Assembly: GCA_017856455.1 (NCBI GenBank)
Contig: JAFMEZ010000020.1
Coordinates: 1-36,141, forward strand
DNA length: 36,141 bases
Direction: 5' to 3'
Source of the DNA: Parafilimonas sp.
Lineage (GTDB): Bacteria; Bacteroidota; Bacteroidia; Chitinophagales; Chitinophagaceae
How positions within the stretch are numbered: position 1 is the first letter of the stretch; each line of letters begins with the position of its first letter. Below are positions 1-36,141 of this stretch, piece after piece. The notes under the pieces are model-generated. The model made no database searches. It had not been told where the DNA came from and saw only the letters and a list, made by a program, of their open reading frames with translations. The translations under genes and the position numbers were made by a program.

Positions 1-12
1 GAGGATACAGTT

Positions 13-26
13 ACTTTTTAAAAAGT
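13..26. repeat. 14-bp perfect palindrome in the leader of atpF
   Basis: The sequence ACTTTTTAAAAAGT reads the same on both strands. It lies 12 bases before the atpF start, in what is probably the atpE-atpF spacer. It could form a weak A/T hairpin, or it may be chance in AT-rich DNA. No function is assigned. Confidence 0.3.
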
Positions 27-38
27 TAATATCAGCAT

Positions 39-539
39 ATGGATCTTTTATTACCTGGCATAGGTTTATTGTTTTGGACGCTTCTTGCGTTCGGTATGGT
101 ATTTTTTCTGTTGAGAAAATATGCTTGGAAAATCATCCTTGATTCACTCAATGAGCGAGAAAAAGGAATTGCAGACTCTTTGGATGCAGCCAAAAAGGTA
201 AAGGCTGAAATGACACAGTTAAAAAGCGAGAATGAGGCGCTGATGGTGCAGGCACGTGAAGAAAGGGCTCAAATGCTCAAAGAAGCAAAAGAAACAAGAG
301 ATAAGTTGATAAATGATGCCAAAGAGCAAGCAAAATCTGAAGCTGCCAAAATACTTGCAGATGCAAATGCTGCCATTCATTCTCAGAAAATGGCTGCATT
401 GACAGACATCAAAAACCAGATCGGAAACATGGTCATTGAGGTTTCAGAAAAAGTTATTCGCAAACAACTGGATAACAAAGCTGAACAGGAAAAATATATT
501 CAGCAGATGGCAGGTGAATTAAATCAATTTGGAAATTAA
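39..539 (+). CDS. atpF: F0F1 ATP synthase subunit b
   Basis: This is the peripheral-stalk b subunit, which links the membrane Fo ring to the F1 head of ATP synthase. The 166-residue protein has the usual plan: a short N-terminus, one hydrophobic membrane segment at about residues 7-26, then a long charged alpha-helical region rich in Ala, Lys and Glu (about 40-140), as expected of the dimeric coiled-coil stalk. The ATG was chosen because it places the membrane segment directly at the N-terminus and gives the family's normal length. It is followed after 5 bases by atpH and then atpA, so the three are co-transcribed. The genes for a and c are presumably just left of the window. Confidence 0.96.
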   Translation: MDLLLPGIGLLFWTLLAFGMVFFLLRKYAWKIILDSLNEREKGIADSLDAAKKVKAEMTQLKSENEALMVQAREERAQMLKEAKETRDKLINDAKEQAKSEAAKILADANAAIHSQKMAALTDIKNQIGNMVIEVSEKVIRKQLDNKAEQEKYIQQMAGELNQFGN

Positions 540-544
540 GTGAT

Positions 545-1105
545 ATGCGTCAAACCAAAGTAGCTCAACGATACGCGAAAGCGATTTTTGATTTGGCAGT
601 GGAGACCTCTACGTTAGAAGAGGTGAAGCAGGATTTTGATCTGATCCAATCCGTCCAAAGCAAAGAGCTTCATTTTATACTCATCTCGCCAATAGTGAAG
701 GGTGAAAAAAAGACTGCTATTTTCGAAGCTGTATTTTCAAAACATATTCAGCCACTCACCAACTCATTTTTCAAACTTATTTTCTCAAAAGGGAGATCGG
801 TTGCTATCAATGAAATCATCCAGGCATTCATTGAAAAATACAGATTAAAGAAAGGAATTCAATTGGTTGAGCTTACTACAGCTGTAGAGATTTCGGGGGA
901 AGTCAAAGAAAAGATTTCTGCAGTATTGAAGGAGAACAGTTTGCTGAAAGGAAAATCAATCGAATTGCATGCTAGAGTAGATGCTTCTATCATAGGAGGA
1001 TTGATCGTTCAAGTCGACGACCAATTATTTGATGCAAGCATTCGCCATGACTTGCAGGTTATTAAAAAACAGTTCATAGAAAATATGTACATCAGTAAAA
1101 TATAA
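545..1105 (+). CDS. atpH: F0F1 ATP synthase subunit delta
   Basis: This is the delta (OSCP-type) subunit that caps F1 and joins it to the b-subunit stalk. The 186-residue length is normal. The N-terminal helical domain carries the typical opening [15 protein letters not shown], and the C-terminal part has the family signature around [28 protein letters not shown], seen as the pieces [15 protein letters not shown] (about 145-159) and FDASIRHDL. It starts 5 bases after atpF and ends 26 bases before atpA, within the ATP synthase operon. No truncation or frameshift is seen. Confidence 0.96.
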
Positions 1106-1131
1106 TTTCAAAGAATTTTAAACTCAAAGAA

Positions 1132-2709
1132 ATGATAGAGATTAAACCCGACGAAATATCAGCCATCCTCCGCCAGCAGCTAAGCAATTTTAATTCTTCT
1201 GCTGATTTGGAGGAAGTAGGTTCAGTGCTTCAAGTAGGTGATGGCATTGCCCGCATCTATGGATTGAACAATGTGCAGTCAGGTGAACTTGTTGAATTTG
1301 AAAACGGCGTTAGAGCCATTGCGTTGAACCTCGAAGAGGACAATGTAGGTGTTGTATTGATGGGAGAAGGCATGGACATCAAAGAGGGATCCAAAGTAAA
1401 GCGCACCGGTAAAATTGCATCCATTAAGGCAGGAATGGGATTGGTAGGTCGTGTCATCAATACCCTTGGTGAGCCGATAGACGGTAAAGGTCCTGTTGCA
1501 GGTGACCTATATGAAATGCCACTAGAGCGCAAAGCACCTGGTGTTATTTTTCGTGAGCCTGTAAAAGAACCGCTTCAGACAGGTATCAAGGCGATTGATG
1601 CGATGATTCCAGTTGGACGTGGTCAGAGAGAATTGATCATCGGAGATCGCCAAACGGGAAAGACCGCCATTGCAATAGATACCATCATCAATCAAAAAGA
1701 ATTTTACAAGGCAGGAAAGCCTGTTTATTGTATATATGTTGCAGTAGGACAAAAAGCATCAACCATTGCTGCGGTAATGAAGACATTGGAAGACAATGGT
1801 GCGATGGATTATACCATTATCGTTGCAGCTTCTGCAGCAGAACCTGCTCCACTTCAATTCTATGCTCCATTCGCTGGTGCTGCTATTGGAGAGTTTTTGC
1901 GTGATACTGGAAACGCAGCATTGATTGTTTATGATGATCTTTCTAAACAAGCAGTAGCATACCGTGAAGTTTCATTGTTGCTTCGTCGTCCTCCTGGTCG
2001 TGAGGCATATCCTGGTGACGTGTTTTACTTGCATAGCCGTTTGCTTGAGAGAGCAGCTAAAGTGATCAGCAAGGATGAAGTTGCTAAAAAGATGAATGAC
2101 CTTCCTTCATCAATCAAACATTTGGTGAAAGGTGGAGGTTCTCTTACTGCACTTCCAATTATTGAAACACAGGCAGGTGACGTATCTGCTTATATTCCAA
2201 CCAACGTAATTTCTATTACTGACGGTCAGATCTTCCTTGAATCTAACTTATTCAATGCAGGTATTCGTCCAGCGATTAACGTTGGTATCTCTGTAAGCCG
2301 CGTGGGTGGTAATGCACAGATTAAGTCAATGAAAAAAGTTTCGGGTACATTGAAGCTTGATCAAGCACTTTACCGTGAATTAGAGGCCTTTTCTAAATTT
2401 GGTGGTGACCTCGACGCTGCAACAAAATCTGTAATTGATAAAGGCGCACGTAACGTAGAAATTTTAAAGCAAGGTCAATACCAACCTGTTGCAGTGGAGA
2501 AACAGGTAGCCATCATTTATCTAGGTACGCAAGGATTCTTAAAAGAAGTTCCAGTAAAATCTGTAAAAGATTTTGAAGAGCAATTCTTGATGGAGATGGA
2601 AGCAAAACATCCTGATGTGCTTGTAGAATTCAAAAAAGGAAATCTTCCTGAAGATGGCATCAAAAAGATGACTGAATTGGCTAAAAACGTAATGGCACAA
2701 TTTAAATAA
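1132..2709 (+). CDS. atpA: F0F1 ATP synthase subunit alpha
   Basis: This is the non-catalytic nucleotide-binding alpha subunit of F1, which alternates with beta in the hexamer. The 525-residue protein has an N-terminal beta barrel (about 1-95), a nucleotide-binding domain with Walker A GDRQTGKT at about 171-178 and the downstream [20 protein letters not shown] signature (about 283-302), and the helical C-terminal domain. The length matches the family. It is the last gene of the operon here: a terminator hairpin follows 21 bases later, and the next plus-strand gene is a sugar esterase, not atpG. In many Bacteroidota atpG follows atpA, so the gamma subunit must be encoded elsewhere. Confidence 0.98.
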
Positions 2710-2730
2710 TCACATCCTTATTGTATTTCA

Positions 2731-2757
2731 AAGGCCTGGGTATCCGGGCCTTTTTCA
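2731..2757 (+). terminator. Intrinsic terminator after atpA
   Basis: A 9-bp stem (AAGGCCTGG with CCGGGCCTT, one G-T wobble) closes a 4-base loop and runs into a T-run. It sits 21 bases after the atpA stop codon and ends the ATP synthase transcript before the esterase gene. Confidence 0.88.
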
Positions 2758-2778
2758 TTTGATTAAGAAGTATAAAAT

Positions 2779-2799
2779 ATTTACATTCAATATGTAAAT
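2779..2799. repeat. Perfect 8-bp inverted repeat upstream of the esterase gene
   Basis: ATTTACAT and ATGTAAAT are separated by TCAAT and end 8 bases before the esterase ATG. The spacing and position suit an operator or a small leader hairpin overlapping the ribosome entry region. Function is inferred only from position. Confidence 0.4.
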
Positions 2800-2807
2800 C
2801 ATTGCAT

Positions 2808-4190
2808 ATGAAAAATATTATACTCGCTTTTTTATTGGGCTTATTTATTGTTCAGGCATCAGCTGCAGTCAGACTTCCCTCTATCATTGGATCACATATG
2901 GTATTGCAGCAGCAAGCAAAAGTAAAAATTTGGGGTTGGTCTGCTCCAGCAGAAAAAATTACAATTCAGGTCAGTTGGGATACAACCACCTATCATGTTA
3001 CTGCATCAAGAGGAGCACGCTGGATCACTGAAGTGAAAACACCAGTTGCAGGCGGGCCATACACTGTCAAAATAAAAGGGAGCAATGAAATTATATTAGA
3101 TGATGTAATGATAGGTGAGGTTTGGCTTTGCGGTGGGCAAAGCAATATGGAATGGAGTGCTGATCAAGGCTTGAAACAGTCAAAAGATGAAGCGCCCAAT
3201 GCAACGAATAAAAATATCCGATTTTTCTATGTTCCAAAGTCTACCTCATCTACTCCCCAAGATGATGTAAAGGCACAGTGGGTTGTTTGCAATCCAGAGG
3301 ACATGCTTCATTTCAGTGCGATTGGATATTTTTTCGGGAAGCAAATCAATGCAGTAACTGGTTATCCTGTTGGATTGATCAATAGCAATTGGGGAGGAAC
3401 ACCTGCTGAGGTTTGGACACCTGAAGAAATCATTCAAAATGATCATGACTTGCGCAATGCTTCGGAAAAACTAATGCCAAGTCAGTGGTGGCCTCATATA
3501 CGCGGTGAAGCTTACAATGCAATGATATATCCAATTACCAATTATGAAATTTCAGGAACGATTTGGTACCAGGGAGAAAGTAATGTTGGTACTCATTATG
3601 GTTATCAAAGATTATTTACCAATATGATTGACAGTTGGCGAAAAGCATGGAATAAAAATTTCCCATTTTATTTCGTTCAAATTGCCCCATACACATACGG
3701 AGATAATCATATCAATGGCGCATTTCTTCGTGAAGCACAAACCAAATCAACTTCCTTTCCAAAAACTGGAATGGTTGTAGTCAGTGATTTGGTGGATAAT
3801 ATAAAAGATATCCATCCAACCTTAAAAAAAGAGGTTGCTGCTCGATTGGCAAATTATGCTTTGGGGGATACTTATGGCGTAAAAGGACTTCATTACAAAA
3901 CACCAGTATATACCTCTCATTCAGTTGAAAAAAATAAAATAAGGATCAACTTTGACAATGTTCCAACTACACTTGTGTCAAAGGGCGGAGAGCCAACTGA
4001 CTTTTATATTGCAGGAGCTGATGGTGTATTTGTTCCGGCGAAAGCAATCATCGAAGGAAAAACAATTGTTGTTTCCAGTACAAAAGTAAAAGAGCCAGTT
4101 GATGTTAGATTTGGCTTTACAAATACGGCGATGCCGAATCTTTTTTCTGCAGAAGGTTTGCCTGTGAATTTGTTTAGGACGGATAAGTAA
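2808..4190 (+). CDS. Sialate O-acetylesterase-like, secreted (SASA/SGNH family)
   Basis: This is a carbohydrate O-acetylesterase of the sialate 9-O-acetylesterase family, which removes acetyl groups from sugars, probably in the periplasm or outside the cell. A signal peptide covers about residues 1-20 (MKNIILAFLLGLFIVQASA). A beta-sandwich region with VLQQQAKVKIWGWS follows. The SGNH motif GGQSNMEW holds the nucleophilic Ser, WYQGESN lies in the middle, and DIHPTLK supplies the Asp/His pair. I chose the ATG at 2808 rather than the in-frame TTG two codons earlier. The protein is 460 residues, within family range. It has its own upstream spacer after the atpA terminator and converges on the oxidoreductase gene. 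The true substrate is unknown; xylan or other acetylated glycans are equally possible. Confidence 0.88.
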   Translation: MKNIILAFLLGLFIVQASAAVRLPSIIGSHMVLQQQAKVKIWGWSAPAEKITIQVSWDTTTYHVTASRGARWITEVKTPVAGGPYTVKIKGSNEIILDDVMIGEVWLCGGQSNMEWSADQGLKQSKDEAPNATNKNIRFFYVPKSTSSTPQDDVKAQWVVCNPEDMLHFSAIGYFFGKQINAVTGYPVGLINSNWGGTPAEVWTPEEIIQNDHDLRNASEKLMPSQWWPHIRGEAYNAMIYPITNYEISGTIWYQGESNVGTHYGYQRLFTNMIDSWRKAWNKNFPFYFVQIAPYTYGDNHINGAFLREAQTKSTSFPKTGMVVVSDLVDNIKDIHPTLKKEVAARLANYALGDTYGVKGLHYKTPVYTSHSVEKNKIRINFDNVPTTLVSKGGEPTDFYIAGADGVFVPAKAIIEGKTIVVSSTKVKEPVDVRFGFTNTAMPNLFSAEGLPVNLFRTDK

Positions 4191-4194
4191 TACA

Positions 4195-4351
4195 GAGGGA
4201 GAAGGGAGGAGGGAGAAGGGACAAGAGGCGAGGGTTAAGTTAGAGAAGAGCCCTAGGTATTTAAATTCTCAAAATAAGATAGCCTTCCAATTATTTGGAA
4301 GGCTATCTTATTGATCATATCTATTTTCTCCTCCCTCCTCCCTACTCCCTC
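4195..4351. repeat. Nested palindrome with purine/pyrimidine arms
   Basis: A GA-only tract at 4195-4218 (unit GAGGGAGAAGGGAG) and a CT-only tract at 4328-4351 are reverse complements at 22 of 24 positions. They enclose the perfect hairpin at 4273-4312. The polypurine tendency continues to about 4235 on the left and the polypyrimidine tendency to about 4372 on the right. The whole block fills the 184-base gap between two convergent genes. The low-complexity composition and symmetry suggest a dispersed intergenic repeat or a DNA-structure element rather than coding sequence. Confidence 0.75.
4273..4312. terminator. Bidirectional terminator hairpin, 18-bp perfect stem
   Basis: The arms at 4273-4290 and 4295-4312 (core AAGATAGCCTTCCAA) are exact reverse complements around a TTAT loop. 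The flanks are A-rich on the left and T-rich on the right. It lies between the convergent esterase and oxidoreductase genes and can end transcripts from both sides. Confidence 0.85.
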
Positions 4352-4374
4352 TTTCCTTATCCCTCCTCTCTATT

Positions 4375-5715
4375 TTAATAGAACTTCGTCACACCAGGTA
4401 CGGCAATCTTATAATTACCATTTTCATCTGGTAACGACTTTGGCATAGTATCCCATGTGTAAGCTGATGGTTGAAGATTGAGTCCTGAGTTCAATGCTTT
4501 ATCCCATTCAACTACTTGTCCGCTATAAGTAGCCATTCTACCCAAGATGGAAGTCATTGTACTTTTTGCTCCATTCTCTGCATCCGCAAATTTATATTCA
4601 CCTTTTGCAATGACTGCAAACAACTCCACGTGTTCATTTTGATAGGGATCATTCTCTAATTTTTTATCAAATTGATACAGCAAGCCTCCTTTGTGGTCGC
4701 GAATGTTTGCTGCTCCGCAGAAAATCTTGCCTTTTGTTCCAACAATCAACTCGTCAACCTTTGCAGAGGTTTTAGGAATATGTCGGCATTGTGAATTCAG
4801 GATAGATCCATCTGCGTAATGAAACTCAACAAAATGGTGATCGAAAATTTCACCATGGTCTTTTCCTTTTCTGACTTCTCTACCTCCAAATCCTTGCGCT
4901 TTTACAGGGTAGGAGCCTTTGAACCAGTTGATTACATCAATATTGTGGATGTGTTGCTCAGTAATATGATCTCCACAAAGCCAATTGAAATAATACCAGT
5001 TACGCATTTGGTATTCCATTTCAGTTTGACCTTGTTTTCTTGGATTCACCCAAACACCATCGTTATTCCACCATGCCTGTGCTGAAGTGATATCTCCAAT
5101 CAAATCCTTTCTCTTGAAAAGTTCTCTATATGAATTTTGATAATGCCTTTGCAGACCAACGACTACATTTAGTTTTTTGGATTTAGCAATGGCAGCAGCG
5201 GCAAGGACTTTTTTTACCCCCTCTGGGTCAGTTGCAACAGGCTTTTCCATAAAAATATGCTTACCCTGATTTACTGCTTCTTCAAAATGTATGGGTCTGA
5301 ATCCGGGAGGAGTTGCAAGTATTACAACATCTGCAAGTGGAATTGCTTTTAAATAGGCATCGAATCCAACAAATTTTCTCTCTTCAGGAACATCAACTAA
5401 ATTTTTCACTGATCCATTTGTTCCAGCATCAGATAAATCTTCTGAAGTAATATTCTTGTAGCAGCTGTCCAAGCGATCACGAAATGCGTCTGCCATAGCT
5501 ACTAACTTTACATTCTGTTTACTCTGTAAGGCTTGAAGTGCTGCACCAGTACCTCTTCCACCACATCCAATCAATGCTATTTTTATAGTGTCGTTAGCCC
5601 CTGAAAAATAATTTGCATTTGTCATGAGTGGAGCTGCTATGATTCCTGTAGAGATTAGTCCGCCTTGTTTTACAAATTCACGGCGACTGTTTTTGTTTGG
5701 CAAGTTGTTCGGCAT
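4375..5715 (-). CDS. Gfo/Idh/MocA family oxidoreductase with Tat signal
   Basis: This is an NAD(P)-dependent sugar or inositol dehydrogenase-type oxidoreductase. The N-terminus carries a twin-arginine export signal, SRREFVKQGG, followed by a hydrophobic stretch (about residues 10-35), so it is probably exported folded with its cofactor. The Rossmann motif ALIGCGGRGTG is at about 48-58. The conserved EKP (MEKPVATDPEG) supplies the lysine of the catalytic pocket, and HIHNIDVINWF contains the conserved His/Asp region. The length, 446 residues, fits the exported Bacteroidota subgroup. It lies 17 bases downstream of the SUMF1-domain gene on the same strand, so the two form an operon. The substrate cannot be read from sequence; an oxidised sugar or glycoside is likely. 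Confidence 0.9.
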   Translation of the reverse strand: MPNNLPNKNSRREFVKQGGLISTGIIAAPLMTNANYFSGANDTIKIALIGCGGRGTGAALQALQSKQNVKLVAMADAFRDRLDSCYKNITSEDLSDAGTNGSVKNLVDVPEERKFVGFDAYLKAIPLADVVILATPPGFRPIHFEEAVNQGKHIFMEKPVATDPEGVKKVLAAAAIAKSKKLNVVVGLQRHYQNSYRELFKRKDLIGDITSAQAWWNNDGVWVNPRKQGQTEMEYQMRNWYYFNWLCGDHITEQHIHNIDVINWFKGSYPVKAQGFGGREVRKGKDHGEIFDHHFVEFHYADGSILNSQCRHIPKTSAKVDELIVGTKGKIFCGAANIRDHKGGLLYQFDKKLENDPYQNEHVELFAVIAKGEYKFADAENGAKSTMTSILGRMATYSGQVVEWDKALNSGLNLQPSAYTWDTMPKSLPDENGNYKIAVPGVTKFY

Positions 5716-5732
5716 CGGTATTATTTTAATGG

Positions 5733-6671
5733 TTAATTACCTAAATACAATTTATACAATTTTTCGGCTTCTTCTGCAGTTGGTTGATTAACCGGACTAA
5801 CAATTCTAAATCCTACAAACATCCCATCGGTTAACCACCACCTGCTTTTGGGCAGCTGTGGATCACGTTTATTCCAACTGGTCTCGGAAAATCCTCTTGA
5901 GGTTGACATCAACTTTTTTTGGTCATCCATATAGGAGCCTCCTCTGATGCTTCTTGGATAACGCGATGTTGGCAGAACAATTTTGTCCTTATCTGTTTCT
6001 TTGATTTTTTTAAAATACTCTGCATCATATTGATCCATGGTCCATTCTGCAAGATTCCCTAACATATCATACAGCCCCCATTGATTCGGTTTTTTTTGTC
6101 CCACTTTTTGATACTTCTCATTGCTATTGTTTTTAAACCATGCATATTGAGGTAGTTTACTTGGATCATCACCAAAGAAATATGATGTATTGGTGCCAGC
6201 TTTACAGGCATATTCCCATTCTGCCTCTGTTGGCAACCGAAAAAAAGTACCGGTTTTTTGATAGAGCCATCGACAAAACATCAAAGCTGCATCAACGCTC
6301 ATGCTGTTAACTGGGTAGCCACCTTCTTTTCCCATATTCCAACTGAGGTCGATGTATTGAGGAGTGGGACGGGTAATGGCATCAACTTTTGATCCCTGTG
6401 AAGTTTGTTCGTCTTTGAAAAAAGCATCAAACTGATCATGCGTTATTTCATACGCACCGATCCAAAATGGTGAGATTTGGATTTTTTTGGCTGGCTTCTC
6501 ATTTAGATTAATCGATTTATCATTTCCCATTGTATATGTTCCACCTTCAAGCTGAATCATCTTAATTTGAAGAGGAGAGGAGGGAATGGGTATCTCTTTT
6601 GTTGCAATAGGTTGACTCAGACATATTAATGCCAATCCGTTCATTGCCATCATCCCAATAATTTTTTTCAC
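5733..6671 (-). CDS. SUMF1/formylglycine-generating-enzyme-domain protein, probably non-catalytic
   Basis: The protein has a probable N-terminal signal peptide (about 1-22) and one FGE-sulfatase domain: GGTYTMGN, the FWIGAYEITHDQFDAFF strand-helix, FRLPTEAEWEYACKAG, WGLYDMLGNLAEWTMDQYD, RGGSYMDD and GMFVGFRIVSP. The FGE active-site cysteine pair expected near the C-terminus is absent: no Cys follows the RGGSY motif, so formylglycine-forming activity is unlikely. The C-terminal RDPQLPKSRWWLTDGMFVGFR resembles GldJ/GldK-type members (cited here only as RDPQLPKSRWW). The start is GTG at 6671, preferred because it gives the KK-hydrophobic signal peptide; nearby in-frame ATGs begin 6 codons later. 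First gene of a two-gene operon with the oxidoreductase. A structural or carbohydrate-binding role is possible. Confidence 0.82.
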   Translation of the reverse strand: MKKIIGMMAMNGLALICLSQPIATKEIPIPSSPLQIKMIQLEGGTYTMGNDKSINLNEKPAKKIQISPFWIGAYEITHDQFDAFFKDEQTSQGSKVDAITRPTPQYIDLSWNMGKEGGYPVNSMSVDAALMFCRWLYQKTGTFFRLPTEAEWEYACKAGTNTSYFFGDDPSKLPQYAWFKNNSNEKYQKVGQKKPNQWGLYDMLGNLAEWTMDQYDAEYFKKIKETDKDKIVLPTSRYPRSIRGGSYMDDQKKLMSTSRGFSETSWNKRDPQLPKSRWWLTDGMFVGFRIVSPVNQPTAEEAEKLYKLYLGN

Positions 6672-6687
6672 TTGAATTGATTTGCTG

Positions 6688-6704
6688 CAATTTTAAGTAA
6701 ATTG
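6688..6704. promoter_or_regulatory. Short inverted repeat in a divergent promoter region
   Basis: CAATTT and AAATTG are separated by 5 bases in the 69-base spacer between the divergently transcribed SUMF1-domain gene and the isomerase gene. It could be an operator shared by both, but AT-rich spacers often contain such pairs. No clear TAnnTTTG box was found for either gene. Confidence 0.25.
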
Positions 6705-6740
6705 TTTAAAGTATTTTCAGTTACCTTAAAAATTGCTCAT

Positions 6741-7652
6741 ATGGAAAGAAGAGGATTTCTTAGAAACTCATCATTGGCTGGTGTTGGATTGCTATCTGGC
6801 TTACATTCAAGTGCTAAGCATCAACATCAACCTGCAAAGCCTTTTAATCTTAATTACGCCTTTCATGATGGAATGTTCGCAAATCATGCAGGTAAAGATT
6901 TTATTGATCAAATTAAATTTGCACATGATCAGGGTTTCAATGCAATTGAAGACAATGGGATGATGTCTAGAAGCTCAGAAATGCAAGCTAAAATAGGTGA
7001 CACGCTCGCTAAACTTGGCATGCATATGGGTGTATTTGTCATAACATCTGATAACTGGCATTGGAAGACAAGTCTTGCTACAGGCAAGCAGGAATTCAAG
7101 AATTTAATTGTAAAAGATTGTAAAGAGGCTATTGAAGTTGCAAAAAGATGCAATGCAAAATGGGCAACAGTAGTTCCTGGAAATTACGATAGAACTTTAC
7201 CATATGATCTGCAAATGGCCAATGTGATTGAAGGATTGAGAATGGGTACTGAGATACTAGAAAAAGCAGGATTGGTGATGGTTTTGGAGCCATTGAGTGA
7301 TAACCCGGATTTATTTTTAAGATATTCTACACAGACCTATATGGTATGTAAGGCTGTGAATAGTCCATCTTGTAAAATACTTTTCGACATGTATCATATG
7401 CAACGCAATGAAGGGAACATCATTGCCAATATGGATAAATGTTGGAGTGAAATAGGTTATTTGCAAATTGGTGATAATCCTGGTAGAAATGAACCTACAA
7501 CAGGGGAGATGAACTATAAAAATATTTTCAAGCACATCTATAATAAGGGTTTCAAAGGAGTTCTAGGAATGGAACATGGTAATTCTATAAAGGGCAAAGA
7601 AGGAGAATTAGCCCTGATCAAAGCATATAGAGACTCGGATGATTTCCTTTAG
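6741..7652 (+). CDS. Sugar isomerase/epimerase, hydroxypyruvate isomerase-like TIM barrel, Tat-type signal
   Basis: This is an AP-endonuclease-2-type TIM barrel (xylose isomerase-like), most like the hydroxypyruvate isomerase branch. Key pieces are VMVLEPLS (metal-ligand Glu), ILFDMYHMQRNEGN (metal-ligand Asp/His), the family hallmark GDNPGRNEPTTGEMNY, and a C-terminal GMEHG. The start ATG at 6741 was preferred over an upstream TTG because it begins MERRGFLRNSSLAG, a twin-arginine-like leader with a short hydrophobic stretch, giving 303 residues. It is transcribed divergently from the SUMF1/oxidoreductase operon, suggesting a shared sugar pathway. Its stop codon overlaps that of the next minus-strand gene by 4 bases. 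The reaction on a specific sugar is not determinable here. Confidence 0.85.
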   Translation: MERRGFLRNSSLAGVGLLSGLHSSAKHQHQPAKPFNLNYAFHDGMFANHAGKDFIDQIKFAHDQGFNAIEDNGMMSRSSEMQAKIGDTLAKLGMHMGVFVITSDNWHWKTSLATGKQEFKNLIVKDCKEAIEVAKRCNAKWATVVPGNYDRTLPYDLQMANVIEGLRMGTEILEKAGLVMVLEPLSDNPDLFLRYSTQTYMVCKAVNSPSCKILFDMYHMQRNEGNIIANMDKCWSEIGYLQIGDNPGRNEPTTGEMNYKNIFKHIYNKGFKGVLGMEHGNSIKGKEGELALIKAYRDSDDFL

Positions 7653-8416
7653 AGCTTAATACCTAATGATATCCCAGCCCTGATACCTGCCCAAGGGCCA
7701 CTTAGATTCAATTGTATACTATTGGATGTAACAGTTGAAGTTGCTGTGGTTAAGGGTATGTTCACGTCTACAAGAGCATCTTTTATAGCTGTTTGCTCCT
7801 GGGTACTTAACGTAAATGAGGAAACACCTTTCAGAGAACCATCTCCAGAACCATAATGCGGTCCGAGGATTTGCCAATCCAAACAAATTCTTTTTCCAAG
7901 TGACCATTGTGCTCCAATCAGCAATCCAAAAGTTGTACTTTTTAAATCTCCACTAAGGTTAATTTCATCTGTTCCGCCAGTTGATTTAGCAAATTCAATT
8001 TTTACACCTTCAGCGTGAAAGCTTGCGATTCTTGCAAATGGCGCCATATAAAATCCTCTGCCATATCCTTTTTTTCCAGGGTACCACCTTAATTCTGGAG
8101 TTATTGCAGTGTTGGATAATAATAATTGATCAAGCGTTTTTTGCATATTCGCATCACCTCCACTGAGGGTGACAATATTATTTCTCAATGGTACATTTCC
8201 CAATGGCATTGTTCTGTATCCGATTGCAATAGAAATTTTCTTATTTAAGACTCTTTCATATGTAAGTCCATAGTTAGATAAAGGAAGAGCAGTTACATTG
8301 ATCTTAAAAATGTTCTTTTTGGGAGTTGATTGCTTCTCGTTATCCTGAGCATTACTTGAAATTGCGCAAATAGCAAGCGCAAAGGCAAGAGCAGCTGACT
8401 TATATCTGAATTCCAT
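7649..8416 (-). CDS. Putative outer membrane beta-barrel protein, function unknown
   Basis: I do not recognise a named family. The 255-residue product starts with a clear signal peptide (about 1-23, ending SSNAQ). It continues with alternating hydrophobic/polar strands typical of Bacteroidota outer membrane barrels: INVTALPLSNYGLTYERVL, ISIAIGYRTMPLG, PELRWYPG, FYMAPFARIAS, TTFGLLIGAQWSLG, CLDWQILGPHYG and GIRAGISLGIKL. It resembles small 8-stranded or DUF3575-like barrels in layout. It lies 33 bases downstream of pdxA on the same strand and may be read through from it. It converges on the isomerase gene with a 4-base stop overlap, leaving no room for a terminator. Confidence 0.78.
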   Translation of the reverse strand: MEFRYKSAALAFALAICAISSNAQDNEKQSTPKKNIFKINVTALPLSNYGLTYERVLNKKISIAIGYRTMPLGNVPLRNNIVTLSGGDANMQKTLDQLLLSNTAITPELRWYPGKKGYGRGFYMAPFARIASFHAEGVKIEFAKSTGGTDEINLSGDLKSTTFGLLIGAQWSLGKRICLDWQILGPHYGSGDGSLKGVSSFTLSTQEQTAIKDALVDVNIPLTTATSTVTSNSIQLNLSGPWAGIRAGISLGIKL

Positions 8417-8449
8417 AACTATCCTTTCGCTGAAGTTATTGAAAAAATA

Positions 8450-9535
8450 CTATTCCTCAATTTTTTCATCTACTGCATTTGCAACCACATGTGCAGATAT
8501 TTTCTTAATGGGATTTTTTCGCATATCCCTATAATGATTGCGGGTGTCAAAAATATCAATGGCAGAAAATATTGCAGCTCTAAATGATGATTCATCAGCA
8601 ATATTTTTACCGGCAATATCAAATGCTGTCCCATGATCTGGGGAAGTTCTAATGGCTGGAATACCTGCAGTAAAATTTGTACCTTCTCCCAATGCTAGCG
8701 ATTTGAAAGGAATCAATCCTTGGTCATGATACATTGCTAAAACAGCATCAAATTTTTCATGATTTCCTCTTGCAAAGAAAGCATCAGCGCTATAAGGCCC
8801 CATAACAATGCAGTCATTCTTTTTTGATTCAAGAATAGCCGGACGAATAATTTCCTTTTCTTCTTTTCCAACCAGTCCCTCATCACCTGCATGTGGATTG
8901 AGTCCTAGCACAGCAATCCTCGGACGTTCAATCCCAAAATCTTTGATCAAGCTGTTTTTCAAAAGGTTGATCTTCTTTATGATTTGATCCTTATTGATGT
9001 TTTTTGCTACGTCCATGATCGCCAAATGTTCTGTAAGTAGCGCGACCTTCATATTTTCTGCTATCATCAACATCAAGACGTCATCAGCATTAAATGCCTG
9101 CTTTAAAAATGGTGTGTGACCCGTAAAATTGAATTCACTGCTTTGCATGGTGAATTTATTCAGCGGTGCAGTCACCAATGCGTCGATTGTCTTTTCTTTC
9201 AATGCAGCAACGGCAGCCTGTAGGGATTTAACACCGTATTTGCCACCCAGTTCTGTCATTTGTCCGGGTATAATCTCTACATCTTCTTCCCAAACTGTAA
9301 AAATATTCAGCTGTTTTGGATTCGCTTTTGATATATCCTTGATGCTTAGATAATTCAGATTGATTTCCGGGATCGATTTTTTATAGAAATTGATCACTTT
9401 ATTTGAAGCAAAAACAATGGGAGTGCACAACTCTAGAATTCTGCTATCTGAGAATGTTTTGATGATAATTTCAATCCCAATACCATTCAAATCGCCCACT
9501 GAGATCCCTATCACTGGTCTTTTTTGTTCGCTCAT
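8450..9535 (-). CDS. pdxA: 4-hydroxythreonine-4-phosphate dehydrogenase
   Basis: The enzyme oxidises 4-phosphohydroxy-L-threonine in de novo pyridoxal phosphate synthesis (DXP-dependent route, with PdxJ). Family signatures are present in order: GISVGDLNGIGIE at the N-terminus (the family's GDPaGIGpE), ALVTAPLNK, FTGHTPFLKQAF with a metal-binding His, LGLNPHAGDEG, MYHDQGLIPFK, and the C-terminal TSPDHGTAFDIAGK. The 361 residues are slightly longer than the enterobacterial enzyme (about 330). It is transcribed divergently from rsmA across a 69-base spacer; its own -7 box is seen at 9559-9566. In E. coli pdxA and ksgA are neighbours in one operon, whereas here they are head to head. Confidence 0.96.
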   Translation of the reverse strand: MSEQKRPVIGISVGDLNGIGIEIIIKTFSDSRILELCTPIVFASNKVINFYKKSIPEINLNYLSIKDISKANPKQLNIFTVWEEDVEIIPGQMTELGGKYGVKSLQAAVAALKEKTIDALVTAPLNKFTMQSSEFNFTGHTPFLKQAFNADDVLMLMIAENMKVALLTEHLAIMDVAKNINKDQIIKKINLLKNSLIKDFGIERPRIAVLGLNPHAGDEGLVGKEEKEIIRPAILESKKNDCIVMGPYSADAFFARGNHEKFDAVLAMYHDQGLIPFKSLALGEGTNFTAGIPAIRTSPDHGTAFDIAGKNIADESSFRAAIFSAIDIFDTRNHYRDMRKNPIKKISAHVVANAVDEKIEE

Positions 9536-9558
9536 ATCCTGCTTTTAGCTTGAAGCGA

Positions 9559-9566
9559 CAAAGGTA
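9559..9566 (-). promoter_or_regulatory. Predicted -7 box of pdxA (TACCTTTG)
   Basis: A full match to the Bacteroidota TAnnTTTG element on the minus strand, ending 23 bases before the pdxA ATG and predicting a leader of about 20 bases. No clear TTG -33 element was found at the usual distance. Confidence 0.6.
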
Positions 9567-9589
9567 GGAATAATGGCTAATCTTTATTG

Positions 9590-9597
9590 TAATTTTG
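9590..9597 (+). promoter_or_regulatory. Predicted -7 box of rsmA (TAATTTTG), nearly leaderless
   Basis: A full TAnnTTTG match ending 7 bases before the rsmA ATG. With initiation about 4 bases past the box, the mRNA would begin at or within a few bases of the start codon. Confidence 0.6.
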
Positions 9598-9604
9598 TCG
9601 TTCA

Positions 9605-10357
9605 ATGCTGACGCTAAAAAAATCGCTCGGACAACATTTTTTGAAGGATGAATCAGTCTGTCTTCGCATCATCGAGGCACTTCAAAACCATTCTTTTACA
9701 CAGTTATTGGAGGTTGGTCCAGGTGGAGGTGCTTTAACCAAATATTTAATTGATATTCCCAATATTGACTTTAAGCTGGTTGAAATCGACAAAGAAAAAA
9801 TTGAGTACCTGTCAACCACTTTCTCCAAATTGAATTCCAAAATCATTGAAGGAAGTATATTAGAAATTGAATGTCCATTTGAAGGAAAGTTTACCATGAT
9901 TGGAAATTTCCCTTACAACATATCAACGCAGATTGTATTTAAAGTGATCGATTGGAGAGATCAGATCGAGTGCATGATTGGAATGTTTCAGAAAGAAGTT
10001 GCAGAAAGAATTTGTGCTGGTCCTGGTTCAAAAGATTATGGAATTATCAGCGTGCTTACTCAGGCATATTTCAAAGCAAATTATTTATTTGACGTTGACG
10101 AACAGGCATTCAATCCTCCGCCAAAAGTTAAGAGCGGAGTGATTGCTCTGGAATTTATTGGGAATGTTCATAATATCCAAAGTCATAAAAAATTTTCAAT
10201 GCTTGTAAAAGCTGCTTTTTCTCAGCGCAGAAAACAATTGCGTAATCCATTAAAAGGTTTTTTTGAGAAAGATATTTTAAAGCAGGATATTTTTACGAAA
10301 AGGGCTGAACAACTTTCAGTTGAAGATTTTGTTGGTTTATTAAATCAAATGAAATGA
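9605..10357 (+). CDS. rsmA: 16S rRNA (adenine(1518)-N6/adenine(1519)-N6) dimethyltransferase
   Basis: RsmA (KsgA) dimethylates two adjacent adenines in helix 45 of 16S rRNA late in 30S assembly, using S-adenosylmethionine. The 250-residue protein shows the N-terminal [11 protein letters not shown], the SAM-binding [14 protein letters not shown] (about 37-50), the catalytic NFPYNIST (the N-x-P-Y motif of N6-adenine methylases) and the C-terminal [14 protein letters not shown] that contacts rRNA. The start is set by the alignment of the KSLGQHFL motif. The last 4 bases overlap the next gene (ATGA), so the two are translationally coupled. The promoter box lies only 7 bases upstream. Confidence 0.97.
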
Positions 10358-11289
10358 GGAAAGTATTGATTACAGCTTTTGCACATCCAGTATTATATGA
10401 AAGGTTAAAGCTTGCTGGATATGATGTTGAGGTAAATGAAAAAATAACATACTCTGAGCTGGGAGAAATAATACATCAATTTGAGGGACTAATTATAACA
10501 ACGCGTTTGAAAATTGATGCACATATTTTGGACCTGGCAACCAATTTAAAATGGATAGGTAGATTGGGAAGTGGAATGGAAATTGTAGATGTAACATATG
10601 CCCAAAAAAAAGGTATCGCTTGCTACAGTAGTCCTGAAGGAAATCGAAATGCAGTTGGTGAACATTGTTTAGGTGTGCTCATTTCCCTCATGAGAAATAT
10701 TACTCAATCCAACGAAGAAGTCAAATCGGGAAAATGGATACGGGAAGCAAATCGTGGTGTTGAATTGAGTGGGAAAACTGTAGGAATTATTGGCTTTGGT
10801 AATACTGGTGCAGCGTTTGCCAAGCTTTTAGGCTCGTTTGATTTAACGGTCCTGGCATACGATAAATATAAAAATGGGTTTGCAAGTGGACATGTAAGGG
10901 AGGCGTCCCTTGAACAACTTTTTTCAAATGCAGAAGTCATCAGTCTTCATTTGCCACTCAACGATGAAACTTATCATTTGGCCGATCAACATTTTTTCCA
11001 ATCACTGAAAATGAAACCTTACTTTTTGAATGCTTCAAGAGGGGGAGTTGTAGATACCAGGGCCCTGATCAATGCCCTGGATAATAAAATGATTTCAGCA
11101 GCTGGACTCGATGTCCTTGAAAATGAAGATCTTGTAACATATACAGCTGAAGACAAAAAAATTTTTGAAAATATATCAAAAAGAAGCAATGTGATCATTA
11201 CTCCACATATTGCCGGCTACAGCCATGAATCACTATTAAAGATGGCAGAAACTATATTGGAAAAACTGAAAATTGACCACTGGATTTAA
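10354..11289 (+). CDS. D-isomer-specific 2-hydroxyacid dehydrogenase (SerA/phosphoglycerate dehydrogenase-like)
   Basis: This NAD-dependent dehydrogenase belongs to the D-2-hydroxyacid family. It has the split substrate domain (about 1-95 and 285-311) and the Rossmann domain with [18 protein letters not shown] (about 143-160). The catalytic triad is visible: Arg in NASRGGVVD, Glu in LDVLENED and His in [11 protein letters not shown]. The length of 311 residues fits the short SerA-like type without an ACT domain. It overlaps rsmA by 4 bases and is followed by a hairpin. Substrate is uncertain: 3-phosphoglycerate, glyoxylate or hydroxypyruvate are all possible, so no gene symbol is given. Confidence 0.9.
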
Positions 11290-11304
11290 TTTTCAGATTT
11301 TATG

Positions 11305-11312
11305 TAACTTTG
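11305..11312 (+). promoter_or_regulatory. Predicted -7 box upstream of greA (TAACTTTG)
   Basis: A full TAnnTTTG match in the spacer between the dehydrogenase and greA. The predicted start point (about 11316) falls just before the left arm of the hairpin at 11319, so any greA transcript from here would begin with that hairpin. Confidence 0.55.
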
Positions 11313-11318
11313 CATTAC

Positions 11319-11358
11319 AGCAACGCCCCAGATTTATCTGAGGCGTTGCTATTTTTTT
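11319..11358 (+). terminator. Strong hairpin plus T-run between the dehydrogenase gene and greA
   Basis: The arms at 11319-11333 (AGCAACGCCCCAGAT) and 11336-11350 (ATCTGAGGCGTTGCT) pair at 14 of 15 positions, and ATTTTTTTC follows. It is a classical intrinsic terminator for the rsmA-dehydrogenase transcript. Because a -7 box lies just upstream, it could instead act as a 5' stabilising or attenuating stem-loop of greA. Confidence 0.8.
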
Positions 11359-11383
11359 CAAACCCAAGTTAAAGAGAGGTTTT

Positions 11384-11854
11384 ATGAGCGTAATGTATGT
11401 AACCAAGGAAACACTTGAGCAAATGAAAGCTGAGCTTCATCGAATGAAGACAGTTGAAAGACCTGCAGCTTCCAAGGCTATAGCTGAAGCAAGAGAAAAA
11501 GGCGACTTGAAAGAGAATGCAGAGTATGATGCTGCAAAAGAGGCACAGGGACTTTTGGAAGCAAGAATTTCTCGCATGGAAACTGAACTTGCGAATGCAC
11601 GGATTTTGGATGCATCTGAAATTGATACCTCCAAAGTTTCTATTCTGACCAAAGTAACGATAACCAATAAGGCTACAAAGAAGTCAATGACATATCAGAT
11701 CGTGTCAGAAAAAGAAGCCGATTTAAAACTTCAAAAAATATCAGTTACCTCTCCAATTGGTAAAGGTTTATTGGGAAAGAAAGTAGGAGATGAAGCTGAA
11801 ATCCTTGCACCAAATGGGAAAATTGTTTTTTCTATCGACAATATCTCTATCTAA
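11384..11854 (+). CDS. greA: Transcription elongation factor GreA
   Basis: GreA rescues backtracked RNA polymerase by stimulating transcript cleavage through its secondary channel. The 156-residue length is typical. The N-terminal coiled coil (about 8-75) includes the acidic tip region EAREKGDLKENAEYDAAKEAQ, recognised in the pieces KGDLKENAEYDAAKE, and the C-terminal FKBP-like domain ends SPIGKGLLGKKVGDEAEI. A purine-rich AAAGAGAGG lies 4 bases before the ATG, a better ribosome-binding site than most genes here. It is followed after 2 bases by the HIT gene, making a two-gene unit. Confidence 0.97.
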   Translation: MSVMYVTKETLEQMKAELHRMKTVERPAASKAIAEAREKGDLKENAEYDAAKEAQGLLEARISRMETELANARILDASEIDTSKVSILTKVTITNKATKKSMTYQIVSEKEADLKLQKISVTSPIGKGLLGKKVGDEAEILAPNGKIVFSIDNISI

Positions 11855-11856
11855 TC

Positions 11857-12252
11857 ATGTCAAGCATCTTTTCTAAAATTATCAGTGGTGAAATACCATC
11901 TTACAAGATTGCAGAGAATGATAAATTTTATGCATTTCTGGATGTATTTCCATTGGTAGCCGGACATACATTGGTAGTTCCTAAAAAGGAAACAGATTTT
12001 ATTTTTGACCTGAGCGATAGTGAATTGAATGAGATACTACTTTTTGCTAAGCCAATTGCAAAAGCCATTCAACAGGCATTTCCTTGTAAACGTTGCGGGA
12101 TATCGGTAATCGGACTTGAAGTTCCACATGCGCATGTTCATTTGGTTCCAATCAATTCTGCAGATGACCTGAATTTTACAAGGCCGAAAATGAAACCTAC
12201 TCAGGAGGAATTGCTTGCAGCTCAAGAAGCCATTTTAGCTAAACTTTCTTAG
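11857..12252 (+). CDS. HIT family protein (histidine triad nucleotide hydrolase)
   Basis: A small nucleotide-binding hydrolase or transferase of the HINT/Fhit superfamily. The 131-residue protein opens SIFSKIISGEIPSYKIAEN and has the central VFPLVAGHTLVVPKKE and the histidine triad PHAHVHLVPI (about 91-100), whose middle His is the nucleophile. It starts 2 bases after greA and its stop codon overlaps the ruvC stop (shared TTAG). Typical substrates are adenosine 5'-phosphoramidates; the physiological role is unknown. Confidence 0.94.
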   Translation: MSSIFSKIISGEIPSYKIAENDKFYAFLDVFPLVAGHTLVVPKKETDFIFDLSDSELNEILLFAKPIAKAIQQAFPCKRCGISVIGLEVPHAHVHLVPINSADDLNFTRPKMKPTQEELLAAQEAILAKLS

Positions 12253-12842
12253 TCATTTTTCACAACCCTGTCTGGATGCTGTAGAATAAACCTGGCCCAG
12301 CTGCCAGCAGTCTTTTTTGATGATTTCTTTTTTACTGTTGATTTTGGTATGGCAATTCCATGTCCGTTGAAATGATGGCAGACCGCAACGGCCAACGCGT
12401 CGGATGCATCATAATATCGAATCGTATGTTTGAGGCGCATGATATTTGTGAGCATTTTCCAGATATGCTCCTTGGTTGCATTTCCGTTGCCTGTTATGGA
12501 TTGTTTTACTTTTTTGGGAGAATATTCTGCTACTTCAAGTTTGTTAGACATCGCAACTGCAATAGCAACACCTTGTGCTCTTCCTAGTTTCAACATGCTT
12601 TGTACATTTTTCCCAAAAAATGGGGCCTCAATGGCCATCGCATCAGGCTTATATTTTTCAATGAGTTCCTGTATGGTCTGATTAATGATTCCTAATCGCA
12701 CAAACATATCCTTTTTCCCGTTTAACTTAACCACATCCATCTCCAACATCTCTATTGAATTGCCATTTGTCTCTATAATACTGAAACCCATTATAACTGT
12801 TCCTGGGTCGATTCCTAAAATAATTTTACTTTTCCGTTTCAA
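12249..12842 (-). CDS. ruvC: Crossover junction endodeoxyribonuclease RuvC
   Basis: RuvC resolves Holliday junctions made mobile by RuvAB. Metal-binding acidic residues are seen in ILGIDPGT (Asp, about residue 11), AIEAPFFGKN (Glu) and YDASDALAVAVCHH (Asp pair). The middle YSPKKVKQSITGNGNATKE is the conserved DNA-contact region. The start is TTG: an in-frame TAA lies three codons upstream and the next ATG falls after the catalytic DPGT. A basic C-terminal tail (VKKKSSKK, about 168-175) extends the protein to 197 residues, longer than the E. coli enzyme (173). Its start lies only 17 bases from the divergent flippase-like gene. Confidence 0.95.
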   Translation of the reverse strand: MKRKSKIILGIDPGTVIMGFSIIETNGNSIEMLEMDVVKLNGKKDMFVRLGIINQTIQELIEKYKPDAMAIEAPFFGKNVQSMLKLGRAQGVAIAVAMSNKLEVAEYSPKKVKQSITGNGNATKEHIWKMLTNIMRLKHTIRYYDASDALAVAVCHHFNGHGIAIPKSTVKKKSSKKTAGSWARFILQHPDRVVKND

Positions 12843-12859
12843 TAGCGTTTAATTAGCAA

Positions 12860-13849
12860 GTGAGAATAAGCAAAAGTATCAAATTAATCATCAATTATGT
12901 TGTGGGTCCTGCGCTCCTGATACTTATTTGCTATCATGTTTACAATGAATTATCTGCTCGATCTACATTATTATCAGACAAGGCTGAGATTATCAATGCC
13001 GTTAAAAAAAATGGGTTGTTTTTCCCATTGCTTGCGTTGGTATTTATGATTTTACAATTGGTTATTGAATCCATTAAATGGAAGTTGTTGATGGATATGC
13101 CATCTTCACAGCTTAGTTGGATCTCTTCTTTAAAAATGGTGTTAGCGGGGCAGTCATTTTCGTTTGTAACACCAAATCGCTCTGGTGATTTTATTGGGAG
13201 GGTTATGCTTCTGCCGGATGAAAAACGATCTGAAGGAGTGATGTATACTTTTTATAATGCTGTTATACAAATCGTTGTTTATTCTTTACTTGGTGCGGGT
13301 GCATTATTGATTTTTGATGTAAATCATTTATCAAATGAAATTCCACTATTGTTGAAGAAAACATTGATGGTTTTAAAAGCATTTTCACCATATGTGTTAT
13401 TCATTTGCCTTTTTGTTTTAATTGCTACAAAGTTTATCATTCAGTTTTTACTAAGGTTCCCGCTATTCAATAAAGTTCAAGTCATAGGGAATGCTATTTT
13501 GAAAATTGAATATTTAAAAACATTTCTACTTGTTTTATATAGCCTCTTGAAGTCGTTAATCACTGTATTTCAATATTGGATCATTTTTTCATGGTTGGGT
13601 ATTGATCTTGCGTTTAGTGATGTTTTTATTGGGGTTTCAATCATGATTTACGGACTGATTATTATGCCTACCATATCGTTCATTGAACTTGGTTTAAGAT
13701 GGGAATTCTCTTTTGTTCTTTTTTCAGCGTATACAAATAATTTACTAGGAATTACTTTATGCGCTGGTATCATATGGTTTCTAAATATTGTAATTCCAGC
13801 AATCATTGGTTCAATTTGGCTGATGTTTAAACCTGTGAGTCGATCTTAA
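12860..13849 (+). CDS. Flippase-like integral membrane protein (UPF0104/AglD/LPG synthase TM domain)
   Basis: The 329-residue protein is almost entirely hydrophobic, with roughly 7-8 membrane segments. It shows the signature of the lysylphosphatidylglycerol synthase membrane-domain (UPF0104) family: the stretch around LAGQSFSFVTPNRSGDFIGR (about 94-113), and a C-terminal VIPAIIGSIWLMFK. Family members include lipid flippases and dolichyl-linked glycosyl transfer proteins; here there is no attached catalytic domain. The start is GTG, chosen because it gives the basic N-terminal MRISKSIK before the first membrane helix. The gene is divergent from ruvC with 17 bases between starts and is followed after 70 bases by the DUF3108 gene. 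Its substrate is unknown. Confidence 0.85.
   Translation: MRISKSIKLIINYVVGPALLILICYHVYNELSARSTLLSDKAEIINAVKKNGLFFPLLALVFMILQLVIESIKWKLLMDMPSSQLSWISSLKMVLAGQSFSFVTPNRSGDFIGRVMLLPDEKRSEGVMYTFYNAVIQIVVYSLLGAGALLIFDVNHLSNEIPLLLKKTLMVLKAFSPYVLFICLFVLIATKFIIQFLLRFPLFNKVQVIGNAILKIEYLKTFLLVLYSLLKSLITVFQYWIIFSWLGIDLAFSDVFIGVSIMIYGLIIMPTISFIELGLRWEFSFVLFSAYTNNLLGITLCAGIIWFLNIVIPAIIGSIWLMFKPVSRS
12871..12878 (-). promoter_or_regulatory. Predicted -7 box of ruvC (TACTTTTG), inside the divergent gene
   Basis: A full TAnnTTTG match on the minus strand. It lies inside the first codons of the divergent flippase-like gene and 28 bases before the TTG start, so the ruvC promoter overlaps that coding sequence. 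Confidence 0.5.
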
Positions 13850-13881
13850 AAAATGATAAATCCTTGCTCAGATTAAATTCA

Positions 13882-13915
13882 TTGACAATTTTCAATTCCA
13901 ACAAGTCTATCTTTG
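13882..13915 (+). promoter_or_regulatory. Predicted promoter of the DUF3108 gene (TTGAC ... TATCTTTG), leaderless
   Basis: A full TAnnTTTG match at 13908-13915 ends 4 bases (CGGC) before the ATG at 13920. A TTGAC lies 23 bases upstream of the box, slightly more than the usual -33 spacing. The predicted start coincides with the start codon. Confidence 0.6.
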
Positions 13916-13919
13916 CGGC

Positions 13920-14720
13920 ATGGGTATCGTCAGACGTATTATTTTTACAGCTGTTCTTCTTGTATTTTCTGCTTCATTAATAGCTGATAATGATTTCTGT
14001 GGTGCTGAGAATATTTCATTCACAGGAAATGAGCAAGTAAATTTTAAGATATTTTATAATGTGATAGGATTATATGTTGATGCAGGAAATGCCTCATTTA
14101 CTGTCAGCAAGGCTAAAATTAATAATAAGCCTGTTTATCATATTGTTGGTCTTGGTACTTCAAACCCTTCTTATGACTGGATTTTCAGGGTGAGGGATAA
14201 ATATGAGACATACATAGATACCGCAACTTTAAAGCCTTATCGATTTGTTAGACATGTTGAAGAGGGTAGTTTCAGAAAAGACGATCTTGTAAATTTCAAC
14301 CAGGAAGAGCATAAAGCAATCTCACTAAAAGGAACTTTTAATGTACCACCTTGTATTCAGGATGTGTTGAGTGCAATATATTATGCAAGAAATATAGATT
14401 TTTCAAAACATGCTATTGGAGAAAAAATTCCATTCAGTATGTTTATCGATGATGAAGTCTATAATTTATATATCAGGTATCTTGGTAAGGAAGTAGTAAA
14501 AACGAAATACGGGATTTTTAACGCAATTAAATTTAAGCCGATGCTCATCGGCGGTACCATCTTTAAAGGCGGTGAATTAATGACTGTATGGGTTTCAGAC
14601 GATAATAATCATGTTCCACTGAGAATTGAAAGTCCGATCAGTGTAGGAAGCGTAAAAGTTGATATGATTAAGTTCAAGAATCTTCGTTATCCATTTACAT
14701 CTTTAATCAGTTGGCGATAA
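13920..14720 (+). CDS. DUF3108 domain-containing exported protein
   Basis: A 266-residue protein with an N-terminal signal peptide (about 1-22, after MGIVRR). It continues as a beta-rich domain that matches the DUF3108 pattern: FTGNEQVNFKIFYNVIGLYVDAGNA (seen as NEQVNFKIFYN and LYVDAGNASF), WIFRVRDKYETYID, YRFVRHVEEGSF, the central FNVPPCIQDVLSAIYYARN and IGGTIFKGGELMTVWVSDD. The function of DUF3108 is not established; the fold is lipocalin-like or periplasmic in predictions I know of. It lies downstream of the flippase-like gene but has its own promoter box. Its stop abuts the stop of the MBL hydrolase gene with no gap. Confidence 0.87.
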   Translation: MGIVRRIIFTAVLLVFSASLIADNDFCGAENISFTGNEQVNFKIFYNVIGLYVDAGNASFTVSKAKINNKPVYHIVGLGTSNPSYDWIFRVRDKYETYIDTATLKPYRFVRHVEEGSFRKDDLVNFNQEEHKAISLKGTFNVPPCIQDVLSAIYYARNIDFSKHAIGEKIPFSMFIDDEVYNLYIRYLGKEVVKTKYGIFNAIKFKPMLIGGTIFKGGELMTVWVSDDNNHVPLRIESPISVGSVKVDMIKFKNLRYPFTSLISWR

Positions 14721-15554
14721 TTAAAGTGTGTATAAAGTATAGAAGTCTCCCTTGGTAAACCCTTTTTCTGTTTTATAGACATTGCAAATTTCATTATTCG
14801 CATCATGCTCAAAGAATAACATATAGTTATTTGTAACAGCTTCGTTGAGAAATGTTTCCTTTTCCTTTAATGTTGTCATTGGGAACATATCATACGCCAT
14901 GATATAAGGCAAAGGGATATGTGCAGCTGTTGGTATTAAATCTGCCATGTATACAATGGTGTGTCCTTTGTATCGGATGATTGGGAGCATCATACTCCTT
15001 GTATGCCCATTTGTAAAAAGAATATCAATATGTTGAGAAAAGTTTGTGGTCCTTTGATTCTTTTCTTCTATGAATTTCAACACGCCATTTTCCTGAAGCG
15101 GCAATAAATTTTCTTTTAGAAAAGAGGCTTTTTCTCTGGCATTGGGATGAATAGCCCATTCCCAATGTTCTTTTGATACCCAGTATGTTGCATTGGGGAA
15201 GCTAGGTACCATCTCTTTATTTACTGCTCCGCCACAGTGATCAAAATGTAAATGTGTTAATATAACATCGGTTATATCTTCCTTTTTGAATCCTTTTTCA
15301 TGAAGGGAGTCAAATAAATTTTTTCCGTTTGGTTCATAATGTCTAAAAAATTTATCTGATTGTTTATCACCCATCCCAGTATCAATGAGTATAATCCTTT
15401 CTCCTTCTACTACAAGCATACACCTCATGGAAAAAGTACAAAGATTGTTTTCGTTAGCTTCTATTGATTTTTGCCATAATGTTTTTGGAACTACACCAAA
15501 CATGGCGCCTCCATCCAGTTTAAATAATCCAGCATCAATGGAATAAACTTGCAT
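14721..15554 (-). CDS. MBL fold metallo-hydrolase (lactonase-like)
   Basis: A zinc-dependent hydrolase of the metallo-beta-lactamase fold. The metal site THLHFDHCGG gives His101, His103, Asp105 and His106; further ligands are His in FTNGHTRSMM, Asp in YMADLIP and His in FFEHDAN. This pattern and the 277-residue length match the branch containing N-acyl homoserine lactonases and related esterases, but substrate cannot be assigned. The coding sequence begins 20 bases inside the 3' end of the MFS gene, so it is translated from the same message. Its stop is flush against the convergent DUF3108 stop (TAATTA). Confidence 0.9.
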   Translation of the reverse strand: MQVYSIDAGLFKLDGGAMFGVVPKTLWQKSIEANENNLCTFSMRCMLVVEGERIILIDTGMGDKQSDKFFRHYEPNGKNLFDSLHEKGFKKEDITDVILTHLHFDHCGGAVNKEMVPSFPNATYWVSKEHWEWAIHPNAREKASFLKENLLPLQENGVLKFIEEKNQRTTNFSQHIDILFTNGHTRSMMLPIIRYKGHTIVYMADLIPTAAHIPLPYIMAYDMFPMTTLKEKETFLNEAVTNNYMLFFEHDANNEICNVYKTEKGFTKGDFYTLYTL

Positions 15555-16860
15555 ACTTTTCTTTTGTAATAACTTTTTTGGTGTATAACAATGCGAAAAA
15601 ACTAAAGATGAAGAATAGCATTAAAATCAGGATTGAATTTCTAATGCTTCCAGTCAATTCTTCATTTCTTGCAAAAAGAAATAATCCAATTGTAAGTGCT
15701 ACTTTCTCTGTGACGTCATAGAAGCTAAAATAAGAGGTAGTATCATCTGTGACTGGTATGAGTTTTGCATAAGTACTTCGTCCGATTGTTTGGATTCCAC
15801 CCATTACAAGTCCAACACAAGCTGCAAGAATATAGAATTCAGTCTGTGATTGTATATAATACCCCCACAAACAGATGCCAATCCAAATAAATACGGCAAC
15901 AACCAATGTATAAATATTTCCTATCCGCTTACTTAACTTACTCATGATGATTGCTCCAATCAGTGCAACCAATTGAATCAAAATGATTGTCATGATGAGC
16001 TTTGGCTCATCCTCTGGTTTTGGAAATATTTCTTTTTTGCTGAAGCTTGCTGCAACCAGCATAACTGTTTGAACTCCTACGCTAAATAGAAAGAAAGAGA
16101 AGAGGTAGCGTTTTAGTGCTGGAATTTCTTTTGCCTGATTCCAAACCAATTTCAGCTCATGAAATCCATTTACCAATAAATGGTTTTTCAGCTTTTTGTT
16201 TTGTTCTGTATTGGATGGAAGTGCTTTGAAGGTGATTTGCGAAAATCCCAGCCACCAGCATCCAACCAATAAGAAAGAAATTCTAGGTCCCAATGTTTTA
16301 TTATTTGGATCGAGTCCAAATAAATCAGGTTCTAGTATCACAACAAAGCAAATCAGCTGCAATAAAACACTTCCAATGTAACCCATTGCAAATCCCCTTG
16401 CACTCAGTGAATCTCTTTCCTCCGGTTTTGCAATATCAGGTAAATAAGAGTTGTAGAACACAAGGCTACTCCAGAATCCCAATGCTGCTATGGCAAAAAA
16501 TATGATTCCCCATTCAATATTTTCTGGTGTAAAGAAATATAACATTGCACATGCGAAGGATCCAATAGCTACAAAAAATCTCATGAATGCTTTTTTGTTA
16601 CCGCGGTAATCTGCGATGGAAGAGAGTATTGGTGAAGTAAAAGCAACAATAAAAAAAACGATTGCCAATGCGTAGTTCTGCAATGCAGTGTTTATGAATT
16701 GGTAGCCAAAAAAATCAACGTAAGACTGTTCATTATTGTTGCTGCTGGTAACTGCTACATAGTAAGCAGGGAAAATGGTTGAGGTGATGACCAAGTTGTA
16801 TACGCTATTTGCCCAGTCATACATTGCCCAGGCACGCTGAATTTTCTTTTTGTTCTCCAT
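15535..16860 (-). CDS. MFS transporter, UMF1/Atg22-like family
   Basis: The 441-residue protein has about 12 hydrophobic segments. The N-terminal RAWAMYDWANSVYNLVITS is the hallmark of the bacterial Atg22-like/UMF1 family of the major facilitator superfamily, and a later IQTIGRSTYAKLIP supports it. Atg22 in yeast exports amino acids from the vacuole; in bacteria the substrate is unknown. It overlaps the downstream MBL hydrolase gene by 20 bases. Upstream, uppP lies 59 bases away on the same strand, so it may be read from the ftsX-uppP message or from its own weak promoter. Confidence 0.92.
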   Translation of the reverse strand: MENKKKIQRAWAMYDWANSVYNLVITSTIFPAYYVAVTSSNNNEQSYVDFFGYQFINTALQNYALAIVFFIVAFTSPILSSIADYRGNKKAFMRFFVAIGSFACAMLYFFTPENIEWGIIFFAIAALGFWSSLVFYNSYLPDIAKPEERDSLSARGFAMGYIGSVLLQLICFVVILEPDLFGLDPNNKTLGPRISFLLVGCWWLGFSQITFKALPSNTEQNKKLKNHLLVNGFHELKLVWNQAKEIPALKRYLFSFFLFSVGVQTVMLVAASFSKKEIFPKPEDEPKLIMTIILIQLVALIGAIIMSKLSKRIGNIYTLVVAVFIWIGICLWGYYIQSQTEFYILAACVGLVMGGIQTIGRSTYAKLIPVTDDTTSYFSFYDVTEKVALTIGLFLFARNEELTGSIRNSILILMLFFIFSFFALLYTKKVITKEKYASLFH

Positions 16861-16919
16861 ACTTTATTCCTAATAGAGGAAGTTAAGTAAAAGAAATTAA
16901 ATAGCCTTTTCTTTAAAAA

Positions 16920-17717
16920 TTATGATAAATGTCCAGTGAATATCAATGCAAAAAGTAGGAGACCAAGTACAATTCTATACCAGCCAAATACCCTGAATCC
17001 ATTTTTCTTAAGGAAACCAATAAAAAATTTTATCGCTAAAAGCGCGACAAAGAATGCGATGGCGCTGCCAATCAGCAGCAATGAAATTCCTTCTCCATTC
17101 AATAATGCCGGCTCTTCTTGCCAGATGTCTAAAATGCTTTTGGCAGTAGCTGCAAACATGGTGGGCACTGCTAAAAAAAACGAAAATTCTGCTGCAGCAC
17201 TTCTCGTAAGTTTTTGCTGCATTCCTCCAATAATGGTTGCAGCACTTCTACTGAGTCCTGGTAAAAGGATTGCAAGTACTTGATAGCAACCGATGAAAAA
17301 AGATTTTTTGTAATCGATTTTTTCTTCATCCTCTATTGAAGGAGCTTTGAACCAATTGTCAACAAAGAGCAGAACAATTCCTCCTAAGAATATCATGCTT
17401 GAAATGAAAATAGGATTCTCAAGGGCATTATCAATATGTTTTTTGAAAACTGCACCAAATGCCAAAGCTGGTAAAATGGCGATAAACAGCTTGATGTAAA
17501 AATCAAAGCGTTTGAAGTGAATGAATTTTTTCCAGTAAAGTACAACGACTGAAAGAATAGCACCAAATTGTATAACGATTTCAAACAACTTTGTAAATGG
17601 GTTGCTTGCCGTTTCAAACAATGCTGATGCAATGGCCATATGTCCGGTTGATGATACTGGAAGAAACTCAGTAATACCCTCAATGATGGCTAAGATAATC
17701 GCCTGTAAATAACTCAT
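16920..17717 (-). CDS. uppP: Undecaprenyl-diphosphatase (UppP/BacA)
   Basis: An integral membrane phosphatase that recycles undecaprenyl pyrophosphate to the monophosphate carrier for peptidoglycan and other envelope polymers. The two active-site motifs are present: [15 protein letters not shown] (about 13-27) and the [13 protein letters not shown] region (about 153-165) with its Ser/Arg. The length of 265 residues and about 8 membrane helices are normal. It is the third gene of the ftsX-DUF3098-uppP string, 23 bases after DUF3098. This enzyme class can also confer bacitracin tolerance when abundant. Confidence 0.96.
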
Positions 17718-17740
17718 GCAGGTAATTGTAGGGTATTAGT

Positions 17741-17971
17741 TTATTTGCTTTTTTTCATGATTGCAAATACCTCAATGATGAGTCCTGCTACAATCAAAAT
17801 TGGAGCTAAAGTGATTCTTCTGAAACTGTAAACTTCATTTTCATTGAATACATTTGGATCACTGCTTTTCCCACCAGACATTAAAATCAGGCCTAAGGCG
17901 ATTACAATTGCTCCAATCAGCATCCAAATCAAATTTTGCTTACCAAATAATAAATTGTTTTTTGTTTCCAT
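17741..17971 (-). CDS. DUF3098 family small membrane protein
   Basis: A 76-residue protein with two membrane helices (about 13-34 and 52-70), beginning METKNNLLFGKQNLIWMLIG, the DUF3098 pattern. The ATG at 17971 was chosen because family members start just before NLLFGKKN; an upstream in-frame ATG at 17995 would overlap ftsX by 14 bases. It lies 10 bases after ftsX and 23 bases before uppP. The function is unknown; as I recall, the same position between ftsX and uppP is common in Bacteroidota, which suggests a role in septal or envelope assembly. Confidence 0.86.
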   Translation of the reverse strand: METKNNLLFGKQNLIWMLIGAIVIALGLILMSGGKSSDPNVFNENEVYSFRRITLAPILIVAGLIIEVFAIMKKSK

Positions 17972-17981
17972 TTGAACTTTA

Positions 17982-18860
17982 TTAATAGAGGTCATCAAGT
18001 TTCATTTTGAGATACTTGGTGACACTTCTGTGTGTACTGATAAAGGTAATGCTAATGCCAATTACAATCAGTGCAAGAAATAAGAAGAATAAACTAGTAT
18101 TATCCTTTAAAGCTTTTATTTCAGGGAGCCACCAATTTTCAACGGCATAGATTAGCAGTAGTATCGCTGCAATGGCCAATAAAGCACTGATAAGTCCATT
18201 GATAATTGCCTTTGTATCAAAAGGTTTAGAGATGAACCATCTTGTTGCGCCAACCATCTGCATCGTTTTTATCAAAAATCTATTCGAGAACATCGCCAAC
18301 TTGATGGTATTGTCAATCAAGATGATGACAATCAATGCGAGTATGCCAGCAAGTGAAAGCAAAAAATATCCTGCCTTTCTTACTACATTATTTAAGTTGG
18401 TAACAACTGCATCTGGGTATTTAACTTCACTAACAATAAAATTTTTCATGATCTCACTGGTGATCACTTTAAGACTGTCTTTATTTACATAACTGGGCTC
18501 AAGGTAAAAGTCAATACTTGCAGGCAATGGATTGTAGTCAAGTACTTTGTTCCAATCTTGGTTACCATCTCCAATAAATGTCTGTCTTGCTTTCTCTTTA
18601 GTGATGAATTCTACATTTTTGGCATAAGGCTTTGACTTTATTGCATTTTTTACAATATCTATTTCGCGTTGGGGACTTCCTTCTCTGATGAAAGCATGGA
18701 CCTGTACACTTCCTTTAAAATAAGTTTCCAGTTTGCTGGTATTGATCACCAGCCACCCCAAGATGCCGAGTATAAACAAGACCAATGCAACGCCCAAAAT
18801 GGCCATGAAATAAGAGGGTTTGCTTTTTTTCATTGATCCTTTTCCCTGTGCAGTCATCAT
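17982..18860 (-). CDS. ftsX: Cell division protein FtsX (ABC transporter permease-like)
   Basis: FtsX is the membrane partner of the FtsE ATPase and couples division to activation of septal peptidoglycan hydrolases. The 292-residue protein has one N-terminal membrane helix (about 20-40), a periplasmic domain (about 41-165) with AFIREGSPQREID and FITKEKARQTFIGDG, then three helices with NRFLIKTMQMVGATRWFI before the last two. Two ATGs stand side by side; the first gives the stated start. ftsE is not adjacent, which is common in Bacteroidota. It is the first gene of the ftsX-DUF3098-uppP string, divergent from leuS. Confidence 0.93.
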   Translation of the reverse strand: MMTAQGKGSMKKSKPSYFMAILGVALVLFILGILGWLVINTSKLETYFKGSVQVHAFIREGSPQREIDIVKNAIKSKPYAKNVEFITKEKARQTFIGDGNQDWNKVLDYNPLPASIDFYLEPSYVNKDSLKVITSEIMKNFIVSEVKYPDAVVTNLNNVVRKAGYFLLSLAGILALIVIILIDNTIKLAMFSNRFLIKTMQMVGATRWFISKPFDTKAIINGLISALLAIAAILLLIYAVENWWLPEIKALKDNTSLFFLFLALIVIGISITFISTHRSVTKYLKMKLDDLY

Positions 18861-18897
18861 TCTATCGTTATTTTAAGCGATTAATCTCTAGCAGGAT

Positions 18898-18905
18898 CAA
18901 AAATA
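18898..18905 (-). promoter_or_regulatory. Predicted -7 box of ftsX (TATTTTTG)
   Basis: A full TAnnTTTG match on the minus strand, 37 bases before the ftsX ATG. It stands back to back with the leuS box 20 bases away, so the two promoters share upstream DNA. Confidence 0.5.
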
Positions 18906-18925
18906 ACAATTTTGAGGGGTTTGTG

Positions 18926-18933
18926 TACCTTTG
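18926..18933 (+). promoter_or_regulatory. Predicted -7 box of leuS (TACCTTTG)
   Basis: A full TAnnTTTG match, 26 bases before the leuS ATG, predicting a leader of about 23 bases. An AAAGGA lies in that leader and may help ribosome binding. Confidence 0.6.
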
Positions 18934-18959
18934 CCCTTCGTTAAAATAAAGGATTATTC

Positions 18960-21731
18960 ATGGAATATGCTTTCAGCGAATTAGAGAAAAAGTGGCAGTC
19001 AATATGGAAATCGACTGATGCATATAGGGTTTCTAATCAATCCAACAAACCCAAATATTATGTACTCGACATGTTCCCTTATCCAAGTGGAGCTGGATTG
19101 CATGTCGGTCATCCTCTTGGCTATATCGCAAGTGATATCTTCAGTCGTTATAAGCGTTTAAAAGGATATAATGTTTTGCACCCGATGGGGTATGATTCAT
19201 TTGGACTTCCTGCTGAGCAATATGCAATTGATCACGGCATTGCTCCTGCAATTTCAACTGATCAAAATATTGCAACATTTCGCTCACAGTTAGATAAAAT
19301 TGGATTTTGTTATGATTGGAGTAGGGAGGTAAGGACTTCCAATAAGGATTATTACAAGTGGACACAATGGATATTTCTTCAGTTGTTTGACAGTTGGTTC
19401 GACAGAGGACAACAAAAAGCAAGAAGAATTAATGAACTAAAAGATATTTTTTCAAAGGAAGGCAATAAACAATATGCTTGTCCTGGTGATAAAACCATCC
19501 AATTTTCTCCAACAGAATGGGTTGCGTTCAACGAAAAACAACAGGCAGATATTTTGATGCACTACCGTTTGGCCTATTGTGGAATTGGAGAGGTCAATTG
19601 GTGTGAGGCGCTTGGAACTGTTCTTGCAAATGATGAAGTTGTAAATGGGGTTAGTGAGAGAGGTGGGCATCCTGTAGTGAAGAAAAAACTCAGACAATGG
19701 TACCTCAGAATTACTGAGTATGCAGAGAGATTGTTAGCCGGACTCAATTCAGTAGATTTCAGCGATAGCATGAAGGATATGCAATCCAACTGGATTGGTA
19801 AAAGTTTCGGAGCTGAAATTGATTTCAAAATCGTCTCTTCAAATGCAGCGTTAAATCAACAACTAAGAGTATATACAACAAGACCTGATACGATTTTCGG
19901 AATTGATTTCATGGTGGTTGCTCCTGAACATGATCTCATTCAACAAATTGTAAGTGACGATCAACAAACGGCTGTGCAAGACTACATTGATTATGTCAAC
20001 AGCCGCAGTGAACGTGAACGCATGGCAGAGAAAAAAATCTCTGGTGTATTTACCGGAGCCTATTGTCAGCATCCTTTTGAGGATAGAAAAATTCCAATTT
20101 GGATCAGTGAATATGTGTTGGCGGGATATGGAACAGGTGCAATCATGGCAGTGCCTTGTGGCGATGAAAGAGACTTCAAATTCGCGAAGCATTTTAATAT
20201 TCCTATTACAAATATCATTGGAGATCACTATAATGGTGAAGAAGCAAATCCTACCAAGGATGCCATTTTGCAAAACAGTGGATTTTTAAATGGCATGAAA
20301 ATGTCTGATGCAATTGGTGCTGCAATCGAAAAAATAGAATCTGTGGGAATTGGGAAGCGACAAACCAATTATAAAATGCGTGATGCTGCTTTCAGTCGTC
20401 AGCGTTATTGGGGAGAACCGTTTCCAATTGTTTGGAAAAACGATATCGCTGTTCCGCTTGACGGCGCTGAACTGCCATTGGAACTTCCAGCTTTATCAGA
20501 CTTAAAACCAGGACCAGATGCACAGGGTCCGCTTGCAAACTTGCCTGATTGGTTTAATCATGATGGTGGAACCAGAGAAGTAAATACTATGCCTGGTTAT
20601 GCCGGTAGCAGTTGGTATTTTCTAAGGTATATGGATCCGCAAAATGAAAAAGAATTTTGCAGCAAAGAAGCAAGTAGCTATTGGGGGCAGGTTGATTTGT
20701 ACATAGGCGGAACAGAACATGCAGTGGGACATTTGCTTTATTCAAGGATGTGGACAAAAGCATTGTATGACCTAGGGTATATACATTTTGATGAACCTTT
20801 CAAGCGATTGCTGAACCAAGGAAAAATAGGAGGAGATTCCAGAATTGTATATCGAATAAGAGGAACAAAGCAATTCGTTTCAGCCGGAAAAAAAGATGAA
20901 TTTGAAACCGATGAATTGCATGTAGATGTTTCCATGGTAGATGGCTTGGAATTGAATATGGATGCATTTAAAAAATGGAAGCCAGATTATCATGATGCAA
21001 CATTTATTACAGAAGAAGGAAAATATTTATGCGGCAGTCGACAGGAAAAAATGAGTAAAAGGTATTTTAATGTCGTAAATCCCGATGATATCGTCCAAAA
21101 ATATGGTGCAGATACCTTCAGAATGTATGAAATGTTCTTGGGCCCTGTAGAACAAGACAAGCCTTGGGATACAAAAGGTATTGAAGGTGTGCATCGATTC
21201 ATCAAGAAATTTTGGCGATTGTTCTATGATGCTGAAAAAGGAATCGTGGTTAATAATGATTCTCCAAAAGATGAGGCTTGGAAAGCATTCTATAAAATGC
21301 TGAAAAAAGTAGAAGAGGATACCGAGAAATTTTCATTCAATACTGCTGTGAGCACATTCATGATTGGTGTAAATGAACTCACTGAATTGAACTGCAGATC
21401 TAAGGCCTTGCTGGAGCAACTCCTCATTGTTTTGTCTCCATATGCTCCGCATATTTGTGAAGAATTATGGCAGTCAATTGGATGCAATGGTTCAGTTTTA
21501 GATGCGGCTTATCCTACCGTAGATGAAAAGTATTTAATTGAAACATCTAAAGAATATCCAATTGCTATCAATGGTAAAACCAGGACAACCATGATGATCG
21601 AGCTGAATGTCACTCAGCAAGAAATTGAACAAATGGTGATGGAAGATCCCATTGTTAAAAAATGGTTGGATGGTAAACCGCCAAAGAAAATCATCTATGT
21701 CAAAAATAAGATGATCAATGTAGTGTTATAA
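18960..21731 (+). CDS. leuS: Leucyl-tRNA synthetase
   Basis: A class I synthetase that charges tRNA-Leu and edits mischarged amino acids. The HIGH motif is HVGH at 48-51 (in YPSGAGLHVGHPLGY) and the KMSKS motif is KMSKR at 697-701. The CP1 editing domain includes VYTTRPDTIFGIDFMV and GTGAIMAVPCGDERD with the editing Asp. Two departures from the E. coli/Thermus layout are visible. About 55 extra residues lie between DSWFDRG and CGIGEVNWC (about 151-207), and the zinc-knuckle cysteines usually found after TVLANEQV are missing (here VVNGVSERGG). Both look like clade traits, since the frame is intact and all active-site motifs are present. Length 923. Own promoter box; ruvB follows after 49 bases. 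Confidence 0.97.
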   Translation: MEYAFSELEKKWQSIWKSTDAYRVSNQSNKPKYYVLDMFPYPSGAGLHVGHPLGYIASDIFSRYKRLKGYNVLHPMGYDSFGLPAEQYAIDHGIAPAISTDQNIATFRSQLDKIGFCYDWSREVRTSNKDYYKWTQWIFLQLFDSWFDRGQQKARRINELKDIFSKEGNKQYACPGDKTIQFSPTEWVAFNEKQQADILMHYRLAYCGIGEVNWCEALGTVLANDEVVNGVSERGGHPVVKKKLRQWYLRITEYAERLLAGLNSVDFSDSMKDMQSNWIGKSFGAEIDFKIVSSNAALNQQLRVYTTRPDTIFGIDFMVVAPEHDLIQQIVSDDQQTAVQDYIDYVNSRSERERMAEKKISGVFTGAYCQHPFEDRKIPIWISEYVLAGYGTGAIMAVPCGDERDFKFAKHFNIPITNIIGDHYNGEEANPTKDAILQNSGFLNGMKMSDAIGAAIEKIESVGIGKRQTNYKMRDAAFSRQRYWGEPFPIVWKNDIAVPLDGAELPLELPALSDLKPGPDAQGPLANLPDWFNHDGGTREVNTMPGYAGSSWYFLRYMDPQNEKEFCSKEASSYWGQVDLYIGGTEHAVGHLLYSRMWTKALYDLGYIHFDEPFKRLLNQGKIGGDSRIVYRIRGTKQFVSAGKKDEFETDELHVDVSMVDGLELNMDAFKKWKPDYHDATFITEEGKYLCGSRQEKMSKRYFNVVNPDDIVQKYGADTFRMYEMFLGPVEQDKPWDTKGIEGVHRFIKKFWRLFYDAEKGIVVNNDSPKDEAWKAFYKMLKKVEEDTEKFSFNTAVSTFMIGVNELTELNCRSKALLEQLLIVLSPYAPHICEELWQSIGCNGSVLDAAYPTVDEKYLIETSKEYPIAINGKTRTTMMIELNVTQQEIEQMVMEDPIVKKWLDGKPPKKIIYVKNKMINVVL

Positions 21732-21780
21732 TTCTCATGCATAACCGCTGCTTTACAACTGAATCACGTAATTTCATTGT

Positions 21781-22809
21781 ATGATGAATCCGAATTTGGA
21801 TCCGAAGTCTACATCAGCTATTGCAGGTGACAAAGAGTATGAGAATAGCATCCGTCCGGTTAGCTTAGAAGATTTCTCTGGGCAGCCTGGAATTATTGAA
21901 AACTTAAAAGTTTTCATCAAGGCAGCACAACTTCGGGGAGAATCATTGGATCATGTATTGTTTCATGGACCACCAGGATTGGGTAAAACAACGCTTTCCA
22001 GAATTGTTGCCAGAGAAATGGGAGCAAGTATCAAAGAAACTTCTGGTCCTGTCATTGAAAAACCAGCAGATTTAGCTGGCTTATTGACCAGTCTTGAACC
22101 TAATGATGTTTTATTTATTGATGAGATTCACCGTTTGAGTAATGTTGTGGAGGAATATTTATATTCTGCAATGGAGGATTTCAAAATCGATATCATGATT
22201 GATGGAGGACCCAGCGCAAAAACAATTCAAATTAACTTGAATCCTTTTACACTGATCGGTGCAACTACCAGAAGTGGATTGTTGACTGCTCCATTGCTTT
22301 CTCGCTTTGCGATCAAATCAAGGTTGGAGTACTACAATAGTGAAGTTTTAGAAAGAATTATTTCCAGATCTGCAGGAATTTTACAAACCAAGATCACATC
22401 AGATGCTGCAAAAGAAATTGCAAGAAGGAGTAGGGCGACACCTAGGATAGCAAATGGACTTTTAAAACGTGTAAGAGACTTTGCACAAGTGCTTGGTAAT
22501 GGTGTAGTTGATATTGGCATTACAAAACATGCTTTGAAAGCATTGCAAGTGGATGAGCATGGTTTAGATGAGATGGATAACAGAATCTTAAGTACGATTA
22601 TAGATAAATTCAAAGGTGGACCAGTTGGATTAGGTACACTAGCAACAGCTGTTGGTGAGGAATCTGGAACAATTGAAGACGTCTACGAACCTTTTTTGAT
22701 ACAGGAGGGGTTTCTCCAACGCACAATGCGAGGAAGAGAAGTTACTGCAAGGGCTTATGAACACCTTGGCAGAACACCTAGAGCTGGAAATGAGAACCTG
22801 CTTTTTTAA
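21781..22809 (+). CDS. ruvB: Holliday junction branch migration DNA helicase RuvB
   Basis: The AAA+ motor that drives branch migration with RuvA before RuvC cuts. Walker [11 protein letters not shown] at about 62-71, Walker [10 protein letters not shown] near 115, sensor 1 LIGATTRSG, and the arginine-finger region [13 protein letters not shown]. The C-terminal winged helix has [15 protein letters not shown]. Length 342 is standard. Two adjacent ATGs exist; the first is used here. A degenerate -7-like TAATTTCA ends 4 bases before the ATG, so it may also be leaderless. It converges on the response regulator gene with a 12-base gap. ruvC lies about 9 kb away and is not co-transcribed. Confidence 0.97.
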
Positions 22810-22821
22810 TCAGTAAAATGC

Positions 22822-23520
22822 TTATTTCACGATCAGTCTGAAGCCATTTCCGTGAATGTTGACAATTTCAACATTTGGATCCTCCTTGAGGTACTTACGA
22901 AGTTTTGCAATATAGACATCCATACTTCTTCCGTTGAAGTAATTGTCATTTCCCCATATTTTTTTCAAGGCGAGCTCTCTTTGAAGCAAATCATTTTTGT
23001 ATTCGCTCAACATCTTTAAAAGCTCATTTTCTTTTGGAGATAAGGTGACTTTATTTCCGTCAATTGAGAGCTCTCTTAGCTTTGGAATAAAATGATATTT
23101 TCCAAGATCATATTCAACGTTTTCCTGCTCCTTGTGTTGCTCATCATTACGCTTTAAAATAGCTTTGATTTTAAACAGTAGGAGTTCGGAGTCAAATGGT
23201 TTGGTGATGTAGTCATCAGCTCCAAGTTTATAGCCCTTGATTTGATCCTCTTTCATAGATTTTGCAGACAAGAAGAACAATGGTATATCCGGGTTGATAT
23301 CTCTTATTTCTTCTGCCAGGGCAAAACCATCCATCTTGGGCATCATCACATCCAATAAACAGATATCAAACTTCTCTCTTTGGAATGCTGCTAATCCCAA
23401 TCTGCCGTCTCTTTCCAAGACCACGTCAAATTCATTAAGCTCTAAAAAATTCTTTAATACGAGTCCCAAATTCGCATCGTCTTCGCAGAGTAGGATTTTA
23501 TGTTTTGCTTGAGCTGACAT
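22822..23520 (-). CDS. OmpR-family response regulator (RprY-like), orphan
   Basis: A two-component response regulator with receiver domain (about 1-125) and OmpR/PhoB winged helix (about 135-230). The acidic pocket is CEDD (13-15), the phosphoacceptor Asp57 is in CLLDVMMPKMDG, the switch region is FFLSAKSMKED and the conserved Lys is in DDYITKPF. The DNA-binding part contains LSPKENELLKML and GRSMDVYIAKLRKYL with the recognition helix. ATG at 23520 was preferred to a GTG 13 codons upstream because MSAQAKHKILLCEDD starts at the receiver edge. It resembles Bacteroides RprY. No histidine kinase gene is adjacent. It is divergent from the GroES-like gene. Confidence 0.92.
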   Translation of the reverse strand: MSAQAKHKILLCEDDANLGLVLKNFLELNEFDVVLERDGRLGLAAFQREKFDICLLDVMMPKMDGFALAEEIRDINPDIPLFFLSAKSMKEDQIKGYKLGADDYITKPFDSELLLFKIKAILKRNDEQHKEQENVEYDLGKYHFIPKLRELSIDGNKVTLSPKENELLKMLSEYKNDLLQRELALKKIWGNDNYFNGRSMDVYIAKLRKYLKEDPNVEIVNIHGNGFRLIVK

Positions 23521-23577
23521 ATTTGCTTGTTTTAGACAAAATAAATTTAAGTTGGCCACAAGTATGGCAGACTTGCA

Positions 23578-23636
23578 ATAAAATTTTGTTAAACAGGCAC
23601 ATTTTTTGGAATTTGCTATGATCTAACAAATTTTAT
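23578..23636. promoter_or_regulatory. Inverted repeat between the response regulator and GroES-like genes
   Basis: ATAAAATTTTGTTA at 23578-23591 and TAACAAATTTTAT at 23624-23636 are reverse complements apart from one extra T. The arms are 32 bases apart, and the right arm ends 3 bases before the GroES-like ATG. The repeat lies wholly in the 119-base divergent spacer. A regulator-binding pair, perhaps for the neighbouring regulator itself, is plausible but unproven. Confidence 0.45.
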
Positions 23637-23639
23637 TCT

Positions 23640-24011
23640 ATGCGTTTGACTTCAGACAATACATTCAAAAAATTAGTTGTAATCGGTGACAGAGTTTTGA
23701 TCAGACCATCCAAGCCAAATGAGAAAACAGAAAGTGGACTTTACCTGCCGCCGGGTGTGCAGGAAAAAGAAAAGGTTCAACAAGGTGTGATTATTAAAAC
23801 CGGGCCTGGATTTGTCATTCCAATGCCTGTTGAAGAGGAACCCTGGAAAACAGATGAAGAAAAAGTCAAATATGTCCCACTTCAGGCAAAAGAGGGTGAT
23901 TTAGCCATATTTTTAGTCAATGCAGCCACTGAGGTCCTCTATGAAGGGAACAAATACTTCATTGTTCAACAAAGTGCAATTTTGATGCTTGAAAGGGAGG
24001 AAGAAATGTGA
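23640..24011 (+). CDS. GroES-like (Cpn10-domain) protein, divergent
   Basis: A 123-residue protein with a Cpn10 fold pattern: LVVIGDRVLIRPSKPNEKTESGLYLPPG covers the first strand and the mobile-loop position (pieces GDRVLIRPSKPNEKTESG), VQQGVIIKTGPG is the roof-side strand and the end is YFIVQQSAILMLE. It is longer than GroES (about 95) because of an acidic insertion IPMPVEEEPWKTDEEKVKYV (about 61-80) and an N-terminal extension. No groEL lies beside it, unlike normal groES genes. It may be an accessory co-chaperonin or a Cpn10 paralogue with another partner. It is divergent from the response regulator and is followed by a terminator. Confidence 0.82.
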   Translation: MRLTSDNTFKKLVVIGDRVLIRPSKPNEKTESGLYLPPGVQEKEKVQQGVIIKTGPGFVIPMPVEEEPWKTDEEKVKYVPLQAKEGDLAIFLVNAATEVLYEGNKYFIVQQSAILMLEREEEM

Positions 24012-24022
24012 CTTTTGTCACA

Positions 24023-24066
24023 AAAACAACATTTTTATTGAAAAAATCAACGAAATGTTGTTTTTA
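24023..24066 (+). terminator. Terminator hairpin after the GroES-like gene
   Basis: The arms AAAAACAACATTT (24023-24035) and AAATGTTGTTTTT (24054-24066) are perfect reverse complements, with an additional inner TTGA/TCAA pairing. A smaller perfect hairpin TGTGAC-TTTT-GTCACA overlaps the stop codon at 24008-24023. Confidence 0.7.
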
Positions 24067-24140
24067 TAAAGTCATTATTAGGTTACTAAATAGTTACCAT
24101 TATCTGTCTTTAATATTTTTTTAAAAAAAGTGGACTTTTA

Positions 24141-24235
24141 TTGTGGCAAATATGATTTAGTAATTATCTTCACTACGGTTTTTCATAGGATATTGGATTT
24201 TAAAACGGGCTGGATTTCTATCCTGGCCCTTTTTT
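24141..24235 (+). ncRNA. Possible short RNA: promoter-like pair followed by terminator
   Basis: In the 222-base gap between the GroES-like gene and recQ, TTG (24141-24143) and TATCTTCA (24165-24172, 6 of 8 to TAnnTTTG) are spaced by 21 bases. A second terminator follows at 24207-24235. Together they could make a roughly 60-base transcript. The box is imperfect and nothing else supports a known RNA family, so this is speculative. The rest of the gap (24067-24140) is A/T-rich with a near palindrome around GGTTACTAAATAGTTACC. Confidence 0.2.
24207..24235 (+). terminator. Terminator at the 3' edge of recQ
   Basis: The stem GGGC-T-GGAT pairs with ATCC-TG-GCCC, with one wobble and one bulge, around a TTCT loop, followed by TTTTTT. 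It is oriented for plus-strand transcripts and touches the recQ stop codon. It is the second terminator after the GroES-like gene. Confidence 0.6.
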
Positions 24236-26132
24236 ATTTCATCTCATAAGTACCATTTAAGTTCATTTGAACAACTCCCTCTTCCTCAAGAAATCTCAAC
24301 ACATTTTTTAATTTTTCTGGTACACATTCCAATGACTGACTTATTTCATTTAATGACATAGGATTATCATTCAAGGTATTTTTAATTTTTTTTATTAAGT
24401 CGCCGGAGCGTTCATCTTGAAAATGTTTTTCTTGTTTTTTAATACATATATCACAAATTCCACATACATAGTTTTTGTCATCGCCAAAATAACTTGAAAT
24501 AAAAGATGCCCTACACGAGTTGGCTTGAACATATCCAATAATTTTTTCAATCCTAATTGTATACTCCCTTTTCCTTGACTGATAGTTTTCGTAATCAATA
24601 TTCAATTCATCTGACACAAAGCGGTCATGTAAAAAATGGATTTGTGCATTTTCTTTTGCAGGTCGGTAATCAATTATCCCAAACTTGTGTAATGTCTTGA
24701 GTGAGGATTTCACCTTTTGAATATCTGATTTTAATAACCATGAAATTTGCCTTTCATTAATTTTTGTTGCATGATCAAAAATTCCTCCATATGTTCTGAG
24801 CAGCATCTTGATCAATGGTTCCAAATCAGGAAATTGTTTTTCAAACGTTTCAAGCGTTGTGCGGTCTGTACTAAAATAAACGGTTGAAGGGGTGAAAACC
24901 TGATCTTGGTAGGTAAGCAATTCCTCTTGTTTCAGAACCTCAAGGCTATAGAGGACTTCATACAAATTCAGATTGAAAGACAAAGTAAATGATTGGATAT
25001 CAAAATCGAACCATGTGCCTGACCCGACACCAGTCGGCAATTGGAAATGATTACATAATGCTCTATATATTTTTCGAATGACTGTGATGCTTGGAAATTT
25101 TTGATCTGGTAATGTTTTTAATTCCTCTAATTCTTGTTTCCTGAATAAAAGAATCGCCTCTGCATAAGCGCCATCTCTTCCTGCTCTTCCAGCTTCCTGG
25201 TAATAGTTCTCTAAACAATCTGGCACATCCATATGCACAACCAGGCGAACATCAGGTTTGTCGATACCCATCCCAAATGCATTTGTACATATCATACATT
25301 TGGTCTCACCTTTTAACCATGATCTTTGTTTCTCATTTCTTTGATCCTGTGTTAGACCTGCATGATAAAAGTCTGTGTTGAATTGAAACTGGTTTAATAA
25401 ATCTGATATCTCTTTGGTTTTTTTCCTCGTTTTGCAATAGACAATACTTGAGCCTTTTTGCTTTCTTAAAATGTTAATGAGTGCATTGATTTTATCATCT
25501 GCAAGTGAAACATGATAGGAAAGATTCTCTCTCTTGAATGAACCAAAAAAGATAGCAGGTTGTTGAAGTTTCAATTTTTCAACTATGTCATCTTTAACTT
25601 TATTAGTAGCAGATGCTGTTAATGCAATTGTTGGGATTTTTTTCAAGAGAGGTTTTATCTCTGAAATATGTAAGTAAGCCGGTCGAAAATCATAGCCCCA
25701 CTGAGAAATACAGTGCGCTTCATCAATTGCGAGAAGCGCGATTGAAAAATCTTGTAATCGGTCTAAAAATTTTTCATTGGTCAATCGCTCTGGGGATATA
25801 TATAAAAATTTGATATCGCCCTCTTCACATGCAAACATGATGTCTTCAATCTCTCCTGTACTCATTCCAGTATAAATTGCTCTGGATGGGATACCAAGCG
25901 CATTTAGCTTTTCAACCTGATCGAGCATTAATGCGATCAATGGTGATATTACTAAGCATGTGCCATTCATCAACAATGCTGGAACTTGAAAACAAATTGA
26001 TTTTCCACCTCCAGTAGGAAGAACAGCTAGCGTATCCTTCCCTTTCAATACGGAAAGAATAATATCTTCTTGAATTGGTCTGAATGCATCATAACCCCAA
26101 TATTCTTGAAGGATTTCTTTTGGGGATTTCAT
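24234..26132 (-). CDS. recQ: ATP-dependent DNA helicase RecQ
   Basis: A superfamily 2 3'-5' helicase for recombination and fork repair. FRPIQEDII (motif 0), LPTGGGKSICFQVP (Walker A, about 38-51), AIDEAHCISQWGYDFRPAY (DEAH and the aromatic loop), ALTASAT and QEAGRAGRDG (motif VI) are all present. The zinc-binding region has Cys residues in NSCRASF and VCGICDICIKKQ, followed by a short winged-helix end (DNPMSLNEISQSLE). There is no HRDC domain after it, so it is the compact 632-residue type. The ATG at 26132 was preferred to TTG at 26150, which would overlap copA. It follows copA by 10 bases and is probably co-transcribed with it. Confidence 0.95.
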   Translation of the reverse strand: MKSPKEILQEYWGYDAFRPIQEDIILSVLKGKDTLAVLPTGGGKSICFQVPALLMNGTCLVISPLIALMLDQVEKLNALGIPSRAIYTGMSTGEIEDIMFACEEGDIKFLYISPERLTNEKFLDRLQDFSIALLAIDEAHCISQWGYDFRPAYLHISEIKPLLKKIPTIALTASATNKVKDDIVEKLKLQQPAIFFGSFKRENLSYHVSLADDKINALINILRKQKGSSIVYCKTRKKTKEISDLLNQFQFNTDFYHAGLTQDQRNEKQRSWLKGETKCMICTNAFGMGIDKPDVRLVVHMDVPDCLENYYQEAGRAGRDGAYAEAILLFRKQELEELKTLPDQKFPSITVIRKIYRALCNHFQLPTGVGSGTWFDFDIQSFTLSFNLNLYEVLYSLEVLKQEELLTYQDQVFTPSTVYFSTDRTTLETFEKQFPDLEPLIKMLLRTYGGIFDHATKINERQISWLLKSDIQKVKSSLKTLHKFGIIDYRPAKENAQIHFLHDRFVSDELNIDYENYQSRKREYTIRIEKIIGYVQANSCRASFISSYFGDDKNYVCGICDICIKKQEKHFQDERSGDLIKKIKNTLNDNPMSLNEISQSLECVPEKLKNVLRFLEEEGVVQMNLNGTYEMK

Positions 26133-26142
26133 TGTATTTGAA

Positions 26143-28260
26143 TCAAGCAACTTTTTTTACAAATAATCTTACTGAATTTATCGCCAATACTACATCACTT
26201 AATCCCATCACCAATGCGCCTAGCGTTGGAGTCAACAATCCAAAAGCGGCTACTGGCAATGCTATGATATTATAGAAAAACGCCCAGAATAAATTTTGTT
26301 TGATTGTTAAATAGGTATGCTTACCTAATCCAAGTGCTGTTGGTAATTTTTTCAAACCCGAATTCATTAGCACAACTTGTGCACTTTGTATTGCCAATTG
26401 AGAGGCTTCACTCAGTGATATTCCAATGGTTGCCTTTGCAAGGGCAGGTGCATCATTGATGCCATCGCCTACCATCGCAGTAGGATGAAGTTTGGTTAGT
26501 TCATCAATTTTTTTGAGTTTTTCTTCTGGACTCTGTTCTGCAATGAATTCATCTAGTCCAAGCGCCTCTTGTATATGTTGACATTTTTCTTTTCGGTCGC
26601 CGCTCAGTAGAATAGTTTTAAGTCCAAGTTTTTTCAGGTGACTGATGATTTCCTTGGATTCTGGTCTCAATTCATCTTCAACATCAAGCCATCCTATCAG
26701 TTGCTTATTTTTTAAGATGTATACATTGTGATTGGATTCACTGGTAAGTGTATTGGCGATTTTATATGAACCAGCCCAGAACTCATTCCCATCACGATCA
26801 ATTCCTTTCATGCCAATTCCTTTTACTTCTTCAATTGATTTCCACTTGATCTCTTCTTTCACTTTAAATGCTGCAGCAATTGAAACTGCTATTGGATGTG
26901 TTGAATATTTTTCAAGAGAGTAAACCACTGTCTTGAAGAATTGGGGATCTACATCAATCTCTTTATAATTGGCGAGTTTAAATGATCCAGTGGTGAGGGT
27001 TCCTGTTTTATCGAAAACAATTTGTTTTATGTTTCTGAAATTTTCCAAACTTGTAGCATTCCTGAATAGTATCCCATTTCTTGCTGCCCTTCCGAGTCCA
27101 ACTGCTATCGCAGCAGGTGTTGCAAGTCCCATTGCACATGGGCATGCAATGACCAGCACAGCTATACTTCTCATAAGTGCTGCAGTAAATTCATTCAAAT
27201 AAAAAAAGTTTCCTAAAAATGTTAACACAGCTATGATGACAACGACTGGTACAAATATTCCGCTGATTTTATCAGCTAAATGCTGAATAGGAGGTTTTTC
27301 TCCTTGTGCTTGTTTAACCAGTTGTAATATGCCAGATAGAATAGTATCGTCTCCAGTTGCAGTAACCTGTGCTTTAACAGAGCCAGTCTCCAAGATGCTG
27401 CCCCCAATAATCTTGTCTTTTGCTATTTTATGAATAGGAATAGATTCTCCAGTCAGCAGTGATTCATTGACGTGTGCATCACCCCATAATATTTTAGCAT
27501 CGATTGGTACTTGTTCACCACTTCTTACAAGAATCAGATCACCAACTTTCAATTGGGTATTTTCAATCGGCATGATCACTTCCTGATGGTTTTCATCAAA
27601 TGCAATCATGTTGGCCATGATTTTTTGAGATTTCATCAGTGACTTCAATGCCCGTTGAGTGGATTGCATGGATGCATCTTCAAGGTAGTTTCCAAAAAAT
27701 ACCAGTGTGATTATGGTTGCAGCAGTCTCATAAAAAAGATACTGCTCTCCTTGTCCCATTAATGTGCCTATTAGACTATAAGCAAATGCTGCAAATGCTC
27801 CAAGTGCAACCAATACATTCATATTGGGCATTCGGTTGCGTAAGCTCTTGATTGCACTTCTTCCAAAAAAATTCATTCCAATAAGAAAAACCGGAAGGCA
27901 AAGGAATAACTGAAGCCATGGATTCATCAACCAATGGATGTGAATAACTGACTCAAGCATGTGAAGCATGAGTACAAGTGTAAAAGGAAGACAAAAAAGT
28001 AAGCGTTGAATATTCGTTGAAAGAAATGGAGCTTTCGTTTTATTGTCTTCATTCACTTTTTCGATGACATGATAACCCAGATCATCAATTCCTTTTTTGA
28101 TTGTATCTGTACTGGAACCATCCACCATTTCAAAAGAAACATCTCCGTCGATTGGATTTACACGAATATTTTGCATTCCTTGTTTATCCAAAAATTTATT
28201 GATGGTTAAGGCGCAATTTGCACAGGTCATACCGTCTACTTTCCAATTGACTTTTTCCAT
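26143..28260 (-). CDS. copA: Copper-translocating P1B-type ATPase
   Basis: Exports Cu(I) from the cytoplasm using ATP. One N-terminal heavy-metal domain with GMTCANC (Cys13, Cys16) is followed by about 8 membrane helices. The membrane metal site is CPC at 373-375 (VIACPCAMGLATP), the phosphorylated Asp is 417 in DKTGTLTTG, the His-Pro pair is in YSTHPIAV, and the hinge is MVGDGINDAPALA. The 705-residue length is compact. The start is well fixed because the metal domain begins at once. It is divergent from tsaE with only 36 bases between the start codons, and recQ follows. No CopZ chaperone or CueR/CsoR-type regulator is adjacent. Confidence 0.95.
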   Translation of the reverse strand: MEKVNWKVDGMTCANCALTINKFLDKQGMQNIRVNPIDGDVSFEMVDGSSTDTIKKGIDDLGYHVIEKVNEDNKTKAPFLSTNIQRLLFCLPFTLVLMLHMLESVIHIHWLMNPWLQLFLCLPVFLIGMNFFGRSAIKSLRNRMPNMNVLVALGAFAAFAYSLIGTLMGQGEQYLFYETAATIITLVFFGNYLEDASMQSTQRALKSLMKSQKIMANMIAFDENHQEVIMPIENTQLKVGDLILVRSGEQVPIDAKILWGDAHVNESLLTGESIPIHKIAKDKIIGGSILETGSVKAQVTATGDDTILSGILQLVKQAQGEKPPIQHLADKISGIFVPVVVIIAVLTFLGNFFYLNEFTAALMRSIAVLVIACPCAMGLATPAAIAVGLGRAARNGILFRNATSLENFRNIKQIVFDKTGTLTTGSFKLANYKEIDVDPQFFKTVVYSLEKYSTHPIAVSIAAAFKVKEEIKWKSIEEVKGIGMKGIDRDGNEFWAGSYKIANTLTSESNHNVYILKNKQLIGWLDVEDELRPESKEIISHLKKLGLKTILLSGDRKEKCQHIQEALGLDEFIAEQSPEEKLKKIDELTKLHPTAMVGDGINDAPALAKATIGISLSEASQLAIQSAQVVLMNSGLKKLPTALGLGKHTYLTIKQNLFWAFFYNIIALPVAAFGLLTPTLGALVMGLSDVVLAINSVRLFVKKVA

Positions 28261-28264
28261 AACC

Positions 28265-28272
28265 CAAAATTA
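28265..28272 (-). promoter_or_regulatory. Predicted -7 box of copA (TAATTTTG), leaderless
   Basis: A full TAnnTTTG match on the minus strand, ending 4 bases (GGTT) before the copA ATG. The predicted start point coincides with the start codon. Confidence 0.6.
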
Positions 28273-28282
28273 CAGATTAAAT

Positions 28283-28290
28283 TACCTTCG
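28283..28290 (+). promoter_or_regulatory. Predicted -7 box of tsaE (TACCTTCG), leaderless
   Basis: Matches TAnnTTTG at five of six defined bases and ends 6 bases before the tsaE ATG. It lies only 10 bases from the opposite-facing copA box, so the two RNA polymerase sites overlap. Confidence 0.5.
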
Positions 28291-28296
28291 CAGTCT

Positions 28297-28731
28297 ATGC
28301 AATTGCTTAAAAGAGATTTCACACTTCAAGAAATAGCAGATATTGCTGAGGAGATCATTCGTTTAATTCCCAGCTCAGCCGTAATTTGTTTTGAAGGAGA
28401 ATTGGGTGCTGGTAAAACCACATTGATCAGTTCAATCTGTAAACGAATGGGGGTAATCGATAATGTTAGCAGTCCCACTTTCTCTCTCATGAATCTTTAT
28501 AAAACTTCACCAGGTGCTCAATACCAGGATATTGTTCATATTGATTTTTATAGAATATCCGATGAGCAGGAGGCAATCCGAGCAGGAATTGAAGAGTATT
28601 TGTACAGTGGGGCCTGTTGTCTGATCGAGTGGCCACAAAAAGCCAGGGGTATTTTACCTGATCATTATTTACTTGTCAAGTTATCTTTTAAATCAGCAGA
28701 CAAAAGACATATAGAAGTAATCTCAACATAA
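28297..28731 (+). CDS. tsaE: tRNA N6-adenosine threonylcarbamoyltransferase complex ATPase TsaE
   Basis: TsaE is the P-loop ATPase that works with TsaB and TsaD to make t6A at position 37 of ANN-decoding tRNAs. The 144-residue protein has Walker A EGELGAGKTT (about 31-40), the switch-like VSSPTFSLMNLY, HIDFYRI and CLIEWPQKA, all family signatures. The length is normal. It starts at the first ATG after the promoter box and is followed after 16 bases by ald, so these two may be co-transcribed. tsaB and tsaD are not in the window. Confidence 0.95.
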   Translation: MQLLKRDFTLQEIADIAEEIIRLIPSSAVICFEGELGAGKTTLISSICKRMGVIDNVSSPTFSLMNLYKTSPGAQYQDIVHIDFYRISDEQEAIRAGIEEYLYSGACCLIEWPQKARGILPDHYLLVKLSFKSADKRHIEVIST

Positions 28732-28747
28732 ATTTGAGTATCTTCAA

Positions 28748-29974
28748 ATGTATTTTAGAACAATGGCAAAGAAACCTTTTGTAAGTGCTGGCATCAGCTA
28801 TGAAACCTTAGAAGAAACATTGGATATTAAACCCTCTGCTTCATCCTTGTCAATTGCCATACCTAAGGAGAGTGAATTTCAGGAGAATAGAATTGCGCTT
28901 ACTCCAGATGCGGTTGGTGTACTGGTTAACAACGGACACGTTGTATCAGTTGAACACAAGGCAGGTGAAGGGGCCCATTTTTCTGATAAAGACTATGCTG
29001 ATGTAGGAGCAAAAATTGTCTTGGATAAAAAAGAGATATTTCAAAGTGATTTGATTGTAAAATCTGCGCCTGTTTCTGACGAGGAGTTGCCTTTGTTGTC
29101 ACTTGGACAAACAATTATTTCTCCCATACATCTTCCAGTTATGAAAACGCATATTCTTGAAAAGATGATGGAGAAAAAAGTTACTGCGCTTTCATTTGAA
29201 AATTTGAAGGATGAGTCTGGGCATAATCCAATTGTACGCAGCATGAGTGAAATTGCCGGCAGTGCGGTCATGCTTATCGCAGGTCAATATTTAAACAGTG
29301 CAAACCATGGGAAAGGAGTTTTATTGGGCGGTATATCCGGTATTCCTCCCACCAAGGTTATTATCATAGGTGCTGGAATTGTAGGTGAGTATGCAGCAAG
29401 AACTGCATTGGCAATGGGGGCAAGTGTAAAAGTATTTGATAACAATATCTATAAGCTTAAGCGTTTGCAGAATAATATCGGAGTTCGTTTATGGACATCC
29501 GTATTGGAGCCTAAAATTTTAGCAAAGCAATTGAAGACATGTGATGTTGCTGTTGGTGCACTTACTTCATCAAGTGGAAGGACGCCAGTTGTGGTGACTG
29601 AAGAGATGGTGTCAATGATGCGACCAGGAAGTGTGATTGTTGATGTGAGTATTGATAGGGGAGGTTGTTTTGAAACTTCAGAAGTTACCTCTCATGAGAG
29701 ACCAATTGTAAAAAAATTTGATGTCATTCATTACGGCGTTCCAAATATTCCATCTGGATTTGCAAGAACAGCATCACAGGCTATCAGCAATGTGTTGATG
29801 CCATTATTGTTGAGAATTGGTGATGAGGGCGGACTTGAAAAGTTGGTTTGGCACAACTTGAACATACGTAACGGTATATATATGTTCAAAGGGGCGCTTA
29901 CAAATTTCCATTTGTCACAGCGTTTCAAATTGAAATATACTGATCTTAATCTGTTGATCGCAAGTCAGCGTTGA
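28748..29974 (+). CDS. ald: Alanine dehydrogenase
   Basis: An NAD-dependent enzyme that interconverts L-alanine with pyruvate plus ammonia. N-terminal AIPKESEFQENRIALTPDAV and the later GAGEG-like EHKAGEGAHFSDKDY match the AlaDH/PNT domain; the Rossmann motif is VIIIGAGIVGEYAAR (about 198-212), and VDVSIDRGGCFETS is a strong AlaDH signature. At 408 residues it is longer than the Bacillus enzyme (about 378), mainly through an N-terminal extension (SAGISYETLEETLD) that I associate with Bacteroidota forms. An alternative ATG lies at 28763. It is 16 bases after tsaE and converges on fumC with a 12-base gap. Confidence 0.93.
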   Translation: MYFRTMAKKPFVSAGISYETLEETLDIKPSASSLSIAIPKESEFQENRIALTPDAVGVLVNNGHVVSVEHKAGEGAHFSDKDYADVGAKIVLDKKEIFQSDLIVKSAPVSDEELPLLSLGQTIISPIHLPVMKTHILEKMMEKKVTALSFENLKDESGHNPIVRSMSEIAGSAVMLIAGQYLNSANHGKGVLLGGISGIPPTKVIIIGAGIVGEYAARTALAMGASVKVFDNNIYKLKRLQNNIGVRLWTSVLEPKILAKQLKTCDVAVGALTSSSGRTPVVVTEEMVSMMRPGSVIVDVSIDRGGCFETSEVTSHERPIVKKFDVIHYGVPNIPSGFARTASQAISNVLMPLLLRIGDEGGLEKLVWHNLNIRNGIYMFKGALTNFHLSQRFKLKYTDLNLLIASQR

Positions 29975-29986
29975 TCAAGTGAAGGG

Positions 29987-31384
29987 TTATATTTTTCCAA
30001 CCATGTCTGATGGTACAACCCATGCATCGAATTCGGCTTCAGTCAAATAGCCAAGTTTCACGGCCATTTCCTTTAAGGTAGTTCCTTCTTTATGTGCTTT
30101 TTGTGCAATCTCTGCTGCTTTATAATATCCAATCTTGGTGTTCAAAGCAGTAACCAGCATCAGAGAATTATTCAAATGCTTGTCTATGTTGTCATAAAGT
30201 GGTTCAATTCCAGCAGCACATTTGTCATTAAAGCTCACGCATCCATCTCCAATCAATCTTGCGCTGTGCAAGAAATTATAAATCATCATTGGCTTGAATA
30301 CATTTAATTCAAAATGTCCATTTGCTCCACCAACGTTGATGGCAACATCATTACCCAATACTTGCGCAGCGATCATGGTAAGGGCCTCGCATTGTGTTGG
30401 ATTTACTTTTCCTGGCATGATGGATGATCCTGGTTCATTATCTGGGATGAAGATTTCACCTATTCCGCTACGTGGACCAGATGATAACATTCTGATATCA
30501 TTTGCAATTTTCATCAAGCTCACCGCAACTGTCTTTAATGCACCATGGGCTTCAACAATTGCATCATGTGCAGCCAATGCTTCAAATTTATTTTCTGCAG
30601 AAACAAATGGAAGTTTTGTAAGTGCAGCAATATGTTTCGCTACATGATCTGCATAATTGTCTGGAGTATTGATGCCTGTTCCAACTGCAGTTCCTCCCAA
30701 TGCGAGCTCAGACAAATGGGAGAGTGTGTTTTTAATTGCTTTGATCCCATGATCAAGTTGAGACACATATCCACTGAATTCTTGTCCCAATGTTAATGGA
30801 GTAGCATCCATAAAATGTGTTCTACCGATTTTCACGACATGCATAAAAGATTTACTTTTTTCTGCAAGTGTATTGCGGAGTTTCTCAATACCTGGAAGGG
30901 TAGTTTCTACGATCATTTTATATGCCGCAATATGCATGGCAGTTGGGAAAGTATCATTTGAAGATTGTGATTTATTTACATCATCATTCGGATGTAAAAA
31001 TTTCTCCTTATCTCCAAGTGCTCCACCTTTCAATACATGTCCTCTGTATGCAACAACCTCATTTACATTCATATTGCTCTGGGTTCCACTTCCTGTTTGC
31101 CAAACAACAAGAGGAAAATATTCGTCAAGTTTCCCTTCAAGAATTTCATCACAAACTTGTCCGATGAGCTTAGATTTTTCCTCGCTTAAAACACCCGCTT
31201 CAAAATTTGTAATGGCAGCTGCTTTTTTAAGATAGGCGAATGCACGAATTATCTCCTTCGGCATTTTATTGATGTCTTGTGCAATTTTAAAATTGTCTAT
31301 GCTTCTTTGCGTTTGTGCCCCGAAATATGCGTTAGCTGGCACTTTCACTTCACCCATTGTGTCTTTTTCTATCCTGAATTCCAT
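29987..31384 (-). CDS. fumC: Class II fumarate hydratase
   Basis: The iron-independent fumarase of the TCA cycle, interconverting fumarate and L-malate. Signature [17 protein letters not shown] (about 316-332), [32 protein letters not shown] and [13 protein letters not shown] are all present, covering the three conserved regions of the superfamily. The length of 465 residues is standard. ATG at 31384 was preferred to a TTG seven codons upstream because [16 protein letters not shown] is the usual N-terminus. It lies 23 bases after the enoyl-CoA hydratase gene and has its own -7 box overlapping that gene's stop codon. Confidence 0.97.
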
Positions 31385-31402
31385 GTTGTATGATTGAATG
31401 TG

Positions 31403-31410
31403 CAAATTTA
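31403..31410 (-). promoter_or_regulatory. Predicted -7 box of fumC (TAAATTTG), overlapping the upstream stop codon
   Basis: A full TAnnTTTG match on the minus strand. Its first three bases are the TAA stop of the enoyl-CoA hydratase gene. It ends 18 bases before the fumC ATG, predicting a leader of about 15 bases. Confidence 0.55.
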
Positions 31411-32178
31411 CTTGAAATTGGGTTTTCTTTTTTCTAAAAAAGCAGTAACCCCTTCTTTCATTTCTTCGGATGAAAATGCTGATGCAAATGCTTCTGCTTC
31501 TTTTTCAAATCCATTGATTCCATGATGCTCTGCTGCATTCACAGCTTGAATCAATGCTGCTAATGCAGGCTGTGGTTTTGAAATGATGAATTTCAGTATT
31601 TCTTCCACTTCATGCATCAATTGTTCATGTTGAACTATTTTGTTAACCAGTCCCATTCTAAATGCTTCATTCACATCAATCATATCGCCTTTCATCATCA
31701 TTTCCATTGCACGGCCTTTTCCTATAAGTCTTGTTAACCTTTGTGTGCCTCCATAGCCTGGTATGATACCCAAATTGATTTCCGGTTGTCCAAATTTTGC
31801 ACGATCAGATGCATACCTGAAATGGCAGCTCATTGCCAATTCACATCCGCCTCCCAATGCAAAGCCATTTACAGCGGCAATAATTGGTTTTGTTGTTTCT
31901 TCAATCAACGCAAAAACCTCTTGCCCCTTGATTGCCAATTTTTTTCCTTCACTGCTGTCTGCTTTTAAGAATTCACTGATATCTGCACCTGCAACAAATG
32001 CTTTTTCTCCGCTGCCTGTAATGATTGCGCCTCTCAATGATTGATCTTGTCTGAGTTGCATTATCGCCTCTCTTAGTTCGAGTAATACTGTTTCGTTGAG
32101 GGCATTGAGTTTTTCAGGTCTATTGATAATTATTTTCAATATACCTGTTTTGATTTCTGCAATAATCGTTGAGTACAT
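31408..32178 (-). CDS. Enoyl-CoA hydratase/isomerase family protein
   Basis: A crotonase-fold enzyme hydrating trans-2-enoyl-CoA in beta-oxidation or a related pathway. The oxyanion-hole segment [14 protein letters not shown], and both catalytic glutamates of true hydratases, in [17 protein letters not shown] and [20 protein letters not shown], are present. [21 protein letters not shown] follows as in mitochondrial-type hydratases. The length of 256 residues is normal. It starts 9 bases after the B12-binding gene, in the gltX-B12-echA-fumC minus-strand run. The preserved Glu pair favours hydratase over isomerase activity. Confidence 0.93.
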
Positions 32179-32187
32179 ATGATGGAG

Positions 32188-32604
32188 TTAGAAAGGGCGG
32201 TGTTGAGCAGCCCAGGATTTAATGTAATCAGCAATCTCTTTTGAATTTGTTCCAGGAGCAAACAATTTGCCAACTCCTATATCTTCAAGAGCTTTCATAT
32301 CCTCTTCTGGAATGATGCCTCCGCCAGTGAGCAAAACATCCTGCATATTTTCTCTTTTCATCAGCTCAATTATTTTTGGGAAAACTGTCATATGAGCGCC
32401 TGATAAAATACTTATTCCAATGGCATCAACATCTTCTTGAAGTGCAGCAGCTACCACCATTTCAGGTGTTTGCCTTAATCCTGTATAGATTACTTCCATA
32501 CCTTCATCTCTTAGTGATGTAGCAATTACTTTGGCTCCTCTGTCATGTCCATCCAAGCCTACTTTTGCGATGAGTACTCTTAATGGTCTTTGTGCATTAC
32601 CCAT
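32188..32604 (-). CDS. Stand-alone cobalamin (B12)-binding domain protein, MutB C-terminal type
   Basis: A 138-residue protein equal to the B12-binding C-terminal domain of methylmalonyl-CoA mutase. The base-off motif D-x-H-x-x-G is in [15 protein letters not shown] (His ligates cobalt), followed by SILSGAH and [12 protein letters not shown] that hold the nucleotide tail. No mutase catalytic barrel precedes it, and the reading frame starts cleanly at an ATG 7 bases after gltX, so it is not a broken mutase. It probably pairs with a separate barrel subunit or acts as a B12 carrier, as in split mutases such as isobutyryl-CoA or ethylmalonyl types. Its enoyl-CoA hydratase neighbour suggests acyl-CoA metabolism. 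Confidence 0.92.
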
Positions 32605-32611
32605 GAGTTTC

Positions 32612-34144
32612 TTATTTATTAAACAGGTTGAGTGCCTTGTTCATCCTTTCAAGAGTGGCATCTTTTCCTATGATGGCTGCAATCTCAAAAACTGCAGGTC
32701 CGAATTTCCCTCCAACCAACATGATTCTGAAAGGGAGCTGTACATCGCCTGGCTTTAATTGATATGTTGATGCAGTTTGTTTGAAAACATTTTCAATATC
32801 CTGACCAATCCAATTGTTTAATGATGCAAACTCCTGTTTGCATGCTTTAAAGAAATCAGCTTTCTGCTGATCCCATTTTGGTTTTACGGCATCAGTATCA
32901 ATTTCTTCAGGTGCTGTAAAAAAGTATTTCAACTGTATTAAAAAATCACTGATCAAATGGCAACGCTCTTTCGTAAGAGGGATCACCTGATTTAAAATAT
33001 TATTATCAGCTTTAATTCCATTGTCATCAAGTAATCGTTTTACATATGGAATCAATATTTCATTGGAACTTGCTTTCAGCCATTCATGATTGTACCATTT
33101 TGCTTTTTCAAAATCAAACTTGGCACCCCCTTTATGAATTCTTTCAACCGAAAATTGTTGGATCAATTCATCTTTTGTGAAAATTTCTTTTCCGCTCCCA
33201 TCATTCCATCCTAACATCGCCAACATATTAATGAAGGCATCTGGCATGAATCCCATTTCTTTGAAACCCTTTGTCAATTCACCTGTTTTGGGATCTTTCC
33301 AATCCATTGCAAATACAGGAAATCCTAAACGGTCTCCATCGCGCTTACTTAATTTTCCTTGTCCGTCTGGTTTTAAAATCAGTGGGAAATGCGCCCAATT
33401 TGGCATATCGTCTTTCCATCCCAAGTATTCCCACAGCAAGATGTGAACTGGTGCAGAAGGCAACCATTCTTCACCCCTAAACGCATGTGTTATTTCCATT
33501 GCATGATCATCCACCACCACTGCCAAATGATAGGTTGGCATACCATCAGCTTTTAATAATACTTTGTCATCTACCAAATGTGAATGGAAAACAACCTCAC
33601 CTCTGATCATATCTTGCAAATGAATCTCTTTCTGATCAGGCATTTTAATTCTGATCACATAGGGTTGATTTGATGCAAGCTTTTTTTCAACTTCTTCCTT
33701 TGGCAAAGAAAGGGAGTTAGACATTTTTAATCTTGTCTCATGATTGTATTGAGGAGATGGGTTACTTTCAGTTTTGAATTCCTCCCGCATTTTTTCCAAT
33801 TCTTCTGTCGTGTCAAACGCATAATAAGCAAAACCTTTATCAACTAATTCCAATGCATATTTGCGGTAGAGTTCTTTTCTCTCACTCTGACGATAAGGTC
33901 CAAATTTTCCTGGTTGATGCGGACCTTCATCTGGTGCGATGCCGCACCATGTTAAACAATCAATGATATATTGTTCAGCTCCTGGTACATAGCGAGTTTG
34001 GTCGGTGTCTTCTATGCGCAGCACAAAACTGCCGTTGTATTTTTTTGCAAACAGATAATTAAATAATGCAGTTCTAACTCCACCGAGATGGAGTCCGCCT
34101 GTTGGACTAGGCGCAAAACGAACTCGAACAGGTTTTTGAGACAT
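32612..34144 (-). CDS. gltX: Glutamyl-tRNA synthetase
   Basis: A class I synthetase that charges tRNA-Glu. The HIGH-type motif is HLGG in [20 protein letters not shown] (about 11-30) and the KMSKS-type motif is KLSKR in [30 protein letters not shown] and [16 protein letters not shown] are further family markers. At 510 residues it is slightly longer than the E. coli enzyme (471). The first gene after a -7 box that ends only 4 bases before its ATG. The CoA-binding protein gene lies 36 bases upstream on the same strand, and the B12-binding gene starts 7 bases after gltX. Confidence 0.97.
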
Positions 34145-34148
34145 GCTG

Positions 34149-34156
34149 CAAAGATA
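34149..34156 (-). promoter_or_regulatory. Predicted -7 box of gltX (TATCTTTG), leaderless
   Basis: A full TAnnTTTG match on the minus strand, followed by CAGC and then the ATG. Transcription would start at, or one base before, the start codon. Confidence 0.6.
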
Positions 34157-34180
34157 AGCACTAATAAAGGATGACTTGGT

Positions 34181-34540
34181 TTAGTATTGTCCTGTTCCCA
34201 ACATCACAAGTGTGCAAGCTTCAATTGCTTGAATGCCCGCTTTTGAGGCCTTTTCAGCAAATGAAGGATTTTCTGCACCTGGATTGAAAATGATTCTTTT
34301 GGGATGAAGAGCGATGATATACTCTTCGTATTCTTTTTGCCTTTCGGGATTTAAATACATTGTAACTGTATCGATATCCTTGAATGATTCTTTCTGATCA
34401 GTTACATGCACACCATTTAGATCAAACACACTCCTTCCAATTGCTTCAACAGGGTGTCCTGCTGACAATAGCTTGACAATAGCCATATGACTGTATTGAT
34501 AAGATTTTGGAGAGGCGCCAATAACAAGCGTTCTTTTCAC
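34181..34540 (-). CDS. CoA-binding domain protein (YccU-like)
   Basis: A 119-residue single-domain protein with a Rossmann-like CoA-binding fold, of the YccU type. TLVIGASPKSYQYSHMAIVKLLSAGH is the nucleotide loop (core VIGASPKSYQYS), VHVTDQKESF and VTMYLNPERQKEYE are family markers, and FNPGAENPSFAEKASKAGIQAIEACTLVML contains the C-terminal Cys (EACTLVML). It starts with GTG; no other start gives the complete first strand. It lies 9 bases after pdhC on the same strand. The precise substrate is unknown; related proteins bind CoA or acyl-CoA. Confidence 0.88.
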   Translation of the reverse strand: MKRTLVIGASPKSYQYSHMAIVKLLSAGHPVEAIGRSVFDLNGVHVTDQKESFKDIDTVTMYLNPERQKEYEEYIIALHPKRIIFNPGAENPSFAEKASKAGIQAIEACTLVMLGTGQY

Positions 34541-34545
34541 CTTTG

Positions 34546-34553
34546 CAAATTAA
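34546..34553 (-). promoter_or_regulatory. Possible -7 box of the CoA-binding gene (TTAATTTG)
   Basis: Matches TAnnTTTG at five of six defined bases. It overlaps the stop codon of pdhC and ends 5 bases before the GTG start. It may allow a second, nearly leaderless transcript within the run. Confidence 0.35.
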
Positions 34554-36141
34554 ACCAGCATTACGACTGGATTTTCCATGTATTTTTTGAGCGTTTGAAG
34601 GAATGCTGCACCAACAGCTCCGTCCACACTTCTGTGATCACAACTCAATGTAACCTTCATCATTTGTGTGGTTCCAAATCCATCACCTTTTTTCACAACA
34701 ACTTCCTTGATTTTCCCTACTGCCAATATGCAGCTATCGGGTGGGTTGATGATTGCTGTGAATTCATCAATGTCCATCATACCCAAATTAGAAATGGTGA
34801 AAGTATTTCCGGTGAAATCCTGTGGTTGTATTTTTTTGTTTCTTGCTTTGTCGTAGAGTTCTTTCGACTCTGCAGAGATTTGAGATAATGATTTTTGATC
34901 AGCAAATCTTAGCACAGGAACAATCAATCCTTCTGGCAATGCAATTGCAGAACCAATGTGAACATGGTCATATGTTCTGATGAAATCACCCATCCAACTG
35001 CTGTTTACAGCAGGGTGTTGTCTCAATGCCAAAGCAGAAGCTTTAATGAGCATGTCTTGGAATGAAATTTTAGAAGGGCTCACTTCGTTCATCTGTGCAC
35101 GTGCTTTAATAGCATTGTCCATACAGATTTCCATTGTTAAATAGAAATGTGGTGCAGTGAACATGCTCTCACCCAACCTTCTTGCAATGGTTTTTCTCAT
35201 TGAAGTAAGTTGCGTATCTGTATAACCTTCTTGTCCGGATACAATTGGACGAACAATATGCTGACTCGCTGCCGGAGCTTGTGCGCTTGATGCACTTGTG
35301 CCAGCTTTGAAATTATCAACATCTGCTTTTATAATTCTTCCTCCATCACCTGATCCATTTACTTTAGACAAATCAATGCCTTTCTCTTTCGCCAATGCCT
35401 TGGCCAATGGTGATGCTTTCAACCTGCTGTCATTTACATCAGTTGAAGTTGCTTGAACAGGAGCAGCTGCAGCAACATTGCTATTGGCAGGAGCTGGTGC
35501 AGCGGAAGGTGCACTGTTTGCAGGGGCATTAAGTGATCCCAACAAAGCAGAAATATCGGTTCCGGCTTTACCAATTATAGCAATTACGTCGTTCACTTTT
35601 GCAGACTCACCATTCTGTACGCCAATATGTAGAAGTGTTCCATCAGTATATCCAACAACTTCCATTGTTGCTTTATCTGTTTCAACATCTACCAAATTAT
35701 CATCACTTTTAACCGCATCACCAACTTTCTTGTTCCATTGAACAATCTTACCAGCAGTCATTGTATCACTCAACAATGGCATTCTGATTACAGTTACGCC
35801 CAATTGTTCAGGCGTTACAGCTGGTGAAGCAGTTGTTGCAGAAGGTGCTGGTGCTGGCGATGCTGCTGGAGCGGCAGATGAAGTTGATTCAGCTGAAATC
35901 AATCCATCAATATTCTCTCCGGGCTTCCCAATAACAGCTATGATACCATTTACTTTAGCAGCTTCTCCCTCTTTCACACCTACATATAATAATGTGCCTT
36001 CAGCATAGCCTACTACTTCCATAGTTGCTTTGTCTGTTTCGACATCAGCAAGCACGTCATCACTCTTTACAGTATCACCCACTTTCTTATTCCATTTCAC
36101 AATTTTTCCTTCCGTCATGGTATCACTCAGGAGAGGCATTC
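34550..36141 (-). CDS. pdhC: Pyruvate dehydrogenase complex E2, dihydrolipoyl acetyltransferase (partial at right edge)
   Basis: E2 forms the core of the pyruvate dehydrogenase complex and transfers the acetyl group to CoA. Two lipoyl domains are seen (about 1-83 and 114-195, counted from the Met at 36139), each with DVETDKATMEVVGY, whose Lys carries the lipoate. An Ala/Pro/Ser-rich linker follows. The E3-binding domain has RLKASPLAKALAKEKG, and the C-terminal catalytic domain ends CDHRSVDGAVGAAFL with the active-site His/Asp. The 5' end is outside the window: the Met at 36139 is internal, since the second domain reads VIRMPLLSDTM where the first begins MPLLSDTM. The lipoyl domains are close duplicates. 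First gene of the minus-strand run toward gltX. Confidence 0.96.
   Translation of the reverse strand, partial: MPLLSDTMTEGKIVKWNKKVGDTVKSDDVLADVETDKATMEVVGYAEGTLLYVGVKEGEAAKVNGIIAVIGKPGENIDGLISAESTSSAAPAASPAPAPSATTASPAVTPEQLGVTVIRMPLLSDTMTAGKIVQWNKKVGDAVKSDDNLVDVETDKATMEVVGYTDGTLLHIGVQNGESAKVNDVIAIIGKAGTDISALLGSLNAPANSAPSAAPAPANSNVAAAAPVQATSTDVNDSRLKASPLAKALAKEKGIDLSKVNGSGDGGRIIKADVDNFKAGTSASSAQAPAASQHIVRPIVSGQEGYTDTQLTSMRKTIARRLGESMFTAPHFYLTMEICMDNAIKARAQMNEVSPSKISFQDMLIKASALALRQHPAVNSSWMGDFIRTYDHVHIGSAIALPEGLIVPVLRFADQKSLSQISAESKELYDKARNKKIQPQDFTGNTFTISNLGMMDIDEFTAIINPPDSCILAVGKIKEVVVKKGDGFGTTQMMKVTLSCDHRSVDGAVGAAFLQTLKKYMENPVVMLV

Follow-up and report, generated by a model that had tools for sequence, protein, structure and literature searches.

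A very compact divergent promoter pair between a copA-like gene and tsaE, with predicted leaderless spacing of copA conserved across a Chitinophagaceae genus

Introduction

Bacteroidota promoters of the sigma-A (sigma-ABfr) type are characterised by the -7 box TAnnTTTG, which spans positions -12 to -5 in Flavobacterium johnsoniae (PMC6847099) and Flavobacterium psychrophilum (PMC9723704), in the portions of these papers drawn on here. For F. johnsoniae, the same portion describes a much less evident -33 element and AT-rich motifs, with centres at -18 and -28, that stand out more (PMC6847099). Leaderless mRNAs have been found to be rare in the Bacteroidota studied (PMC9723704, PMC7366714, PMC3160421, each in part), with 5.5% in F. 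psychrophilum (PMC9723704), 5' UTRs shorter than 10 nt at around 3.7% in Bacteroides thetaiotaomicron (PMC7366714), and 87% of leaders over 10 nt in F. johnsoniae (PMC6847099), all figures from the cited parts of these sources. The bidirectional promoters of Warman, Grainger, and colleagues fire divergently from a short stretch, with one polymerase orientation at a time, and share or interlock near-symmetrical -10 elements, with starts 7 to 25 bp apart, most often 18 (PMC12825309, PMC10268837, excerpts of both). According to an excerpt of the former source, the basal activity of all five bidirectional promoters tested in Escherichia coli was too low for them to compete, although one side, when strongly activated, could repress its counterpart (PMC12825309). 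In the plasmid pLS20, the back-to-back promoters Pr and Pc overlap, and a dedicated regulator together with DNA looping makes them a switch (PMC4207663, in part).

The locus described here lies in a contig of Parafilimonas sp., of which 36,141 nucleotides were analysed (the whole of this stretch is called the window), and consists of a copA-like gene and tsaE transcribed away from each other. It has the box of the sigma-A promoters and, as in F. johnsoniae, no clear -33 element, but differs from them in that two boxes stand back to back, 10 bp apart, with predicted leaders of almost zero length. Unlike the Warman-type promoters, the two boxes are separate and asymmetrical, and the predicted starts are 35 bp apart, outside the range of that class, so the gap would resemble it only in excluding a second polymerase. 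Its promoters are arranged back to back as in pLS20, but neither a dedicated regulator nor looping was seen at copA/tsaE. As in the leaderless mRNAs of other Bacteroidota, the start codon is predicted to be at or near the 5' end; the difference is that the predicted leaderless spacing, of copA and also of gltX, is held genus-wide. Among the matches listed for a search of the open-access literature with limited terms, there was no paper on the copA/tsaE pair and none on leaderless promoters in Chitinophagaceae.

The intergenic region and its flanking genes

The coordinates of the region are collected in Table 1, and both start codons agree with the gene calls. Re-reading of the gap bore out the preliminary description in its geometry, namely a minus-strand TAATTTTG separated by 4 nt from the copA start codon and a plus-strand TACCTTCG separated by 6 nt from that of tsaE, with 10 nt between the opposite boxes. 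It had also placed the upstream element of each promoter inside the coding sequence of the neighbor, which holds only in part, as the expected -36 to -33 places sit at the margin of the gap and over the other start codon rather than deep inside the gene. TTTG is absent at both places.

Table 1. Features of the copA/tsaE region, in positions of the window
Feature	Positions	Strand	Remarks
copA-like heavy-metal P-type ATPase, 705 aa	26143-28260	minus	TIGR01525, TIGR01511, PF00122, PF00702
copA start codon (ATG)	28260-28258	minus
Gap between the divergent genes	28261-28296		36 bp
Spacer from copA box to ATG, 4 nt	28261-28264	minus	length invariant in 34/34 genus rows and in G007/L120
copA -7 box TAATTTTG	28265-28272	minus	exact TAnnTTTG
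Inter-box spacer CAGATTAAAT, 10 nt	28273-28282		AT-rich; conserved in short-gap genomes
tsaE -7 box TACCTTCG	28283-28290	plus	one-letter variant of TAnnTTTG
Spacer from tsaE box to ATG, 6 nt	28291-28296	plus	predicted +1 at 28295, leader of about 2 nt
Place of -36 to -33 for copA	28293-28296		for a predicted +1 at 28260
Place of -36 to -33 for tsaE	28259-28262		for a predicted +1 at 28295
tsaE, t6A synthesis ATPase subunit, 144 aa	28297-28731	plus	TIGR00150, PF02367; ATG starts at 28297
Alanine dehydrogenase-like gene	28748-29974	plus	PF01262, PF05222

The copA-like protein belongs to the heavy-metal P1B-type ATPases by its score against TIGR01525 (535.8 bits, cut-off 346.25). It exceeds the cut-off of the copper profile TIGR01511 (506.4 bits versus 397) and also that of the cadmium profile TIGR01512 (414 versus 313.5), its HMA domain scores slightly below the cut-off of PF00403 (23.7 versus 24.8 bits), and it stays far below that of the CopA equivalog NF007952 (395.7 versus 1316 bits). 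Since both metal profiles were passed and the HMA domain lies below its cut-off, copper is the likely substrate rather than a proven one. The draft genome holds no second full-length match, and the other matches are weak pieces (26 to 32% identity) in one 957-aa frame. Near its end, the protein (window 26143-28260) reads MGLSD at the place where copper ATPases have MxxSS, which, together with the cadmium score, makes the substrate worth testing.

TsaE was identified by TIGR00150 (105.2 bits, cut-off 60.1) and also by PF02367. The gene that follows tsaE after a 16-nt gap is alanine dehydrogenase-like, with a score below the cut-off of TIGR00518 (303.7 versus 391.85 bits), and is perhaps on the same transcript.

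Both boxes look like functional -7 elements

To place the boxes in their genomic context, we used a sample of 494 kb plus the window, from a draft genome of 1.94 Mb that is 89% complete, in which a simple codon model called 378 ATG genes with 150 nt upstream; copA and tsaE themselves were left out of the counts against expectation, leaving 376. TAnnTTTG and TAnnTTCG boxes were concentrated within 40 nt of the ATGs, with 24 at 0 to 9 nt (3.4 expected) and 69 at 10 to 40 nt (10.6 expected). The distribution has a sharp mode at a spacer of 4, where 10 of the 376 genes have a box at exactly that distance and 0.34 is expected per position. TAnnTTCG is itself enriched before ATGs, with 6, 6, and 4 occurrences in the first three 10-nt bins and none in any bin between 70 and 139 nt. 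In random 36-mers of upstream composition (zero-order), both boxes would occur at spacers of 3 to 7 with a probability of about 3e-5. Both boxes of the gap look like functional -7 boxes, as the preliminary description had proposed, and are of the sigma-A type, the copA box being exact and the tsaE box an enriched one-letter variant. No -33 signal was detected in 93 aligned box sites of the sampled genome. Because a clear one is likewise missing in F. johnsoniae, we would not treat a -33 TTTG as defining for sigma-A -7 promoters.

The spacer of 4, combined with the published position of the box, puts the predicted copA +1 at the A of the AUG (28260), so copA should be leaderless, while the spacer of 6 predicts a leader of about 2 nt for tsaE. 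The earlier proposal that both mRNAs lack a 5' UTR is thus retained as a prediction for copA and replaced by a very short leader for tsaE.

Of the 68 divergent pairs in the genome sample, no other with boxes on both sides has a gap as small as that of copA/tsaE. Facing boxes also occur elsewhere in the printed gaps of this genome, 17 nt apart in L066 (8259/8328) and 23 nt apart in the window (9535/9605). In a further divergent pair of the sample, in L050 (10274/10338), just 8 nt lie between the facing -7 boxes.

The pair in the genus, the family, and the order

We searched 37 of the 41 genomes of the genus, with G260 and G445 to G447 outside the survey at this locus, and found tsaE in 36, with readable upstream DNA in 35. 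In total, 58 tsaE matches led to 49 genomes that were read (30 loci and 20 regions, with one repeat), 36 of them from the genus and 13 of 22 at the order level. Dropped before counting were 13 copA/tsaE loci that repeat the gaps of other genomes, L127 (a second copy of G028), G003 (where the contig ends), and G034 (no tsaE match); G007 was added separately to the script rows.

A divergent copA lies beside tsaE in all 35 readable genomes of the genus, and in all of them a -7-type box stands exactly 4 nt before the copA ATG (34 script rows plus G007). This count also allows boxes that end in A instead of G, as do 5 of the 34 by our own count, the short-gap genome G024 among them. The gap is short in 17 of the 35 genomes (36 bp in 15, 35 bp in one, and 37 bp in one), all with both boxes, and long in the other 18, which keep the pair with 76 to 166 bp (the 90 bp of G007 was measured between protein matches). 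The tsaE spacer is loose: it is 6 nt in 16 of 34 rows, 4 to 9 nt in 27, and up to 18 nt in others, while 2 rows have no box within 25 nt of the ATG. Judging from these spacers, which vary among relatives, tsaE would be near-leaderless at best.

Within the family, the divergent arrangement occurs in 20 of 28 newly fetched loci, with a copA box spacer of 4 nt in 5 of those 20; the family loci are the best 30 of 124 matches (28 of them new) and not a random sample. At the order level, copA was beside tsaE in none of the 13 loci read, with 9 more matches outside the sample. In L015 (G036), there is a stop in the copA frame within the stretch read, which may reflect a contig edge, an error, or a real change.

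Predicted leaderless spacing of other genes

Two further genes of the window were followed as controls. Upstream of gltX (window 34144-34160, minus strand; L171 to L200), a TATCTTTG-type box lies exactly 4 nt before the ATG in 29 of 30 genus rows and is often preceded by CTGCT. For the DUF3108 gene (window 13908-13920; L201 to L230), whose start codons are uncertain, 23 of 29 rows show a box 3 to 4 nt upstream of a candidate ATG. For both genes, ATGs with a box 3 to 8 nt upstream were preferred, which favors short spacers; the start chosen agrees with the position that the alignment predicts in 26 of 30 gltX rows but in only 10 of 29 DUF3108 rows. On this basis, the gltX promoter appears conserved and is predicted to be leaderless.

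The exact 4-nt spacing over the genus suggests that a message starting at the AUG itself may have been selected for copA and gltX. Because leaderless mRNAs are rare in the Bacteroidota studied, this genus-wide exactness (35/35 for copA, 29/30 for gltX) is the part of our results that specialists may not expect.

Conservation of the core

Among the 15 genomes with a gap of exactly 36 bp (mean pairwise identity, 105 pairs), the 26-nt core formed by the boxes and the spacer between them is 89% identical and the 10-nt spacer 92%, compared with 55% for the other 10 gap positions and 42% for copA 4-fold sites. With five representatives, the values are 87% for the core, 88% for the spacer, 46% for the other gap positions, and 36% for the 4-fold sites. 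Six of the ten spacer columns are invariant across the 17 short-gap genomes. In the control promoters, identity over the 10 nt upstream of the box was 72% for gltX (15 genomes) and 60% for DUF3108 (13 genomes), or 70% (5) and 38% (4) with representatives, and over the 5 nt adjoining the box it was 87% and 61%. In its conservation, the inter-box spacer is thus roughly what two gltX-like half-spacers joined together would give, and it clearly exceeds the DUF3108 control. As it is more conserved than both control promoters, a constraint beyond the two boxes may exist; an AT-rich -18 region shared by the two sides could explain it. Spacer conservation as a general promoter feature was also considered and rejected, as the base preference upstream of the 93 sampled boxes is too weak.

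The exact core pattern was found in 14 genome records, in a search that may leave out records of the window's own genome. Thirteen of these have it between copA and tsaE, which led us to discard the core as a regulon, while neither tsaE nor copA was matched in the remaining one (L076). Allowing up to 3 mismatches gave matches in 115 of 394 genomes of the family, and the reversed control also matched in many; with 0 to 1 mismatches, among the matches listed, the core was seen only in five genomes of the genus. The exact-core records are titled Chitinophagaceae bacterium, Chitinophagales bacterium, Chitinophaga pinensis, Bacteroidales bacterium, Bacteroidetes bacterium, and uncultured bacterium, and several isolate names look like those of lake samples.

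Probable compaction of an old divergent pair

The copA/tsaE gap is a real, conserved, and very compact divergent promoter pair that is ordinary in kind. We consider it probable that an old pair kept its boxes while the gap shrank in one clade, with no special switch involved. RNA polymerase would begin copA on the first base of the start codon, the A, and tsaE some 2 nt upstream of the ATG. The divergent pair would be older than the short gap, which would have shrunk within one clade of the genus from 76 to 166 bp to about 36 bp, leaving little beyond the two boxes and an AT-rich spacer that would act as the -18-type region of both. Shrinkage could have gone so far because both promoters would have had almost no leader. 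That 18 of the 35 readable genomes of the genus keep the pair with long gaps points to the overlap as a lineage-specific compaction and not a requirement.

A tree built from CopA plus TsaE (39 rows) places every one of the 17 short rows, along with 6 long ones, in a single 23-row clade with full support; the short state needs three changes. The five family outgroup rows are long, which makes the short gap derived; the tree is compatible with a single origin followed by two re-expansions or with up to three origins. Short-gap genomes are also smaller, with a completeness-corrected median of 2.66 versus 3.62 Mb (17 versus 17 rows; Mann-Whitney p = 0.0003, with relatedness not removed). In the long-gap relative L013, the word TTACTGAAT, recognised by eye, adjoins both promoters and could mark the site of a deletion that joined them in the lineage with short gaps.

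If compaction is the explanation, a working divergent promoter region may shrink to 36 bp between start codons, provided that its promoters can do without a clear -33 element and its mRNAs without a leader.

Competition, operator, and other readings

RNA polymerase has a footprint such that two holoenzymes could hardly be bound at once over the 35 bp that separate the two predicted starts. Owing to the size of the enzyme, it is plausible that two polymerases exclude each other at the gap, but regulation does not follow from this. Under compaction, the two polymerases would not be bound together, with a minor effect at ordinary promoter strengths, and strong induction of copA, if there is any, could incidentally reduce the transcription of tsaE. 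Should the two promoters compete after all, the locus would offer a simple natural setting in which to test polymerase interference in a bacterium other than E. coli.

The preliminary description went further and suggested mutually exclusive or competitive regulation of the copper exporter and the t6A gene. A true switch, in which copper-induced copA turns tsaE down or the reverse and the coupling is under selection, would fit the closeness of the boxes and of the predicted starts and the strong conservation of the short arrangement in 17 genomes. It also has precedents in the one-sided repression seen at strongly activated E. coli promoters (PMC12825309, in part) and in the overlapping divergent promoters of the pLS20 switch (PMC4207663, in part). 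We nevertheless regard such a switch as unlikely and mutually exclusive regulation as unsupported. Against it stand the 18 relatives of the same genus that keep the pair with long gaps, the lack of basal competition in five of five E. coli cases in the excerpt of that source (PMC12825309), and the outcome of the search for regulators. A search of the draft genome (89% complete) found no CsoR family member, and neither of its two MerR-fold proteins (a short one that is extended at its N-terminus and one with a long C-terminal part) resembles CueR as judged by eye. To our knowledge, there is also no link between the functions of copper export and t6A synthesis.

The spacer could instead be an operator, with the inverted repeat AATTTA-N5-TAAATT binding a regulator of both promoters together, a reading that we find doubtful. 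By eye, its arms are perfect in 12 of the 17 short-gap genomes and imperfect in this genome, its three nearest kin, and G026. The invariant spacer columns and the higher conservation than in the control promoters speak for it; against it, the left arm falls inside the copA box and is imperfect here, the placement of 13 of 14 exact cores at this one locus leaves no regulon, and AT-rich -18 motifs as in F. johnsoniae (PMC6847099, in part) could suffice. An extra protein site in the spacer is possible. Harder still to credit is the 26-bp core as a two-way control unit, in which copper-driven, leaderless firing of copA would shut tsaE off; if true, it would tie the supply of tRNA t6A, and hence translation, to copper stress in these Chitinophagaceae.

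Finally, that AT-rich DNA matches the box pattern here by coincidence, with the real promoters elsewhere, a reading for which the genome (GC 0.37) is A+T-rich enough and the boxes short enough, was rejected, with an extremely small residual likelihood, by the enrichment before ATGs, the improbability of both spacers in random 36-mers, the invariant distance of the copA box to its ATG, and the conservation of the boxes while synonymous sites diverge.

A different motif was seen in the longer gaps. The inverted repeat GCAAC-N3-(C/G)TTGC is present in 4 of 17 long-gap copA/tsaE gaps of the genus (L023, L119, L121, and L126), at the same offset in all four, 45 from the copA ATG. Of 21 additional gaps, 20 from the family and one from the genus, three carry it as well (L139, L152, and L156). 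In letter shuffles, its count is about zero. It is a candidate operator, and the short gaps have no room for it at that offset.
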